Of a stretch of 64,000 nt of DNA, positions 1-64,000 are shown one piece after another (position 1 is the first letter of the stretch; each line of letters begins with the position of its first letter). Location of the stretch: contig JAFVEM010000027.1 in the NCBI GenBank assembly GCA_017476005.1, positions 1 through 64,000 of the forward strand, read 5' to 3'. Position numbers and translations under genes: made by a program. The notes under the pieces were generated by a model that made no database searches, had not been told where the DNA came from, and saw only the letters and a list, made by a program, of their open reading frames with translations. Origin of the DNA: Selenomonadaceae bacterium. GTDB taxonomy: Bacteria; Bacillota; Negativicutes; Selenomonadales; Selenomonadaceae.

Positions 1-262
1 CACATTTCTTTCCCTCCATCTACCTGCCGCATCTACCACCGCTTGCTCCGTGTAGCTATTGGACTTCAACCTGTTGTGCGGCCTTATCCCAAGCGATAGC
101 CTAATATACGATTTCTGTTCGTCAGGCCAGAGGTTTGCTGCCGGCTTCCTTCAGATTCCACCTCACGATGGACACCCTTGCCCTTGGCTATATCCTTCCC
201 ACTACCGGGCGGATTCCGGACTTCCACCGGTTAGAAATGTGCGCCGCCGGGCGCACACACAC
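1..262. other. Non-coding, repeat-like stretch with terminal hairpin
   Basis: I see no convincing gene here: the open frames cross the terminator of the neighbouring gene and have no good start. The last part ends in a perfect hairpin, TGTGCGCC/GGCGCACA, at about 239-258. The composition and wording of the stretch remind me of dispersed non-coding repeats in gut Firmicutes genomes. That is an impression from memory, not a match I could run. Confidence 0.3.
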
Positions 263-300
263 AGCCAAAAGGCCGGAGCAAAAGCTCCGGCCTTTTGGCT
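263..300 (-). terminator. Strong hairpin downstream of the Wza-like gene
   Basis: A perfect 17-bp inverted repeat (arms 263-279 and 284-300) with a 4-base loop lies 15 bases past the stop of the minus-strand export gene. Internal runs of A and T make it work in either direction. It probably ends the 316-1119 transcript. Confidence 0.75.
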
Positions 301-315
301 GTTGTATTCTAAGGT

Positions 316-1119
316 TTACTCGAAGAGTTTCTTCACCGAATAGACGCCGGTCATGGCGTTCAAAATGGGGACAACGTCCTCTTGCCACACCAAGCCGTTG
401 GTGCGAGGGACATAAATGATGTCGCCGTCTTTAACCACTACGTTCTGGGTGAGGTCATGTTTTTTCACATATTTGTTGAGGTCAATCTGGCGATAGTAAA
501 TGGAACCATCCACCACGCGAATGATTTGCGCCTTGGATAAGCGACCGTGGCTGTTGGGGCCGCCGGCGGTAGAGACAGCGGCGTAAGCGTTCATGTTATC
601 AACCACCATCTCCTGCACTCCGGGTTTCACCACTTCCCCCATGACGTAAACCTTGCGTGTACCATAGGTCTTTATGTTCAGGGAAATTTCCGGATGCACA
701 TAGTAATGCCCGAAAGCCTCCTGCACAATCTCTCGCGCCTCGTTCAAAGTTTTGCCGGCCAAGGGAATGCTGCCTACATAAGGAAGCTGGATGCGCCCGT
801 CCGGCCCCACGGTATATTCTTGACTGCCAATCTCGTCCTTATACCCGATGGGAACTAAAGACAACACGTCGTACTTGGACAATCGGTACTCGTAAGAATA
901 GTTATCCGAAGCGAGGGTAGCTATCTCAAAAATCTCCCCCGGCTTTGCCTCGGCGTTGAGGTCGTCAACCGTGACATGACGGGGCGTGACATCGACGGAA
1001 CGAGTTTCGATACTCGCTCGATCCCGAGCCGCCTCAGTCGTTACACTGTCGGCTTGCGCCACCGCCATGCTACTGCCGCCGAGTAAAAGCGCCGCCGCCA
1101 GCGTTGCTATTTTCTTCAT
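316..1119 (-). CDS. Wza-like polysaccharide export protein (periplasmic, SLBB)
   Basis: The product has 267 residues. It starts at the ATG preceded by GGGAG; a longer frame to 1203 adds 28 residues that look non-coding. Residues 1-22 form a Sec signal peptide with no lipobox cysteine, so it is not a lipoprotein like E. coli Wza. A polysaccharide-export domain follows at about residues 75-160, containing the typical run [15 protein letters not shown]. An SLBB-type beta-grasp repeat with [12 protein letters not shown] lies at about 165-240. The family forms the outer-membrane or periplasmic channel for capsule or exopolysaccharide. No Wzc or glycosyltransferase gene is adjacent here, so the polymer is unknown. 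It is the first visible gene and is followed by a strong terminator. Confidence 0.85.
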
Positions 1120-1244
1120 GGAAACGCCTACTCCCTTATAAAATAAAAAATAATGCCCACACCTACTCACGCAAATTCTAGCCCAGAGAACGCCGTCTGT
1201 CAAGAAATTGTGAGGAAAAACGTCCTAAGAAAATTTCAAAAGAT

Positions 1245-1273
1245 TTGCCCTTGGCTGAGATATGTGCTATAGT
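1245..1273 (+). promoter_or_regulatory. Sigma-A-type promoter of the vapBC-like pair
   Basis: TTGCCC and TATAGT are separated by 17 bases, and a TG lies one base upstream of the -10 box (extended -10). The promoter sits 33 bases before the antitoxin start. Confidence 0.55.
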
Positions 1274-1305
1274 GGGGGCGAGAATTTATGAAAGGAGGAC
1301 TGGCA

Positions 1306-1524
1306 ATGACCGCGTTACGGCAGGAGGCCAATACCTTGCTGGACACCATGTCGGAGGAGAGCTTGCGGCTGATCGTTGATATTTTGTATGTATTGCAACG
1401 CCATAGCACTGTTAATAATAAGCCTATAGATTTTGCCACCTATATGGGGCGAGGAAGGAAATTGTTTACGAGTACGGCAGAAATTGACAATTATTTGGAG
1501 GAGTCACGGCGTGAACGATTCTAA
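1306..1524 (+). CDS. Antitoxin-like small protein (VapB position)
   Basis: The product has 72 residues. The start is the ATG 10 bases after AAAGGAGG; an in-frame ATG six codons upstream lies before that ribosome site and is less likely. It is an all-helical acidic/basic small protein beginning MTALRQEANTLLD, the type that precedes PIN toxins, with a DUF2281-like look. Its stop overlaps the GTG start of the PIN-domain remnant by 14 bases, the usual antitoxin-toxin arrangement. Because the toxin gene is destroyed, this is probably an orphan antitoxin. The family assignment comes from size, order and the downstream PIN motif, not from a search. Confidence 0.6.
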   Translation: MTALRQEANTLLDTMSEESLRLIVDILYVLQRHSTVNNKPIDFATYMGRGRKLFTSTAEIDNYLEESRRERF

Positions 1525-1796
1525 AGTCTTTATAGACACGTCCCCCATTATCTATCTGTTATACTGGATAATGTTAGAGCTTTCCGCAGGAAAGTCTTAC
1601 GTTATCCGTATATACCGCGGACGAATTTTCCGAAAAAGGAATAGTTTTTCTTTCGCGAGTATAGATAATGACGAAAATTTTGCCCTTAAAACAAAAGATA
1701 TTTTCTCTTGGCTTAAGGGAAGAAATAAAAAATTTGGCTATGTTAAAGCAATACAGAGAAATCCCTTGTGTTACAGTGGCGGAATGGGATTTATAA
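1511..1796 (+). pseudogene. PIN-domain toxin (VapC) remnant, MITE-interrupted and internally deleted
   Basis: A GTG start after TTGGAGGAG opens with KVFIDTSPIIYLL, the first strand and catalytic aspartate of a PIN ribonuclease. The frame then runs for 34 codons through a MITE-like element (see 1560-1663) and resumes with DNDENFALKTKDIF, which reads as the natural continuation. Soon after, the frame is lost. The sequence REIPCVTVAEWDL, which resembles the usual last strand of this toxin type, appears in a different frame just before the TAA at 1796. At about 60 native codons plus the insert, much of the toxin core is missing, so it should be inactive. Confidence 0.75.
1560..1663. mobile_element. 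MITE-like element, copy A, inserted in vapC
   Basis: This is a 100-bp element (1562-1661) with terminal inverted repeats TACT/AGTA, flanked by TA on both sides. Removing the element and one TA restores the reading frame CTG-TTA-GAT, so a TA target duplication fits. A second copy is at 57366-57468. The copies share GTATATACCGCGGACGA and both ends. Their stem arms differ but still pair: GGATAATG/CGTTATCC here, GGAGAGC/GCTCTCC there. TA duplication is typical of IS630/Tc1-mariner transposases, which would have to act in trans. With the TA, the insert adds exactly 102 bases and keeps the host frame open. Confidence 0.75.
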
Positions 1797-1815
1797 AAAA
1801 TGAGGAGTTTTGCCT

Positions 1816-2157
1816 ATGCACGAAATGGCGTTGGCGGAGGGGATACTGAAAATTGCCCTTGATTATGCCGCAGAGAACGAGGCAAGCAAAATAAACGAGG
1901 TGGGACTCCTTATCGGCGAGATGTCCGGGGTGGAACTGGAGGCGCTGGAATTTTCTTGGCGGCTTATCGCGCAAGGGACTTTAGCCGAGGGAGCGACTTT
2001 AGCCATAAAAAAAATCCCCCTTAGGGGGAGGTGCAGTAAGTGCGGCCAAGAAATGCACATTGAGCATTACAATTTTTGGTGTCCTTGGTGTAAAGACGGG
2101 GTTTTGACTTTAATTTCCGGCAGGGAAATGCAAGTGGAGTATTTGGAGGTTGACTAA
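1816..2157 (+). CDS. hypA: HypA, nickel metallochaperone for hydrogenase maturation
   Basis: The product has 113 residues, the normal HypA length. The start is set by the N-terminal Met-His-Glu: histidine 2 is the nickel ligand of the family, so the TTG two codons upstream was rejected. A ribosome site GAGGAG precedes it. The zinc-binding domain shows two CxxC pairs, CSKC and CPWC, at about residues 72-92. HypA delivers nickel with HypB to the large subunit of NiFe hydrogenases. It abuts hypB with no gap. No hydrogenase structural gene lies in the window, so the client enzyme is elsewhere. Confidence 0.95.
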   Translation: MHEMALAEGILKIALDYAAENEASKINEVGLLIGEMSGVELEALEFSWRLIAQGTLAEGATLAIKKIPLRGRCSKCGQEMHIEHYNFWCPWCKDGVLTLISGREMQVEYLEVD

Positions 2158-2814
2158 ATGGAAATACAAGTGATGAAAAATATTTTAGGGGAAAACGACC
2201 GACTGGCCGCCGAAAATCAAGCTCTGTTTGCCGCCCAAAAGGTCTATGTCCTGAATCTCATGGGTTCCCCGGGTGCCGGCAAGACTTCCCTTTTGGAAAA
2301 AACCATCGAACAGCTTAAAGATGAACTAAGCCTAGCGGTAATCGAAGGGGATCTCTTTACCGCCAAGGACGCGGAACGAATCGACCGCTATGGGGTGCCG
2401 GTTATCCAGATAAACACCGCCGGGGGATGCCATTTGGATGCCGCCATGGTGCAAAAGGCGGCGACGAAACTCGACCTCGCCGCCCTCGACCTGCTCATTG
2501 TGGAGAACGTGGGCAATTTAGTCTGCCCGGCGGAGTTTGCCGTGGGGGAAGACGATAAGGCTGTCGTTCTCTCCGTTACCGAAGGGGACGACAAGCCGCT
2601 CAAGTATCCGCTGATTTTTAAGGAATCGGCGGTGGCGCTCATCAATAAAATCGACATTCTGCCCTACTGCAATTTTAACCTAGCGGGAGCCAAAGAGGAT
2701 ATAACCGCCCTGCATCCGGGGATAAAGATAGTGGAGCTGTCCTGCGCCACCGGCGAGGGCGTAGCTGAATGGTGCGCTTGGCTGAAAGCCAGAGTGGGCG
2801 AGAAAAGTAGCTAA
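2158..2814 (+). CDS. hypB: HypB, GTPase of hydrogenase nickel insertion
   Basis: The product has 218 residues. The ATG directly follows the hypA stop codon, so translation is probably coupled. The P-loop reads GSPGAGKTSL at about residues 36-45. The metal-binding Cys-His pair shared by the family is in NTAGGCHLDA. INKIDILPY is the G4 guanine-recognition motif. The N-terminal high-affinity nickel motif CxxCGC of some HypB proteins is absent, as in many anaerobes. It works with HypA to load nickel into NiFe hydrogenase. The pair stands alone without hypCDEF nearby. Confidence 0.95.
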   Translation: MEIQVMKNILGENDRLAAENQALFAAQKVYVLNLMGSPGAGKTSLLEKTIEQLKDELSLAVIEGDLFTAKDAERIDRYGVPVIQINTAGGCHLDAAMVQKAATKLDLAALDLLIVENVGNLVCPAEFAVGEDDKAVVLSVTEGDDKPLKYPLIFKESAVALINKIDILPYCNFNLAGAKEDITALHPGIKIVELSCATGEGVAEWCAWLKARVGEKSS

Positions 2815-2848
2815 GGCCAAAACGAGGTAAGGCGGAGGTGAGATTTTC

Positions 2849-3747
2849 ATGGATAAAACCGCTAAGGTCGCCAAAAGCGCCCCCGGCTTCGGCGCAAAAT
2901 ATACTCCCAGTTCCGTGGCCACTCTGAAGGTAGCGAGGGTAAGCGAGCTGGGCGCTTTTTTGAATGCCGGTACCGGCGACACCAAGGACGACATACTTTT
3001 GCATAAAACCCAGCAAACGGCACCGGTGGCCGTTGGCGACGAAGTAAAGTTTTTTTGTACCTCGATCCCAAGAGAAGGCTTACCGCCAGTATGCGCGTGC
3101 CGCAGATGAAAATCGGCCAAGTGGCTCGGCTCAAGGTGATAAACGTCAGCAAGGACGGCGCCTTTGTGGATGTGGGAGCGGAGAGAGGAATTTTCATGCC
3201 CTTTGCCGGGATGCGCGGCCGACCAAAAATCGGCGAGAGGGTCTGGGCAAGGCTTTACGAAGATAAGTCGGGGCGGCTCGCCGTTACCATGGAAGTGGAG
3301 GATGCGCTTAGGCGAGCGGCGCGGCCGGCCACCGACAAAAAAGTCGGCGATACTGTGCAGGGAGAGGTCTATAACATCACCGATAGGGGCATATTCATTT
3401 TTACCGACGAGCGACACATCGTTTTCGTTGATAATAAAGAAATAACCGCCCGTCCCAAAGTCGGCGAAAGCGTCACCGCCAGAATAACCTACGTTCGTCC
3501 CGACGGGCGATTGAACGCCTCGCTAAGAGAACAAAAGGAAAAGGCGCTTTTCAGCGACGCCGAGGCTATTTTCGCCTATATGACAGCCAACGGCGGCTCC
3601 ATGCCCTACGGCGATAAAACCGCGCCGGAGGTTATTCGCGCGAGATTCTCCCTCAGCAAAGCGGCCTTTAAACGCGCCTTGGGACACTTGCTGAAAGAGA
3701 AACGAATCGAAGAAAAAGAAGGGTGGACATACATTGTCCATCCGTAA
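2849..3747 (+). pseudogene. cvfB: CvfB-like S1-domain RNA-binding protein, frameshifted at T7
   Basis: Two adjacent frames together make one S1-type protein of about 299 residues, the usual CvfB length. The first frame (from the ATG after GGAGGTGAG) carries the first S1-like domain to VGDEVKFF. The second continues at LYLDPKRRLTASM with two more S1 repeats (KIGQVARLKVINVSKDGAF; VGDTVQGEVYNI) and a C-terminal winged-helix region ending WTYIVHP. The switch lies at a run of seven T at 3050-3056; one more T would restore a single frame. CvfB proteins bind RNA and affect virulence regulators in staphylococci. This could be a real mutation, slippage-based regulation or a sequencing error. The stop is one base from the stop of the convergent kinase gene. 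Confidence 0.85.
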
Positions 3748-3748
3748 T

Positions 3749-6631
3749 TCACCCCAAAAGAAGAGCTAGGGTTTTCATCATCTTGGGAACGTCCAGCGGC
3801 TTGGCGATATGGCCGTTCATACCGGCTTCGTCGGCCGCTTTAATATCCTCGCTAAAGGCGTTGGCAGTCATGGCGACGATGGGAATATGGGAAAGCCCGG
3901 GATTGTCCAGCGCTCGAATGGCGCGCGTCGCTTCGTAACCGTCCATCACCGGCATTTGGATGTCCATTAACACGGCGGCGTAATACCCGGGGCTGGAGGC
4001 GGTAACTTTTTCCACGGCTTCCAGCCCGTTTACCGCCGTTTCCACGGTGAAACCGGCTTCGGTGAGAATCAGCGTGGCTATCTCGCGATTGACCTCGATG
4101 TCCTCCGCCAGCAATAGCCGCATATTGCGAAAATCCTTAACGTCGCCCTTGGCATCGGCTTCTCCGGCGCCCTCTTCTCCTTGGTGGTCGCTAGCCACCA
4201 AGTCAAATCTCACCCGTACAATAAACTCCGTGCCGCTCCCCGGAGCGGTGACAACCTCAATGGCGCCGCCCATCAGTTCCACGATGCTTTTGGTAATGGC
4301 CATGCCGAGGCCGGTGCCTTGGATGCCGCTGACGGTGGAGGTGCGCTCGCGTTCAAAGGCGTTAAAGACCTTGGCGGCAAACTCCGGCGACATACCGATG
4401 CCGCTGTCTTTGACGCTAAGTTCGTAGGTGCCGTAACCGGTGGGGGCTTCGTCCTCCTGCCTCAGAGCGACGGTTACCTTTCCTCCCTCCGGCGTAAATT
4501 TATAGGCGTTGCTGATGAGGTTAAGCAGAACCCGATTCCAGCGATTTTTGTCGCCTAAGACCAGCCAATCACGCACCCCGGAAGTATCCACGGTAAAGTC
4601 AATATTTTTCGTCTGCATCTGGGTGGCAAACATATCTCCGGCCTCGGTAATGGTTTTTCTGAGATCAAGCCGCACCGGCTCTAAATCCATCTTGCCGCTT
4701 TCAATCCGGCTCATTTCCAGTACATCGTTGATGAGCGCCAAGAGATGTTGGCTGGAGGAAATAATTTTGCCTAAATACTCCTGCACCTCCGCTTCGCTGG
4801 TGCCTTGGCGTTTCGCCAGATTCGTGTAGCCGATGATGGCGTTCATGGGCGTCCGTATGTCGTGGGACATATTGGCTAGGAAGGTGGTTTTGGCGTTGCT
4901 GGCGCGTTGCGCTTCTTCTGCCGCTTGCTGTAGATGATCCTTGGCCGCCTCCAGCTCTTCATTTTGTTGCGTCACCAGCTGGAGCATCTCCTGCTCTTTT
5001 TCCTGTTGCTCCTTGGTTTTTCGCAAATTGACGGCCAGCATCACTGCCACCGTCACAATGAGGCCGATGATGATGAGGGCGATGGAGAGGACGATGCTCA
5101 CATGTTCTTGGATGAAATCGGTCACGGTGTAGGTACGGTTGATTTTGGCGTAGCGGTACATGGCATTGGTCATATCCGACTTGTCAATCAGGGAGATGCC
5201 TCGCGCCAGTAGCGAGTACATGACGTTGTTGCCCTTTTTCACGCCGAGACAGTAGTTTATCGTTTCATCCAGCGTCAGCCGATTCAGCATACTGTATTCT
5301 CGCTGGGTGAGCAAATCATCGGCGCGGCCGCTACCGAAAAAGGTGCAGGTGGCCTTGCCCTGCTTTACCGCTTCCAAACATTCCTCCGGCGATGCGGCTA
5401 AATATATCTCGCTGTCCGGGTAATGCAGGGCGATATAGCTGCGTTGAAAGGGACTGCGGTCGGACAGGGCAATCACGCGAGTGGTGGCGTCGCTATATTC
5501 GCCGCGATAAACTAAGTGGATGCTGGATTCCACCAAATCATGGGTTTGGACAATCCCTTGTTGCTCCGAAACCCAAATGCTGTCATACACCGGAAAGGCA
5601 GCGTCAATCTCGTCGGCGAGCAAGGCCGACATCATATCGGTATATCGGGCGTAAGGTCGGTACTCGAGGTCGATTTTCTCCGTAAGTCCCAGTTGCTGTT
5701 GCCATTCGCCCAAAATGTCGGTAATGACGCCGCTGGCTTTTCCGTCTTCAGCGGTGCCGGAGTAGGGAATATAATCGCTGATATAGCCCACGCGCAGAGA
5801 CCTATGGGAGTTCACCCAAGCATTTTCTTCCGGAGAAAGCGCCGCGTTGACGGCTGTATTTTGAAAATATTTTATTTGCAGACTCTGGGTAAAATAGGGA
5901 TTGCTCTCATTGATGGCGGCCAGCGCTTTGTTGAGGGCGGCCAAGAGGTCTGTTTTTTCTCGCGTCACCGCCAGATAATAGGAGGCCTCGCCAATCATCA
6001 CCACGGGAGAGTAGCCGGAGTTGGCCGGCACATTGTTGTTCACCGCGATTACCGCATCGATTTCCCCGGCTCCGAAGGCTTTGTCCCGGGTTTGAAAATC
6101 GTCAAACAGCACCTCCTCACAAGCCGCGCCGGAATCCCGTAGCCACTTTTCAAAAAAAGTGGTCATCAGATTGTTTTTCACCGTGCCCACGCGTTTCCCG
6201 GCCAAAGTGGCGAGATCGCTGCCGACAATGGCATCGTTGCCGGCTTTTTTATAGATATAGTAGGACTCAAAGCCCATTTCATAGCCGGGATAATTCATCA
6301 GCCCGGCGCGTTCCTCCGTATATGATACCCCGGCGAGGAGGTCTATATCCCCACGCAAGAAAGCGTCATAGAGTTTCGACCAGCCGCCGCTGACATATTC
6401 GTACTCCCAACCGGTGTAATTGGACACGCTTTGCAGGTACTCATAGGAATAGCCGCTTTTCTGCTTTGCGCCTTCGCCTTCCTGAAAATGGTCGGCGTTA
6501 TACCAGCCCACTCGCACGACGCGACTTTCGCTCGCCTTGGCGCTAATATTTGGCGCCAGCAAGGCAGAGAAAAGCAGGAAAATGAGAAAACACGAAACGG
6601 TACGGATGATAGGATTAGCAATGTTATTCAT
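3749..6631 (-). CDS. Hybrid sensor histidine kinase with two periplasmic solute-binding domains
   Basis: The product has 960 residues. The start is the ATG after AAAGGTGGG; a frame to 6682 adds 17 unlikely residues. A signal or anchor helix comes first. Two SBP_bac_3-type sensor domains follow (about 35-255 and 275-490), each with the amino-acid-binding-protein style of fold. A membrane helix lies at about 508-532, then a coiled coil and HisKA with phospho-acceptor His590 in [11 protein letters not shown]. Next come an HATPase domain with GTGLGMAI, and a receiver domain with phospho-acceptor Asp890 in [14 protein letters not shown]. The architecture resembles BvgS/EvgS. There is no Hpt domain and no neighbouring response regulator, so its partner is elsewhere. 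The ligand is unknown. Confidence 0.92.
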
Positions 6632-6749
6632 ATTATTCCCACCTTTCTGTCGGCACAACTCTTTCCTGTAGGTATTCGCCATGAAAAGGCTAAAATCCTA
6701 CCGTCAGGCGGATAATATGCGAGAAAAATCAACGTCAATGGGAGGTAAA

Positions 6750-7280
6750 ATGGATTACACACAATATTATCAGTCCCCTATCGGGGAAATTACGCTATCC
6801 AGCGACGGGATTTCCTTAGTAGGCTTGTGGTTTCTCAACCAACAACATTATGGAGAGATACTTTCCGGGGAAACCGCAGAAAAAAACCTGCCGATTTTTG
6901 CCGAGACTAGGGAGTGGCTCGATTGCTATTTTGTGGGGGAGGTGCCGTCCTTTACGCCGAAGATTTCCCTGCGCGGCTCCGCCTTTCGACGAAGGGTGTG
7001 GGAAAGGCTTTTAACTATTCCTTACGGCGCGACGCTTACCTACGGGGAAATTGCCAAAGAGCTGACTCCAGCTGATAGCGCCTCCACCATAGCTGCCCAA
7101 GCAGTGGGGAACGCTGTCGGTCATAATCCCATCGCTATTATTGTTCCCTGCCATCGGGTGATTGGCCGGGACGGTAGCCTCAAAGGCTATGCCGGGGGCT
7201 TGCCGAGAAAGCAATATTTGCTTGCTTTGGAAAAAAATCCCTCGCTCCCCCAAAAATTTACCCTTGACATAACCTTATAG
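6750..7280 (+). CDS. ogt: Methylated-DNA--protein-cysteine methyltransferase (Ogt)
   Basis: The product has 176 residues. The start is the ATG after GGGAGG; upstream in-frame ATGs overlap the divergent kinase region and lack a ribosome site. It is a suicide DNA-repair enzyme that moves the alkyl group from O6-methylguanine to its own cysteine, here Cys134 in IVPCHRVIG. The DNA-binding stretch GSAFRRRVWERLLTIPYG precedes it and the usual GYAGGLPRKQYLLALE follows. The 3' end overlaps the promoter of the tRNA-Gln gene. It is divergent from the sensor kinase. Confidence 0.95.
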   Translation: MDYTQYYQSPIGEITLSSDGISLVGLWFLNQQHYGEILSGETAEKNLPIFAETREWLDCYFVGEVPSFTPKISLRGSAFRRRVWERLLTIPYGATLTYGEIAKELTPADSASTIAAQAVGNAVGHNPIAIIVPCHRVIGRDGSLKGYAGGLPRKQYLLALEKNPSLPQKFTLDITL

Positions 7281-7291
7281 CGTGGTATAAT
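7264..7291 (+). promoter_or_regulatory. Promoter of tRNA-Gln, inside the end of ogt
   Basis: Perfect boxes TTGACA (7264-7269) and TATAAT (7286-7291) are 16 bases apart, 18 bases before the mature tRNA. The -35 box lies within the last codons of ogt. Confidence 0.85.
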
Positions 7292-7309
7292 AACTGGCGT
7301 TGACAGCTC

Positions 7310-7385
7310 AGGGGTATCGCCAAGTTGGTAAGGCACCAGACTCTGAATCTGGCATTCGTTGGTTCGAGTCCAGCTACCCCTGCCA
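7310..7385 (+). tRNA. tRNA-Gln (anticodon CUG)
   Basis: A complete 76-base cloverleaf with CCA encoded. The acceptor stem AGGGGTA pairs with TACCCCT. The anticodon stem CCAGA/TCTGG encloses the loop CTCTGAA, giving anticodon CTG at 7343-7345. The T loop reads TTCGAGT. The gene has its own consensus promoter and a terminator just downstream. Confidence 0.95.
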
Positions 7386-7396
7386 CTTTGAGATTT

Positions 7397-7421
7397 ACAC
7401 CGCTACGGCGGTGTTTTTTTT
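7397..7421 (+). terminator. Rho-independent terminator of tRNA-Gln
   Basis: ACACCGC-TACG-GCGGTGT is followed by a run of eight T, 11 bases after the tRNA. It separates the tRNA from the CAP-domain gene. Confidence 0.85.
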
Positions 7422-7443
7422 ACGCGGAAAGGAGCGTGCTGAC

Positions 7444-8163
7444 ATGAATATCCTCAAGAAATGGAGCCTTCTTGGCCTAGCGTTGCTAATGGGAGTAGCT
7501 CTCCCTCGTTTTGGCGCGGCGGCGCCGCTCAATCTTATCCCCTTAAGTCCGCCTCCCGATATGGAATGGCGGTATGCCGTGGATATTGACGGGGACGAGT
7601 ATTTTCTTTTTTTTGACGATAAGCGTCAGCTCTATCTGGTGTTTGACGCTCATAATCATTTTGTAGATGCCGTCTCCGCCGAGGAAGTGCGTTCTATGCT
7701 TGCGGAATACGCCGCAGAAACGCCTACCGAACCGCTGGAGGAGCCGACGAGGGGTAGCGACCAACCTACGCTTACCGCGACGCAAAATGAGGCGAGCTAT
7801 GCCGAGGAAGTTCTGCGGATTGTCAACGAGGAGCGAGCCAAGGCAGGGGCGGCGCCTCTTACACTGGCCGCCGATCTAAACGAAAGCGCCCAGATTCGCG
7901 CCGGGGAACTGCCCACCCTCTTTTCCCATACGCGCCCCGACAGCTCAGACTGTTTCACTGTCCTGAAGAATCGGGGACGTACCTGCGGCGAAAATATTGC
8001 GGCCGGACAAAGCGACGCGGAACTCGTTATGGACTCTTGGATGAACTCCGAGGGACACCGTACCAACATTTTGGATCCGAAATTTAAAGAGCTGGGAGTC
8101 GGCTACGTTTTGCATGAGGGAACCGGCTATCGCCATTTCTGGGTGCAACTCTTTCGCGGCTAA
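7444..8163 (+). CDS. Secreted CAP/SCP-domain protein (YkwD-like)
   Basis: The product has 239 residues. The ATG follows AAAGGAG. Residues 1-27 form a signal peptide ending GAAA. A middle region with WRYAVDIDGDEYFLFFDD (about 38-56) resembles small domains attached to envelope proteins of Negativicutes. The CAP domain covers about 115-239, with conserved HTRPD, GENIAAG, SEGHRTNILD and HFWVQLF. CAP proteins of this type occur in spore-formers and anaerobes; their activity is not settled. It stands alone between tRNA genes. Confidence 0.85.
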   Translation: MNILKKWSLLGLALLMGVALPRFGAAAPLNLIPLSPPPDMEWRYAVDIDGDEYFLFFDDKRQLYLVFDAHNHFVDAVSAEEVRSMLAEYAAETPTEPLEEPTRGSDQPTLTATQNEASYAEEVLRIVNEERAKAGAAPLTLAADLNESAQIRAGELPTLFSHTRPDSSDCFTVLKNRGRTCGENIAAGQSDAELVMDSWMNSEGHRTNILDPKFKELGVGYVLHEGTGYRHFWVQLFRG

Positions 8164-8182
8164 TACACATACAAGTCACCTC

Positions 8183-8211
8183 TTGACATTTAGCCGCTAA
8201 TGGTTTATGCT
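8183..8211 (+). promoter_or_regulatory. Promoter of the tRNA-Pro/tRNA-Arg pair
   Basis: TTGACA (8183-8188) and TATGCT (8206-8211) are spaced 17 bases apart, 8 bases before tRNA-Pro. Confidence 0.75.
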
Positions 8212-8219
8212 GAGAGCGT

Positions 8220-8296
8220 CGGGGTATAGCGCAGGTTGGTAGCGCACTTGCCTTGGGAGCAAGGGGTCGCAGGTTCAAATCCTGCTGCTCCGACCA
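8220..8296 (+). tRNA. tRNA-Pro (anticodon UGG)
   Basis: A 77-base cloverleaf with CCA encoded. The anticodon stem CTTGC/GCAAG encloses CTTGGGA, giving TGG. The acceptor CGGGGTA pairs with TGCTCCG through two G-U pairs. It is three bases upstream of tRNA-Arg and shares its promoter. Confidence 0.95.
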
Positions 8297-8299
8297 TAA

Positions 8300-8376
<77 letters not shown>

Positions 8377-8384
8377 GTAAATTC

Positions 8385-8416
8385 AAGGGTCTTGGCTTTT
8401 TGCCAAGGCTCTTTTT
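8385..8416 (+). terminator. Terminator of the tRNA-Pro/Arg operon
   Basis: AGGGTCTTGGC pairs with GCCAAGGCTCT around a T5 loop and is followed by more T. It lies 9 bases after tRNA-Arg. Confidence 0.75.
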
Positions 8417-8421
8417 GCGTC

Positions 8422-8444
8422 AGGGGGGCATTTGGGGGGGCATT
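8422..8444. repeat. Direct repeat GGGGGGCATT next to tRNA-Arg
   Basis: Two tandem copies of a G-rich 10-11-base unit (about 8423-8432 and 8434-8444) follow the tRNA terminator, on the side of the truncated integrase gene. Position and form suggest arm-type integrase binding sites. A similar pair lies beside tRNA-Ser at 48838-48862. Confidence 0.4.
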
Positions 8445-8470
8445 AACAGAAAAAAAGCATGGAACGGATG

Positions 8471-8496
8471 GACGGGAGAGAACAAATTCTCCCGTC
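8471..8496. terminator. Hairpin after the integrase remnant
   Basis: GACGGGAGA and TCTCCCGTC form a 9-bp stem with an 8-base loop. T-rich sequence follows on the plus side. It may end transcripts coming from the accessory region. Confidence 0.4.
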
Positions 8497-8523
8497 ATCG
8501 TTCATTTTTGTTGATTATAGCAA

Positions 8524-9126
8524 CTATTTGGGCGTAAGAAAGGTGGGAACCCGCCGAAACAGATTCTCGCCTATGTCAATATCTTGCTCAACGCATCCAC
8601 TGCCTGCTGCTGCATGTCGGGCAGGACGTGGCTGTAGGTGTCCATCGTCACCTTGATGCTCGAATGCCCCAGTCGCTCCTGCACAATCTTGGGATTGACT
8701 CCTTGCTTCAGGAGAAGAGGCTCCCGGAGCCAAATCATTCATGGCCTCGATGGCTTGCGCGGCATCTTCATCGGGATTGGTGAAAAGGCGGACGGCGCGA
8801 TGCACCTGCGCTTTCTTTTCCTCGGTGGCGCACCAACAGGCAGGGGGCAGGATGTCCTCGGCCAGTTCCTGCACCCTTGCAAAATCCGGATTGTGCGTCC
8901 TCGTCCCGTTGATGACAAGGGCATCCAGTTCCTCATTCCAGACGGGGGATTTGCGGAACAGGTTCCGAAGCTCCGCCTTGGCATGGGCATTGTCCCTGGC
9001 CAGACGGCTCACGAATTTCTCCGTGACATCATCCATCACATACCGCTGACAGGTGTGGGCTGCGTAATCGTCAATCACTTGCCAGATGTTCGACTTTGCC
9101 AGTTCGATTTTTTCTTGGATATTCAC
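8524..9126 (-). CDS. Mobile-element protein of unknown function, 3' end replaced
   Basis: The frame starts at a GTG 8 bases after AAGGAGG and encodes about 136 apparently native residues (MNIQEKIELAKSN to MNDLAPG). It then runs into the integrase remnant in the wrong frame, giving a 200-codon chimera. I do not recognise the family; the native part is acidic and helical. It follows the DUF932 gene and a small gene on the same strand. The missing 3' end and the missing 5' part of the integrase imply one deletion joining the two genes at about 8718. Confidence 0.5.
   Translation of the reverse strand: MNIQEKIELAKSNIWQVIDDYAAHTCQRYVMDDVTEKFVSRLARDNAHAKAELRNLFRKSPVWNEELDALVINGTRTHNPDFARVQELAEDILPPACWCATEEKKAQVHRAVRLFTNPDEDAAQAIEAMNDLAPGASSPEARSQSQDCAGATGAFEHQGDDGHLQPRPARHAAAGSGCVEQDIDIGENLFRRVPTFLTPK
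8571..8717 (-). pseudogene. Tyrosine recombinase (phage-type integrase), C-terminal remnant
   Basis: On the minus strand the frame reads LLKQGVNPKIVQERLGHSS, then IKVTMDTYSHV, then a short tail and a TAG. This is the final catalytic block of phage/ICE integrases, with the conserved His of LGHSS and the nucleophilic Tyr of DTYSH. About 48 codons remain of the usual 350-400. Its position beside the 3' end of tRNA-Arg is where an integrase gene normally sits, so it marks the left end of an old integrative element that can no longer excise by itself. Confidence 0.85.
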
Positions 9127-9148
9127 TTTGTAGCCTCCTTACACATAG

Positions 9149-9185
9149 AAAAAAAAAAAAGGGCGTGGCCACAAAAGCCACGCCC
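9149..9185 (-). terminator. Strong terminator of the DUF932 operon
   Basis: GGGCGTGGC and GCCACGCCC (9161-9185) form a 9-bp stem. On the minus strand it is followed by an uninterrupted run of 12 T (9149-9160). Confidence 0.85.
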
Positions 9186-9204
9186 CATGTATCCTCGTTC
9201 TGAT

Positions 9205-9312
9205 TCATTTTTTCGAATTCTTTCCCTGCGCCCGGATTTTTTCGATGCCCCAGCGAACGAGCACTTCCAATGCTTCCACCACAAGTTTCAGCAAAATTTC
9301 TTTGTCCTTCAT
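9205..9312 (-). CDS. 35-residue protein coupled to the DUF932 gene
   Basis: The ATG overlaps the TGA of the preceding gene (ATGA), so translation is probably coupled. The product begins MKDKEILLKLVVEALEVLV and ends in a basic tail GKNSKK: a short amphipathic helix with a charged end. A strong terminator follows 20 bases after its stop, so it is the last gene of the transcript. Function unknown. Confidence 0.5.
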   Translation of the reverse strand: MKDKEILLKLVVEALEVLVRWGIEKIRAQGKNSKK

Positions 9313-10406
9313 GCCATAGCCAACTCCTTCCTTATCGGCGTGATGTTCTGCATGGTTGCCATGGGAAACGCTTTTGGAACCGGCAGGGCGAGGATTGCGC
9401 CGCCGATGCGCTCCAACTCCGTTGCCCGTTCGTAGTCCACCGCGTTCTGCGAAGCTGCTGTGACAGCATTCAAAAGACCATAGCGGGTGCTGTCGCCTGT
9501 GAGGAAGAGCTGGCGGAAGATGTCACCGCATTCGTTCTCTGTGAGGGAGAATCTGTCAGCCAGTAGTTCCACTTCCTGCATGGGCTGGTGTTCCAAGGGA
9601 ATCTGCATGGCCTCCCACATCCTGCCCACGGTCAACATGAATTTTGCTTCATCGGCGGCACACCTCACCGTATCCTGCACCTTCATAAAAAAGGCTTTAT
9701 CGTCCTGCGCCAAGGTTTCATCACTGTAAAGCTCATAGGCCGTATCCTCGCTTTCGATTTGCCTGCCGACATGGCGCCTTTTCTGGGTGAAGTCCTTGCA
9801 GATCATGCCGTTCTTGCATATCAGGCGATAAATCAGCGGCTCCACCGTCAGGTGTCCCAAGCCTACCTCGCTGTTCGATATGACAAACCTCGCTTGCACT
9901 GCATCGCCCACGCTGATTTCGGCTTTCATCCGCTTGTTGATGACTTTCAGATAGAGATGAGATTCGGTTACTTCGCAACTCTCGATGGATGCCCCCTTCA
10001 TCTCATGGATGATGGGAAGCACAGCGGCACAAAGTTCCAGATTGTCCAAACGGCGATAGCGGTCGGAGAGGAACGCCCTGACATTCCCATCCATGACACG
10101 GAGCATCCTCCGTTCCGGCGCTTGCTGCAGCCAGTTATTGACATTCTCATCCAAGAGGGCAGGAGCCTCCATCTGCATCCTCTGGTAGTATTTGAGAGGG
10201 ATGCCCAGCCGTGCCGAGATCTGCTGATGGGCGAGTGGATTCACCCTGAACTCCAGCAGCTTCTCTCCCGTCGAGAATGTCAGCCTTGATGTGCCGTCCT
10301 CCGTAAAGAAGGTGAGCTGCCGCGTGTCTGCCACAAAGTCCTGCCTTGCTTTTCTCTGCCTTTGAAGTTCCACGCCTAAATTTTCCAATGTTCTTCCCTG
10401 TTTCAT
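9309..10406 (-). CDS. DUF932 phage/plasmid-like protein
   Basis: The product has 365 residues. The start is the ATG 8 bases after GGAGGAGG; an upstream extension to 10505 crosses this ribosome site. The central region (about 60-290) is a DUF932 domain, seen in FRVNPLAHQQISARLGIPLKYY and in the block that follows RVMDGNVRAFLSDRYRRLDN. DUF932 proteins are found on plasmids, phages and integrative elements. Their biochemical role is not known; links to DNA metabolism have been proposed. It supports the mobile-element reading of this region. Confidence 0.8.
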   Translation of the reverse strand: MKQGRTLENLGVELQRQRKARQDFVADTRQLTFFTEDGTSRLTFSTGEKLLEFRVNPLAHQQISARLGIPLKYYQRMQMEAPALLDENVNNWLQQAPERRMLRVMDGNVRAFLSDRYRRLDNLELCAAVLPIIHEMKGASIESCEVTESHLYLKVINKRMKAEISVGDAVQARFVISNSEVGLGHLTVEPLIYRLICKNGMICKDFTQKRRHVGRQIESEDTAYELYSDETLAQDDKAFFMKVQDTVRCAADEAKFMLTVGRMWEAMQIPLEHQPMQEVELLADRFSLTENECGDIFRQLFLTGDSTRYGLLNAVTAASQNAVDYERATELERIGGAILALPVPKAFPMATMQNITPIRKELAMA

Positions 10407-10744
10407 CGTAGATGCCTCCTCCATATTCGTTACAAGGCACGGATGGTTTTGCCGCGCCCCTGATTCATTGGTATAGTATGTCGTTGAAAAGGAGGAGTTT
10501 GCCACGAATCCGAGGAGGTTGGCAGGATTTCCCGCAAGAATGCAGAACTTTTAAGGAAGAAGATGACGTTGAAATTTCTGCATTGGAAGCAAGTCTTAAC
10601 GCTATCCCCATAGCCGGATTCCGTGGTCATGCAGAAATGCAGGGCGGCACCATGAAGGACTGGGGCAAAGCGAAATAAAAAAGACGGTGTTCCCGCCAAG
10701 AAAATCAAGGATTTAGATGATGACGTGAAGGGGGATTCAGCCTT
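10407..10744. other. Stretch without a confident gene
   Basis: An open plus-strand frame ends at 10678 with the codons for KDWGKAK, and a second frame runs from about 10668 to a stop overlapping the next start (VPAKKIKDLDDDV). Both look like ends of coding sequence in different frames, so this may be a decayed small gene upstream of the glutaredoxin-like gene. I cannot assign it. Confidence 0.3.
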
Positions 10745-11029
10745 ATGAAGAAAATTACCGTGTTGCATTTGGATTCTTGCCCCTATTGCCACAACGCAAA
10801 ACGGGCAATGGAAGAACTCAAGGCGGCGTCGCCGGAGTATGCCAAACTCGAAGTGGAGTGGATTGAAGAAAACCGCCAGCCGGAACTCTCCAAGCCCTAC
10901 GGCAAGAACTACTACTATGTGCCGTCTATTTTCGTTGACGGGCAGAAGGTATATGAGGCTCATCCGGGCGAATCATATGAGGAATGCCGTAATGCTGTGG
11001 AAAGGGCGTTTAAGGCGGCTGTTGAATGA
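10745..11029 (+). CDS. Glutaredoxin/thioredoxin-fold small redox protein
   Basis: The product has 94 residues with the redox motif CPYC (residues 13-16) after a beta-strand KITVLHLDS, and the cis-proline motif YVPSIFVDGQKVYE at about 59-72. These are the standard features of a glutaredoxin-like thiol oxidoreductase of clostridia. There is no signal peptide, so it is cytoplasmic. It is an isolated plus-strand gene within an otherwise minus-strand mobile region. A bidirectional hairpin follows. Confidence 0.85.
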   Translation: MKKITVLHLDSCPYCHNAKRAMEELKAASPEYAKLEVEWIEENRQPELSKPYGKNYYYVPSIFVDGQKVYEAHPGESYEECRNAVERAFKAAVE

Positions 11030-11086
11030 AAAAAGCTCAACTCGATTGAACCTATGACGGCTATAGAACCAACAATTTGCCCATAA

Positions 11087-11125
11087 AATAGCGGACACAG
11101 GAACAAAATTCCCATGTCCGCTATT
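11087..11125. terminator. Bidirectional hairpin between convergent genes
   Basis: A perfect 11-bp inverted repeat AATAGCGGACA/TGTCCGCTATT has a 17-base loop. It lies between the glutaredoxin-like gene and the convergent gene ending at 11148. Confidence 0.6.
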
Positions 11126-11147
11126 GGCTATGTCACAGAGATATACG

Positions 11148-11980
11148 CTAAAAAGGCGGCTTATCATCAGGCTCGGTGGGCGAGAGGAATTTGGTGGGAG
11201 CGTCATACTGCTTCCCAAACTCCATCATATCCCGCAAGCGGACTTCCCTGAATGCCTTGAAGGCTGCATCTTGTCCGGCAGATAGTCTCGCGGTGGTGAT
11301 GTCATAGTCGGCGGGAGCCTGTTCCTTGGGCTTGTTCTCGAACCGCTTCCAAGGCTCGCCGTCCAAGTAACGATACGCAACATCCGTGCGCATTTTCAAA
11401 AACGTCTGCACCTCGGCAGGGAACGCAGCAAAAATGCCTCTGCATTTTTGGAAGTAGGCCATGTACTCCTCTTGGGAGAAGGGGTAGTCGTCTGCTACCC
11501 ATGTTCCGCCTACAGGGAATGGAGGAACCCAATGGACAAACGGCCCCTCATAGCGGGAATACGTCACGAAGGGCATGTGGAAACGCTCAAGATGTGAGGG
11601 AGCCAGTTCCACAGGCAACATCTCATGCTGTAAAAAGATGCGGACACGTTCCAATACGAAGGAAATTTTTCTTTGCGGGAAGAATACACGCTGTTGTCTT
11701 TGAGTGATTGGAACGCGATACGTCGTAGGGTTTGCCTTTTTGGATGAATGAGGGTCATGCGGACATAATTAAGTTTCGAGTCCATTGTTTCCGCTTCGGC
11801 AAGGATGCCTCGCTCGGTGTCAACCGCAAACCATTCCGTCTCTTTGATATGTTCACGAAATTTCTCCAGTTCCCTGTGTTCCACATAGAACCCCATGCGT
11901 TCCAATGCACGGAAAAATGGCTCCGGCGGATGACCCCGCAACCAGTCGAGATTTGCCACCTTTTCCAGACGAAGCGTCAT
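11148..11980 (-). pseudogene. Mobile-element gene of unknown function, frameshifted at A5
   Basis: Two overlapping minus-strand frames read as one protein of about 277 residues. The first begins MTLRLEKVANLDWLRG and runs to YVRMTLIHP. Adding one base in the run of five A (11737-11741 on the plus strand) joins it smoothly to the second, KKANPTTYRVPITQRQQRVF, which goes on to the stop at 11148. I do not recognise the family. The start could also be the TTG at 12004. It follows a 68-residue gene on the same strand and is probably co-transcribed with it. The break may be real or a sequencing indel. Confidence 0.55.
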
Positions 11981-12008
11981 GTCGTATCGCTCTACGCCGC
12001 CCAACCCG

Positions 12009-12215
12009 TCACGAATTTCTCTCTCCCAGTATCTCCAAAACCTTGTAGTATCCCTCCTCGGAAATTTTAGTGGTCTTGCACTCCTCGTCGATGAGAATAT
12101 CCGGGCAGCGAACACCGTCCCTCGTCATATACTCGCGGATTTCCCGGGAACGGAATCCCTCCTCTCCCTCGTAGTGCAGAGTTTCAAATTTGTATATGCC
12201 GCCTACTTTGAACAT
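12009..12215 (-). CDS. 68-residue mobile-element protein, unknown
   Basis: The ATG lies 8 bases after GAGAGGAG. The product begins MFKVGGIYKFETLHYEGEE and carries DGVRCPDILIDEECKTTKIS, with no motif I recognise. It ends where the next minus-strand gene starts, so the two probably form an operon. The domain style (short beta-rich accessory protein) is typical of the cargo of conjugative elements. Confidence 0.55.
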   Translation of the reverse strand: MFKVGGIYKFETLHYEGEEGFRSREIREYMTRDGVRCPDILIDEECKTTKISEEGYYKVLEILGERNS

Positions 12216-12244
12216 GATACCACTCCTCTCGAATGTAGTAAAAT

Positions 12245-12270
12245 GAGCACAGGCGGGGATGCCTGTGCTC
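12245..12270. terminator. 10-bp hairpin upstream of the 68-residue gene
   Basis: GAGCACAGGC and GCCTGTGCTC pair around a 6-base loop. On the minus strand it is followed by ATTTTAC. It probably ends transcripts from the dynamin operon, whose last gene stops 266 bases upstream. Confidence 0.5.
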
Positions 12271-12535
12271 GGTTAGGTTCAAGGATATAGTGTATAGTTG
12301 AACATGAAGATTTTTTCGGTGGGTAAAAATCAGAAATCAAAATATGCACTTTTAGCCACCAATATGCTCTCGATTTTTCCTTCCGGCGCATAGATGCTTA
12401 TGCCCAAACTGCGGGAGGTGACGCTATCGGCGGTTGCCTCAGCCGATTATACCATTGTTCTACTGTTTTCATGAGCTGCAATGTCAATCCTCATTTCTGC
12501 GTCTATATTATTCTTCTTTTAAATCAATAAAAAAT
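12271..12535. other. Gap after the dynamin operon with a gene remnant
   Basis: No complete gene is present. On the minus strand a frame from about 12449 to a TGA at 12330 encodes about 39 residues ending IYAPEGKIESILVAKSAYFD with no start or ribosome site. It looks like the tail of a lost gene. Confidence 0.3.
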
Positions 12536-13819
12536 CTACAATTCAAGCATACTCTTGGAATCCAACATAAATCTGTCAAATTCTCTACGATTGTTAAATT
12601 GCATTTTAAACCCAAACAATTCGCCCATATCTTTGGCTATGATACCAACGTCACCAGCCTTCATTTCTGAAATTGCTTTATCAAGTTTAATACGATTATT
12701 GTCAATAACTATCTTTTCTTTTTTGCAGAAGTCAGTTATTTTCTTTTTCAGCAGATTCAAGCCAATATCCATCTGCTTAAATTCTGCTATATTCTTCTGA
12801 TGCTTTATTTCGTATTCTATACGACGCGGATTTATGGCAATGTATTGAAAAACCAAATCCAAAAACCTTAGCCATGCCGTCAAGTTGAGATGGAGCAGAA
12901 AAGTTACGGCATTGCCACCGCCTTTCATTCCGGCGGCAATGCCATCCACCAAACAAAATGAACCATGGGCAATTAAAAGCATTTTATGTAAACTGGTATT
13001 CGACAATTTGGGAACACATTTGTCGAAAGTTAAGCCATGATAGTAATGGCGCTTCAGTACCCATGCACAACGAATAATTAACTCATTTAACACTACTGGC
13101 ACAGCGGTTGCAATGCCAAACCGCAAATCATAGCCCTCTTGAAAAACCCGTGTCATAACCACGGCTAAATCTTGACGGTCTTTCCCTACTTGGAAACTGC
13201 CAAAATTACAACTCAAAAACATCTCGTAAAAGGGTAGAGGCACCCCTGATCCAGTGCCATTATTGCCCCTGCTGCCGCTTGACCCCACTACATCGCTCAT
13301 AACATGACCGAACCAGTTGCATATAGCCGCCACCAGTTTGCTCGGGAAATCACTCCCACGAAGTTCCATATGCTTGGTGTCGAGAACAATTAAACGCCCA
13401 TCGCTCAAAAAAGTGCCTGTATCGTTAAACTGATCGACTATGGAGAAAAACAAGCCGATAATATCCGGGCTGTGCGCCAAAGATTTTATGTGGTGATTGG
13501 TCGTTCCCATGGTAAAACCGTCACGCATAAAATTTGCTGATGTCATATCGTAGTTCACCGGGAATTTTTTCTCCAAAAAACCTATTGCCGAAGCGATGTT
13601 CCCCTCTTGGCCTAGGCGAGGATTCCAACCGCATAATTTAGCAAAAGATTTCACGACGGAATCCATTACATCATTCGATGCTTTCCCCAGTGCAGATGCT
13701 CCCGGCCTGTTTACGAAAAGTACGTCGATTATCCCAGCAGAAATTCCGCAAAATGCCGCCAGATAATAATCGTATTTATCGCAATTTTGGAGGGCAGCGT
13801 AGCCCGTAAGTTTAGCCAT
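12536..13819 (-). CDS. Unknown protein, last gene of the dynamin operon
   Basis: The product has 427 residues. Its ATG overlaps the end of the second GTPase gene by 8 bases, so the two are translationally coupled. I do not recognise the family. The N-terminal half is mixed and fairly hydrophobic (YYLAAFCGISAGIIDVLFV at about 18-36), there is a small-residue stretch GSSGSRGNNGTGSG, and more hydrophobic segments lie at about 225-320. The last 90 residues are a charged helical region rich in Lys. The pattern suggests a membrane-associated partner of the GTPases. The codon choice is AT-rich like the rest of this operon. Confidence 0.7.
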   Translation of the reverse strand: MAKLTGYAALQNCDKYDYYLAAFCGISAGIIDVLFVNRPGASALGKASNDVMDSVVKSFAKLCGWNPRLGQEGNIASAIGFLEKKFPVNYDMTSANFMRDGFTMGTTNHHIKSLAHSPDIIGLFFSIVDQFNDTGTFLSDGRLIVLDTKHMELRGSDFPSKLVAAICNWFGHVMSDVVGSSGSRGNNGTGSGVPLPFYEMFLSCNFGSFQVGKDRQDLAVVMTRVFQEGYDLRFGIATAVPVVLNELIIRCAWVLKRHYYHGLTFDKCVPKLSNTSLHKMLLIAHGSFCLVDGIAAGMKGGGNAVTFLLHLNLTAWLRFLDLVFQYIAINPRRIEYEIKHQKNIAEFKQMDIGLNLLKKKITDFCKKEKIVIDNNRIKLDKAISEMKAGDVGIIAKDMGELFGFKMQFNNRREFDRFMLDSKSMLEL

Positions 13820-15545
13820 GGGCGGCTACCTGGTTTATTTGTGCCAAGAGATTGTTTATCTCTCGTTGATATTCGGCAATTTTGCCATTGTTTATTTTTT
13901 TCTCATCGGTCAACGCCTTATCGGCGTGAAGAGCATCATTTTTTTCTTTGATTTTTGCCGTTAACACACCGTCAATACCTATTCCCAACATTTTGATTGC
14001 CGCTTTTACTTTATGAGCATAGTCGGAATAAGAATTTGCAATATCAGCCTTACATTTGTCTATCCGTTGTTGGTTCTCCTTTTTTTCCTTTTCGTCCTTA
14101 TAAGTAAAATAAAGCCCTAACAACATGGGAGCCACAGCTGCGATTCCCATCATGCCTTTTCCTGCCATCTGCATGGCCTCGCCCCAACCCCTTTGTCGCA
14201 CTAATTCTTGTCCGATTACTCCGCGATTGAAAAAGCGTTGCACCGGGCCGAAGAAGCCGTTAAACCCCATACCTTTTCCCACTTCTCCGAAAGTTATCGC
14301 CGCACGATTGGCACCGGCCTTTGCAAGGTTTTCGCCCGCCTGTCCAAAAAGACCGGCCATTTGACCGCCTACTTTAACCGCCTCGGCTTGGAATGGGTCT
14401 GTCACGCCAAGATTTTGAGTATCTAAATGCGAGTTGGTCTTGGCTATGGGTACGGAAAGCATTTCTTTTTTAATGTCTATATCATATAATTGGGAAAGGT
14501 TGGCTACTTCTTCATCAATCATATCAATTTTCTCATCCACTATTTGACGAACCTGCCCTCTGGCATTTTCATCATATGCGTTGATATCTTGCTGATTGGC
14601 TCCCATATATAGTTGGTCTTTCACCCCATTACCGATATTTATGATTTCGCTCTCTGCGCTATCGGCATATTCGTTAATCTTCGCAATAATCTCACGTCTG
14701 GCATTTTCCAAGTTTTCCTTGTCGGTATAAATTTCATCGGTATCTTCACCCTCAATGGATTCGTTATCCTCGGCAATTTCTTCCAAAGTATTCATGCAAG
14801 CGTGAAGAGGACGGCAGAGTTTTCCTATGAGACTTTTCTCCGTAATAAAACGGTTAAGATTGTCAATAAAATTTTTTTCGCCGCTTATGTCCAAATAGTA
14901 GTTTTTAGACTCTTCGTCGGTTTCCTTTTGCCCAGTGAGATAATCCTCGGCATCAATAAAAGAAACAAAGAAGTCTTCCGGTTTTTTGTCGGGAGAGGTT
15001 ATCTTAACCAAATCGTCTCGCAGAATATTTTGTTGCTCTTCAACATTCCCCAAGGCGGTCTTGTTCATTTTGTTGACCACCAAAATCATAGCATCCGCTC
15101 TTTGCTGCTTGAAAGCCATATCCCTAAATGATCCAGCCATCATATCATCGAAAAGTTCACTGGTAACCACAAAAATAAGCATGTCCGCTTCCAATATGGC
15201 CTGTTTGGTGATATTGTCGTGATCTTCACGGATGCCGGTTTTTATGCCGGGAGTATCTATAATTTCTACGCCGTTCCAAGCATAGGCGGTGGCTTTGTCC
15301 GTGGTAATGTCGGCGGCAATGCCAATAGATTCGTCCCCGGTGAGCATCTTGGTAATAGAGGACTTACCGGCGGCGTATTCTCCCACCAAGACGACTTTCA
15401 CCTTTTCTCGCTCGGCCATAATGTCGGTCAGTTTGTCTTTCAGTTCCGCCGCTTTTCCCGTCATGCTCAGGCTGTCTAAATCACGCATTATCTTGTCCAG
15501 TGTTTCCTGCACTTTCCTGTTAGCATCTGCCAGTATAAACATCAT
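13812..15545 (-). CDS. Dynamin-like GTPase, second of the pair
   Basis: The product has 577 residues from the ATG after GGGAGGAG, one base past the previous stop. The N-terminal GTPase domain has a P-loop GEYAAGKSS at about 54-62, the switch region ITTDKATAY, the G3 motif DTPG at about 96-99 and a canonical G4 motif NKMNK near 157. Long predicted helices follow (about 250-400), then a glycine/alanine and hydrophobic segment near 460-482 (MAGKGMMGIAAVAPMLLG) that could insert into membrane, and a final coiled coil. This order of GTPase, stalk, hydrophobic tip and stalk is that of bacterial dynamin-like proteins. It likely hetero-oligomerises with its neighbour, as paired bacterial dynamins do. 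Confidence 0.85.
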   Translation of the reverse strand: MMFILADANRKVQETLDKIMRDLDSLSMTGKAAELKDKLTDIMAEREKVKVVLVGEYAAGKSSITKMLTGDESIGIAADITTDKATAYAWNGVEIIDTPGIKTGIREDHDNITKQAILEADMLIFVVTSELFDDMMAGSFRDMAFKQQRADAMILVVNKMNKTALGNVEEQQNILRDDLVKITSPDKKPEDFFVSFIDAEDYLTGQKETDEESKNYYLDISGEKNFIDNLNRFITEKSLIGKLCRPLHACMNTLEEIAEDNESIEGEDTDEIYTDKENLENARREIIAKINEYADSAESEIINIGNGVKDQLYMGANQQDINAYDENARGQVRQIVDEKIDMIDEEVANLSQLYDIDIKKEMLSVPIAKTNSHLDTQNLGVTDPFQAEAVKVGGQMAGLFGQAGENLAKAGANRAAITFGEVGKGMGFNGFFGPVQRFFNRGVIGQELVRQRGWGEAMQMAGKGMMGIAAVAPMLLGLYFTYKDEKEKKENQQRIDKCKADIANSYSDYAHKVKAAIKMLGIGIDGVLTAKIKEKNDALHADKALTDEKKINNGKIAEYQREINNLLAQINQVAAHG

Positions 15546-15546
15546 C

Positions 15547-17487
15547 TCAAACTCCTCCCACAACGATAACCTTTTCTTGCAACATATTTTCCAATAAAGA
15601 TACGTTGCTACCGGTAAAGTTTTCTCCGTCTCTAAGGTATATTGTCATAGAAACTCCGATTTTACGCTCTACCTTCTCCCAAAAGACGAGTTGGGATTTC
15701 AAGGCAGACTCAATGAGATACCCGTTGAGATCACCAATAATACCCGTGAGGCCGGGCAGTATATTTTTGGCGTGAATGTCCTCCACATCGGCGAAAAGTT
15801 TCTTGAACATACGATTTCTGTGATTGATGTCATTTATATTATCTTCGATTTGTTTTATAATACCGTTAAACTCTGCGAAATTTCCCGTTAGAATATAATC
15901 TATTATGGGAGTTATCTCGTCTTTTAACTCTTTTTTTCTGTTTTTATGTTTAACGTCTATATCATCGGCAAAATATTCCACCGCTTTGGCAATGCCAAAT
16001 TGTGCCACAGTTATAGTCATTCCGAAGGGAGTAAAACTTTTTATCAAATTAGCAGCTGCTAACCCCCTGCCAATAAGGTTGACTGCTCCTCCTACGCCTC
16101 CTACATTGCCAACATATCCCGCCCATTTTTTTACATCTACCAATTCGCCGCCGGAAAATGCCAAATCTTTTATGGTTGGAGAGTAAAAACTGTAATTTTT
16201 AGCAAAGGATTTCCCCTCGTTTTTCAGAAGAAAATTGTAATTGTCTATAGTTCTGTTGGCGAACTCCTCCATTTTTTGTTCAATGTTACGACGAGAAATA
16301 AAGTCGCGGAAATTACGGTTTATAGTTTCCTTGTCCTTCTCATGGTTGGTTTCCACAAAACTGTCCAAAGCTACCATGATTTCTGTTCGCAGATTCTTCC
16401 TCTTGGCTTCAGCTTCGCTGCGTATTTTGTCTAAAAAGGAGTTTCCCTTTTGCGCTATATTGTTGCTCTCGTCGACAAACAAACGGCAGTTTTGAGCAAG
16501 TTTAACTTGAAACTCCCGAATTTCGACAAGCAAATCCATCAAAGGTTTTTCGACGATATCAACGAAGGTTTTAAGTCTAAATACTCTGCCGCGATTTTTG
16601 ACATATTCGGCGATATGGTAGGTAACGTTGGAAAAATGACTGAGGGAATTATACAAATCTCGTTTTTGCGGATCGGTTGTATGCATAGCGTCAAAGGCAC
16701 ACTTCAAGTGTACCGGCACAAATTCGATATTGCTCCAATCTTGATGGTGGCTTTTAGTGCCAAATTCAAAAAATTGATGGATAATATCAGAAATATCGCG
16801 GGAGGCGTAGGCCTTTTCAATATCCTTCTTTAATATTTTATCCGGGCGGTTAGTGCTTACTCTAACATTCATAATGCCTAAAACAGGTTTTCCCAAATCT
16901 CTGATGCGAGACATAGCTTCTGCTTCCTTGGGAGTCGCTTTGTTGTTTGTCAAAAGGAATAGTATCAAGTCTCCCTTGGGTACGGCATCATAGGCAACGT
17001 CTTCATCTTCCTGTCCGTCAGCAGCGGCAAAGCCCGGCACATCCCAAATTTTTAGTCCGTTCCACTCGTAAGAACGCACGTCGCGGGTAGTTCTTTGAGC
17101 GCCTTTGCCAATAGTGCTGCCATCGCCGTTGGTCAGTATCTCCATAAGGGTAGATTTACCCGCCGTGGTTTTTCCAAACACAACTACGGTGAATTTTTCC
17201 ATTTCTCGACAGCGGTTTTCGATATCCTCACGGATACGCTCAATTTCCACTTCGCTGTATTTTTTTAGCTCCGTCAATTCATCTGCCAAATCCCGCCATA
17301 CGGGATTATTTTGAATTTCCGAATGTGCGCTGACCACATCCGTCATTAATCGACGAATGTTATCCGCTTCTTTTTGTACAATGTAGCATATTAAATCTAA
17401 AGAAGCCTTGGCATATTGTGCGCTTTCCTGCGCCGATTGCTCACATTCCTTTAAAAGTTCCGTATCCAGTACGGCAGATTTGCCCAT
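15547..17487 (-). CDS. Dynamin-like GTPase, first of the pair (LeoA-like)
   Basis: The product has 646 residues. An N-terminal helical region (1-95) precedes the GTPase domain, with a P-loop GKTTAGKSTL at about 105-114, a switch threonine in QRTTRDVRSYEW and the G3 motif DVPG near 148. The G4 position reads IMNVRVST instead of NKxD, so nucleotide specificity may be altered. A long helical stalk follows, with a glycine-rich hydrophobic hairpin at about 459-495 as possible membrane paddle. The family groups with LeoA-type bacterial dynamins. It differs clearly from the next GTPase, so this is a two-component pair. The gene lies 7 bases after the glycine-rich membrane-protein gene. Confidence 0.85.
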   Translation of the reverse strand: MGKSAVLDTELLKECEQSAQESAQYAKASLDLICYIVQKEADNIRRLMTDVVSAHSEIQNNPVWRDLADELTELKKYSEVEIERIREDIENRCREMEKFTVVVFGKTTAGKSTLMEILTNGDGSTIGKGAQRTTRDVRSYEWNGLKIWDVPGFAAADGQEDEDVAYDAVPKGDLILFLLTNNKATPKEAEAMSRIRDLGKPVLGIMNVRVSTNRPDKILKKDIEKAYASRDISDIIHQFFEFGTKSHHQDWSNIEFVPVHLKCAFDAMHTTDPQKRDLYNSLSHFSNVTYHIAEYVKNRGRVFRLKTFVDIVEKPLMDLLVEIREFQVKLAQNCRLFVDESNNIAQKGNSFLDKIRSEAEAKRKNLRTEIMVALDSFVETNHEKDKETINRNFRDFISRRNIEQKMEEFANRTIDNYNFLLKNEGKSFAKNYSFYSPTIKDLAFSGGELVDVKKWAGYVGNVGGVGGAVNLIGRGLAAANLIKSFTPFGMTITVAQFGIAKAVEYFADDIDVKHKNRKKELKDEITPIIDYILTGNFAEFNGIIKQIEDNINDINHRNRMFKKLFADVEDIHAKNILPGLTGIIGDLNGYLIESALKSQLVFWEKVERKIGVSMTIYLRDGENFTGSNVSLLENMLQEKVIVVGGV

Positions 17488-17494
17488 AGTACCA

Positions 17495-18562
17495 TCACCC
17501 CATATATTTTAAAGCGATCTTTAGCTGTTTAGAATCGCCTTGTCCGATGCGTTTATCCGTCAACACCGCATTCAATTTTTCACCATTGAATGTGAGATTG
17601 CCTTTATCGTCCAGCAATTTTACGTCTACGATTCCTTTTATGACCTTGGCAATCATAGCGGCAATGCATAAATTGTCCTTCGCCTTTTCGCTAAACAACC
17701 GATAATCACATTGGTATTTCCCATTGTCACGGCGCATATTGCCGATAAGCCTCGGTATATTTTGCGACAGCATAACCATAGCGCGATTAAGGTTTTTACT
17801 CCGCTCTCTTAATATCCGCAAAATTTCCACGGACTTATTTACGTTTTTTTGGAATCGTATAGCCTCATCCTTATTGGTCAGAGCTTCTAACAATTTGTTT
17901 TCGGCTTGCCTGTCAAGTATTGCACCGCCTAACGCCAAAGCCGGCCCTGCAACCAATCCTCCAAGCACAGCAGTACCTCCGGCGATGCCCATACCGCCTG
18001 TAGCCAGCGATCCGCCGCCAAGCCAAGCTAAAGTTGCATTGGTGGCGGCAGCCCCGCTTAATGTCCCTATTGCCGTGCCGGTAGAAGCTGCGGCAAATCC
18101 GCCGTACATTACCGAACCATACGCTCCAAAAGATACCAATGCGCTTCCTGCGGTGCTTAGAGTCCCTGCCGAGGCTATTTTATTTGCAGTAAACGTTACT
18201 TCCGATATGTCTGCTATTTCCGGGCTTTGCGGAAGAAATTTGGAAAGTTCATGGGAGTAGATAGTCTTTTTGAAATCGACGTTTTTAATTTTCTTAAACT
18301 CACTGACAAATGGAGTCAATGCGTTGCTAAGAATATGAATTTTTGACTTGGAAAACAGTTCCAAATCTTTTTGGGTCTGCTCCTTTTGGGCTTTCATCAG
18401 TCGGTTGGCTTCGGTTATAATATCTTTAACTTCTGCCATGACCGCCGATGCTTCTTCGTTTTTACGATTAGCGTCTATTCCTTTTCTGACACCAAAGGCT
18501 CCGGCAGCAGCGCTAACTCCCATGAGAATAACGGGAACAAGCATGACAGCCATGTACTTCAC
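17495..18562 (-). CDS. Membrane-anchored protein with glycine/alanine-rich hydrophobic core
   Basis: The product has 355 residues; its ATG overlaps the previous stop by 4 bases. An N-terminal membrane helix (about 3-24) is followed by a coiled coil (28-75). A long stretch at about 125-215 is almost wholly Gly, Ala, Ser, Thr and Val with no charge (for example SLATGGMGIAGGTAVLGGLV), which suggests a membrane-inserted hairpin bundle. A helical C-terminal domain follows. I do not recognise a family. Its position directly before two dynamins suggests a membrane receptor or scaffold for them. Confidence 0.7.
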   Translation of the reverse strand: MKYMAVMLVPVILMGVSAAAGAFGVRKGIDANRKNEEASAVMAEVKDIITEANRLMKAQKEQTQKDLELFSKSKIHILSNALTPFVSEFKKIKNVDFKKTIYSHELSKFLPQSPEIADISEVTFTANKIASAGTLSTAGSALVSFGAYGSVMYGGFAAASTGTAIGTLSGAAATNATLAWLGGGSLATGGMGIAGGTAVLGGLVAGPALALGGAILDRQAENKLLEALTNKDEAIRFQKNVNKSVEILRILRERSKNLNRAMVMLSQNIPRLIGNMRRDNGKYQCDYRLFSEKAKDNLCIAAMIAKVIKGIVDVKLLDDKGNLTFNGEKLNAVLTDKRIGQGDSKQLKIALKYMG

Positions 18563-18897
18563 TCCATATCCCTTTGTTCCTTAAGTTGTCTGCGAATTTT
18601 TCCCTGTATCTTGGTTTTGATGGCATTAACCAAAAGAGATATATCAATTTTACGGTCTTTCGGAAGATAGAAATACACGGGCTGACAAGCCCCGATCATA
18701 TCTTCCGGCGATTCTATCTTTACTTTACCGTAAACGGGGTCTTCGTAACGGATAAAATAGGCAATGAAAGATATTCTGATGCCCTTAACCCTGACTTCTA
18801 TCATAGGAATCCTTGCTCTGGCAACGGAAATTTTACGCAAGGCATCGGAAAGGCCATCATCTGCGATGCCGTCCTCAATTTTTATTACTTCGACCAT
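18559..18897 (-). CDS. 112-residue protein of unknown function in the dynamin operon
   Basis: The ATG follows GTGAGGAA; a GTG three codons upstream is too close to any ribosome site. It is a small mixed alpha/beta protein with MIEVRVKGIRISFIAYFI (about 31-48) and a strongly basic C-terminal helix KTKIQGKIRRQLKEQ. There is no signal peptide. It overlaps the next gene by 4 bases (ATGA), so it is probably translated with it. Confidence 0.65.
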   Translation of the reverse strand: MVEVIKIEDGIADDGLSDALRKISVARARIPMIEVRVKGIRISFIAYFIRYEDPVYGKVKIESPEDMIGACQPVYFYLPKDRKIDISLLVNAIKTKIQGKIRRQLKEQRDME

Positions 18898-18934
18898 TTT
18901 CCTCACCCTCTGCCATGATACAAACCAGAATACT

Positions 18935-19090
18935 CTATTTTTTCTTAAGTTGAGAATTGATTACCGCTTTTACAATTTTAGTGGTGGTCTTGGGATTGTT
19001 TACGGCGGTTTTGACGATATTCTTCGTGCCGAAAGCGGAGATTGCCGCTTTTGCCAAAGTTTTGCCTATATTTTGCAGAATTGAAGCCAT
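18935..19090 (-). CDS. 51-residue basic peptide in the dynamin operon
   Basis: A clear ribosome site AGGAGG sits 9 bases before the ATG. The product begins MASILQNIGKTLAKAAISAF and ends NSQLKKK. It contains nine lysines and no acidic residues, and could fold as an amphipathic helix followed by a second basic helix, like membrane-binding peptides. It lies within the operon with gaps of 37-49 bases on both sides. Too short for many gene finders. Confidence 0.7.
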   Translation of the reverse strand: MASILQNIGKTLAKAAISAFGTKNIVKTAVNNPKTTTKIVKAVINSQLKKK

Positions 19091-19139
19091 GCAAACGCTC
19101 CTCCTTTTTTCGTTACCACTTTATTTGTTCTCACCGAAA

Positions 19140-19565
19140 TCATGATTGCTTCTTAGCATCATCATCCAGTTTCGCCAAGGCTTTCATGCCGAACAAGTCC
19201 TGTATTTTCCCTCGCGCCTGCGCCTTGATATCATCATTTATATACATCTGAGCAAGCAAAAGTGCCATGCCGATGGCGGTAGCATCATCGGCATACCCGG
19301 CAATGGGCGTGAAATCGGGAATGAGGTCTATGGGGGAAATGAGGTAGCCCAAGGCGGCATAAATACCGGCTTTAACTTTTTTCGGGCAATCCGGCGATTG
19401 AGCCACATAAAAAAGCTGCAACGCTTTGTAGATGAGTGTGATGCCGATGGCAGTGACATTTTCACGGATTTTACCCCACAATCCGTCTTCGGAATATTCC
19501 TCGGCATATTTTCCCATGTCGATATTTTGTAAATCTTCTTCCTTAGTAAGGATTTCCTTGTCCAT
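19140..19565 (-). CDS. YkvA-like (DUF1232) membrane protein
   Basis: The product has 141 residues; the ATG follows AGAGGAGG. A polar N-terminal tail (about 1-35) is followed by the DUF1232 core, with VKAGIYAALGYLISPIDLIP and ADDATAIGMALLL as the two membrane-associated helices. These proteins are small inner-membrane proteins of unknown biochemical role that often occur near stress and membrane genes. It lies 51 bases after the XpaC-like gene in the same operon. Confidence 0.8.
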   Translation of the reverse strand: MDKEILTKEEDLQNIDMGKYAEEYSEDGLWGKIRENVTAIGITLIYKALQLFYVAQSPDCPKKVKAGIYAALGYLISPIDLIPDFTPIAGYADDATAIGMALLLAQMYINDDIKAQARGKIQDLFGMKALAKLDDDAKKQS

Positions 19566-19616
19566 GAGCTACCTCCTCTGATAGTAAAAAAACACGGAAA
19601 TATGCGTACACATTGT

Positions 19617-20537
19617 TCAGCTGTTATCATTCTTATTTCCGAAAAATTTATATGCCCCAAATACTGCCGCCACCACACCTGCCACCGCACCAACATATTT
19701 GAAATTCAGTCCCGTGCCCTTGGGCTGTTCCGGCTTTGGCAGCGTTTCTTGGACTTCCTCCGGCAGAGTTTTATGTATATCCTCATAATCTACTCGCGCC
19801 TCGCAGTTAATCCCGTCTTCGCTCATTACCTGCCTTGCCACCTTCATCTCCGCATCCATGCTCAAAATGTCGGCATCAATAACCTTGACTAATTGCTTTT
19901 CATAGGCAGAAACAAATCCTCGGAATGTGGTTATCATGTCACGTTCGAGTTTCGCCAGAGCCTCCGAGCGTATTCCCGTCGCCCTTAATGCGCTATACTG
20001 CTTCAAAAGCTCCGCCGTGCGGTCTTGATAGTAGTTGACAAATTCTTTGGCAACAGGCATACGCTCCGGGTGGTCGTTTAGGTAATGAAACAATTTTGTA
20101 GCGATTTTAATAAGCTGCTCGGTCAGAACGGCAATTTCCTTATTCTGAATGCCGGGAAAAGCCGAGGCGATATATTCATAATCTGCCGTCGCTTTAGCAA
20201 ACATCTCGTGGTCAACATAGTTCGCGCCCGAAAACAGTTCTGTTGACGCTGATGGTTGGGGTGCAAAAATTTTCTTTTTCTCGCGGGCATTGGAAATCTT
20301 CGCCCTAATGCAAGCTGCACCGCAAATAATCGCCGTTGCCAGCAATGTATTCTCCGTGGGATACGCAAAACCAAATTCCTTAGACAAAACCGTGAGACTC
20401 AACACAGCCCCAACGACCGACAAGAGATACCCTCGAATCGGCTTCTCGGTTGACCATGCAATTCCCCCGATAAAAAGAACAAAGGGCAATGCCATAATGG
20501 CAAGCACAAGACATAGTCCAAATGCCAACTGCCCCAT
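19617..20537 (-). CDS. XpaC-like membrane protein
   Basis: The product has 306 residues. Three N-terminal hydrophobic helices lie at about 3-24, 33-50 and 62-78. The C-terminal soluble part (about 115-250) resembles the XpaC family (named for 5-bromo-4-chloroindolyl phosphate hydrolysis). It has the sequence FVNYYQDRTAELLKQYSAL and a later segment DADILSMDAEMKVARQVM with the family's Asp/Glu-Met pattern. A proline-rich linker and a final membrane helix (YVGAVAGVVAAVFGAYKFF) end the protein. XpaC proteins often accompany TelA tellurite-resistance proteins; no TelA is here. It is the second gene of the dynamin operon. Confidence 0.75.
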   Translation of the reverse strand: MGQLAFGLCLVLAIMALPFVLFIGGIAWSTEKPIRGYLLSVVGAVLSLTVLSKEFGFAYPTENTLLATAIICGAACIRAKISNAREKKKIFAPQPSASTELFSGANYVDHEMFAKATADYEYIASAFPGIQNKEIAVLTEQLIKIATKLFHYLNDHPERMPVAKEFVNYYQDRTAELLKQYSALRATGIRSEALAKLERDMITTFRGFVSAYEKQLVKVIDADILSMDAEMKVARQVMSEDGINCEARVDYEDIHKTLPEEVQETLPKPEQPKGTGLNFKYVGAVAGVVAAVFGAYKFFGNKNDNS

Positions 20538-20543
20538 TTTTCA

Positions 20544-20996
20544 TCACCCCATCTGACACACCTCGCTCTTGGGTGCGATAGATTTCAAAACGCTGTCCAG
20601 TTCCTCCGTAAGTGCCTCAATAGTGGCTTGGATGTGCTTAGAACGGGCAACGGAAACTTCCTGCGTGACCTCTGCGGTAAGTTCTGCCCGCTCCTTGACA
20701 TCACGGAGCAGGGAGTCTCCTCGTTCGGTCAGTACGGCCTGCATTTTCTGTATCGCCTCTTGGCACTCGGTGTAGACATGAGAACGCTCCTCGTCGGTTT
20801 CTGCGCTTTCCATAGCGGCAAGTGCCTCGTTCCGTACCTTTTCCACAATCGCAGCCAGATTTTCCTCGCCCGAGGTTTCCGAAGTGAGCGGTTCCTCCGG
20901 TTCCTCTTTCTGCAAGGTGTCACACAGCATAACCCCGGCGATCAGTCCGATTGCGCCCCCGGCAGCCAATAGCAGTCCGTCTTTCATGTAACTCAT
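20544..20996 (-). CDS. Membrane-anchored coiled-coil protein, first gene of the operon
   Basis: The product has 150 residues. The start is the ATG after AAAGGAAAGG; a longer frame to 21062 is unlikely. A single membrane helix (about 8-26, LLLAAGGAIGLIAGVML) is followed by an acidic linker and a helical coiled-coil domain rich in Glu and Ala (about 45-140). I do not recognise a family. It is separated by 6 bases from the XpaC-like gene, so it probably begins the nine-gene operon. Confidence 0.65.
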   Translation of the reverse strand: MSYMKDGLLLAAGGAIGLIAGVMLCDTLQKEEPEEPLTSETSGEENLAAIVEKVRNEALAAMESAETDEERSHVYTECQEAIQKMQAVLTERGDSLLRDVKERAELTAEVTQEVSVARSKHIQATIEALTEELDSVLKSIAPKSEVCQMG

Positions 20997-21063
20997 GGTG
21001 TACCATCCTTTCCTTTCGCAAATGAATCCGGCGATGGATATAGGATAGCGCATATTCACCATG

Positions 21064-21089
21064 AAAAGGTCAACTGTCAGGCGACCTTT
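21064..21089. promoter_or_regulatory. Inverted repeat upstream of the dynamin operon
   Basis: AAAGGTC and GACCTTT are separated by 11 bases, between the HTH gene and the first gene of the operon. It could be a weak terminator of the HTH gene or an operator. Confidence 0.35.
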
Positions 21090-21098
21090 GAAAATTTT

Positions 21099-21626
21099 TC
21101 ATTCTGCGCCCCGCCGATTGGTAAGAGGTTCAAAACCCAACTCGTAGAGAATGGCATTGACGGTGTCCAGATTGTAGACCTTTTCCCGGATGAGGCATTC
21201 CACGGCCAAATCCCGGCGACTGCTGTGCGACAGCGTAAACCCCGCGCTCCCGATGAGGTCTTTTGTCTCGGCAAGGGACAGCTTGAGGACGATGGCGAAA
21301 GCCAGTGCCGTTTCCTTGGATGGCTGATAATCCGTGTTTAGCTTTATCTTGGAAAAATGCTGCTTGGTGATGCCAGCCTTCGTGTATACATCCGACGGTT
21401 TGCAGCCCCGCTTGTCGATGAGGGCGATAAGCCGCTCCGAGAAAGTCTTGCTCCGTAGGTTCAGCATCGTCGAAATGATATTTTTGATTGCCCTGCCCGT
21501 TTTACCGAAAGAGTCCGAGGTGTCCGGCTGACGCGCCCACCGTATCCCGCTCTCCGGTGTATAGTGCTTTTGAATGTACTTTTCTACGGTTTGGAGCAGG
21601 GTATCGGATATTTTGCCTTTGCTCAT
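21099..21626 (-). CDS. HTH-domain regulator upstream of the dynamin operon
   Basis: The product has 175 residues; the ATG is placed 9 bases after GGAG. After an N-terminal region the core has FSERLIALIDKRGCKPSDVY, then AGITKQHFSKIK and YQPSKETALAFAIVLKLSL, an XRE-like HTH module. I remember the same module as the C-terminal part of some macro-domain proteins of Firmicutes; no macro domain is present here. It may regulate the dynamin operon that begins about 100 bases downstream. Confidence 0.65.
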   Translation of the reverse strand: MSKGKISDTLLQTVEKYIQKHYTPESGIRWARQPDTSDSFGKTGRAIKNIISTMLNLRSKTFSERLIALIDKRGCKPSDVYTKAGITKQHFSKIKLNTDYQPSKETALAFAIVLKLSLAETKDLIGSAGFTLSHSSRRDLAVECLIREKVYNLDTVNAILYELGFEPLTNRRGAE

Positions 21627-21651
21627 TGTCATCTTCTCCCACTAACGAATC

Positions 21652-21718
21652 AATAGAGAGGCCATGCGAAAAATTCCCTATCGGTATCAATGATTGGTAT
21701 TCGCACGGCCTTTCTATT
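21652..21718. promoter_or_regulatory. 19-bp near-perfect stem-loop between the two regulators
   Basis: Arms 21652-21670 and 21700-21718 match at 17 of 19 positions (core GGCC.TGCGAA) with a 29-base loop. The right arm overlaps the end of the XRE gene. It has no T run, so it looks more like an attenuator, processing site or operator than a simple terminator. Confidence 0.5.
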
Positions 21719-22121
21719 CGAGAGAGTTTATGAGCATTTTTGAAGAATGATCCGGCAAGTCTTCTGTTGGGCAATCCTCCGCCTCTTTCATGGGTTCCAA
21801 CGTATCCTGCGAATCCGTAGCGTCTTCCTCTGAATTTGCAGTGGGTCGATGCATTGCTGCACGGCTCAAACAATCCAGATAATTTTGGCAAGGTTCTTCC
21901 GCCATCAAGATACAAACAGGCACATTCAAGGATTTTGCTATCTGAATCATGGCCGTACAGGTGATGCCCTTATGCAGATTCGCCCGCTCGATTTGGCTGA
22001 TATACGCACCGCTGATTTGTGATGACTCAGCAAGTTGCTCCTGCGTCATATGTTGCAACACACGAAAACGATAAACATTGTCGCCGATATAGCGATAGCT
22101 TTGATTAACCAGTCCCTGCAA
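21714..22121 (-). CDS. XRE-family transcriptional regulator
   Basis: The product has 135 residues if it starts at the TTG after GGGGGGTG; a GTG six codons upstream is also open but lacks a spaced ribosome site. The HTH_3 domain occupies about 5-65, with RFRVLQHMTQEQLAESSQIS and GAYISQIERANLHKG as the recognition region. The acidic tail is unstructured and has no known domain. It is the kind of repressor that controls phage or ICE genes. The excisionase-type gene is divergent, with a roughly 400-base control region between them. Confidence 0.8.
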   Translation of the reverse strand: MQGLVNQSYRYIGDNVYRFRVLQHMTQEQLAESSQISGAYISQIERANLHKGITCTAMIQIAKSLNVPVCILMAEEPCQNYLDCLSRAAMHRPTANSEEDATDSQDTLEPMKEAEDCPTEDLPDHSSKMLINSLE

Positions 22122-22205
22122 GATGTATTCACCCCCCACGCCTCACATACTATGAACATTGTGGCAAATTCAGCCCCAAGTGTCCAGAGACCCACGGTTT
22201 AGTTT

Positions 22206-22222
22206 CTTTACCCAGGGTAAAG
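22206..22222. promoter_or_regulatory. Perfect palindrome CTTTACCC-A-GGGTAAAG
   Basis: An 8-bp perfect dyad with a one-base centre lies in the divergent region between the XRE regulator and the excisionase-like gene. It is a plausible operator for the XRE protein. Confidence 0.4.
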
Positions 22223-22384
22223 CTCATTTGAGCACACCGAATCAAGTAGCCTCTAATTCCAGTGATGACGGGCATTTGAGCCGCTTTTGCCACATCTATA
22301 GTACGCAAATGACAAAGGAGATTTTTTCATAAAATTTTTTCTCTGCGGGCATATAGTAGTAGCTGTTCCTTTTGTAGTTTACAT

Positions 22385-22480
22385 AATGCTGTTTCGGATG
22401 GACAATGCCCTCTCTGGTTGTTTGCGTCTCATGTAAGCGCCGGAATCAACCGCGAAGATTATGCTTGCTGAAACAGCATT
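22385..22480. repeat. 11-bp inverted repeats around a 74-base segment
   Basis: AATGCTGTTTC (22385-22395) and GAAACAGCATT (22470-22480) are perfect inverted copies upstream of the excisionase-like gene. They may bracket a recombination or regulatory segment or form a leader hairpin. Confidence 0.45.
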
Positions 22481-22545
22481 CTCTACAGTCATAGAGATGC
22501 CATGACATCAGCGTAAATCTACAACGGGAAGGAGATAGGATACTC

Positions 22546-22731
22546 ATGTATGATGAAGGAACGCCATTGATAACCGTGGAAGAGCTGTGCGTGGCTTTGA
22601 TGATCGGGAAGAATGCCGCCTACCGCTTGCTGGCCGAAGGAAAGATCAGATGCTTCCGATTGGGGAGAATATGGAAGATACCGCGAGCCAGCTTGGAGGC
22701 GTACATCCGGGAGCAGAGCAGGTTGACATAG
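22546..22731 (+). CDS. Excisionase-family DNA-binding protein
   Basis: The product has 61 residues; the ATG follows GGAAGGAG. It is a MerR/Xis-type winged helix, seen in LITVEELCVALMIGKNAAYRLL and the C-terminal RLGRIWKIPRASLEAYIRE. Such proteins direct excision of integrative elements or act as small regulators. It supports the view that 8.4-24 kb is a mobile element. A hairpin follows its stop. Confidence 0.8.
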   Translation: MYDEGTPLITVEELCVALMIGKNAAYRLLAEGKIRCFRLGRIWKIPRASLEAYIREQSRLT

Positions 22732-22737
22732 GAAAAG

Positions 22738-22758
22738 GGCTTGGCGCACGGCCAAGCC
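22738..22758 (+). terminator. Hairpin after the excisionase-like gene
   Basis: GGCTTGGC and GCCAAGCC form an 8-bp stem with a 5-base loop, 7 bases after the stop. There is no clear T run. Confidence 0.5.
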
Positions 22759-22793
22759 TGTGATGCTCGAAAGAAATCGCCCCTGCGAGAGAG

Positions 22794-22822
22794 TTGACAG
22801 GCGATTTCGAACCTTGTACAAT
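22794..22822 (+). promoter_or_regulatory. Promoter of the Rpn-type gene
   Basis: TTGACA (22794-22799) and TACAAT (22817-22822) with a 17-base spacer, 55 bases before the start. Confidence 0.7.
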
Positions 22823-22876
22823 ATTGTTGGGGATGTGTACGTTCTTACTGAAGTGACATCAAGGAAGTGAGGCAGA

Positions 22877-23596
22877 TTGGGCAAAAAGGACGCAACGGAA
22901 AAAACACTGGAAAGTTATGTCGATGTGTTTGCGGATATTGTGAACGTGCTGCTCTTCAATGGGAAACGGCTGATGCAGCCGGAGGACTTGCTGACAGCCC
23001 TGCCTCGTTCCATCTACAAGGTAGACGGAAAAATGCACGAGCAAGAGCGTGATGTAGCCAAGTTCTGGAAGAAAGGGCAGATATGTATCGCCTTTATCGG
23101 GCTGGAGAACCAGACGGCCATCGAGGCTGACATCCCTTTCCGCATCATCGGATATGATGGGGCGGTGTGCCGAGAACAGCTGAACGCCGACGAGAAGAAC
23201 AAGCCAAAGGAGCGCTATCCGGTGGTAACGTTGGTGCTGTATTTCGGCTATGAGCGGCGATGGAATAAGCCGCTGAATCTGAAGGAGTGCTTTTCCATAC
23301 CGAAGGAACTGGAGCCTTTCGTTAACGACTATCATGTGAACTTGTTCGAGATTGCATGGCTGTCGGACGAGACAATAGCCATGTTCCAGAGCGATTTCCG
23401 CTTTGTGGCGGACTATTTCAGCCAGAAGCGGAAGAATCAGCAATACAAGGCTCCGGCAGGTGAAATGAAGCATGTGCGGGCTGTGCTAGAACTGCTTTCA
23501 GCGGTCATGCAGGATACAAGATTCATAGATGCCTATAATGAACGTGTGACAGAAGGGAGGCGGAGGCCAACGGATGTGGTATATTCAAGATTTTAA
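22877..23596 (+). CDS. Rpn/PD-(D/E)XK-type nuclease family protein
   Basis: The product has 239 residues. The start is a TTG after GAGG; no ATG precedes the conserved region. The N-terminal part resembles Rpn (recombination-promoting nuclease) proteins: helical start, then the core strands QTAIEADIPFRIIGYDGAV and YPVVTLVLYFGYERRW, where an acidic residue and the following strand would form the PD-(D/E)XK site. Proteins of this group are common in gut Firmicutes with many copies per genome. It has its own consensus promoter. It lies near the right end of the element. Confidence 0.7.
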   Translation: MGKKDATEKTLESYVDVFADIVNVLLFNGKRLMQPEDLLTALPRSIYKVDGKMHEQERDVAKFWKKGQICIAFIGLENQTAIEADIPFRIIGYDGAVCREQLNADEKNKPKERYPVVTLVLYFGYERRWNKPLNLKECFSIPKELEPFVNDYHVNLFEIAWLSDETIAMFQSDFRFVADYFSQKRKNQQYKAPAGEMKHVRAVLELLSAVMQDTRFIDAYNERVTEGRRRPTDVVYSRF

Positions 23597-23652
23597 ACAA
23601 AGATTAGTATGAGGTAGCTTGCGTGTCCGAAGCTCGTATTAGGAGTCCATTC

Positions 23653-24267
23653 ATGAAAAAGAAAATGATATATATACACGGCAAAAACGGCACTGCCGCT
23701 GAAGCAAAGCACTATGAACCACTATTCCCCGGATTTGATGTTATCGGATTTGATTATAAGTCTGAAACGCCTTGGGAGGCGCAGGAAGAGTTCCGCCCTT
23801 TCCTTGCCTCCTTGAACGCCGAATATAACGATGTAGCTGTAATCGCCAATAGCATCGGGGCTTTTTTCACCATGTGCGCATTAGGCGACAAACAAATGGA
23901 GAAAGCCTACTTTATCTCCCCTATTGTCAATATGGAGAGATTGATTGCGGACATGATGAAGTGGAGCGGCGTTTCAGAAAGCGAATTGAAGGACAAAGGA
24001 ACGATAGCGACGTCCTTTGGCGAAGTATTGTCATGGGAATATCTTTCTTGGGTCAGGAAACACCCAATTTCGTGGAATACGCCAACGGTTATACTGTACG
24101 GTGCCGGAGATAAAATGCAATCATTTGATACCATTCGGCTATTTGCGGATAAAACCAAAGCGGTCGTTACCGTGATGGAAAACGGCGAACATTGGTTTCA
24201 CACGGAGAGTCAGTTGGCCTTCTTGGATAAGTGGCTTCAAAACAGCATATTCCAACGGATGAGATAA
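23653..24267 (+). CDS. Alpha/beta hydrolase
   Basis: The product has 204 residues from the ATG after TTAGGAG; ten further upstream codons are open but unlikely. The fold is seen in MIYIHGKNGTAAE (oxyanion region), VAVIANSIGAFFTM (nucleophile elbow, Ser in NSIGA), VILYGAGDKM (acid) and ENGEHWFHTE (His). The substrate is unknown; small enzymes of this kind include esterases and peptidases. There is no signal peptide. It is the last plus-strand gene before the convergent giant autotransporter. Confidence 0.85.
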   Translation: MKKKMIYIHGKNGTAAEAKHYEPLFPGFDVIGFDYKSETPWEAQEEFRPFLASLNAEYNDVAVIANSIGAFFTMCALGDKQMEKAYFISPIVNMERLIADMMKWSGVSESELKDKGTIATSFGEVLSWEYLSWVRKHPISWNTPTVILYGAGDKMQSFDTIRLFADKTKAVVTVMENGEHWFHTESQLAFLDKWLQNSIFQRMR

Positions 24268-24271
24268 TAGA

Positions 24272-24300
24272 CGCGCCCGGCCAACCAATGGCCGGGCGCG
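24272..24300. terminator. GC-rich bidirectional hairpin
   Basis: CGCGCCCGGCCA and TGGCCGGGCGCG pair over 12 bp around a 5-base loop. It lies between the hydrolase gene and the convergent autotransporter. It lacks a T run on the plus strand. Confidence 0.6.
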
Positions 24301-24380
24301 GTTTCGGCGTAAAGATCGTGACGGAGGCGGCTTGCGTGGCGCGGCTCATGGGTGAGCGAGTATGGAAGGCGGCACCATGA

Positions 24381-27300
24381 CTAAAACGACTTCTTAAACT
24401 TAAACGTCGCGGCCACGCCTTGTTGCATACCTACCCAAGCATTCACCCCCAAGTCCAGCATCCACGGGGAATTTTTCATGGGTTTTACCTGCCAGCCCAT
24501 TTCTACCATGGCGCTACTGCCGCTGGTGGAGCTGTCCGGGGTGGAGTAACCGTTGACGTGGGCGCTGGCCGAGCCGCTGTATTCGTATTGATACATGAGG
24601 CCGGAGTAAAAAATTTGGCTTTTTCCGACGCGCTTGGTAAGTTTGGCGCCGATACGCAAACGACCGCTGTCCACGGCGTCAAAAGTATAGTAATCTCCCG
24701 TGGAGAGGGTGGCCTCCATGCCGTTTTGATGGGTATGGTGATACATGGCATACAGCAGAAGTTTATTTTTCTTGTTCAGCGGGTATGTTCGCCCCACATT
24801 GATATGTCCTGCCCAACACGGCGCCGTGGCCGAATAACTGACGGGAATTTTTTGTCCGCCGGAAACAAAATCCTCGGAGGCAAAATCCATTTGGGTACGC
24901 CCTAAACGGAAACTGCCCTCGATATAGGCGCCATTGTCAAAGGTCTTGCGTCCTATCATGCCCCCGGCCAGATAACTGGTATTGCCGTGGCCATGTACAC
25001 CGCTACCCGTATAGCTGTCAAAGCTGGAACGCCCGTAATCCACAATCGGCGCAAAGACAACTTTGGACTTGGCAAAATCCAAAGTCTTGGCATAGCCTAA
25101 ATCCATCCCCCAGTTTTTAGTGTCAATGTAAGAGCCGTCGCCTGTTTTGGTACGCAGGGAGCTGGTACCCATATTGCCGAAAATATGAAAATCGTTGGCC
25201 AGTTCAGGATGAGTGGTTAATAAATCGTTGTGTTCTTCGGTTTCTTCTTCCGGCGGCAACCAATTTATGCCCACATCCACCACCTGCTCCGCCAGTGTCA
25301 CCGACGAAAACGCCGACTGCATAATGGCTTCGGTTTGCGCTTTGGCCGAGGTGGGAGCGCCGGTAACCTCAGCCGTGACGGAATTACCGTCGGCGGTCAT
25401 AGCAAATTCCCAATCAAGGGACACCCCTTCCGTTAAGGTGCCGTAAGTGGTACTGTCGCTGGTGGTGATGCCATTGGCGTTGGTGATAAGAGTGATGGTA
25501 TCCCCTTCTTGCAGAGGCGAGCTGGCATTTGCCTGTACGCCGGCGTTGATTGCCACGCCGGAAAGGTCGGTAATGCCGCCGTTACTGTTGCTCGTGTCGG
25601 TATTGGCCAACGTCAAAACCGTACTGCCATTGACTACCTCACTGGGCAAATAAAAGTTGACGGTATCAAAGCCGGAAATATTTTTGGCGGTTAGCGCCGA
25701 GGAATAAATATTCAAGGTATTGTTTTCCCCCTGCGCCCCTAAACTTACCGTGCTTTGGTAGTTGCTCTGATTGGCGCTACCGATAAGATAAGCCTCCGTC
25801 AAATCAGGACTGCCGGAAATATTGATGGTATTGTCGGAACTCGTTACGCCGTCCCCCGTGACGCTACCCACTATGTAGCAATCAATGCGAGTGGCGTCGG
25901 CATCCGTATTTATGTTAATGGTATTGCCGGAGGCGCTACCCGTGGAGCTAAAACCGCCGATAACATCCCCGTCCACATGACCGCCGTTTATGATGATGGT
26001 ATTCCCCGTGGCACTGCCGGAATCGGTGAGACCGCCGGCAAGGTAACTCGTGGCTTTGATTTCCCCTCCTTGTATGAGCAGGGTATTACCAGTTGCTTCA
26101 CCGCTGGCCGAATATCCTCCGGCAATGTATTTGGTATTGGCCGTACCCCCCAGCAAAAAAACTTCGTTAGATGAGGCGTTGCCTGTACTACTATAGCCAC
26201 CCAACAGATAATCAGCCGTAACGCTCCCCACCCCCAAGTTCACTTGGTTACTGGTGGCATTGCCGCCAGTGGTATATCCGGCGGCTAGGTAACCGGCTGT
26301 TATTTGACTGTCGCCGCTTATAGGTATGTACCCGGTCGTTACATCACCACTGTTACTGTACCCACCAAAGAGATAATTGGCATTTATCGTGCCGCCGTAT
26401 ATTCGCGACTCGTTCAGGGAAACATTGCCTACGTCGCTGAATCCTCCGGCCACATAATTAGCTGTTATGGTGCCGTCATAGACACGCAAAACATTTTCCG
26501 TGGCACTACCATTGGCACTGCTCCCCCCGTAGAGATAATCTGTCGTGATTGTCCCACCACCGATGCCTAATGCGTTTCCGCTGGCTGCAGCGTCATTGCT
26601 GAAACCCGAAACGATATTGGTTGTGTTGATGGTTCCGTCGGAAACATAGACCGTATTGCTGGAAGCGGCGCTTTTTGTTGCGTACCCACCATAGATGGAA
26701 CCGATGATATTACCGCTATCTATAGTGACCGTGTTGCTACTGGCGGAGAGAGTCGTGTCGGTAGCCGCCCCACCGGCCACGGTGTCTTCCATGGTGGCAT
26801 CGTCGGCTACCCAGCCGCCATAAACGCTATTGATTGTGCCGGTATAATCTTCACTAAAGCCGTTCATGTCAAAACCGCTGTCCGTGACCGTCACCGTACG
26901 ATTAGAGGCGGTAGCGTCGCCAAAACGCGCCATAATGCTTTTGTAGCCCCACTTTTCCACAGTGATGCCGGAACTATTGCTACTGTAACCAGTGTTGTTA
27001 TCGGTGGTTATTCCATTGGCATTGTTAATAAGTCTCACTGCCGTGCCGTCCTCAAAACCGGCGTTACTGCTCACAGTGGCATCAATGGCTACGCCGCTGA
27101 GATCAGTACCGTTACTGTCCGTCAAAGTAAGCACAGTATCCCCGGCGTTTACGCTATCTAAAGCAAAATTGATATTTTGAAAATCGCTGATATTATTCGC
27201 GGTTACATTAGCCGCCGCCACATTCAAGGTGTTTCCCGTAGAGGCACCGCTGTCAGTATGTCCGCCGTACAGAGTGGCTCCCGTCAAGGTCGGCGAACCG

Positions 27301-30300
27301 CTGATGGTAACAGTGTTATTGGTCGCCGCCCCGGAAGATGTTTTCGCGGCATAAACTGCTCCCGTCACCGTTCCCCCCGACAAAGCAACGTTGTTTTCGG
27401 TAACATCGCCACTGTCGCTGTAGCCGCCATAGGCGTTGGTTAAATTTCCGGCAGAAACGGTAAGCGTGTTGCTTTTTGCATCGCCGCCAACGCTATAGCC
27501 GCCGTAAGCATCTCCCGTGACGTTGCCGCCGCTGATTTCCACCGTATTATTAGAGGCATCCCCAGAGGACAAAACCCCTCCGGCCACTTTGTCGGCGCGA
27601 GTGGCATCGCTGGCCGCCCAACCGCCATGTACTCCGGCGATTTCCCCTGTGTAGTTCGCGTTTAAATTATTGGCAGTATAGCCGCTGTCGGTAATGGTGA
27701 GGATATTGTTGGATGCGCTGGCGGAACCGTAACGGGCGATAATGCTGTTAAAGCCGAATTTTTCCAAAGTCAGTCCGCTACCGGGTTTGTAAGTGACAGA
27801 ATCGGTGGTGAGGCCGTTGTCGTTGTTGATGAGTATTATCTCGTCGCCGTCGCTGAGACCGGCTCCCGTTCCGGCTAAGGCTCCGCTAATGGTTACACCG
27901 CTAAGATCAGTGCCGCTCGTGTCCGTTAGATTAAGCATGGTCTCGCCGAAAGTAACGGCACCGAAAAAGTTGCTGCCGACGGTAATGGTATCGGAAATAT
28001 AGAAATCCATCTCCTGAAAAGCCTTCACGTTTTGCGCCGTGACAGCGTCCGAATAAACTTCCAATTTATTCCCGGAGGAAGTGCCGCTTTCGGTGTAGCC
28101 GCCGTAGAGAGTTGCGCCCGTCAAAGTCGGCGCATTTTTTATGGTAACGGTGTTCCCAGTAGTGTTGCCGGTGGTGGCCTTGCCGCCATAAACGGCAGTG
28201 GTGACGGTGCCGCCGGTTATTTCCACGGTATTATCGGTGGCATCGCTGGTGGTAGCCTCGCCGCCGGTTAACGTGCCATAGTAACCGTCATAAGCATATA
28301 CATGATTGGTAGTGACGGTGTTATTTCCATAACCGCCCACTGCTTCATGCAAGGTACCGTTGAATAGATCCACGGTATTATCATGGACATTACCCGAAGG
28401 ACTGTAGGCGCCGTAAGCTCGTGCCGTAACGTCGCTAGACAAACTGCCGGTATTCGTGGCGTTGATACTGACGGTATTACCGAAAAGGCCATGGTCACCA
28501 GCACCGCTGTAGCCGCCATAAATTATCGAGTCTTGCGTGGTGGGAATGTCGCTGTTTATATAAACGCTGTTATCGTGAACAGCCTGATTAGCAGTATAGC
28601 CTCCGGCCAGAATGCTGTAGGGAACGCTCACACTGCTGAGGATTGTCACGTTATTGCCGTTAGCGTAAGCGGTAGTCTCGCCGTAGCCGCCGTAAATTTT
28701 TACGCCGTCGCTGAAGGTGCCGCCGTTAATTGTCATTACATTGGAGCCTGCCCTGCCGGAGTTCAGTACCATGCCGCCCATTATTGAAGCGACGCCAAAA
28801 GTACCGCCGTTAATCGTTATGGTATTGCTGTCCGCCATACCGTTAGTAGTATAGCCGCCTATAATCGAGGCGCTACTGCCGCTGAAAGTGCCACTGTCAA
28901 TTTGAATAGTGTTCGTATCGGCATTATCATTGTAGTTACCGGCCCAACCGCCGATGACATCACCGCTGACTGTGGCGTTGGCTATGGTAAGTTGATTTTG
29001 ATTGGCAACGCCGTTTGCCGTATTAGTCTCGTAACCGTAACCACCATATATATTTTCCATGGTACCACCGGTGATGTTGACTATGCTTTTATTTGCTTGA
29101 CTGCCGTAACCGCCATACACACTGCCCATGGTACCACCGGAAATGGTAAGCTTATTGGCTTGGACAATGCTGAAACCATTATGCGAATAGCCGCTGTAAA
29201 CATTACCGTTTATGGTTCCCCCAGTGATATTCACGGTATTATCGTAGGCCGCGCCGCTAGTATTGCTGGGATCACCGTAGGTAATGGAGCCGCCATATAC
29301 ATTGCCGGTTATACTGCCGGCACTGACGGTAACGGTATTGGAATAGGCCGCACTACCCACATTGTTGGCGGTGTCGGCCACTTGCCCACCGTAAACATTG
29401 CCGATGATGCTACCGCCGCTGACGGTGACACTGTTCACATGGACTTGCCCGGCGGACGTGCCTTGAAACCATCCACCCCATACATTAGCGTTAAAATTGC
29501 CGCCGCTGATGGATACGCTGTTGTTATAAATTTCGCCGTTACCGTTGTAGCCGATACCTCCGGCGATGGTGCCGCCGGTAATGGTGGGCGAACTGGTTGC
29601 ACCGGAAGATCCGCCTATATAAGTATTGCCGGAACCACCGGCAGCAATAGTGCCGCCGCGAATAATGACGCGGTTGCTCCAATCCTCGGTTGCACTGCTT
29701 CCACCGACAGAACCTTCACTCGCCACACCACCGATGATAGCGTCAAATACACCATTCGTGATGTTGACTTCGTTTGCCATGCTGGCCACGGTAGAAGCTG
29801 TTCCCCTTCCAAAACCGCCTATCACCAAGTTAGCGATACCATCATTGATAGTGACGGTATTCTTGTCGGATAAGTAATTTTCACTGTACCCACCATACAC
29901 CGCCGTTGTTACGCCGGATGGCAAACTTCCGGCTGTACTGTCCCCGTTTATTGTCACGGTGTTGGTAGAAACTCCGTTGGTACCAACGGCCGAGTTGTAA
30001 CCTCCGTATATGGTCGAATTTTGATTTGTCGGTAAAATGCCCGCGTAAATGACTGTATTATCGGAAGCTACTTGATTTGTACTGTAACCGCCGTACAGAT
30101 TTGTAAAATTTATACCGGTGGTGACATTAACGGTGTTGTTACCAGCCCACCCGTTATTATTGTAACCTCCGTATATATTTGTAAGACTGCTGAATGATTG
30201 AACAGCACCTGACGTGCCAATACGGTAATTATTGGCATTTACCGTCACGGTATTATTGGTAGCGCTACCGGGCTGAATGTCCGCCGCTTCAGCACATTCC

Positions 30301-30375
30301 CCCCCCCCCGAATACACTAAAACTGCCAAGCAGTAAAGCCAGTCCGATTTGTTTAGCCAAAAATTCCTTTTTCAT
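24381..30375 (-). CDS. Giant autotransporter adhesin, phase-variable (currently off)
   Basis: The signal-peptide frame starts at the ATG at 30375, after AAGGAGAG, and reads MKKEFLAKQIGLALLLG then SFSVF. It then meets 11 G (30299-30309). With 11 G the frame stops within a few codons at TGA. With 10 G it continues as GGGECAEAADIQPG into the passenger, a run of about 1,970 codons. The passenger is built from many similar blocks of the form NTVTISGGTxxGxVYGGYS, typical of beta-helix adhesins, and has almost no cysteine. The last 280 or so residues form a type V beta-barrel ending in phenylalanine (FKFKKSF). The protein would be a surface adhesin of about 1,997 residues. The frame that lacks the signal peptide could start at a TTG at 30329, but that product would not be exported. 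Confidence 0.85.
30299..30309. repeat. Poly-C/G tract of 11, phase-variation switch
   Basis: Eleven C on the plus strand (G on the coding strand) lie between the signal peptide and the passenger of the autotransporter. Loss of one base, or gain of two, would join signal peptide and passenger. In other bacteria such tracts vary by slipped-strand mispairing. Confidence 0.85.
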
Positions 30376-30390
30376 GGTCTCTCCTTATCA

Positions 30391-30630
30391 TTAGCAATAT
30401 AAATCCGTTACTGTCGGTAATTGTGATGCAGTATATTTTTCGTCTATTGCCTCCTGTAATTCCTGTTTCCAGTCAAAATCATCGCCGAGTAACATCGTAC
30501 TTGATTGTCGCAAAGATTCTAATTGTCTAAATGCTTGTGCCTTTACCGGGTCTAAGCCGTCTCCTTCTTGCAAAAAATTTTGCCATTCCTCTTTGGTAAA
30601 GGGAGATGCCTTCTGCCGCAAGGCTAACAT
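30391..30630 (-). CDS. 79-residue protein upstream of the autotransporter, antitoxin-like
   Basis: A good ribosome site GGGAGGTGGG precedes the ATG. The product is a charged helical protein with KEEWQNFLQEGDGLDPVKAQ and a C-terminal segment DFDWKQELQEAIDEKY. Its size and make-up resemble unpaired antitoxin or regulatory proteins, but no toxin gene is adjacent. It is 15 bases from the autotransporter start and probably shares its transcript. Confidence 0.6.
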   Translation of the reverse strand: MLALRQKASPFTKEEWQNFLQEGDGLDPVKAQAFRQLESLRQSSTMLLGDDFDWKQELQEAIDEKYTASQLPTVTDLYC

Positions 30631-30707
30631 CCTAACCCACCTCCCACAATATTTCTCCAGTCATAATTCCACACGCAAAAAATTTTTCCTGCCGCGTCGT
30701 ATCAAGA

Positions 30708-30736
30708 TTGCGATTTTTCGCCGCTGACGCTATAAT
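30708..30736 (+). promoter_or_regulatory. Promoter of tatAC
   Basis: TTGCGA (30708-30713) and a perfect TATAAT (30731-30736) are 17 bases apart, 41 bases before tatA. It is divergent from the 79-residue gene. Confidence 0.7.
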
Positions 30737-30776
30737 AGGCTGGTGTTTATTTATAGTATGCAGGAGGTTTTGCATT

Positions 30777-30986
30777 ATGTTAGGCGGTATCGGTGTACCG
30801 GAACTTATTTTGATACTAATAATCGGCTTGGTGATATTCGGCCCGGGGAAACTTCCCGATGTGGGCAATGCCTTGGGGAAGAGCATTAAGGAATTTAAAA
30901 AGGCTACCAAAGAGGACAAAGAAGAGCCTGTGAATGTCACCCCCACGAAACTTGAGGCTAAAACAGCAGAGCCTCGTAAGGACTAA
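30777..30986 (+). CDS. tatA: TatA, twin-arginine translocase subunit
   Basis: The product has 69 residues; the ATG follows GCAGGAGG. A single N-terminal membrane helix ([15 protein letters not shown]), the [10 protein letters not shown] hinge and an amphipathic helix [13 protein letters not shown] are the TatA hallmarks, followed by a charged tail. TatA builds the pore for folded, often cofactor-containing proteins. It is four bases from tatC. There is no separate TatB, as usual in Firmicutes. Confidence 0.95.
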
Positions 30987-30989
30987 ACA

Positions 30990-31718
30990 ATGGCGACGGA
31001 ACAAACGGGACAAACGGAAACTAATGACGACGGCAGCATGAGCCTTATCGCCCACCTTGAAGAACTTAGGCGGCGGCTCATTCGCTCTCTTATCGCCGTG
31101 GCCGTGGGTAGCGCCATCGCTTATTTCTTTATCGAGGACATCATGCATTGGCTAACTGCCCCCGCCGGGAAACTCTACTACTTGCAACCGGCGGAAGCCT
31201 TTTTCACCTATCTTAAAGTGGCGGTGGCCACGGGCTTTTTGCTGGCGCTACCCGTGGTGTTTTATCATGTGTGGCGTTTTTTCTTGCCGGCCTTGACGGT
31301 GAAAGAACGGATGGTGTTGGGGCTTTTGGTTCCCCTGTCGGTATTGCTGTTTTTTGGGGGGCTGGCCTTTTCCTTTTATGCCGTCCTGCCCTTCGTGGTG
31401 AAATTTTTTATGGGCTTTGGCAACTCAGAGCTGGAGGCCATGTTCTCCATTGACAAGTATTTTGATTTTATTGTTACTTTCGTCCTGCCCTTCGGTTTTA
31501 TGTTTGAACTGCCTTTGGTGCTGGCCGTTTTGGCCAAAATGGGCTTTGTTACCTCCCAAGGATTGAAAAAATATTTTCGTTACGTTATCTTCATCTCCTT
31601 TGTAGTGGCAGCCATGCTCACCCCTCCCGACGTGGTCAGCCAAACCATGCTGGCCATCCCCCTCATCGCCCTGTACGGTGTAGGCTACGGGGTAGTACGT
31701 TTTCTACTAAAAAAGTAA
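30990..31718 (+). CDS. tatC: TatC, twin-arginine signal receptor
   Basis: The product has 242 residues with six membrane helices. The N-terminal motif SLIAHLEELRRRLIRSL is the conserved substrate-binding start of TatC, and AMLTPPDVVSQTMLAIPL is the conserved region before the last helix. Together with TatA it exports folded proteins across the inner membrane, for example metalloenzymes such as periplasmic hydrogenases, which fits with hypAB in the window (inference). Confidence 0.95.
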   Translation: MATEQTGQTETNDDGSMSLIAHLEELRRRLIRSLIAVAVGSAIAYFFIEDIMHWLTAPAGKLYYLQPAEAFFTYLKVAVATGFLLALPVVFYHVWRFFLPALTVKERMVLGLLVPLSVLLFFGGLAFSFYAVLPFVVKFFMGFGNSELEAMFSIDKYFDFIVTFVLPFGFMFELPLVLAVLAKMGFVTSQGLKKYFRYVIFISFVVAAMLTPPDVVSQTMLAIPLIALYGVGYGVVRFLLKK

Positions 31719-31765
31719 ATAAATCTTGGGACAAAGCCCCAACAAAAAAGAAAGGAAAGATAATT

Positions 31766-33220
31766 TTGGCCTATAAAGACCTGCGAGAATTTATGGCCGC
31801 CCTTGAGGAACGGGGGTGGCTGAAACGCATTAAGACCGAGGTGTCGGCACAGCTGGAGATTACGGAGATTACCGACAGGGTTTCCAAGCTGTCCGGGGAC
31901 AAAAACGTGGCGCTTCTCTTTGAAAACGTCAGGGGTTATGACTATCCCGTGCTGATGAACGCCTTTGGCAGTTACGAGCGGATGGCCTTGGCCTTGGGGG
32001 TGGAGAAACTGGACGACGTGGCCGACGAAATTCGGGAAATTCTGAAACTCCCTTATGTTTCACTCCAAAACAAACTCAGCGTAGTCTCCCTGATACCCAT
32101 GGCCAAACGCGCCATCAATTTCCCCAAATACGTCAAAAACGCCCCTTGTCAGGAAGTGGTGGAAACCGAGCCTGATTTGGACAAACTGCCTATCTTAAAA
32201 TGCTGGCCTTTGGACGGCGGCCCATTCGTGACGCTCCCCTTGGTGTTCACCAAGAACCCGGCTACCGGCAAGCGCAACGTGGGCATGTATCGGTTGCAAA
32301 AATACGACAAAACCACCACCGGGATGCACTGGCACATTCACAAGAACGGCGCCGATAATTTCCGTGACATGAAGGCGCAGGGAGGCGCGAGATTAGAGGC
32401 GGCGGTAGCCATCGGCACCGACCCGGTGGTGACCTATGCGGCCACGGCGCCGCTCCCCCGGGATATTGACGAAATGATTTTCGCCGGGTTCCTGCGGCAT
32501 AAATCCGTGGAGCTGACCAAGTGCAAAACGGTGGATTTGGAAGTCCCGGCCACGGCGGAATTTATTTTGGAGGGTTATGTAGATACTCAGGAAAGCCGCC
32601 GGGAAGGGCCTTTCGGGGATCACACCGGTTATTATTCCTTGGCGGACGATTACCCGGTGTTTCATGTGACCTGCATCACCCATCGCCGGGATCCCATTTA
32701 TTTCGCCACGGTGGTGGGCAAGCCCCCCATGGAGGATTGCTATTTGGCCAAAGCCACGGAACGCATTTTCCTGCCGTTGCTTCAGCAAATGCTCCCGGAA
32801 GTGGTGGATATAAATATGCCCTTGGAGGGCGTGTTCCATGATTGCGTCATCGTGTCCATCAAAAAAACTTTCCCCATGCAAGCGCGAAAGGTAATGCACG
32901 CCTTTTGGGGCATGGGGCAGATGATGAACGTAAAAATGATTATCGTGGTGGATGCTCATGTGAACGTGCAGGATTTGCATGAGGTGTGGTGGCGCGTCTA
33001 TAACAACATCGACGCGAAACACGATTTAGAAATCGTGGAAGGCCCCTTAGATGTCTTAGACCATTCCTCTCCCATGCCCAAGTGGGGAGCGAAACTGGGG
33101 ATAGACGCCACCAAGACTTGGCCGGAGGAAGGCCATGCCCGGGAATGGCCGGAGGAAATCGCCATGAGCGAGGACGTTAAGCGTCTGGTGGATGAAAAAT
33201 GGGCTTCGCTGGGACTATGA
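31766..33220 (+). CDS. ubiD: UbiD-family decarboxylase (menaquinone, futalosine route)
   Basis: The product has 484 residues. It starts at a TTG 6 bases after AAAGGAAAG. The family uses prenylated FMN to decarboxylate aromatic acids; the E-R-E-type active-site region is in QESRREGPFGDHTGYY. The length and closeness to a UbiA-family prenyltransferase suggest menaquinone synthesis by the futalosine route, since neither ubiquinone nor MenA-type enzymes are seen. The gene stops 16 bases before the next start. UbiX, which makes the cofactor, is not in the window. Confidence 0.9.
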   Translation: MAYKDLREFMAALEERGWLKRIKTEVSAQLEITEITDRVSKLSGDKNVALLFENVRGYDYPVLMNAFGSYERMALALGVEKLDDVADEIREILKLPYVSLQNKLSVVSLIPMAKRAINFPKYVKNAPCQEVVETEPDLDKLPILKCWPLDGGPFVTLPLVFTKNPATGKRNVGMYRLQKYDKTTTGMHWHIHKNGADNFRDMKAQGGARLEAAVAIGTDPVVTYAATAPLPRDIDEMIFAGFLRHKSVELTKCKTVDLEVPATAEFILEGYVDTQESRREGPFGDHTGYYSLADDYPVFHVTCITHRRDPIYFATVVGKPPMEDCYLAKATERIFLPLLQQMLPEVVDINMPLEGVFHDCVIVSIKKTFPMQARKVMHAFWGMGQMMNVKMIIVVDAHVNVQDLHEVWWRVYNNIDAKHDLEIVEGPLDVLDHSSPMPKWGAKLGIDATKTWPEEGHAREWPEEIAMSEDVKRLVDEKWASLGL

Positions 33221-33236
33221 ACGAGGTGAAAATTTA

Positions 33237-34091
33237 TTGCTGAACATCAAAGCCCACGCCAACAACGTGGCGCTCTCCCACACGATTTTTGCCCTGCCCT
33301 TCGCCTACATGAGCGCTTTTTTGGCGGCGGAGGGCCTCCCTCCTTGGGATAAACTTCTCTGGATAACGCTGGCCATCGTGGGCGCCAGAAGCGCGGCGCT
33401 CGCCTTAGATAATTTGGCCGACCTAAAATACGACCGCCAACAGGAACGCCTCGCCTACCGGGCGCTCGTCAGCGGCAAACTTTCGGTCAAGGCGGCGAAG
33501 ATTTCGATAATTATTTATCTCGCGGTCTGCGTGGTAGCGGTGTGGCAGTTGCCGGCCATTTGCCTAAAACTTTTGCCGCTGGCGGCGTTGCCTTTCATAA
33601 TTTATCCCTATACCAAACGCTTCACCTGCCTGTGTCATTTTTGCTTGGGACTGGCCATCGCCATGGCCCCCGGGGGAGCGTGGGTAGCCATCCGGGAAAG
33701 TATCGACGCGCCGCAGGTTTTGCTCTGCGTGGCGGTGGCTCTCTGGATAGGCATGTTCGACGCGGTTTACGGGGCGCAGGACGAGGCTTTTGACAAAAGT
33801 CAAGGACTCCACTCTCTAGCCACGGCTTTTACCGCCAAAGGAGCGCTAAGGATAGCGAAGTTTTTTCACGGGGTCAGCATCCTGTGTTTTTTTGCCCTCG
33901 GCCTAGTGTTAAATCTCCACAGCTTTTATTTTGTGGGCGTGGGAGTAGCCGCCGGGACGCTGGTTTATCAGCATCAAATTGTAAGCGCCGATGATTTCAG
34001 CCGGGTAACGCAAAGTTATTTTCTGCGCAACGGCATCGTGTCGGTGGCCATGTGTATTTTTACGGGATTGGATTTGTGGCTGTGTAGCTGA
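33237..34091 (+). CDS. UbiA-family prenyltransferase (menaquinone synthesis)
   Basis: The product has 284 residues. The start is the TTG 8 bases after GAGGTG; the ATG at 33192 lies inside ubiD. About eight membrane helices are seen. The two aspartate-rich motifs are present in variant form: ALDNLADLKYDRQQER, where an Asn precedes the first Asp pair, and YGAQDEAFDKSQG in the second loop. It transfers a polyprenyl chain to the aromatic ring (MqnP/UbiA role) and follows ubiD in an apparent operon. A hairpin follows the stop. Confidence 0.9.
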   Translation: MLNIKAHANNVALSHTIFALPFAYMSAFLAAEGLPPWDKLLWITLAIVGARSAALALDNLADLKYDRQQERLAYRALVSGKLSVKAAKISIIIYLAVCVVAVWQLPAICLKLLPLAALPFIIYPYTKRFTCLCHFCLGLAIAMAPGGAWVAIRESIDAPQVLLCVAVALWIGMFDAVYGAQDEAFDKSQGLHSLATAFTAKGALRIAKFFHGVSILCFFALGLVLNLHSFYFVGVGVAAGTLVYQHQIVSADDFSRVTQSYFLRNGIVSVAMCIFTGLDLWLCS

Positions 34092-34099
34092 AAAAAACG

Positions 34100-34123
34100 T
34101 CCTCCTCTTTAGAGGAGGATTTG
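34100..34123 (+). terminator. Hairpin after the prenyltransferase gene
   Basis: TCCTCCTCT and AGAGGAGGA form a 9-bp stem with a 2-base loop, followed by TTT. Confidence 0.55.
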
Positions 34124-34252
34124 CTCGTCTAGAATTTTCAAAAAAAAATAGCAAAAATTTTCCCGGTCAAGCAGGAATTTGACAAGTTGCAGTCGAAGGA
34201 GTACTCTGTTATTATTGTGTGCAATAAATTTTTTTAAGGAGCATTTATTGAA

Positions 34253-37200
34253 ATGAGTAATTCACGGAAGAGGCGCCCTACGGATTGGGCAAAGCAGGTA
34301 AAGCTGGGACTGGCGGCCGGTCTAGCCCTCTCTTTGCCGTATTCGGCGGCAGAGGCGACGACGCTGACGGAATACGAGGCCATGCTTTCCGACGGGCTGA
34401 CGAATCAGAGCGCAGCCGCTACCGATGCGGTGAGTACCACTACCAAAACCAGCCAGACGGCTATTTATGAAAGCTTGGTGACTGGCTACAAGAATTTGGC
34501 TTCTTACGCTGAAACGCAAGGCGACACGGCCAAACAGGCAAAGTACAAAGCCTTGGCCGAAAAATATCAGGATGCCATTGACGATTATGACTCGACTTAC
34601 AGCTCGGCGGTGACGAATTACAGTGCGCGCAATACGAAACTGGATTCATTTGCCACCGCCGCCAAGCAAAATGGAATTTTTGTCACCCAAAAGGATCCTG
34701 CCACCACTTCTGAAACCACTTCTACCAGTACGACTGCCGAAGACGGCACGGTGACTACCGTCACCACTACCACTACCACCACCAATAACAGATTCGCCAA
34801 TGGCACTTACACGGGAGTATTAGTGGCCGGGGGTATGAAAGATAACGCTACGCTGTATGTGTATGATTCCACCATAAACGCTCCCAGCGGTGCCGATACC
34901 GCCGTGTGGGTGACTGATTCTCCCGATGGTGATACCACCGTTACGGACGGCAGTTATTCCTATGACTCAGCTACTTCCACCTCCACCAGCAAAAACATAG
35001 CGCGTCTGAATTTAACTGATGTGACCATTAACGGCGGTAGTACCGTGAACGCTGTCACGGTTGATTCCGGTTATCTCTACATGTCTGGGAATCTCAACAT
35101 CACCGGCGATATTGTGGTAAATGGCAAGGACACTAACCTTGGCACGACTTATTCCGGCACTCATGGCACGGCCAATATTCATTTCGATGAAGGCTCTACC
35201 CTCACTAACACGGGTATTTACGCTACGGCAGAGCGTAGCTTGGAAAATTACAACAGCAATGCCGCAGGTTTTGACAGTTCCACCTCCTACTATTCTTCCT
35301 ATTCCAATTATTACCCGTCAATTCTCGGTGGATATAAATACGATGATACCTATACTTCATACACCTACACACCTAGCGGCGTAGGTGTCATAAACCTCTA
35401 CAACGATGCAGACACCGCCTTCGATATTTCCAGCGGCGACTATGCAGGGACTAATGACGGCGGCAACTACCTAGCATTAGGCAGTAGCGGCAAGGAGGCC
35501 GGTACGATAAACTTGCAACAAGGCAAGTTCATCATCAACGATATACGGCGCGAGGGTTACGGCACTGATACGTTGACAACACGGTATTCTTCTACGTCAT
35601 CCTCTCCTACAGTCAATATTTTGGACGGGGCTACGCTGATTCGTGAGGTCGCTTTCCCCACCGTTTCCGGTGATAAGAATTTCTTGCGGATAAAAGACGG
35701 TCGTTTGGAAACGACTTCAAACATAATTTTCACCAATGCCGCTACCGCCTCGGTCACTGATCCGGGTTCAATCCTTACCAACGCCAATGATACTATTGGT
35801 TTTGACAGCGGTTTTTTGCAACTTGACGATTCACAGTATAATCTCACCTACGCCAAAGCGGCGGCCGATAAACTGACGGCTACGGCCTCGGGGACTTACA
35901 GTTATAGTTATTATGATCCGGATTATGAGGGCGGCGGCACGGCCTTAGTCATGACCGGGGCGCTGGTTGATACCTCCGGTAGTGCTGTCTCTGCCGTGAA
36001 TTTCTCCGACCTGTCGAGTTATACCGACAGACTTTTCCTTGATGGTGTAGCCATTTCCGCCGAAAAACAAAATTTGACGATAGACACCACCGGCTCCACC
36101 AGTAGCACAGACACCACCGCCGTTTCCTCCAATAGCGTGTATGCTTCCCAGCTATATTTGCCCAAAGTAACCGATAGTTCCACCGCTCACGAGGTTAATG
36201 TAACCAGCGGCACTTTGAGTTTGGGCGGCACTAGCGATGCAGCACTTATTTCCACAGAGGATAGCGCAGATGTGACGTTAAAGGTGGCCGGCGGCAGTGT
36301 AAACGTAGGCGGTGTAGCCGTAGATATTGATAATGGAACTCCGTCATATACGCTAGGAGCTACAGTAGAAGTTTCCAACGGCGGTAGCTTGAGTGTTGCT
36401 AGGGATGCTACTTTGACCGTCACAAAACCTGTTACGGCTAAAGATGGTTCTCTCACCGCAAGCGGTACGCTTAAAGTGTCTCAAACCGACAGTAGCGTTG
36501 CCGATGTAACGGCGACAAATTCCAGTGTCACCGTAAATAGCGACGGCGCCATTTACGCCGACACCCTAACCCTCACCAATGACAGTTCTTCTACAGCCGC
36601 CAAATCGACCTTGACCATTTACGGTGGCACGGTAAACAATGCTGCCGAGAACGGCACCGGCGTTACCCTAAAGGCGGATTCAGGGACGGCCATCAATGTT
36701 TATGATGGTACCTTGGTGTTAGATTCCGACAGTTCTTTGACGGGTGCCACGGTATTTTTGGATCCTTCTACTTTTGCGGCGGCCGGCACTGATGTTGACT
36801 ACGCTTTGGAGGTAGGAGCCGGCTCTACCGCCAGCCTCGGCACCACTGACACATCTTTGGCTACTACCGCTTTGACGGATGCCGGAGTGTCAGAGGGGGA
36901 TACGGCGGTCTTGTATTTGGATTCGCCGATAACTTTGGCGAACACTGGGCGCATTACCGTCGATAACTCCATGACCACTTCAGCGGCTGCTACCGCCACC
37001 GCTAATACGGTCAATTTTGCCGCCGATTCATTGCTACTGGTTAATGCTAAGAACCTCGGCACCAGTGCCGCCATTACTTCCACGGACAGCACTGGCGGTG
37101 CGTCATTCACGGTGGCTAACGGCTCCCAGCTCTACCTGAACAACGCTACCGCCGGACAGACTTACACCATTGCCAGCGGCTTCGGCACCACTGATTATTC

Positions 37201-38419
37201 CGGCTGGACTGCCACCAATGCCGTTAAAGTCAATCGCTTAATCGACGGAACTTTTAACACCGCCAGCGGCACCGTTACCACCTCGCAAAAATTCGTGGCC
37301 CAATCTACTTTAGCCGGTACCCTCCTTGCCAACAACCTAGACTCCATGATAGCCGGTGGCCAAAACGACACCGCCTCCACCAACGTAGCAATTCGGGACA
37401 TGAGCAACCTGATAGAGTGGGGCGCGGATCCTGCCGCAACCATTGCCTTTACCAACAATTTGGCTACGGCTCCGGAATCGGTAGGCGCTACCGCCATTGG
37501 CGCGCACCAAGCTTTGTCCTCTGCGGAAACGGCTCTCGACCATCTTTCTTTACTGAATGTTGACGAGGCGCACACCGCCGATGTGTGGGTGAAACTGAAT
37601 CGTAGCCGTCTCACCGGCGACAATATGGATCTTTCCGGCGGCGATACCGGCTTCCGCAATAATTACTTCGGTTTTGTGGCCGGTATGGACTTCAAGGGCA
37701 GTGGTGAGAAGTACAAGAGCGGCGTTTACTTCAACTACGGTACCGGCAGCGCCGCCGGAGGCATCGCCCATGACGACAGCAAATCTTGGGGTCTGGGCTA
37801 CTACGGGAATTTCATCAATGGACGCAACAATCTCATTTTTGACGTTTCCTATCAGCAGACCGAACATGACATCACCGCCGGGATTTACAATCCGGCACAG
37901 CTCGCCTATCAGTCCTTTGACGCTTCGCCGAAAAATCAGGTGTTCAGCTTGGGTCTCAGGGAGGAATACGTCATCAATCAGGGCAAAGTGGATTTCATTC
38001 CTCATGTGGGCTTGCGTTATATGAACATCAGCACCCCAGATTACAGCGGCAGTTTGGGCGGCGCTACCTATATGCACTATAGGCCGGGTACTCGTTCCGT
38101 GGTGATGTTGCCCGTTGGTATCGGCATGAAGTACAAGAGCGACAAATCCTCCAGCGGCTGGGTGAGCCAGTTTAGCGGCGACATTGGTTATCGCTTCGCT
38201 TTGAGCGGACGGGATGGCCACATGGACGTGAATCTGGACGGCCTTTCCGGCAGAGACAACATTGACTACGGCGTGGTGGATCGCAGTACCTTCTACGGGG
38301 CTTTGGGCTGGTCGATGAAAAAGAATGACGACATTGTCTATGGTATCAGCTATAACTACGCTAAAGGAAGCTCCTTCCAAGACAATCGCCTGATGCTTTC
38401 TTTCCAGTGCAAATTCTGA
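34253..38419 (+). CDS. Autotransporter adhesin, type Va
   Basis: The product has 1,388 residues. The ATG lies 11 bases after AAGGAG. A signal peptide of about 40 residues starts with an RKRR-type basic region, then LGLAAGLALSLP. The passenger (about 45-1090) is rich in Thr, Ser, Gly, Asp and Tyr, with low-complexity tracts such as TSTTAEDGTVTTVTTTTT, and is probably beta-helical. The last 280 residues form the beta-barrel, which ends in phenylalanine (MLSFQCKF). A motif AATKxA-like cleavage site was not found. The role is probably surface adhesion. A possible promoter TTGACA...TACTCT lies at 34179-34207. Confidence 0.88.
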   Translation: MSNSRKRRPTDWAKQVKLGLAAGLALSLPYSAAEATTLTEYEAMLSDGLTNQSAAATDAVSTTTKTSQTAIYESLVTGYKNLASYAETQGDTAKQAKYKALAEKYQDAIDDYDSTYSSAVTNYSARNTKLDSFATAAKQNGIFVTQKDPATTSETTSTSTTAEDGTVTTVTTTTTTTNNRFANGTYTGVLVAGGMKDNATLYVYDSTINAPSGADTAVWVTDSPDGDTTVTDGSYSYDSATSTSTSKNIARLNLTDVTINGGSTVNAVTVDSGYLYMSGNLNITGDIVVNGKDTNLGTTYSGTHGTANIHFDEGSTLTNTGIYATAERSLENYNSNAAGFDSSTSYYSSYSNYYPSILGGYKYDDTYTSYTYTPSGVGVINLYNDADTAFDISSGDYAGTNDGGNYLALGSSGKEAGTINLQQGKFIINDIRREGYGTDTLTTRYSSTSSSPTVNILDGATLIREVAFPTVSGDKNFLRIKDGRLETTSNIIFTNAATASVTDPGSILTNANDTIGFDSGFLQLDDSQYNLTYAKAAADKLTATASGTYSYSYYDPDYEGGGTALVMTGALVDTSGSAVSAVNFSDLSSYTDRLFLDGVAISAEKQNLTIDTTGSTSSTDTTAVSSNSVYASQLYLPKVTDSSTAHEVNVTSGTLSLGGTSDAALISTEDSADVTLKVAGGSVNVGGVAVDIDNGTPSYTLGATVEVSNGGSLSVARDATLTVTKPVTAKDGSLTASGTLKVSQTDSSVADVTATNSSVTVNSDGAIYADTLTLTNDSSSTAAKSTLTIYGGTVNNAAENGTGVTLKADSGTAINVYDGTLVLDSDSSLTGATVFLDPSTFAAAGTDVDYALEVGAGSTASLGTTDTSLATTALTDAGVSEGDTAVLYLDSPITLANTGRITVDNSMTTSAAATATANTVNFAADSLLLVNAKNLGTSAAITSTDSTGGASFTVANGSQLYLNNATAGQTYTIASGFGTTDYSGWTATNAVKVNRLIDGTFNTASGTVTTSQKFVAQSTLAGTLLANNLDSMIAGGQNDTASTNVAIRDMSNLIEWGADPAATIAFTNNLATAPESVGATAIGAHQALSSAETALDHLSLLNVDEAHTADVWVKLNRSRLTGDNMDLSGGDTGFRNNYFGFVAGMDFKGSGEKYKSGVYFNYGTGSAAGGIAHDDSKSWGLGYYGNFINGRNNLIFDVSYQQTEHDITAGIYNPAQLAYQSFDASPKNQVFSLGLREEYVINQGKVDFIPHVGLRYMNISTPDYSGSLGGATYMHYRPGTRSVVMLPVGIGMKYKSDKSSSGWVSQFSGDIGYRFALSGRDGHMDVNLDGLSGRDNIDYGVVDRSTFYGALGWSMKKNDDIVYGISYNYAKGSSFQDNRLMLSFQCKF

Positions 38420-38483
38420 TTGCGTTTTTAAAATTTAAGGGCGAGGGGCTGAATGGCGCCTCGCCTTTGTGCGAGGTGAAATC

Positions 38484-38927
38484 ATGGGCGACTTCGCCGA
38501 CAAGTTTGCGGCTCACTTAGAGAAAACCGCTAATCAACGCTTTCGCCGGGAGGACTTGGAGGACGCCCAGCACAGCGTTATCTTCCGCAGCAGTGTGTCC
38601 ATCAAGGGGCAACATGTACCCTTGGGGGTTATTTTCGACGACAGCATTTACGTCATCGTCAGGGCGAATCTGGCCTCCCATGCGGTGAACGACCGCAACG
38701 ATTACGAGGTGAGCCACTTCATCGCCAGACGAAATTTCGCCAGCAAGCTGTTCAAGTATTATCTCACCCCGGACACTTCGGTGGTGCTGGACGCTTGCAT
38801 TCCCATGCTCCCGGATAATTTCTCCCCGGAACTTATTGAGACGGTGATTCGCGTGGTGATTAAGGAACTGGCCAAACATCAACGGGAATTAACGGAGCTT
38901 ATTTGGCAGGGGCAAGAGGAATCTTAA
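38484..38927 (+). CDS. YbjN-like small cytoplasmic protein
   Basis: The product has 147 residues; the ATG follows GCGAGGTG, and a GTG five codons upstream is less likely. The profile of two beta strands (HVPLGVIFDDSIYVIVR), then a helix-rich end (SPELIETVIRVVIKELAKH), resembles YbjN/secretion-chaperone-like folds. There is no signal peptide. It is 64 bases from the autotransporter end and may share its transcript, perhaps as a chaperone (inference). Confidence 0.55.
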   Translation: MGDFADKFAAHLEKTANQRFRREDLEDAQHSVIFRSSVSIKGQHVPLGVIFDDSIYVIVRANLASHAVNDRNDYEVSHFIARRNFASKLFKYYLTPDTSVVLDACIPMLPDNFSPELIETVIRVVIKELAKHQRELTELIWQGQEES

Positions 38928-38988
38928 AACACGCAAAATCACGGCCAAATAAAATAAAATTAGTCGCCGGAACACGATAAATTGATGA

Positions 38989-39017
38989 TTGACACTCCCC
39001 ACTCCCTGATGTACAAT
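38989..39017 (+). promoter_or_regulatory. Consensus promoter of wecA
   Basis: TTGACA (38989-38994) and TACAAT (39012-39017) with a 17-base spacer, upstream of the WecA-type gene. Confidence 0.8.
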
Positions 39018-39042
39018 GGGCTTGCTCATTGAGGAGTGGGGA
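38996..39042. promoter_or_regulatory. 10-bp inverted repeat straddling the wecA promoter
   Basis: TCCCCACTCC (38996-39005) lies in the promoter spacer and GGAGTGGGGA (39033-39042) after the likely start site, followed by TTTTT. As RNA from upstream it would be a terminator of the previous gene; as DNA it is a possible operator. Confidence 0.5.
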
Positions 39043-39068
39043 TTTTTCGTGAAGGAGTGCGACTTTGT

Positions 39069-40124
39069 ATGCCTGATTATATATTGGCTTTTGCTATTGC
39101 CATGGGGGCAGCGCTTCTGTTGACGCCGGGTGTCATTGTGCTGGCGGCAAAGACCGGCGCTTTAGACAAACCGGATGCGAGAAAAGTACACAAGAAGCCC
39201 ATTCCGCGCATCGGCGGTATCGGAATTTATGGGGCTTTTATGATAGCCATGCTGACGGTGGTCAGCGTGACACCTCTAAGTGACGAGGTCACTTGGGAAA
39301 TAACCGGCCTGATGGTGGGCGGCAGTTTGATTTTCCTCTTGGGTATCGTAGATGATTATAAAAATCTCCATCCCAAGGTGAAACTTTTGGGACAAATTAT
39401 CGCCGCCACTGTTTTGGTTGTGGGTTTTGACGTGCGAATTGATTTTATCACCGATCCCTTCGGTGATTACCTTTTCTTGGAATACTTGGCCGTGCCGGCT
39501 ACCCTCTTTTGGATAGTGGGGCTGACTAACACCGTGAATCTCATTGACGGTTTGGATGGTCTCGCAGCCGGGGTGGCTACCATCGCGGCGGTGACGATTT
39601 TCCTCGTGGCGTTGGAGCAGAGTTTCCTCTTGGTGGCGGTCTTAACGGCGGCGCTGGGAGGAGCGGCTTTTGGTTTCCTTTACTATAACTTCAACCCGGC
39701 CAAGATTTTCATGGGGGATTCCGGCAGTATGTTTTTAGGTTATATGCTGGCGGGCATTTCGGTTATCGGCGCGGTGAAAAGCGCCGCCACCATCGCCCTC
39801 ATCGTCCCCATTTTGGCCTTGGGGTTGCCCATCTTGGATACTACCTTCGCCATCATTCGCCGTTATCGCGGCGGCGTACCCATTTTCAAACCCGACAAGG
39901 GACATTTGCACCATCGGCTCCTTGACCTTGGGTTCACCCAACGACAAGCGGTGCTTCTTATGTATGTGATCAGCGCCCTCTTGGGACTTAGCGCTGTGGC
40001 GCTCACCGAGGTCAGCGCGCAAATCGCCGTGGGGATTTTTGCCGTGGTGGTGTTGTCGGTACTTTTCGGCGCCAAAAAACTGGGTATTTTTCGTCTGAAT
40101 CAGTCGCCTAATTATACCGGCTGA
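39069..40124 (+). CDS. wecA: WecA/TagO-type undecaprenyl-phosphate GlcNAc-1-phosphate transferase
   Basis: The product has 351 residues with ten or eleven membrane helices. The start is the ATG after GGAG with an 11-base spacer. Family motifs are all present: RIGGIGIYGAFM, DDYKNLHPK, the catalytic NTVNLIDGLDGLAAG, the magnesium loop GDSGSMFLGYML and HLHHRLLDLG. It starts lipid-linked sugar synthesis for O-antigen-like or wall polymers at the inner membrane. WecB, which makes ManNAc from GlcNAc, follows, suggesting an enterobacterial-common-antigen or teichuronic-type polymer. Confidence 0.92.
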   Translation: MPDYILAFAIAMGAALLLTPGVIVLAAKTGALDKPDARKVHKKPIPRIGGIGIYGAFMIAMLTVVSVTPLSDEVTWEITGLMVGGSLIFLLGIVDDYKNLHPKVKLLGQIIAATVLVVGFDVRIDFITDPFGDYLFLEYLAVPATLFWIVGLTNTVNLIDGLDGLAAGVATIAAVTIFLVALEQSFLLVAVLTAALGGAAFGFLYYNFNPAKIFMGDSGSMFLGYMLAGISVIGAVKSAATIALIVPILALGLPILDTTFAIIRRYRGGVPIFKPDKGHLHHRLLDLGFTQRQAVLLMYVISALLGLSAVALTEVSAQIAVGIFAVVVLSVLFGAKKLGIFRLNQSPNYTG

Positions 40125-40153
40125 AGTAGCCGGAGAAATTTTCGCCGCTAGAA

Positions 40154-40180
40154 GGGCAGGTGGTCTCCACCTGCTCCTTT
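40154..40180 (+). terminator. Hairpin between wecA and wecB
   Basis: GGGCAGGTGG and CCACCTGCTC form a 10-bp stem with a 3-base loop, followed by CTTTG. It could attenuate or partly end transcription before wecB. Confidence 0.5.
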
Positions 40181-40208
40181 GTTGTACGAAGGGAGCTTTT
40201 CGCTTATT

Positions 40209-41372
40209 ATGGAGAGAAAAATAAAGGTCATGACCGTTTTCGGCACCCGACCGGAGGCTATCAAAATGGCGCCGGTGGTGCTGGAGTTGAAAAAGCACCC
40301 GGAGGAAATCATCCCCTTGGTGACGGTAACGGCGCAACATCGGGAAATGCTCGACCAAGTGCTCAGTCTCTTCCAAATCACCCCGGATTATGACCTAGAT
40401 ATAATGGCCGAGGGGCAAACCCTGTTTGACATAACCAGCCGGGCACTCATGGGGCTGGATAAAGTCTTTGGCGCCGAGAAGCCGGATATTGTCTTAGTCC
40501 ATGGCGACACCACTACCACCTTTGCCGGCGCCTTGGCGGCCTATTATCATCAAATAACCGTGGGGCATGTGGAGGCCGGCCTTAGGACTTGGGACAAGTA
40601 TTCCCCCTTCCCGGAGGAAATGAACCGCAAGCTCACCGGCTCCATCGCGGACTTGCATTTCGCCCCCACGGATACCTCCGAGCGAAATCTTTTAGCCGAA
40701 TCGGTGACGCCGGAGCGAATTTACGTCACGGGCAATACCGTTATCGACGCTTTGCATCACACCGTCCGACCTGATTTTTCCTTTGCAGATGATTTGCTGA
40801 AAAAAATAGATTTTGCCGGTAAGCGTATCGTCCTAGTAACCACCCATCGCCGGGAAAATTTAGGCGAACCCATGCGCCACGTTTATAAAGCCCTAAAACA
40901 GCTGACGGAGGAATTTGCCGACGTGGAAGTGGTTTTCCCGGTGCATCGCAATCCCAAAGTGCGAGAAGTGGTAAACGAGGAATTGGGAGGACTTACCAAA
41001 GTTCATCTCATTGACCCCTTAGATTATGAACCCTTCGCCAATCTCATGGATAAAGCCCATCTAATCCTAACGGATTCCGGCGGCGTACAAGAAGAAGCCC
41101 CGGCTCTAGGAAAGCCCGTGCTGGTACTCCGGGACACCACCGAGCGCCCCGAAGCGGTATCAGCCGGTACGGTAAAACTCATCGGCACCGATAGGGAAAC
41201 GGTTTATGAGGAAGCTAAACTCCTGCTCACCGACGAGCAAGAATATCACCGCATGGCCGAAGCCTGCAACCCCTACGGCGACGGCAAAGCCGCCAAACGC
41301 ATCATCGAGGCTATTCTCTACCAATACGGTCTAATCGACGACCCCCCGGCGCCTTTTTGCCCCAATGTTTGA
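40209..41372 (+). CDS. wecB: UDP-N-acetylglucosamine 2-epimerase (non-hydrolysing)
   Basis: The product has 387 residues. It interconverts UDP-GlcNAc and UDP-ManNAc. Conserved features are TVFGTRPEAIKMAPV, HGDTTTTFAGALAAYY, HVEAGLRT, the EEMNRK segment and the C-terminal DSGGVQEEAP. The start is the ATG after GGGAG with a 13-base gap, so it is not well fixed. It lies downstream of the WecA-type gene, with a hairpin between them. The product supplies sugar donors for surface polysaccharide. Confidence 0.93.
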   Translation: MERKIKVMTVFGTRPEAIKMAPVVLELKKHPEEIIPLVTVTAQHREMLDQVLSLFQITPDYDLDIMAEGQTLFDITSRALMGLDKVFGAEKPDIVLVHGDTTTTFAGALAAYYHQITVGHVEAGLRTWDKYSPFPEEMNRKLTGSIADLHFAPTDTSERNLLAESVTPERIYVTGNTVIDALHHTVRPDFSFADDLLKKIDFAGKRIVLVTTHRRENLGEPMRHVYKALKQLTEEFADVEVVFPVHRNPKVREVVNEELGGLTKVHLIDPLDYEPFANLMDKAHLILTDSGGVQEEAPALGKPVLVLRDTTERPEAVSAGTVKLIGTDRETVYEEAKLLLTDEQEYHRMAEACNPYGDGKAAKRIIEAILYQYGLIDDPPAPFCPNV

Positions 41373-41376
41373 ATGA

Positions 41377-41403
41377 AAATTTTTCTCCCCCCTCGCCGGG
41401 GGA
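41377..41403. repeat. 27-bp direct repeat, left copy, at the wecB end
   Basis: The sequence (26 of 27 bases identical to 41949-41975) begins AAATTTTTCTCCCC and contains a CCCCC/GGGGG hairpin. It follows wecB as its terminator and precedes the toxin-antitoxin module. Confidence 0.75.
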
Positions 41404-41429
41404 TTACAATACGGTCGAGGTGATATGAT

Positions 41430-41636
41430 ATGTTGACCGTCCAAGTAGCCACCGATGTTTTCACCGCCGCACCGCCTAAGGCAGACAGCAACCTGTTGCC
41501 GGAAGAATACGACCGTATCATGCAGGAACTCTTGGCCGAACTGGAAAAAGGCGTTCGTTCCGGCGAAGAAGAAGGTTGGGTGAGTGCTGACGAGTTACAG
41601 CGATTAGTAGATAGTTGGTGCGAGTCTAGGCTATGA
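41430..41636 (+). CDS. Antitoxin of a ParE/RelE-type module
   Basis: The product has 68 residues; the ATG is preceded by GAGGTG. It is acidic and helical (LPEEYDRIMQELLAELEKG), with the look of ParD/RelB-like antitoxins. Its stop overlaps the toxin start by 4 bases (ATGA), so the two are coupled. No DNA-binding motif was identified with certainty. Confidence 0.75.
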   Translation: MLTVQVATDVFTAAPPKADSNLLPEEYDRIMQELLAELEKGVRSGEEEGWVSADELQRLVDSWCESRL

Positions 41637-41950
41637 GCTATGATGTGATTTATACTGTTGAAGCCAAAAGTGATGTCATGCAAATTTTGGCTGATGTTAC
41701 CAGTGCCTCCGGCAGTGTCATGGTGGCTCATCGTTACACCAGTGAATTACTGGCGAAAATAAAAGCTCGTCGCGATTTTCCTCGCTCTGGCAAACCTCTT
41801 TATTACCAGGAAAAATTCACAGGCTATTATCTGCTGATCTACAAGGCATACTTAGTCTTTTATCGTGTATATGAAGCCCAACAGCAGATGGAAGTAGTCA
41901 GGATTCTTCCGGGAAAAATGGATTATAAAAAAGTCTTACTGCTTACTTAA
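41633..41950 (+). CDS. ParE/RelE-family toxin
   Basis: The product has 105 residues. The fold is seen in MSYDVIYTVEAKSDVMQILA, the central ARRDFPRSGKPLYYQEKFTG with the basic residues typical of the family, and the C-terminal strands YLLIYKAYLVFYRVYEA and EVVRILPGKMDY. These toxins act on gyrase or on mRNA at the ribosome; which one is unknown here. The gene overlaps the antitoxin gene by 4 bases and ends at a terminator. Confidence 0.85.
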   Translation: MSYDVIYTVEAKSDVMQILADVTSASGSVMVAHRYTSELLAKIKARRDFPRSGKPLYYQEKFTGYYLLIYKAYLVFYRVYEAQQQMEVVRILPGKMDYKKVLLLT

Positions 41951-41982
41951 ATTTTTCTCCCCCCTTGCCGGGGGAGTTTTTT
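41949..41982 (+). terminator. Terminator of the toxin-antitoxin module (27-bp repeat, right copy)
   Basis: CTCCCCCC-TTGC-CGGGGGAG followed by TTTTTT. The first 27 bases repeat the sequence at 41377-41403, so the module lies between direct repeats. Confidence 0.85.
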
Positions 41983-41991
41983 ATTGCCATG

Positions 41992-42098
41992 CGGCAAGTC
42001 CCGTAAATTGGGGCTTGCCGACCCTACCTGTAGATCCTACAGGTAGAATTTTTTTGCCCAAAAACCAAAAAATTACCCAAAACCTGTAGAGCCTACAG
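41992..42098. promoter_or_regulatory. Cluster of three inverted repeats upstream of tpsB
   Basis: First is a CGGCAAG/CTTGCCG hairpin (about 41992-42020). Second is the perfect 10-bp dyad CTACCTGTAG/CTACAGGTAG (42024-42046), followed by T7. Third is CTGTAG/CTACAG (42084-42098). The two dyads share the half-site CTGTAG with a 3-base centre, 55 bases apart. They may be operators for one regulator; the second plus its T run may also terminate. Confidence 0.5.
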
Positions 42099-42184
42099 TT
42101 TACAAAATCTCCAAAACAAACGACAATATCATAGAACTTTTCTCTGTTTTTTTAACGAATCCTATTCAAGGAGGTAAAAATCTC

Positions 42185-43837
42185 ATGCGTAGGCAACAAA
42201 AATCGCTGGCCTTGGCGCTCACTTTTGGCTTTTTGTTAGGCGGCAGTGCCAGCGCCGCCCCGGCTGTTTCCGATGAGCCTAGCGATGTCCGGGAGGCCAT
42301 CAATCAGCAGGAGAAACCGGCAGAAAACGCCGCCGTGGAAAACGTGCTTCCCGGCGATGCCGCCGCCAAACCAAGCTCCGCCAGTTTCCATCTCAATGCC
42401 CTCACGGTAGAACGGGAAGATGGCCTGAAGGTCAAACAGGCCGAGCTTGATAAAATCGCCGCTTCCTATGTGGGGCAGGACGTTACCTTGAACGATTTAA
42501 ACAAGGCCGCCAGCGAAATAACTCGCTACTGCCGTTCCCACGGCTATCCTGCCGCCACGGCGTATCTGCCGGAACAGGAATCCGCCGACGGCTCCATTAT
42601 TATCAAGGTGGCTCCCGGTCGTTACGGCAAAGTAAACATCGACAATCAAAGTTGTCTCAGCGACAACGTAGTGGCGCGTCTCACCCGAGGACTGCGCCAA
42701 GGTAGCGTGGTAAACGGTCGCGACCTCGAAACCTCACTTTATAACATCATCGGCATGGGCGGCGTAAAGGCCGGTGGACTCCTCGCTCCCGGCGCAAAAG
42801 AAGGGGAAACGGATCTCACTGTCAGGGTAGAGGACGGCAAGCGGAGTACCTACGTTTTGTACGCCAATAACTACGGCAGTCGCGCCGCCGGGCGTTATCG
42901 CTATGGGCTTATGGCCGACTGGTACGAAATGAGCGGACAGGGAGATCACCTCTCCGTCAATGGCATGGTGTCCAACGCCAGCCAAAAAGCCTACGGCTTC
43001 CGCTATGAACACGGCATTGGCACTACCGGCACCAAAATAGGCATAGGCGTCTCCCATTCCAACTATGAACTGGGCGCCCAACTCACCCAATGGGGGGCTA
43101 CCGGCAAAGCCACCACGGTAAGCGTTTTCGGCACCACGCCTCTGTGGCACAAAACCGACGAAGGCGTCAGCCTAAATTATGGCTACGACTACCGGGATAT
43201 GAAAGACGAACTGCGTACCGTAGGCTACACTGCCAACAAGAACAGTCACGCTTTCCATTTAGGGGTAGATGGCTTCAAACATTCGGGCAAGACCTATTTC
43301 ACCTACAACGTAACTGGTTATACCGGCAGACTTAGCGGCGACGGTGACATAATGGGCACCCATTTTGATTTGGGTAACGAAGGCAATTTCAGCAAAGGCA
43401 CCATTGATGCTTCGGTGGTACAAACCTTTAATAAAAATTGGGATATCCTCCTGCGTTTTTCGGCGCAACGAGCCGGCGGCGACTTGGATAACTCCGAAGA
43501 GATGTATCTGGGCGGCGCCAACGGTGTCCGGGCCTACCCCCAAGGGGAGGGCGCCGGCGACCATGGGTATCTGGCCAGCGCGGAACTGCGCTATCACACG
43601 AAAGTCCCCGGACTTACTCTCTCCACCTATTTTGATATGGGTCACGTTATGAGCGAAGATGTGCCGGCTCTCCGGGATGCTACCCTCAAGGGCTGGGGTA
43701 TAGGAGTGACTTGGATGCGGCCTAACAATTACTACGCTCGCCTAGACTACGCGCGACGCATCGGACTCCCGGACAATCACTCCGAAGATGCGGAAGCCAG
43801 CGGCAGATTGTGGTTTATGCTTGGCAAGATGTGGTAA
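42185..43837 (+). CDS. TpsB outer-membrane transporter (ShlB/FhaC type)
   Basis: The product has 550 residues. The ATG follows CAAGGAGG. Residues 1-24 form a signal peptide. POTRA_2-like and POTRA domains lie at about 65-230, with DLNKAASEITRYCRSHGYPAATAYLPEQ as the recognisable stretch. A 16-strand barrel follows, including NSEEMYLGGANGVRAYPQGEG, the conserved region of the family that carries the VRGY/F-like motif. It secretes a TpsA exoprotein through two-partner secretion. The partner is probably the gene at 44889, across an antisense gene. Confidence 0.92.
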   Translation: MRRQQKSLALALTFGFLLGGSASAAPAVSDEPSDVREAINQQEKPAENAAVENVLPGDAAAKPSSASFHLNALTVEREDGLKVKQAELDKIAASYVGQDVTLNDLNKAASEITRYCRSHGYPAATAYLPEQESADGSIIIKVAPGRYGKVNIDNQSCLSDNVVARLTRGLRQGSVVNGRDLETSLYNIIGMGGVKAGGLLAPGAKEGETDLTVRVEDGKRSTYVLYANNYGSRAAGRYRYGLMADWYEMSGQGDHLSVNGMVSNASQKAYGFRYEHGIGTTGTKIGIGVSHSNYELGAQLTQWGATGKATTVSVFGTTPLWHKTDEGVSLNYGYDYRDMKDELRTVGYTANKNSHAFHLGVDGFKHSGKTYFTYNVTGYTGRLSGDGDIMGTHFDLGNEGNFSKGTIDASVVQTFNKNWDILLRFSAQRAGGDLDNSEEMYLGGANGVRAYPQGEGAGDHGYLASAELRYHTKVPGLTLSTYFDMGHVMSEDVPALRDATLKGWGIGVTWMRPNNYYARLDYARRIGLPDNHSEDAEASGRLWFMLGKMW

Positions 43838-43852
43838 ATGCAAAAAAAATTT

Positions 43853-43879
43853 CCCCTTATGAGGTGTTCTCATAAGGGG
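43853..43879 (-). terminator. Terminator shared by tpsB and the antisense gene
   Basis: CCCCTTATGAG and CTCATAAGGGG form an 11-bp stem with a 5-base loop. On the minus strand it is followed by AAATTTTTTTG, so it mainly serves the minus-strand gene. Confidence 0.8.
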
Positions 43880-43885
43880 AATGGC

Positions 43886-44782
43886 TTACAGCATAGCCGC
43901 ATAGCGAGCTTGGTCGGCGGCGGGGATGCCCATGCTGTCCATGGCCTTGGTAGCGTCAATGCCTAAATTTTTCACTAGGTTTTTGACGGCACCAAGTAGC
44001 GAAGCGTCGGTGGCCTCCTGTACGGCCTCCTGTACGGCCTCCTGTACGGCCTTGTTTTTCTCATCTTCAATGAATTTCTCATATATTATTTTGAAAGTAG
44101 AGTAATGCACAATATCCACCTTCCTTCTTAGCATACTCTCAGATACTTGTCTGTTGGCCGACAGACTGACGGTTAGCACCGCATTCGCGCAGTTTATTGC
44201 CCATTACTCCGTTTGGTTTTCCGCCGAGATTACGGTGTTTTCCAACAGTTCTTCTGTGGCCTGTTTGGTTAGTGCCTTTAACCAGAGATGCGTTTCTTCA
44301 TCGAGCGCCTTAGTCAACACAAACTGACACGGGATATTTACTAGCCCCGTAAGGTAGTACACCCCCGGAAATTTTTCCTCCACCTTGCCCCCTAGCTCTT
44401 TTATCTTCTTGAAAAGTTCCAGCGGCAAACGATCTCGAACTAGCGTTACCGTTAGTTCCTCAAAGGGAATGGCGTTCACCGTCTCCCCCAGTCCCTTATA
44501 CAGAAAGGCATAGCCCACGGTTTTAACGTAATCGTCAATGGTCAGCCCGTCATCTGGGGATTTGTACTCAACGATGTTGTGACCACGAAAAATGGCACCG
44601 ATGTCATGCTTTATAATAGCCTCCGGCTTTTTCTTGATGATGAGCAAATCCAGCTTCAGCGGCTCTTTGCTTAATTCGTGTCCCGAGTCAAAGGATAAGA
44701 CATCCCGGTATTCTCTGAGGTCAAGCTCCATGGCTGCCACAAAGGCCGGGTGCCAGTGGTCTTTCTCTGCTTTATCTGCCAT
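43886..44782 (-). pseudogene. Rpn/PD-(D/E)XK-type gene with an in-frame stop
   Basis: A first segment (44782-44204, 192 codons) and a second (44179-43886, 97 codons) lie in the same frame and are separated by one TAA at 44206-44204. Read through, they give about 298 residues, the usual Rpn-family length. The nuclease core is in LKLDLLIIKK and HNIVEYKSPDDGLTIDDYVK, where the Asp and the Glu-x-Lys pair would form the PD-(D/E)XK site. The second segment ends with repeated AVQE units and a C-terminal helical region. It lies antisense between tpsB and tpsA. The stop may be a real inactivating mutation, or two proteins may be made. Confidence 0.7.
44012..44051. repeat. 12-bp tandem repeat encoding AVQE units
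   Basis: Three perfect copies of GGCCTCCTGTAC in tandem lie within the Rpn-type gene. They code for the repeated tetrapeptide AVQE, which extends a coiled helix. Copy-number change would stay in frame. Confidence 0.7.
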
Positions 44783-44888
44783 ATTCTATCACCATCCCCA
44801 GTATAACACGCCTAACAATCAGGCGCAACACCAAGTAAACCACGATAGTATAAAATATTTCCTGTAACACAGAAAGGAAGCGATTCAA

Positions 44889-47288
44889 GTGAAAAGGAAC
44901 TCTTTCCGCAATACCCTCGCGAAAAAAATCGCCTTGGCTTTAAGCCTTGGCCTCTTCTCCCTGACCCCGGCGGCGTTGGCTCTGCCTACCGGGGGCGTTA
45001 GCGACACGGCTACTATTGCTACTTCCGGCAACACCATGAGCATTACCGGCTCTACCGTCAACAATGTCATTAACTGGGACACCTTCTCCGTCGGCTCCAA
45101 TGAAAAGGTGCTTTTCACCAACGCCAATAACTACCTGAACATCGTCACCGGCCCCGGCATCTCCAATATCTATGGCACTCTCTCCGGCGGCGGTCATGTG
45201 TATCTCATTAACCCCCACGGGATTTTAATCGGCGCCGGCGCTACCATTGACAATATGGGGGCTTTTATCGCTTCTACCCGTAATCCGCAACACATTGACC
45301 TTGATGCTTTTAGAAATGACGGCACGGCGGTGGATAGCGTGTTACTCCCCTATAACGCCGACAATCTCCCCACTAACACCGCATACTCTGCGCCAATGTA
45401 CACCGGCACCCTTAGCGTGGCGGAGGTGAATCTCACCAACGTGAATAATGCCACCGACGTTATAGTGGAAGGTTCTTTCGTAGCACTGAAGAACACCGAC
45501 GCCTTGAAAAATATAACCCAAGTCCGCACGGGACTATCCGATGTGCCTTATGATCCCGATCAAAATTACCGCGCCCAAAGTCTGTACATCGGCACGGACA
45601 TCACCACCGATTCTAGCACCGTGACCCTCACCGACGCGCAACAAGCCAAGCTCTTTGACTTGAACACCGGGGCAACCCGTACCGATGCTGTTTCTGCCGC
45701 GAAACTCATCACCAGTCGCGAAGAGTTGGGGGCTATCAGTGACGGTGATACCAATTATTACATGCTCGCCAATGACATTAATATGGGAACGACTAATTTC
45801 GCGCCCATTGGCTACGGCACCGACTATGGTTTCCGTGGCACTTTCAACGGCATGGGATATTCCATTAAAAATCTCACGATTTCTCACGATGCCCTCAGCG
45901 GCAATCATCCTGTTGGTCTCTTCAGCATCTTTAATCCTTCCGAAGTTATGTACGTCAATTCCCTCCGCAATCTGAGACTGGAGGATGTAAACATTGACGG
46001 TACTTATGATTTCTCATACAATGACCAAAGCATGGTTTATGCGGTAGCCACCGGTGCCTTGGTGGGTTCTTCTAGTTACAACAAAATGCTGTACTCCACC
46101 ACCGGCTTGAATCTGCCCACTATCGACAATGTTTCGGTGAGCGGCACGGTTAAAGGAATGGATTATACCGGCGGTATAGTGGGTAGAGGTGACGGCTTTA
46201 TTACCAATACCCAAAACGTGGCCACGGTCACCATGTCGGGCAATGTATATGGCGGCGGCGTTATTGGTTATCATGATGGACAGCCCGGCTCACAGATTAT
46301 CAATGCTCGCAATGACGGAAATGTGTCGGCGGCAAATAGCAACTCTGTTTGGACTAACGGCAGTCAAAACAAATACAGCCGTAGCATTGGCGGCGTTGTG
46401 GGCGGCGCATACAAAACCTATCCCACCGTGTATAATATCTTATACGCCTACAACAACGGCAACGTAACGGGCAATTTGGCCGGCGGTATCATTGGCGGTG
46501 AAATCGACACCCTTACTACCGGCAGCAGTATTCCCACCGTTAATACGGTGCAATACGGCTATAACACCGGAACCATCACCAATTGGGCATTCACGGCAAA
46601 TGAATTTTCTTCTTACACTAATACAGTATCGACAAGTGCTTCTACTTCCTCCGCAGCCTCGACTCTCAGTGGAGTGATAATTTATCCTAATGTTAGCCCG
46701 GGGTTGAGTCAAGCCTCTAACACGGAAGCTCTTGATGCCACTGCCGCCACGCATTACGTCGGTAGTTTCGACATCACCATCGACAGCACCAACAAGGGCA
46801 ACACCATCAGCTATGCTAGCAGTGACAACAGCAATGCCGACAACAGCAACAATTCCACCAACAACGGCACCGATAGCGGCAACACTAACAGCAATACCGA
46901 CAGCAACAATAATGCCAACAGCGGCAGTAACACCGATACCGCTAACAGTGACAACAGCAATAACAACAGTAACGCCAGCAACGATAATAATAACAGCAAT
47001 ACCAACAACGGCAACACCGACAGCTGCCTCCCCGACTTCAGCAACCCCATCATTGCCCTCATGGAAGAAGTCGGCATGGATAACGGCGTAGCCTTGAGTT
47101 TGAACGGCAATCTAGTGAGCGTCACGCGTCCCGAAGGCGAAAGAGGCGGCGAAGGCGGCCTGAACCCGGCCGGTTCCGGCGCTTTCGGTGAAGCACCGGC
47201 AGACCTTCCCGGCGGCGCAGAGAACATCGTGGAAAATAGCGACAACGGCGCATCTCCCGGCGACGAAGGGGAGAATGAGGAAGAGTAA
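44889..47288 (+). CDS. TpsA exoprotein with filamentous-haemagglutinin secretion domain
   Basis: The product has 799 residues. It starts at a GTG after AAAGGAAG. Residues 1-33 are an extended signal peptide. The TPS domain follows at about 35-250, with the conserved NPHGILIGAGATIDN (NPNG/NPHG motif). A beta-helix passenger continues to about 640, with GLUG-like repeats such as NVSVSGTVKGMDYTGGIVG. A low-complexity Asn/Ser/Thr/Asp region (about 640-715) leads to a short globular end with an acidic tail. It is probably exported by the TpsB at 42185. A possible role is adhesion or contact killing; no toxin domain is seen. Confidence 0.9.
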   Translation: MKRNSFRNTLAKKIALALSLGLFSLTPAALALPTGGVSDTATIATSGNTMSITGSTVNNVINWDTFSVGSNEKVLFTNANNYLNIVTGPGISNIYGTLSGGGHVYLINPHGILIGAGATIDNMGAFIASTRNPQHIDLDAFRNDGTAVDSVLLPYNADNLPTNTAYSAPMYTGTLSVAEVNLTNVNNATDVIVEGSFVALKNTDALKNITQVRTGLSDVPYDPDQNYRAQSLYIGTDITTDSSTVTLTDAQQAKLFDLNTGATRTDAVSAAKLITSREELGAISDGDTNYYMLANDINMGTTNFAPIGYGTDYGFRGTFNGMGYSIKNLTISHDALSGNHPVGLFSIFNPSEVMYVNSLRNLRLEDVNIDGTYDFSYNDQSMVYAVATGALVGSSSYNKMLYSTTGLNLPTIDNVSVSGTVKGMDYTGGIVGRGDGFITNTQNVATVTMSGNVYGGGVIGYHDGQPGSQIINARNDGNVSAANSNSVWTNGSQNKYSRSIGGVVGGAYKTYPTVYNILYAYNNGNVTGNLAGGIIGGEIDTLTTGSSIPTVNTVQYGYNTGTITNWAFTANEFSSYTNTVSTSASTSSAASTLSGVIIYPNVSPGLSQASNTEALDATAATHYVGSFDITIDSTNKGNTISYASSDNSNADNSNNSTNNGTDSGNTNSNTDSNNNANSGSNTDTANSDNSNNNSNASNDNNNSNTNNGNTDSCLPDFSNPIIALMEEVGMDNGVALSLNGNLVSVTRPEGERGGEGGLNPAGSGAFGEAPADLPGGAENIVENSDNGASPGDEGENEEE

Positions 47289-47442
47289 AACTCTCCATTC
47301 GTCAAAAAGGGCGATTTCTCCTAAAAACAGTAGCTATCAGGCGATTTTCAGGTATATTTAAGTTTCTAAGCGTTTTTTGGGGATTGCTTGAGGCCAAAAA
47401 TCATTGTACATTAACGCGAATTAAGAGTGTGGTTTGTTTGTC

Positions 47443-47505
47443 CATCCCCTGATGCTAAGCACTCCCATATGTCCGGGAGATTGCCCACATCAGGGGATTT
47501 TTGTT
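47443..47505 (+). terminator. Nested hairpin with T tract before the NYN gene
   Basis: An 11-bp outer stem ATCCCCTGATG/CATCAGGGGAT closes a loop that itself carries CTCCC/GGGAG, and TTTTTGTTTTTG follows. This could end the tpsA transcript, or act as a regulated leader since the NYN start is only 17 bases further on. Confidence 0.6.
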
Positions 47506-47521
47506 TTTGTGGGAGGTTTTT

Positions 47522-48259
47522 ATGGGTAGCAACGATAAAACAGCTATATTTGTTGACGGTGCTTTTTTTATCAAAAGATCTCTCCGCATTTTTGGCTCGG
47601 TTGCGCCAGAAGAACTTGCTAGGAAGCTGTGGTCATACTCTATACGGCATATATATCCCTTGCGCGATGAAAAATCGGTTGACCCGCTTTACCAGGATCG
47701 CGAGAGGCGAAACTTTGCCGACTTTTCCTATGCGCTTGATCATTTGTACCGAATATTCTTTTATGACTGCCCACCTTTGCAAAAAAGTATGCATCACCCG
47801 GTCACAAAAAAAGTCATAAATTTTAGCAAATCTGAGCGTGGCTTATGGCGGTTAGCATTTCATGAAGAACTCCGTAAAAAGCGCAAGGTGGCCTTGCGGT
47901 TGGGAAACATCGACGAAACAAACTGCGCGTGGACGATAAAAGCGGAGAAAGTCAAGGAGCTATACACCCATAAAATTCAAATCAGCGACCTTGGGGAAGA
48001 TGACTATGTGCTTTCGGTACGCCAGAAAGGCGTTGATATGCGTATAGGTCTCGATATTGCTTCTGTGGCGTTTAAAAAACAAGCATCTCGCTTTATCCTC
48101 ATTTCTGGGGATAGCGATTTTGTGCCGGCAGCAAAATTAGCGCGGCGTGAGGGGATTGACTTTGTACTCGATTCTATGCGTGCACCCGTCAAACCGGACT
48201 TGTATGAACACATTGAGCAAGACTTGCTTGGCGTACCATTAAAGCCTTGGCGGACATAA
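47522..48259 (+). CDS. NYN-domain (PIN-like) protein
   Basis: The product has 245 residues. The ATG follows GGGAGG with a 5-base gap. A NYN/LabA-like nuclease fold is seen in KTAIFVDGAFFIKRS with the first catalytic Asp, GVDMRIGLDIASVAF with further acidic residues, and FILISGDSDFVPAAKLARREG with the Asp pair of the active site. Such proteins cut RNA or serve as accessory nucleases. Its 3' end overlaps the next gene by 13 bases, so the two belong together. Both lie beside tRNA-Ser in a likely accessory patch. Confidence 0.8.
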   Translation: MGSNDKTAIFVDGAFFIKRSLRIFGSVAPEELARKLWSYSIRHIYPLRDEKSVDPLYQDRERRNFADFSYALDHLYRIFFYDCPPLQKSMHHPVTKKVINFSKSERGLWRLAFHEELRKKRKVALRLGNIDETNCAWTIKAEKVKELYTHKIQISDLGEDDYVLSVRQKGVDMRIGLDIASVAFKKQASRFILISGDSDFVPAAKLARREGIDFVLDSMRAPVKPDLYEHIEQDLLGVPLKPWRT

Positions 48260-48708
48260 ACCATAGCCGCTGGGAAGATTATTATGATGAGGATGAGGCC
48301 ATCCTAGATTTACCATCGTTGCAAAATACTGGCAGGGCAGCCATAGGCTTTGGCAATGGGAACGGATATAACGCCATGATTCAAGCCACCAACGAAGCCT
48401 TGGCAGACTTGAGACAAAAAATAGATTTACCGAACAGCCGCTATATACTGGTGGCTTATCGGTGTGCAAATGACGAAGCAGATGCCGTGTGCGGCAAGAA
48501 GCGTAGCAAGGCACTCTGGGACATTTTTTGGTCGGTACATCACGATGCCAGATTTATTTGGAGCATAAATACCGATCACAGATTGGGGGACAAGGTAGAA
48601 CTTACGCTCATCGCCGGAGATGTGCAAGACAACCGCCATGCCACCGATGAGGATATTGATATTGCCGAGGGGAACACAGCAACTCTTCGAGTAGAAAGCA
48701 AAATTTGA
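48247..48708 (+). CDS. Stand-alone FtsZ C-terminal-domain-like protein
   Basis: The product has 153 residues. It starts at a TTG overlapping the NYN gene; no ribosome site is evident, so coupling is likely. Residues about 28-125 follow the pattern of the FtsZ second domain by eye: AAIGFGNGNGYNAMIQATNE in place of the usual AIGxGEASGxNRAxEA, a strand YILVAYRC, a long helix, then FIWSINTDHRLGDKVELTLIA matching the family's GxxxDxxLGDEVRVTVIATG. There is no N-terminal GTP-binding domain and no tubulin signature GGGTGSG. It may modify or mimic tubulin-type polymers. The resemblance is my own reading, with no search. Confidence 0.55.
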   Translation: MADINHSRWEDYYDEDEAILDLPSLQNTGRAAIGFGNGNGYNAMIQATNEALADLRQKIDLPNSRYILVAYRCANDEADAVCGKKRSKALWDIFWSVHHDARFIWSINTDHRLGDKVELTLIAGDVQDNRHATDEDIDIAEGNTATLRVESKI

Positions 48709-48837
48709 TGATGGTAAACGATATGCATGGTATTGGATATTAATTAGACAATTCTGACATTTATTGTTGCTCAACATTTTCCATATTGGTGCTATGTATC
48801 CATTTTTTTCACCCAAAGCACCCCGTTTTACTATGAA

Positions 48838-48862
48838 CTGCCCCACAAATCGCCCCACAAAC
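48838..48862. repeat. Direct repeat GCCCCACAAA next to tRNA-Ser
   Basis: Two copies (48840-48849 and 48852-48861), 12 bases apart, on the 3' side of tRNA-Ser beyond its terminator. This mirrors the G-rich pair beside tRNA-Arg and may be left from an integrase arm site. Confidence 0.4.
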
Positions 48863-48863
48863 A

Positions 48864-48901
48864 AAAAAATAACCGGGCAATCAGAAGAATCTGATGCCCG
48901 G
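48864..48901 (-). terminator. Terminator of tRNA-Ser
   Basis: CCGGGC/GCCCGG with an inner ATCAGA/TCTGAT stem. On the minus strand it is followed by TTATTTTTTTG. Confidence 0.8.
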
Positions 48902-48914
48902 AATCCTTGTCAAA

Positions 48915-49003
48915 TGGCGGAGCGGGAGGGATTCGAACCCTCGCAGCCTTGCGACTCTAACGATTTAGCAAACCGTCCTCTTCAGCCTCTTGAGTACCGC
49001 TCC
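48915..49003 (-). tRNA. tRNA-Ser (anticodon GCU)
   Basis: An 89-base tRNA with CCA encoded. The acceptor GGAGCGG pairs with CCGCTCC. The anticodon stem ACGGT/ATCGT encloses TTGCTAA, giving GCT. The long variable arm is typical of serine tRNAs. It has its own promoter and terminator. Confidence 0.95.
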
Positions 49004-49032
49004 ACGATGCGGCTACCGCACCAACGGGCTAT

Positions 49033-49061
49033 AGTCTAACACACTTGTAATTTTGTGTCAA
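49033..49061 (-). promoter_or_regulatory. Promoter of tRNA-Ser
   Basis: On the minus strand, TTGACA and TAGACT are 17 bases apart, 30 bases before the tRNA. It lies in the gap behind clpX. Confidence 0.75.
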
Positions 49062-49077
49062 GCGTCAAATGAAAATA

Positions 49078-50388
49078 TTACCCAACTTTTTTCAGCGCCA
49101 TGGGTTCGATGGTGGGAGACTGCCCGTCGGTAATGCATTTTTCGGTGATAATGACTTTCCGCGCCTCGTTGGTGCGAGGGATGTCGAACATTATATCCAG
49201 CATGGTGTCCTCAATTATCCCCTTCAGGGATCTGGCGCCGGTCTTGCGCTTTATGGCCTCCTTGGCCACGGCGCGCAACGCCCCCTCTTCAAATTTTAAC
49301 TCCACGTTGTCCATGGACAAAAGTTTCTCGTACTGCTTCACCGGGGCGTTCTTCGGTTCCGTCAAAATTCGCAGGAGCGCGTCCTCGTCTAGGGTTTCCA
49401 AGGTGCAAATCACCGGCAGACGGCCAATAATCTCCGGAATGATGCCGTACTCCATGAGATCTTCGGGGCGGACTTTATGGATTAGCTCGTCGTACTTGGG
49501 CTTCTCGTCTTTCCCCTGTACGGCGGCGCCGAAACCGATATTAGCGTCGGATTTTTGCAGGCGTTTGGCTATTATCTTGTCAATGCCCACAAAAGCACCG
49601 CCCACGATGAAGAGAATATTTTTGGTGTCCAGCTTGATGGTGGGCGCCTCCGGATGCTTGCGTTGGCCGCGAGGGGCAAATTCTACCATGCTGCCTTCAA
49701 GCATTTTGAGCAGGGACTGCTGCACTCCTTCGTGGCCGGGGTCGGCGGTGATGGAATTGTTGGCGCCGGACTTGCGCGCAATCTTGTCGAACTCGTCCAA
49801 ATAAATAATGCCGTGTTCCGCCTTGCTGATGTCCTTGTCGGCGGCGTAGTAGAGATTTCGCACGGCCACCTCCACATCAGCCCCTACAAAGCCCGCCTCC
49901 GTGAGGCTGGAGGCATCAGTGACGGCGAAGGGAATGTCTAGGAGCTTCGAGAGGTGAGAAAGGAGCGCCGTTTTGCCGCAACCGGAGGGGCCGATCATAA
50001 TGACGTTGGATTTTTCTATTTCTTCGCCGTCGGCGTTATTGTAGCCGTATTTCATGCGCTTGTAATGATTGTAGGCGGCTACGGCGAGGATTTTTTTTGC
50101 CCGGTCTTGGTTGATAATGTACTCGTCCAAATAGGCTTTGATGATATGAGGGCGATTTCTCGTCAAAAGGTCGTCCAGCTCCCCGGCGAAGCTCTCCCCA
50201 CCTTGCTGACTGTCGGCGTGTTCGTGCGCCTCGATGAAATGATAAATATCGGTGATGCAATTTTTGCAAATACAAACCCCTACATTGGCGTCGATGATGG
50301 GCATATCATACTGACTGCGTACCTCCACCACGCGCTTGCAGTAACTGCACTGATACCGCTGGTAGCTTTGCTTAGTTTCTTTGGCCAT
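49078..50388 (-). CDS. clpX: ClpX-type AAA+ unfoldase
   Basis: The product has 436 residues; the ATG follows AAAGGAAA. The N-terminal zinc-binding domain has CSYC and CKNC (about 14-44). The AAA core shows GPSGCGKTALL (Walker A), TEAGFVGADVE (pore loop, GFVG instead of GYVG), IIYLDEFDKIARK (Walker B), IGFGAAVQ with the IGF loop that docks to ClpP, and PEIIGRLPVICTLE. It feeds substrates to ClpP. No clpP or tig gene is adjacent, which differs from the common tig-clpP-clpX order, so it may be a paralogue. Confidence 0.9.
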   Translation of the reverse strand: MAKETKQSYQRYQCSYCKRVVEVRSQYDMPIIDANVGVCICKNCITDIYHFIEAHEHADSQQGGESFAGELDDLLTRNRPHIIKAYLDEYIINQDRAKKILAVAAYNHYKRMKYGYNNADGEEIEKSNVIMIGPSGCGKTALLSHLSKLLDIPFAVTDASSLTEAGFVGADVEVAVRNLYYAADKDISKAEHGIIYLDEFDKIARKSGANNSITADPGHEGVQQSLLKMLEGSMVEFAPRGQRKHPEAPTIKLDTKNILFIVGGAFVGIDKIIAKRLQKSDANIGFGAAVQGKDEKPKYDELIHKVRPEDLMEYGIIPEIIGRLPVICTLETLDEDALLRILTEPKNAPVKQYEKLLSMDNVELKFEEGALRAVAKEAIKRKTGARSLKGIIEDTMLDIMFDIPRTNEARKVIITEKCITDGQSPTIEPMALKKVG

Positions 50389-50590
50389 TTATTTTTGTTT
50401 CCTTTCGTATGCGCTGAAAATTGAGTTTACTCCTTGTATTATCCCCTATATGCTATCATTTTTCAAGAAATTTTTCGGCGCATTGACCGGACAGGCAAAA
50501 AAGCGGCAGGAAATTTTCGGTCGGAGGCGAATACAAATCATCAGTAGCGGACGCTTTCATGGATTGCTGATTACGCGGGAGGGGAAGAAA

Positions 50591-51208
50591 ATGGAAAATA
50601 AAGCTATGTTTCGCATTTCTTACGGACTGTATGTGCTGACGGCCAACGCCGACGGCAAGGACAACGGGTGCATTATCAACACCGTCACCCAAGTGACCTC
50701 GGAGCCGAATCAAATTACCATCGCCGTCAACAAGAATAATTTTACCCAAGACATGATCGCCGCCAGCGATCGCTTCACCGTGTCCATCATTAGCGAAGCG
50801 GCCTCCTTTAACCTCTTTAAACGCTTCGGCTTTCAATCCGGTCGCACGGTGGATAAGTTCAGCGGCTTCGGCGCGGCCAAGCGTCTCGCCAACGGCACCT
50901 TGGCCATTACGGAAGGCACCAACGCCTACATTTCGGCGGAGGTTTTCCGTATCGTCGATGTGGGAACCCACACCGTCTTTTTTGCCAAGGTTTCCGACGC
51001 GGTCATTTTGAACGACACCCCCTCGGCCACCTACAACTACTATCAGGCCCACATTAAGCCGAAACCGGAAAACACCGTGGCCAAAGGGAAAACCATCTGG
51101 CGTTGCTCCATTTGCAACTACGAATACGAAGGAGAAGAACTGCCCCCGGGCTACATTTGCCCCATTTGCAAGCATCCGGCCTCGGATTTTGTGAAGGTCA
51201 CGGGCTAA
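50591..51208 (+). CDS. Flavin reductase-rubredoxin fusion (Hrb-like)
   Basis: The product has 205 residues; the ATG follows GGGAGGGG. The N-terminal flavin-reductase domain (about 1-155) has YGLYVLTANADGKDNGCIIN, binding FMN. The C-terminal rubredoxin domain has CSIC (about 168) and CPIC (about 191) that ligate one iron. Such proteins act as electron donors to flavodiiron oxygen or NO reductases in anaerobes. The partner reductase is not in the window. It is divergent from clpX, with a 202-base gap. Confidence 0.92.
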   Translation: MENKAMFRISYGLYVLTANADGKDNGCIINTVTQVTSEPNQITIAVNKNNFTQDMIAASDRFTVSIISEAASFNLFKRFGFQSGRTVDKFSGFGAAKRLANGTLAITEGTNAYISAEVFRIVDVGTHTVFFAKVSDAVILNDTPSATYNYYQAHIKPKPENTVAKGKTIWRCSICNYEYEGEELPPGYICPICKHPASDFVKVTG

Positions 51209-51212
51209 AACC

Positions 51213-51914
51213 ATGGGCAAAGTAAAATACATATTGTTGGCGCTGTTGGTAATATTGGTGGCCGGCGCCTTGGGAGCCGGTATGGCGGTGATGTACCAAG
51301 ATTTGCAGGCCACCCTCCAGGAACGCCAAGACAAAAGAGATGCCGTCATCAAGGAAAAACTCGCCCAAGAAGAAGCGAAGGAAGAAGCCGCCAAGAAAAA
51401 GAAGGTTGCTCGCGAACAGCGCCTTTCTGATAAAAAATACGGCAAGGAACACCCCGACGAAGTGATTCGCGGCCTGACCGCCGACATGGACACCGTGCTG
51501 GAAGATAACGGCAGCACCGTTTATCGCTACAACATGGACGGCGGCGAAGGAGTTTTCCTCAGCGCCCAAATAGTCAGCGCCGCATCCCCTACCCTTTACG
51601 CTGTCCTTCACTACGAAGGAGAGAACGGCACTCCCTCCAACAGCGTCCACATTCTGTGCGATATAGGAGAGTACGATGTGGAGTTCCCCTTAGGTTCCAT
51701 GCAAAACGGCGAGGGGGGCGACGTTACCTTTTTGCAACCCGTGGACAAAAGCATGGAGGACGTTTTGCGCGCTCTCGCTGTTTCCGTGAACGCCAAAATC
51801 AGCTTGCCGGAAGGGTCGGAACTTGACCGCAATCTCACCGCCACCGAAGTCATGAGAATAAAAAACATGGTAGAGTTGTACGATATTTTGCGAGGTGCCA
51901 AGACCACCGATTAA
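51213..51914 (+). CDS. Inner-membrane anchored protein with coiled coil, unknown
   Basis: The product has 233 residues. One N-terminal membrane helix (about 5-27) is followed by a strongly charged helix with QERQDKRDAVIKEKLAQEE and then EEAAKKKKVAREQ (to about 75). A compact C-terminal domain follows. I do not recognise a family. It starts 4 bases after the previous stop and ends 17 bases before smc, so it sits in an operon with both. No function is inferred. Confidence 0.75.
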   Translation: MGKVKYILLALLVILVAGALGAGMAVMYQDLQATLQERQDKRDAVIKEKLAQEEAKEEAAKKKKVAREQRLSDKKYGKEHPDEVIRGLTADMDTVLEDNGSTVYRYNMDGGEGVFLSAQIVSAASPTLYAVLHYEGENGTPSNSVHILCDIGEYDVEFPLGSMQNGEGGDVTFLQPVDKSMEDVLRALAVSVNAKISLPEGSELDRNLTATEVMRIKNMVELYDILRGAKTTD

Positions 51915-51931
51915 AATGCGAGGTGAAATAA

Positions 51932-54900
51932 TTGCAATTAAAGCGGCTGGAGGCCTACGGCTTTAAATCCTTTGCCGATAAGACCGAAATAGAATTTGAC
52001 AGCGGCATCACCGCCATCGTGGGGCCAAACGGCAGCGGCAAGAGCAATATCACCGACGCGGTACGTTGGGTACTGGGCGAGCAGAATATGCGCAAACTCC
52101 GGGGGGGCAAGGCCGAAGACATTATCTTTGCCGGCAGCGCCACCCGGAAGCCCTTAGGGGTAGCGGAGGTGTCTCTCCTTTTTGATAATACCGGGGAACT
52201 GCCGGTGGATTTTAAAGAGGTACTGGTGACCCGGCGGCTTTATCGCTCGGGAGACAGCGAATATTACATCAATCGCTCGCGCTGTCGCCTGAAGGATATT
52301 TACAACCTTTTTGCCGACACCGGCATCGGCCACGACGGCATGAGTATCATCGGGCAGAACCGCATTGACGACATTTTAAACAGCAAGCCGGAAGACCGAC
52401 GCGCTTTTTTTGAGGAAACCGCCGGCATTACCAAGTATCGGAACCGCAAGCAGGAAACCATGCGGAAGCTGGAGGACACGGAAAAGAACCTGCAACGGGT
52501 GGCGGACATTCTTCAGGTAATCGAAGAACAGCTTGAGCCTTTGGGGAAGAGCGCAGAGAAAACTCGCCGTTATAACGCGATACAGGGAGAATACCAACAG
52601 GTAAAAGTAACCGACATCCACCAAAAGTTAATGAAATTTGCCGAGGAAACCGCCGCCAACCAACAGGCTTATCAAGAGGCGCAGGACGAAACCGTGGCGC
52701 TGGAGGCAACCGTAGGGAATTTAGAAGCCGAGCAAGCCGGTATCAACAAAGAAATCATCGATCTGGAAAAAAAGATGCAGGCCGTGGCCGAGGAGAGCGA
52801 GGCGATTCGGAGCGAACTGGAGGCCTTGACCGGCGAGACGGCTACCCTCACGGAGCGGCAAAAGCAAGGCGAGGCCGCCAAAGAACGCTTGCTAAGGGAA
52901 CGGGCGGAACTAACTGCGGCGCAAGCGGCGGCGGAGCAGGAAATAGCGGAGCTTACCGCCACCGAAGAGAGACAGAAGCAGGATTTGGCTTTGGCCGACG
53001 AACTGCTAAATGAGGAGCGGCAAAAGGCCAAGCAGGTGGAGGAAAACATTCGCCGCCAAAGGCAACTGAGTCGCGAAGCTGATAAACGCCGGGATACCTG
53101 TCAGGAAGCGCTCACGGCCAAGCAAAAGGAACTGGCGGTAACGGAGCGCGATCTGGAGGCCGGCAGCGGCGGCAACAGCGCTCGCGAAGCGGAGTTTTCC
53201 CGTCAACAAGCACAGCTGGCCGCGCTACTCGCCGAAAAAGAAAGGCTCGTGGCCGAGGAAGCAACCGAAAACGCCAAACGGCAAGAGTTGGAGACAGCCG
53301 CCCAAGAACTCCGGCAACGAGAAGCCGAGCTTACGGCCTATTGCCAAAAGCAACGGGAACGGCGAGACGAGTTACAACAGGTCATCCAAAAAAGCGAACA
53401 TCAAATTCAATTCTTGACGAAGATGCAACAGTCCTACGAGGGTTTCGGTCGGGGCGTAAAGGCGGTGCTGACCGCGCAAAAACCATGGCGCGAGGGCGTG
53501 TGCGGCGCGGTGGCGGAACTTATCAAGGTGCCGCCGGAGTACGTCACCGCCATTGAAATTGCCTTGGGAGGGAATCTGCAAAACGTGGTGGTGGAGGAAA
53601 CGGATACGGCCAAGGCCGCCATCGCCTTTTTGAAAAAAGAACGACTGGGCAGGGTAACTTTCTTGCCTCTATCCACTATTACGGTGCGCGAGGGCGGCCG
53701 GGATTTTTCTCACGAGACGGGTTTTATCGGCTACGCCAGCGAGCTTGTGAGTTGCGAGGCGAAATATCGCCCCATTGCCGATTTTCTGCTAAATCGCACC
53801 CTAGTGATGGATACTCTTGATAACGCCTTGGCTCTAGCCAAAAAGCAGGGACAGAAACTGCGCTTGGTCACGCTGGAAGGCGAGCTGATAAATCCGGGCG
53901 GCTCTCTGTCCGGCGGCAGTCGCGGCCAAAGGGAGGCCAGCTTTCTTAACCGTCAGGGAGAAATCGACGCTTTGACGCAGGAAAAACAAATGGCGACGGC
54001 GGAGCTGAGCGACACCGCCGCTAGGTATCGGGAAAACCAAGGGAAACTGGACGAGACCAGCGACCAACTAAAAGGCAACGCCGCTCGGTTGCAGACCCTG
54101 ACCGTAAAACAAGCCGAGCTAAAAGTGGCGCTACAAAGAACAACCGCCGCCGCCGAAAACGAAAAGGCGGCGGTGAAGCGTCTGGAAGCGGAACTAACGG
54201 CCTTAAAGGAAGCCTTCGCCGAGATTCAGGCCAAACACGAGGCACTCAAAAGGGACGTAACCGCCGCCGAAGAGGCTTTAAGTACGGCCAAAAGGGAATC
54301 CGACGAAGCCTACAACGCTTTGGAGGATTTGGAACAGGACGCAGAGGATTTAGCCAAGCACATCAACGAACGGGAAGTCAATCGCGCTGTATTGGAGCAG
54401 GAAATTTTGCGTAGCCGGGAACACATCCTCCTCCGCACGAAGGAAGCCCAAAGACAAGCGGCGGGGCTAGAACGCAGTCACGAGGAGGAAGCGCGGCTAA
54501 CCCAAGGGGCGGCGGCAGACAAAGAAAGGCTAAAAGAGCTGGCAGAAAAGAGCGCTCTTTGGCAGGAAAAATACGATGCCGATAGCGAAACCCGTCGAAA
54601 ACTTTACGCGGAAAAAATGGAGAAAATGGCCGCCGGACAGGAACTGGAAAAAAAGGGCAAGGAGACGAATCGCAAATTAAACGCGGCGCAAAACAAACTC
54701 CATCAGCTGGAGCTGGCCGCCTCTAAAATCCAGTTCAACCGAGACGAATGTACCGACGATTTAATGAAAGAATTTGGTCTTACGCCGGAAAAAGCCGCCG
54801 CCGAGGCGCTGGATTTACCGGCGGAACAAATCGGCGGACGGCTCCGGGAACTGAAAAAACAAATGGAGGACATTGGGCCGGTGAATCCCACCGCCGTGGA

Positions 54901-55489
54901 GGAATACGAGGAGCAGAACCAAAGGCGCAAGTTCATGCAAAGCCAAGCCGATGACTTAGTGGGCGCCAAAGAAAACCTCATGGTAATAATCGCCGAAATG
55001 GACGAGGCCATGACCAAGCAATTCAAAGCGGCCTTTGCCGAGATTCAAATTTACTTTGGGGAGATTTTCGTGCGACTTTTCGGCGGCGGTCAGGCGGAAC
55101 TCAGACTCCTTGACGAAAACGACGTACTCAACACCGGCGTAGAAATTTTGGTACAGCTTCCTCAAAAGAAGCGGCAAAATCTCTCCGCCCTATCCGGCGG
55201 CGAACGCGCCTTAACGGTTATTGCTCTGCTTTTCTCTTTCCTGCGCTACCGACCTTCACCCTTTTCAGTGTTGGATGAAATCGACGCGCCCCTAGACGAG
55301 GCCAACGTGGTGCGTTTCGGCGCTTTCCTCCGGGAATTTGCCGAAAACACCCAGTTTATCGTAGTCACCCACCGCAAAGGCACCATGGAATCCGTGGACA
55401 GTATGTACGGGGTAACGATAGAAGATGCCGGGGTATCCAAAGTCCTGTCCGTGAAGATTGACGATATGCGTCAAAGCGAGGTGGGGTGA
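51932..55489 (+). CDS. smc: SMC, chromosome condensation ATPase
   Basis: The product has 1,185 residues. It starts at a TTG after GCGAGGTG. Walker A GPNGSGKSN (about 32-40) and the C-terminal signature LSGGERALTVIALLF with Walker B FSVLDEIDAPLDEANV (about 1100-1145) make up the ATP head. Long coiled coils (about 165-500 and 670-1020) flank a hinge near 510-640. It works with ScpA and ScpB, not seen here, in chromosome condensation and segregation. The usual smc-ftsY order is broken only by a small nucleotidyltransferase gene. Confidence 0.97.
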   Translation: MQLKRLEAYGFKSFADKTEIEFDSGITAIVGPNGSGKSNITDAVRWVLGEQNMRKLRGGKAEDIIFAGSATRKPLGVAEVSLLFDNTGELPVDFKEVLVTRRLYRSGDSEYYINRSRCRLKDIYNLFADTGIGHDGMSIIGQNRIDDILNSKPEDRRAFFEETAGITKYRNRKQETMRKLEDTEKNLQRVADILQVIEEQLEPLGKSAEKTRRYNAIQGEYQQVKVTDIHQKLMKFAEETAANQQAYQEAQDETVALEATVGNLEAEQAGINKEIIDLEKKMQAVAEESEAIRSELEALTGETATLTERQKQGEAAKERLLRERAELTAAQAAAEQEIAELTATEERQKQDLALADELLNEERQKAKQVEENIRRQRQLSREADKRRDTCQEALTAKQKELAVTERDLEAGSGGNSAREAEFSRQQAQLAALLAEKERLVAEEATENAKRQELETAAQELRQREAELTAYCQKQRERRDELQQVIQKSEHQIQFLTKMQQSYEGFGRGVKAVLTAQKPWREGVCGAVAELIKVPPEYVTAIEIALGGNLQNVVVEETDTAKAAIAFLKKERLGRVTFLPLSTITVREGGRDFSHETGFIGYASELVSCEAKYRPIADFLLNRTLVMDTLDNALALAKKQGQKLRLVTLEGELINPGGSLSGGSRGQREASFLNRQGEIDALTQEKQMATAELSDTAARYRENQGKLDETSDQLKGNAARLQTLTVKQAELKVALQRTTAAAENEKAAVKRLEAELTALKEAFAEIQAKHEALKRDVTAAEEALSTAKRESDEAYNALEDLEQDAEDLAKHINEREVNRAVLEQEILRSREHILLRTKEAQRQAAGLERSHEEEARLTQGAAADKERLKELAEKSALWQEKYDADSETRRKLYAEKMEKMAAGQELEKKGKETNRKLNAAQNKLHQLELAASKIQFNRDECTDDLMKEFGLTPEKAAAEALDLPAEQIGGRLRELKKQMEDIGPVNPTAVEEYEEQNQRRKFMQSQADDLVGAKENLMVIIAEMDEAMTKQFKAAFAEIQIYFGEIFVRLFGGGQAELRLLDENDVLNTGVEILVQLPQKKRQNLSALSGGERALTVIALLFSFLRYRPSPFSVLDEIDAPLDEANVVRFGAFLREFAENTQFIVVTHRKGTMESVDSMYGVTIEDAGVSKVLSVKIDDMRQSEVG

Positions 55490-55526
55490 GGTCGGCACAC
55501 TGGTGTTCGATGGAGGTGATGGTCGT

Positions 55527-55850
55527 ATGTCACAGAATGAATCGACGCAGGAGATTGAACAAATAAAAAACCAATTCGTTACGGCCTTGTCGCCGCTCAA
55601 AATCTATTTATTCGGTTCCTTTGCCAACGGTACCGCCAGAGCTGACAGTGACTTTGATTTTTACATAGTGGTAAAAGACGGCGTGAAAAATTTGGTGGAT
55701 TTAACGGCTGAAGCCTATAGATCTATTCGCCATGTGCGCAGCCGCGCCGTGGACATTATCGTAGGCACGGAAAGCAAGTTTGAAAGCAGAAAACACAGGT
55801 TTGGTGTAGAAAACGAAGTCTTGCAAAAGGGTGTACTGCTGTATGGATGA
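55527..55850 (+). CDS. MNT-type nucleotidyltransferase
   Basis: The product has 107 residues; the ATG follows GGAGGTGAT. It is a minimal nucleotidyltransferase with KIYLFGSFANGTARADSDFD (the GSx10DxD active site) and a third acidic residue in RAVDIIVG. Such proteins are usually the antitoxin of HEPN toxins, which they inactivate by AMPylation. No HEPN gene follows: an ATG overlapping the stop gives only MDECRD before a stop. It lies between smc and ftsY. Confidence 0.85.
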   Translation: MSQNESTQEIEQIKNQFVTALSPLKIYLFGSFANGTARADSDFDFYIVVKDGVKNLVDLTAEAYRSIRHVRSRAVDIIVGTESKFESRKHRFGVENEVLQKGVLLYG

Positions 55851-55876
55851 GTGTAGAGACTAGGAGGTTAAACCTA

Positions 55877-56788
55877 TTGGGATTTTTTGAACGACTTAAA
55901 CAGGGGTTAAGCAAAACCAAGGAAAACTTGACCCAGAAGATAGAAAAACTGATTATCGGCTACGCAGATATTGACGAGGGATTACTGGAGGAACTGGAAG
56001 AAACTCTCATTATGGCCGACGTGGGGGTAAAGACCACCGATACACTGATGAAGGCGGTGCGTCGCGGCATCAAAAAGAAGGAAATAAACGAACCGGCCGA
56101 CTTAAAACCCTTCCTAGCGAAAGAAATAGCCGCTATTTTGGAGCAGGACGCCAAACCGCCGCAGGAAGCGGCTTCGCCTCCCACGGTTATTTTGGTCATT
56201 GGGGTGAACGGCGCCGGTAAGACCACCACCATCGGCAAGCTCTGCGCCTACTATAAAAATCAGGGAAAAAGCGTGATACTGGCGGCCGCCGACACATTCC
56301 GCGCCGCCGCCATTGAACAATTGGAGGCTTGGGGGGAAAAAAGCCGCGCCACCGTTATAAAACACGAAGCCGGTTCCGACCCGGCGGCGGTAGCCTTTGA
56401 TGCCGTCAAGGCGGCGCAGGCTCGCAAAGCCGATATTCTCATCGTCGATACCGCCGGCAGATTGCAGACCAAATCCAATCTCATGGAAGAATTGAAAAAA
56501 ATAAACCGGGTAATCGGCCGCGAGATACCGGGAGCGCCCCATGAAACCTTGCTGGTGCTTGACGCTACCACGGGGCAAAACGCCGTCAGCCAAGCGAAAC
56601 TTTTCACCCAAGCCGCCCCCATATCGGGAGTGGTCCTCACAAAGCTGGATGGCACCGCCAAAGGCGGCGTGGTTATCGGCATCAAGGCCGAGCTTTCCCT
56701 GCCGGTAAAATGGATTGGGGTGGGAGAAAGAATTGACGATTTGCGACCTTTTGAGGCGGCGGCTTTTGCCAAAGCGTTGTTTGAGTAG
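55877..56788 (+). CDS. ftsY: FtsY, signal-recognition-particle receptor
   Basis: The product has 303 residues. The start is the TTG (LGFFERLKQGLSKTKEN) 9 bases after AGGAGG; an upstream ATG is open but would add ten residues and lack a ribosome site. The NG domain has GVNGAGKTTTIGKL, DTFRAAAIEQLE, DTAGRLQTK and TKLDGTAKGG. It docks the SRP-ribosome complex at the membrane. The acidic A domain of E. coli is absent, as usual in Firmicutes. Confidence 0.97.
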   Translation: MGFFERLKQGLSKTKENLTQKIEKLIIGYADIDEGLLEELEETLIMADVGVKTTDTLMKAVRRGIKKKEINEPADLKPFLAKEIAAILEQDAKPPQEAASPPTVILVIGVNGAGKTTTIGKLCAYYKNQGKSVILAAADTFRAAAIEQLEAWGEKSRATVIKHEAGSDPAAVAFDAVKAAQARKADILIVDTAGRLQTKSNLMEELKKINRVIGREIPGAPHETLLVLDATTGQNAVSQAKLFTQAAPISGVVLTKLDGTAKGGVVIGIKAELSLPVKWIGVGERIDDLRPFEAAAFAKALFE

Positions 56789-56815
56789 AAAATATGTTTC
56801 TTAGCGGAGGGAGGC

Positions 56816-57124
56816 ATGGTTCCGATGGCAACTACCAACTAAAAAAAGGAAATTTTGCGCTCCTGTCCCGGCATCGGCGAACATACACGAGCTAACTTTT
56901 TACTGCGAGGCGCCAAGGAATGCCGCTACAATGCAAGGCACTGGTTACGCTACCTCCGTAAGGCCTTCCAAAACGGCAGACCGCTCCTCTCAAAGGGGGA
57001 AATCGATGTTCTGGCCGGTAGCGAGGAATTGTCAATGTTCCAGCGTATTAGTCTAAGGCAAGCCATGACCGTCGGGACACCTACCCATGAGTTTGTAGTA
57101 GCCTTAGATCGTCCGGCGACATGA
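56816..57124 (+). pseudogene. Unknown gene with an early in-frame stop
   Basis: A ribosome site GGAGGGAGG and the ATG at 56816 start a short peptide MVPMATTN, which stops at TAA (56840). The same frame then continues for 94 codons (LRSCPGIGEHTRANFLL, then ECRYNARHWLRYLRKAF, then VGTPTHEFVVALD) to 57124. A TTG at 56855 could restart translation. The GIGEHTR stretch is reminiscent of short helix-hairpin-helix or transposon-related proteins, but I cannot name it. It lies between ftsY and the transpeptidase gene. Confidence 0.45.
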
Positions 57125-57254
57125 GTCGGCGATAATTTCTTCTGCGGTAGAAAATTCTTCGTTGCTATCGGGGGATGATGGTCAACAAACTGCATGGGCA
57201 AGCCAGCCCTCAAGGTAGCCGCGTCCCCCCCAAGCGGTACCTCAAAGAAAGCCC

Positions 57255-57288
57255 AAAAAAAACGCAGCCTTCCCCGGTTGCGTTTTTT
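57255..57288. terminator. Bidirectional terminator
   Basis: AAAAAACGCA and TGCGTTTTTT form a 10-bp stem with a 12-base loop. A and T runs on both sides suit both directions. Confidence 0.8.
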
Positions 57289-57365
57289 GGTACGGAAAAA
57301 TTTGCTGGCCACCGTGTTGTTCCTATGCTACAATAGGCAAAAGAGAAGGCCGAAATTTTTCTTGC

Positions 57366-57468
57366 TATACTGGAGAGCATTGGACATTCCGAAGGAAGGT
57401 CTTAGGCTCTCCGTATATACCGCGGACGAGCAGATACATTTTGGTAAATTTCTCTGCTCGCGAGTATA
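57366..57468. mobile_element. MITE-like element, copy B, upstream of the transpeptidase gene
   Basis: This is the second copy of the element at 1560-1663, with ends TACTGG and CGAGTA flanked by TA. Its hairpin arms GGAGAGC/GCTCTCC and CGAGCAGA/TCTGCTCG are fully paired although the sequence differs from copy A. It ends 18 bases before the ldt start, so it would lie in the 5' leader and next to the ribosome site. Confidence 0.75.
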
Positions 57469-57486
57469 AAAAGAGGCGATTATAGA

Positions 57487-58875
57487 ATGTGGAAAAAATT
57501 ACTCGCGACGGCGGTGGGCGTTGCGTTGTGGGGAGGAGCGCTGCCCGGGGAGGCTTTGGCCGACGGCGAGCGAGTGCTGATTAACGTGGCCAGCCATTCG
57601 CTGGCGCTTTACCGTGGCGATGATAAAATTCGCCTTTACCCGATCGCCACGGGCAAAATCAGTACACCTACCCCCACCGGCTATTATAAAATTCTCTCCA
57701 AAGACGTGAATCCCACTTGGACTGACCCCACGGATCACGAAAATGTTATCCCCTCCGGCCCCTATAATCCTTTGGGCTACCGTTGGATGCAGATTAAAGG
57801 CAATTACGGCATCCACGGCACCAACAACCCATCCAGCATCGGTAAGCATGTTTCCAACGGCTGTATTCGCATGAACGAGAGCGACGTGGAGGCCCTCTTT
57901 GATTTGGTGAGTGTCGGTACGCCGGTGGAAATAACTTATAACCGTATCGTGGTGGAAAAAACTGCCGACGGCAATATCGCTTATTACATTTACCCCGATG
58001 CCTACAGACGGCAACCATTGGACGCGGCCGGAGTGCGGAAATGGCTGGACGGCTTCGGCGTGGGGAATTTTGCCAGCAATGAGGACATCGAGGCAAAAAT
58101 CGCCGCCTCCGACGGCGAGCCTACCTACCTTGGCAAACCTTACAAGGCAAAGGTGAACAGCGCGACGCTGAAAAATAAGGCGGTGCAGGTTAATGGCATA
58201 ACTTACCTACCGGCGCAGGAAGTGGCCTTGGCCTTAAAACTTGATTTGAAGTGGTCGGAGGAGGCCGCCACCCTTACCAGCCCTTACGGGAAAGCCAAGG
58301 GTTACGACAAAAACGACATTCTCTATTTTGCGTCGGAGGATGCCCCAACCCTCTTTCACTTGAAGGCTACTCTTAATCGGGATAACGAATACGATTTAAC
58401 AACCCTCAAGAGCATACCGACTACACCGACTACCAATCAGCCGAGTACCGTAAAACCGCCGGTGGAACCCGGGATACCCAAGGAACCCCAAGGAGCCGAT
58501 ACCTTGAATCCGACGGTGGATACCACTAAACCTACGCCGCCCAATTTTGACGTTACCGCTCCTCCCCAAGAAACGGTAACGCCGCAAGACAGGGGCGAAG
58601 GAGCGCCGGAGACTACGATTGCTCGTGACGAAAGCATGGGCGGCGCTGAAGCCGCTTCGGCTCAAAGAAAACCTACTTCCACCGAGCCGGATAAAGACTT
58701 AACGACAAACAAAGAAAAAACGGCGGCCACCGACCCGGAGCTTACGCCAAAGCCCCCTACGGTAAAGACCCCAAGCGTCACGGCGGTGAACACCGACCCT
58801 ACCCGTCGCCTGTCGCGTCCTCATGAAAGGGGCGCGGTCTTAGAGACTATCCCGGAGGCCAATCGTGAAGGCTAA
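57487..58875 (+). CDS. L,D-transpeptidase (YkuD) with stalk-type domain
   Basis: The product has 462 residues. Residues 1-26 are a signal peptide. The YkuD domain lies at about 28-155, with the catalytic IHGTNNPSSIG and HVSNGCIRM (Cys nucleophile). A middle region includes a copper-amine-oxidase-N-like strand set (about 215-290). The last 140 residues are a Pro/Thr-rich unstructured tail. It crosslinks peptidoglycan, or attaches proteins, outside the membrane. A ribosome site AAAGAGG lies 12 bases before the ATG, just after the MITE. It overlaps polA by 11 bases. Confidence 0.9.
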   Translation: MWKKLLATAVGVALWGGALPGEALADGERVLINVASHSLALYRGDDKIRLYPIATGKISTPTPTGYYKILSKDVNPTWTDPTDHENVIPSGPYNPLGYRWMQIKGNYGIHGTNNPSSIGKHVSNGCIRMNESDVEALFDLVSVGTPVEITYNRIVVEKTADGNIAYYIYPDAYRRQPLDAAGVRKWLDGFGVGNFASNEDIEAKIAASDGEPTYLGKPYKAKVNSATLKNKAVQVNGITYLPAQEVALALKLDLKWSEEAATLTSPYGKAKGYDKNDILYFASEDAPTLFHLKATLNRDNEYDLTTLKSIPTTPTTNQPSTVKPPVEPGIPKEPQGADTLNPTVDTTKPTPPNFDVTAPPQETVTPQDRGEGAPETTIARDESMGGAEAASAQRKPTSTEPDKDLTTNKEKTAATDPELTPKPPTVKTPSVTAVNTDPTRRLSRPHERGAVLETIPEANREG

Positions 58876-61570
58876 AGAAAAACTGGTGGTCATAGACGGT
58901 AGCAGTCTCTTGTACCGCGCCTTCTACGCCATGTCCCAACAGGTAATGCTCACCGCCCCTTCCGGGGAACCTATAGGGGCGGTGATGGGTTTTGCCAATA
59001 TGCTGGCCAAAATTCTGGAAACGGAAGCTCCCACGGGAGTGGCTATTGCCTTCGATAAAGCCAAGAGGACTTTTCGCCACGCTAAATTCCCCGATTACAA
59101 GGCCGGTCGCGCCAAAACCCCGGAGGAACTTTTGTTGCAGATACCCATCCTCCATGATTTTGCCGCCGCCTGCGCCATTCCCTTTATCGAAAAAGAGGGC
59201 TACGAGGCCGACGACATTTTAGGGACGCTGGCCACTCAGGCCGCCGCCACCAGAGAAGCGGTGGTGGTCACCGGCGACCGGGACGCCCTGCAACTCATCG
59301 GGAAAAACTTAACCGTACTCTACAACAAAACCGGCGCCAGCAAGATGATTCGTTACGACGAAGCTACTTTCCGGGAGGAATACGGTCTTAGCCCCAGACA
59401 GCTCATTGATTTAAAGGGTCTCATGGGGGATAAATCCGACAATATCCCCGGCGTTCCCGGGGTGGGCATCAAAACGGCCACGGAACTTTTAAAAGAATAC
59501 GGCTCCGTGGCAGAGGTTTTGGCGCATATTGACGACATAAGCAAAAAGAAAACTAGGGAACTTTTGCGCCAGTACCAAGAGCAAGCCTTGCTATCTACGG
59601 AACTGGCCACTATCGAACGGCAGGTGCCGGGGATAGAATTTCGCCCCGAGGAATTTGAACTTTCGTTGACACGGGACAAGTTGGAGGCTTTTTGCGTTCG
59701 TTATGGGCTGAATAAGGTTTGGGCGACCTACCAAAAATTCCTGCCGACTATAGCCAGCAAGCCGACCACCGCAATCGAGGCTTTGACTTGGACGGAGGGC
59801 GTATCTGCCGAGGCTATAGCCTCCTTGCGAGGCGAGAAAACTTTGGCGGTGGCGACGAGGTACGAAGGTACGGCGCCTTTTGCCCAAGCCCAAGAGATAA
59901 TGCTGGCCGCCGCCGATAAGCTGTATCGGGTGACGGCAGACAGCGACAATTGGGGAGCGGTCGTAGAACTAATCCGCTCGCATAAGAGCATTGTCGTTTT
60001 CGATAGCAAGGCAATGCTACATACCGGGATTCTCCCCGACTATGAAGCATCTCAAAAAACTAAATTTATTAAGGGTGCAGGGGAATTATTCCCCTGCCGG
60101 AGTCAAGAGGCAGAGCCTCTTGTGGAGTTTGAGGCAAAGCCTCAAGAAAAAAATATATTTGATGTCCAGCTGGCGGCTTATCTTTTGGAGCCGGAGTCGG
60201 CCAAGTACGAACTGAGCCTCCTGTGCGAAAAATACTTGCCGGATTTGGTGTGGCCGTCAGGTGTCGTGGGTGCCGAAAAATTGGCCTATGAGGCGACGGC
60301 GTTGCTGAAACTTAGCGCCAAGTTACAGGAGAAACTCACGGCTGAGGGGCTTGATTCCCTTTATACGAACATGGAGCTTCCCTTGGCGGAGGTGTTGGCC
60401 GCCATGGAGCAAAACGGCATTAAGGTGAACCGGGAGGCGCTTAAGCAAAAGGCCGTGGAAATCGGCGATAAAATAGCCGAGCTGGAAAAAGATATTCATG
60501 TGTTGGCCGGTATCGAGTTTAAGATAAATTCCCCCAAACAGCTGGCGGAAATCCTGTTTGAGCGCTTGGCGTTGCCCACCAAGAAGAAAACCAAAACGGG
60601 CTATTCCACCAATGCGGAAGTTTTGGAGGAATTAAAGGAGCGGCATCCCATTGTCCCACAAATTCTCGCTTACCGCCTGTGGAATAAACTAAAATCCACT
60701 TATCTGGACGGTTTAACGGGGCTGATTCGCGCCGATGGGCGGCTACATACCAGTTTTAATCAGACAGTTACCGCCACGGGACGCCTCAGCAGTAGCGAGC
60801 CGAATCTTCAAAATATCCCGGTGCGTCGGGAGGAAGGCCGCGCCATACGGTCGCTTTTCGTGCCGGGTGAGGGCTTTGACTTTTTGCTGTCGGCGGATTA
60901 CAGCCAGATAGAGCTGAGAATTTTGGCGCACATGTCGGGAGACGAGCGGCTGATAGCGGCCTTTAACGACGGCGAGGACATTCACGCTCGCACGGCGGCG
61001 GAGGTGTTTGGCAAAAATTTAACCGAAGTAACGCCGGAGGAACGCCGTCACGCTAAGGCGGTTAATTTTGGCATCGTCTATGGCATCAGTGATTTTGGCC
61101 TCGCCAAGGATTTACATATTTCCCGGAAGGAAGCCGGGGAGTACATCGACAAATATTTTACTCGGTACGCCGGGGTGAAGGCCTTTTTGGATAAAATCGT
61201 GGCAAGAGCCAAGACCGACGGCTATGTTACCACCTTGTACGGACGGCGGCGGTATCTGCCGGATATTAAGAGCAGTAATTTCACGCGCCGCTCGCTGGCG
61301 GAACGCATGGCCATGAATACCCCCATTCAGGGAAGCGCCGCCGACATCATCAAACTGGCCATGATACGCGCCTATGGAGGGTTAAAAGAAGCCGGTCTCA
61401 AGAGCCGTCTCCTGTTGCAAGTACATGACGAACTGGTGCTGGAGGTAACGGAGGGCGAGATCCCTCGGGTGGAAAGTATTTTACGGGATGCCATGGAAAA
61501 GGTGGCCGCCCTGTCAGTCCCCTTGGTGATTGACATAAACACGGGCAAAACTTGGGCGGAAGCGAAATAG
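58865..61570 (+). CDS. polA: DNA polymerase I, with palindromic in-frame insert
   Basis: The product has 901 residues. It starts at a GTG after CCGGAGG. The 5'-3' exonuclease domain (about 1-290) has DGSSLLYRAFYA and GVPGVGIKTATELL. The 3'-5' exonuclease-like domain is degenerate and has an insert of about 25 residues (405-427) coded by three DNA hairpins. The polymerase domain (about 500-901) has the RRxxKxxNFG motif (RRHAKAVNFGIVYG) and the LLLQVHDELVLEV end. It fills gaps and removes Okazaki primers. Translational overlap with the ldt gene suggests co-expression. Confidence 0.96.
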   Translation: MKAKEKLVVIDGSSLLYRAFYAMSQQVMLTAPSGEPIGAVMGFANMLAKILETEAPTGVAIAFDKAKRTFRHAKFPDYKAGRAKTPEELLLQIPILHDFAAACAIPFIEKEGYEADDILGTLATQAAATREAVVVTGDRDALQLIGKNLTVLYNKTGASKMIRYDEATFREEYGLSPRQLIDLKGLMGDKSDNIPGVPGVGIKTATELLKEYGSVAEVLAHIDDISKKKTRELLRQYQEQALLSTELATIERQVPGIEFRPEEFELSLTRDKLEAFCVRYGLNKVWATYQKFLPTIASKPTTAIEALTWTEGVSAEAIASLRGEKTLAVATRYEGTAPFAQAQEIMLAAADKLYRVTADSDNWGAVVELIRSHKSIVVFDSKAMLHTGILPDYEASQKTKFIKGAGELFPCRSQEAEPLVEFEAKPQEKNIFDVQLAAYLLEPESAKYELSLLCEKYLPDLVWPSGVVGAEKLAYEATALLKLSAKLQEKLTAEGLDSLYTNMELPLAEVLAAMEQNGIKVNREALKQKAVEIGDKIAELEKDIHVLAGIEFKINSPKQLAEILFERLALPTKKKTKTGYSTNAEVLEELKERHPIVPQILAYRLWNKLKSTYLDGLTGLIRADGRLHTSFNQTVTATGRLSSSEPNLQNIPVRREEGRAIRSLFVPGEGFDFLLSADYSQIELRILAHMSGDERLIAAFNDGEDIHARTAAEVFGKNLTEVTPEERRHAKAVNFGIVYGISDFGLAKDLHISRKEAGEYIDKYFTRYAGVKAFLDKIVARAKTDGYVTTLYGRRRYLPDIKSSNFTRRSLAERMAMNTPIQGSAADIIKLAMIRAYGGLKEAGLKSRLLLQVHDELVLEVTEGEIPRVESILRDAMEKVAALSVPLVIDINTGKTWAEAK
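60077..60145. repeat. Three tandem hairpins inserted in polA
   Basis: GCAGGGGAA/TTCCCCTGC (60077-60097), CAAGAGGC/GCCTCTTG (60104-60122) and TTGAGGC/GCCTCAA (60129-60145) follow one another. The insert is in frame and lies in the vestigial exonuclease domain. It resembles palindromic elements that insert into coding genes, such as those of Rickettsia. Confidence 0.7.
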
Positions 61571-61581
61571 GAGTGAAGGTC

Positions 61582-62406
61582 ATGCCGGAAATGCCGGAGG
61601 TGGAGGTCATTCGCCGTTCGCTGGAGGGTTACTTGCGAGGACGCACTATCCAAAAGAGCGAGGTATTGCTCCCCCGGCAGGTGAAACGGCCGGAGACAGC
61701 GGAATTTATTAAAAGGGTGCAGGGTGAGACCATCGAGGAGGTAGGCCGTCGCGGCAAGTATCTCATTATGAAGCTAAGCGGCGACACCGATTTGATTGTT
61801 CATCTGCGCATGACCGGCAGGTTGGTTTTTTCCCCGGAGGGAGAGGTGAAAGACAGCCATCCTAGGCTTATTTTTCACTTGGACGGGGGCGCGAAACTAA
61901 TTTACGGCGACACCAGAACCTTAGGGGCTGTTTATGCCTTGAAACCGGAGGAAAAGGAGATCGTGAAGGGGCTGGCCACCATGGGGCCGGAGCCTTTAAC
62001 CCCGGAATTTACCCCAGAATACCTCGCGGAGATTTTTAAGAAGCGCGCCACGAAAATAAAGTCGGCGCTTTTAAATCAATCCCTCATTGGCGGTATCGGC
62101 AATATCTACGCCGACGAAGCCCTTTTTCTCGCTAGGATTCACCCGGAAAGAGAAGCCAAAACCCTCAGCTCACCGGAACTGACAAAACTCCATGAAGCGA
62201 TAAATCAAGTCATCGGGGAAGGGCTGGCAGACGGCGGCACTACCTTTCGGGATTATCAAAACGCCGACGGCGGTCAGGGTTCCCATCAAGAAAAATTAAG
62301 GGTCTATAACCGCAAGGGAAAATCCTGCCCCCTTTGCGGCCAGCCTATTGAGAAAATAGTGGTAGGGGGACGGGGAACTCATTTTTGTCCCCGGTGTCAA
62401 AAATAA
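61582..62406 (+). CDS. mutM: Formamidopyrimidine-DNA glycosylase (Fpg)
   Basis: The product has 274 residues. The start is the ATG giving MPEMPEVEV, whose Pro2 and Glu3 are the catalytic residues, with AGGAG before it. The helix-two-turn-helix region has LLNQSLIGGIGNIYADEALF, and the C-terminal zinc finger has CPLC and CPRC. It removes oxidised purines such as 8-oxoguanine and cuts the strand. It starts 11 bases after polA, a common pairing. Confidence 0.97.
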   Translation: MPEMPEVEVIRRSLEGYLRGRTIQKSEVLLPRQVKRPETAEFIKRVQGETIEEVGRRGKYLIMKLSGDTDLIVHLRMTGRLVFSPEGEVKDSHPRLIFHLDGGAKLIYGDTRTLGAVYALKPEEKEIVKGLATMGPEPLTPEFTPEYLAEIFKKRATKIKSALLNQSLIGGIGNIYADEALFLARIHPEREAKTLSSPELTKLHEAINQVIGEGLADGGTTFRDYQNADGGQGSHQEKLRVYNRKGKSCPLCGQPIEKIVVGGRGTHFCPRCQK

Positions 62407-62433
62407 ATATTTATGTTTTATGAAGGAATGTGC

Positions 62434-63042
62434 ATGAAAGTAATAGGACTGACCGGAGGCATAGCCTGCGGCAAAAGCAGAGTCTCTTTTTATTTGGGAA
62501 AATTGGGAGCCGGCATCGTGGATGCCGATGCGGTGAGCCACGAGCTTTCCGCTCCTCACAAGCCTCTATGGGAGGCCTACCGGGAAAATTTCGGCGCGGA
62601 GGTTTTCGGCGAGTCGGGAGAGCTGGACAGAAATGCTCTGGCGCAACTGGTGTTCAATGACGAAGCGGCGCGCATTAAGCTGAATAACTTGGCTCATCCC
62701 ATTATTCAAGATGAGTGTCTGCGCCGTTTGCAAGCGTTGCGAGAAGCGGAGACAAAGGTAGCGGTCTTTGACGTACCCTTGCTGTATGAAGCCGGGTGGG
62801 ATAAGTATGCGGACGAAACTTGGGTGGTCTTTGCGCCGCCGGAGGTACAGCTTGCTCGGCTCATGGCGCGAGACAAAATCGACGTGGGCCTAGCCAAAGC
62901 TCGTATCGAGGCGCAGGGAGATTTAACCGTAAAATGCCGCCGGGCGGATGTGGTTATCGACAACGGCGGCGAGTGGTATCTCACCAAAAAACAACTGAAA
63001 GCCGCATGGAGGAATGTGGGTCATGAGGGACTCCACACTTAG
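62434..63042 (+). CDS. coaE: Dephospho-CoA kinase
   Basis: The product has 202 residues. The start is the ATG after GAAGGA; the ATG at 62413 is unlikely. The P-loop GLTGGIACGKS (about 5-15), DADAVSHEL and the lid segment VFDVPLLYEAGWDKY match the family. It makes CoA by the last kinase step. It overlaps the next gene by 20 bases. Confidence 0.95.
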   Translation: MKVIGLTGGIACGKSRVSFYLGKLGAGIVDADAVSHELSAPHKPLWEAYRENFGAEVFGESGELDRNALAQLVFNDEAARIKLNNLAHPIIQDECLRRLQALREAETKVAVFDVPLLYEAGWDKYADETWVVFAPPEVQLARLMARDKIDVGLAKARIEAQGDLTVKCRRADVVIDNGGEWYLTKKQLKAAWRNVGHEGLHT

Positions 63043-63625
63043 GGATGAGATGATGGCCGCTAGGCGCAAGCGGTATTCCCTCTTGGTGGGTTGCCTCATC
63101 TTGGCCTTGAGTTTCGGTATTTACTTTTTATTTCAGGTAGAGTCGGTGCAACGCGCCTATCTGTATCCCTTTCCTTATCAAAGCTATGTGCGTAAGTACG
63201 CCGCCGAGTACCGAGTAGATAGCGATCTGGCGGCGGCGGTGATGAAAAACGAGAGCAATTTTCGCGAGGTTGCCCAAAGCCCTCGCGGCGCCGTGGGACT
63301 TATGCAGCTTATGCCCACCACGGCGGCGTGGATTGCCATGCAACTGAATGACCGGGATTTCACTTGGGAAAAACTGCACGACCCGGAAACGAATATTCGC
63401 TATGGGGTGTGGTATCTGTCCTCTTTGCAAGAGGAATTTGAGGGCAATGAGGTCTTGATGCTGGCGGCGTACAACGCCGGTCGCGGCAATGTGCAAGAAT
63501 GGATCGCCGAATACGGGTGGCCAAAGGATTTTGCCGCAGTTGACGCCATTCCCTTTAGCGAAACGAGGGCGTATGTACGACGGGTCTTGCAATCCAAGGC
63601 CAAATATCAAAAGCTGTACCGGTAA
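63023..63625 (+). CDS. Membrane-anchored lytic transglycosylase (Slt70-like)
   Basis: The product has 200 residues. The start is the ATG 10 bases after GGAGG; later Met codons are possible. A membrane helix (about 21-40) anchors the protein, facing the periplasm. The SLT domain has VMKNESNFREVAQSPRGAVG, with the catalytic Glu, LMQLMPTTAAW and AAYNAGRGNVQEWI. It cuts glycan strands, and often partners with coaE and polA in this gene order. Confidence 0.92.
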   Translation: MRDSTLRDEMMAARRKRYSLLVGCLILALSFGIYFLFQVESVQRAYLYPFPYQSYVRKYAAEYRVDSDLAAAVMKNESNFREVAQSPRGAVGLMQLMPTTAAWIAMQLNDRDFTWEKLHDPETNIRYGVWYLSSLQEEFEGNEVLMLAAYNAGRGNVQEWIAEYGWPKDFAAVDAIPFSETRAYVRRVLQSKAKYQKLYR

Positions 63626-63639
63626 AGGAGCAAACGGTA

Positions 63640-64000
63640 ATGACAGGGTGGCTAGGGCAACTGAAGCATCATTTTTGGACGCGAGAGTTTATGTTGTTCC
63701 TCCTTATCGGCACTTTCAACACCTTGAATTGCAGTTTTATCGCCAAGGGGTTGATGTTTTTTCTGCCGGATGCCAACATCGCCTTCAATATCGGTTACAT
63801 TATCAGCAATATTTTAGCCTATTGGCTAAACTCCCGTTTTGTTTTTTTTGAGACTTTGAGTCTCCATCGCTATGTAAAATTTTTTCTCTCCTATGTCCCC
63901 AACTACATAATTCAAAATATTATCGTGGTGATTTTTTACAACGTCCTAGGTTTTCCGGACATTGTGAGTTTCATTATCGCCGCTATACTGGGCGTCCCCA
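63640..64000 (+). CDS. GtrA-like membrane protein, cut by the window end
   Basis: The ATG follows AAAGGAG; 120 codons are visible. Four hydrophobic helices are seen, with EFMLFLLIGTFNTLNCSFI, then GYIISNILAYWLNSRFVFF, the core of the GtrA (flippase-like) family. These move lipid-linked sugars such as undecaprenyl-phosphate glucose. The end of the gene is outside the window. Confidence 0.85.
   Translation, partial: MTGWLGQLKHHFWTREFMLFLLIGTFNTLNCSFIAKGLMFFLPDANIAFNIGYIISNILAYWLNSRFVFFETLSLHRYVKFFLSYVPNYIIQNIIVVIFYNVLGFPDIVSFIIAAILGVP

Follow-up and report, generated by a model that had tools for sequence, protein, structure and literature searches.

A putative composite membrane-defence operon with an Eleos-type dynamin pair, a PDC-M09A protein and a BnzB–M09B chimera in a Selenomonadaceae bacterium

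The window analysed here is a contiguous stretch of 64,000 nucleotides from a 2.7 Mb genome assembly of a gut-type Selenomonadaceae bacterium. Nine tightly packed ORFs, all with open frames, occupy positions 12536-20996 on its minus strand (Table 1). The successive gaps in gene-to-gene order are -8, -17, 7, -4, 28, 49, 51 and 6 bases, and the junctions around the two Leo genes measure +7 (g4/g3), -17 (g3/g2) and -8 (g2/g1). The initial annotation had described nine minus-strand genes with overlaps or gaps of at most 51 bases, two HTH regulators and a composition unlike that of the surroundings, all of which were recovered: the HTH genes lie directly upstream, and the G+C content over most of the operon is 0.42-0.45 versus 0.50-0.54 in the flanks. 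For g9, a start at 20996 fits the homologue at locus L115 more closely than the longer ORF beginning at 21062, and LeoA may start from an ATG at 15545 rather than from the TTG at 15563.

Table 1. Genes of the operon and the two regulators upstream, with the basis of each assignment
Gene	Product	Position	Strand	Basis
g1	Chimeric protein, putative effector: BnzB core (residues 10-342) and PDC-M09B-type C-terminal tail (336-427)	12536..13819	-	PADLOC; ORF search
g2	LeoA dynamin-like GTPase	13812..15563	-	PADLOC LeoA, full profile; motif comparison
g3	LeoBC dynamin-like GTPase	15547..17487	-	PADLOC LeoBC, nearly full profile
g4	PDC-M09A, Gly/Ala-rich membrane protein with flanking helices	17495..18562	-	PADLOC; alignment
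g5	115-residue protein	18559..18906	-	ORF; relatives none found
g6	51-residue basic peptide	18935..19090	-	ORF; relatives none found
g7	YkvA-like (DUF1232) membrane protein, paralogous class	19140..19565	-	Pfam; class distribution
g8	XpaC-like membrane protein, accessory (non-TelA) subclade	19617..20537	-	Pfam PF10112; tree
g9	Coiled-coil protein, anchored N-terminally	20544..20996	-	Homologues beside YkvA, HTH, LeoBC or M09A genes in relatives
g10	HTH regulator, seen with g9 and g7 in relatives	21099..21632	-	HTH_26 E=2e-3; co-occurrence
g11	Cro/CI-type HTH regulator	21714..22139	-	HTH_3 E=8e-8

The operon is surrounded by core chromosome genes, and a defence island is not recognisable. tRNA-Gln, tRNA-Pro and tRNA-Arg genes lie to the left, and TatC-, SMC-, FtsY- and PolA-like genes, identified by reading the sequence, lie to the right. 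A decayed tRNA-Arg element had been proposed as the carrier. The tRNA-Arg gene is real (8300-8376), but a second copy of its 3' end is absent from the window, a direct repeat of the tRNA sequence was not found between 8.2 and 24.4 kb, and a search for an integrase was negative, so that the window shows neither of the two marks expected of an element integrated at tRNA-Arg, an integrase and a repeated tRNA 3' end. The strand opposite to the operon carries, upstream of it, an excisionase-like HTH_17 gene (22546-22731) and a YhgA-like gene (PF04754, 22871-23596); an HTH_17-like gene also lies near an accessory XpaC gene at L305. A group II intron domain is matched at the window edge (1-172, minus strand). 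The window further holds an intact DUF932 gene (9309-10505), which may mark the carrying element and has relatives near LeoBC-LeoA (L065), BnzB (L053) and YkvA (L168) loci.

The two different dynamin-like GTPases of the initial annotation proved to be full-length LeoBC and LeoA (PADLOC E=6.9e-75 and 1.5e-77, respectively), a pair of the anti-phage Eleos type, with profile coverage of 16-563/601 and 7-555/559. Motif comparison indicates that G1 and G3 are intact in both proteins, with the P-loop GEYAAGKSS and DTPG in LeoA and GKTTAGKST and DVPG in LeoBC. The G4 motif of LeoA reads NKMN, which is rare in the family, most relatives having NKMD. LeoBC is matched in 46 of the 189 genomes of the order. 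The two window genes are adjacent and agree in strand and order with most of 88 other distinct LeoBC loci, where LeoBC and LeoA usually form a bare pair. This is in contrast to the window, where the operon has seven extra genes and the pair is nested between M09A and its partner. Since XpaC, YkvA and the coiled-coil gene are all absent from 84 of the 88 loci, the LeoBC-LeoA pair needs none of these accessories. In E. coli, LeoA, LeoB and LeoC influence the release of membrane vesicles (PMC4159319), and paired bacterial dynamins are thought to work as hetero-oligomers on membranes (PMC6104087).

Two further features were observed at Leo and dynamin loci elsewhere. A third gene of ~195 residues (KLILVCKDK...WEEKTWDVKRK...) is conserved directly downstream of LeoA in 12 clostridial Eleos loci (L180, L181, L182, L185, L187, L190, L191, L200, L203, L204, L224 and L229), and neither Pfam nor PADLOC gave a match for its L180 copy. 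A second, divergent dynamin pair is present at L066 (13305-17532, Centipeda periodontii), where it is adjoined by a g10-type HTH gene, and at L174 (13265-16844), where a YkvA paralogue lies ~4 kb off.

The initial annotation had rightly recognised a Gly/Ala-rich membrane protein, but missed the families of g4 and g1. g4 belongs to PDC-M09A (PADLOC E=1.6e-26), part of the PADLOC candidate system PDC-M09, and an alignment of 23 relatives reveals the conserved core STGTAI..LSGAAATNATLAWLGGG. Its identity reaches 38% with M09A proteins partnered by M09B and is 22-30% with most of those partnered by BnzB. In a neighbourhood survey of about 40 loci of the class, the gene next to a short M09A is M09B or BnzB in almost all cases, and the same adjacency is found on a Lactiplantibacillus plasmid, an Azospirillum plasmid and one phage. 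In the window, LeoBC and LeoA set g4 apart from g1 by about 3.7 kb. Because M09A elsewhere nearly always adjoins M09B or BnzB, we read this split as a nesting of the Leo pair within the M09A pair; a second M09A-LeoBC-LeoA-BnzB nesting was absent from the loci fetched (about 40 for M09A, 88 for LeoBC).

PADLOC cross-hits between M09A and LeoBC hinted that M09A might be a dynamin devoid of its GTPase. This candidate was rejected, as the profile-profile probability was 9.6% and was confined to one coiled-coil stretch. The AlphaFold2 model of M09A (mean pLDDT 36.5) is unusable for the fold. Single-protein pattern scans of g3, g1 and g4 found nothing, and alignments were needed. A long M09A type of about 480-890 residues, mostly without M09B, is found at L118-L130; at least two of its members (L118 and L124) end in an RNPAAH-like motif suggestive of HEPN, and the long type adjoins dynamin-size GTPases at L121 and L127.

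g1 matches two families in separate parts. Residues 10-342 match the BnzB profile (PADLOC E=4.6e-125). In a search of ~60,000 ORFs, residues 1-335 matched BnzB proteins only (best E=2e-111), and residues 336-427 matched M09B proteins only, at their extreme C-termini (best E=4.3e-7). This core/tail search replaced a first M09B profile that had included the window protein and whose window score was therefore circular. g1 is a BnzB core fused to an M09B tail, and in the simplest reading g1 and g4 together represent an M09 pair in which the effector part has been swapped for a BnzB core and the tail kept. The window accordingly holds the M09B C-terminal tail without a full M09B directly adjacent to M09A, the N-terminal and middle parts of M09B being replaced by the BnzB core, which is 43-44% identical to BnzB of M09A-linked pairs. 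Two-gene M09A-BnzB cassettes exist on a plasmid and a phage. M09B N-termini vary between loci, consistent with effector swapping; one M09B (L115, 9372-10784) matches PDC-M40B at residues 35-222 and appears HNH-like by eye. WYL regulators lie near M09 and Bunzi pairs elsewhere.

The likeness to Bunzi is confined to the BnzB core. Canonical Bunzi requires BnzA, and neither the PADLOC profile nor phmmer detected BnzA in the window, where M09A takes its place; as a positive control, true BnzA was readily detected at L049, L271 and L272. g1 also lacks the N-terminal ~150 profile positions of BnzB and gains the M09B-type tail. An invariant His/Asp set in the BnzB family (D32, H109, H116, H172 and D176 in g1) suggests that BnzB may be a metal-dependent enzyme. 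A more specific assignment as a YdjM-type metal-dependent membrane hydrolase, made by eye from the conserved His/Asp order, is at most a weak idea, as the hhalign probability was <1% and Pfam gave no support. The BnzB fold model (mean pLDDT 67.7) has no significant match in the PDB or among viral models, and nothing usable on the Bunzi mechanism was found in the literature.

The XpaC-like and YkvA-like proteins of the initial annotation hold up (PF10112 E=5.1e-18 for g8; DUF1232 E=3.6e-14 for g7). In an XpaC maximum-likelihood tree, which is unrooted and has long branches, six genes without a TelA neighbour, that of the window included, are split from 16 housekeeping XpaC genes with support of 100/99. 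Most of the housekeeping genes were seen beside a TelA-like gene; one of the 16 is the window genome's own housekeeping XpaC, located elsewhere with a TelA-like gene nearby. Three of the six accessory genes adjoin LeoBC-LeoA, namely the window copy, the one upstream of the pair in G016 and the one downstream of it in G121. Outside the window, XpaC-LeoBC adjacency was thus seen twice versus about 0.005 expected by chance (p=1e-5, a rough post hoc Poisson estimate). The YkvA paralogues form a class that is distinct from housekeeping YkvA and shares about 50-80% identity among relatives. This class lies near M09A-M09B in three genomes (G072, G051 and G230, the last a more distant one) and adjoins LeoBC in G071; by the same rough post hoc estimate, the associations outside the window have p=8e-4 for M09A and p=0.07 for LeoBC. 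The coiled-coil gene adjoins LeoBC in G022, and coiled-coil and HTH genes accompany the same gene set in relatives. Searches with g5 against Pfam, NCBIfam, PADLOC, PHROGs and 378 other genomes of the class were negative, and relatives of g6 were not found in the four profile collections. Nothing usable was found in the literature linking XpaC or YkvA with dynamins.

The YkvA paralogue also adjoins kinase-VWA-PP2C cassettes in G128 and G052. At three Selenomonadaceae loci (L160, 3968-8737; L161, 8136-14765; L164, 8331-16141), YkvA and coiled-coil genes flank a cassette of protein kinase, VWA and PP2C genes, joined by an HTH gene at L161 and L164; these cassettes resemble Ter-type signalling triads. 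The window shares relatives of XpaC, YkvA, the coiled-coil protein and the HTH regulator with XpaC-TelA and Ter-type cassettes. It differs from them in that its operon holds neither TelA nor kinase, VWA and PP2C genes, and in that its XpaC falls in a separate clade.

The nine-gene set was seen once, and parts of it recur in relatives in other combinations. Conservation of at least five of the genes together, proposed at the outset as support for a single system, was found in none of the 189 genomes of the order or the 380 of the class. The opposite expectation, that homologues would be scattered and never co-occur, does not describe the data either: several relatives have XpaC, YkvA, coiled-coil or HTH genes next to LeoBC-LeoA or to M09A-M09B. 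The proposal of a larger, different assembly stands, in that an Eleos-type pair lies within a larger operon that probably serves membrane remodelling or defence; it had overlooked that two named defence or candidate-defence families are present, one nested in the other. The operon thus looks like neither a wholly new kind of system nor an ordinary Eleos locus, and instead like a composite, modular one. We consider the chances about even that it is a composite membrane-defence operon, probably anti-phage, that merges Eleos with membrane accessories of the Ter type and a chimeric PDC-M09/Bunzi pair.

Several other explanations were weighed. Eleos and the PDC-M09/Bunzi-like pair may be two independent systems that came to share a promoter by chance insertion, the accessories belonging to only one of them. 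The LeoBC-LeoA and M09A pairs are each usually found alone, and the M09A-BnzB cassettes of the plasmid and the phage consist of two genes only, which makes this reading a possible, though rather doubtful, one; an insertion that falls exactly between two partners, where two junctions overlap by 8 and 17 bases and the third leaves a gap of 7, and the independent joining of XpaC to LeoBC-LeoA elsewhere argue against it. We regard as improbable that the operon serves envelope stress of the Ter/XpaC-YkvA type rather than phage defence, with the dynamins and M09A-BnzB repairing or remodelling membranes after chemical or peptide stress. The pairing of housekeeping XpaC with TelA and the Ter-like cassettes flanked by YkvA, coiled-coil and HTH genes in relatives would fit such a role, but BnzB, LeoBC, LeoA and M09A all fall in defence or candidate-defence profile families, and M09 and Bunzi pairs are carried on phages and plasmids. 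An assembly of unrelated mobile genes without a common function is very improbable: a complete homologous operon was not found, G+C is low, and excisionase-like and YhgA-like genes lie just upstream, yet the spacing is tight, all frames are open and sub-pairs recur in relatives.

If the operon is a composite defence operon, a course of action can be proposed. The HTH proteins would keep expression low until infection or envelope stress, and XpaC, YkvA and the coiled-coil protein could serve as a scaffold or sensor bound to the membrane. Where the inner membrane is damaged or occupied by phage, LeoBC and LeoA would assemble on it into a hetero-oligomer driven by GTP. M09A may act as a Gly-rich platform in the membrane to which the effector g1 is held by its M09B tail; this tail, shared by g1 and M09B, is where contact with M09A would be expected. 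The dynamins would gather the complex into clusters or keep the membrane intact until the BnzB core acts at the membrane and kills or arrests the cell, which would stop the phage; the block to phage spread would thus come from action on the membrane of the infected cell.

The tail suggests a docking part that permits the exchange of effector cores. More tentatively, and with the balance leaning against it, the whole may be one integrated machine, in which the Leo pair is built into the M09A-effector pair and GTP-driven oligomers position a swappable effector, with its BnzB core and M09B docking tail, on a dedicated XpaC/YkvA scaffold; were this so, M09A systems in general would be effector-swapping platforms. 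Eleos, Bunzi and PDC-M09, treated as separate catalogue entries, are linked here by one gene order and one chimeric protein, and the accessory XpaC and YkvA emerge as possible membrane partners for bacterial dynamin defence.
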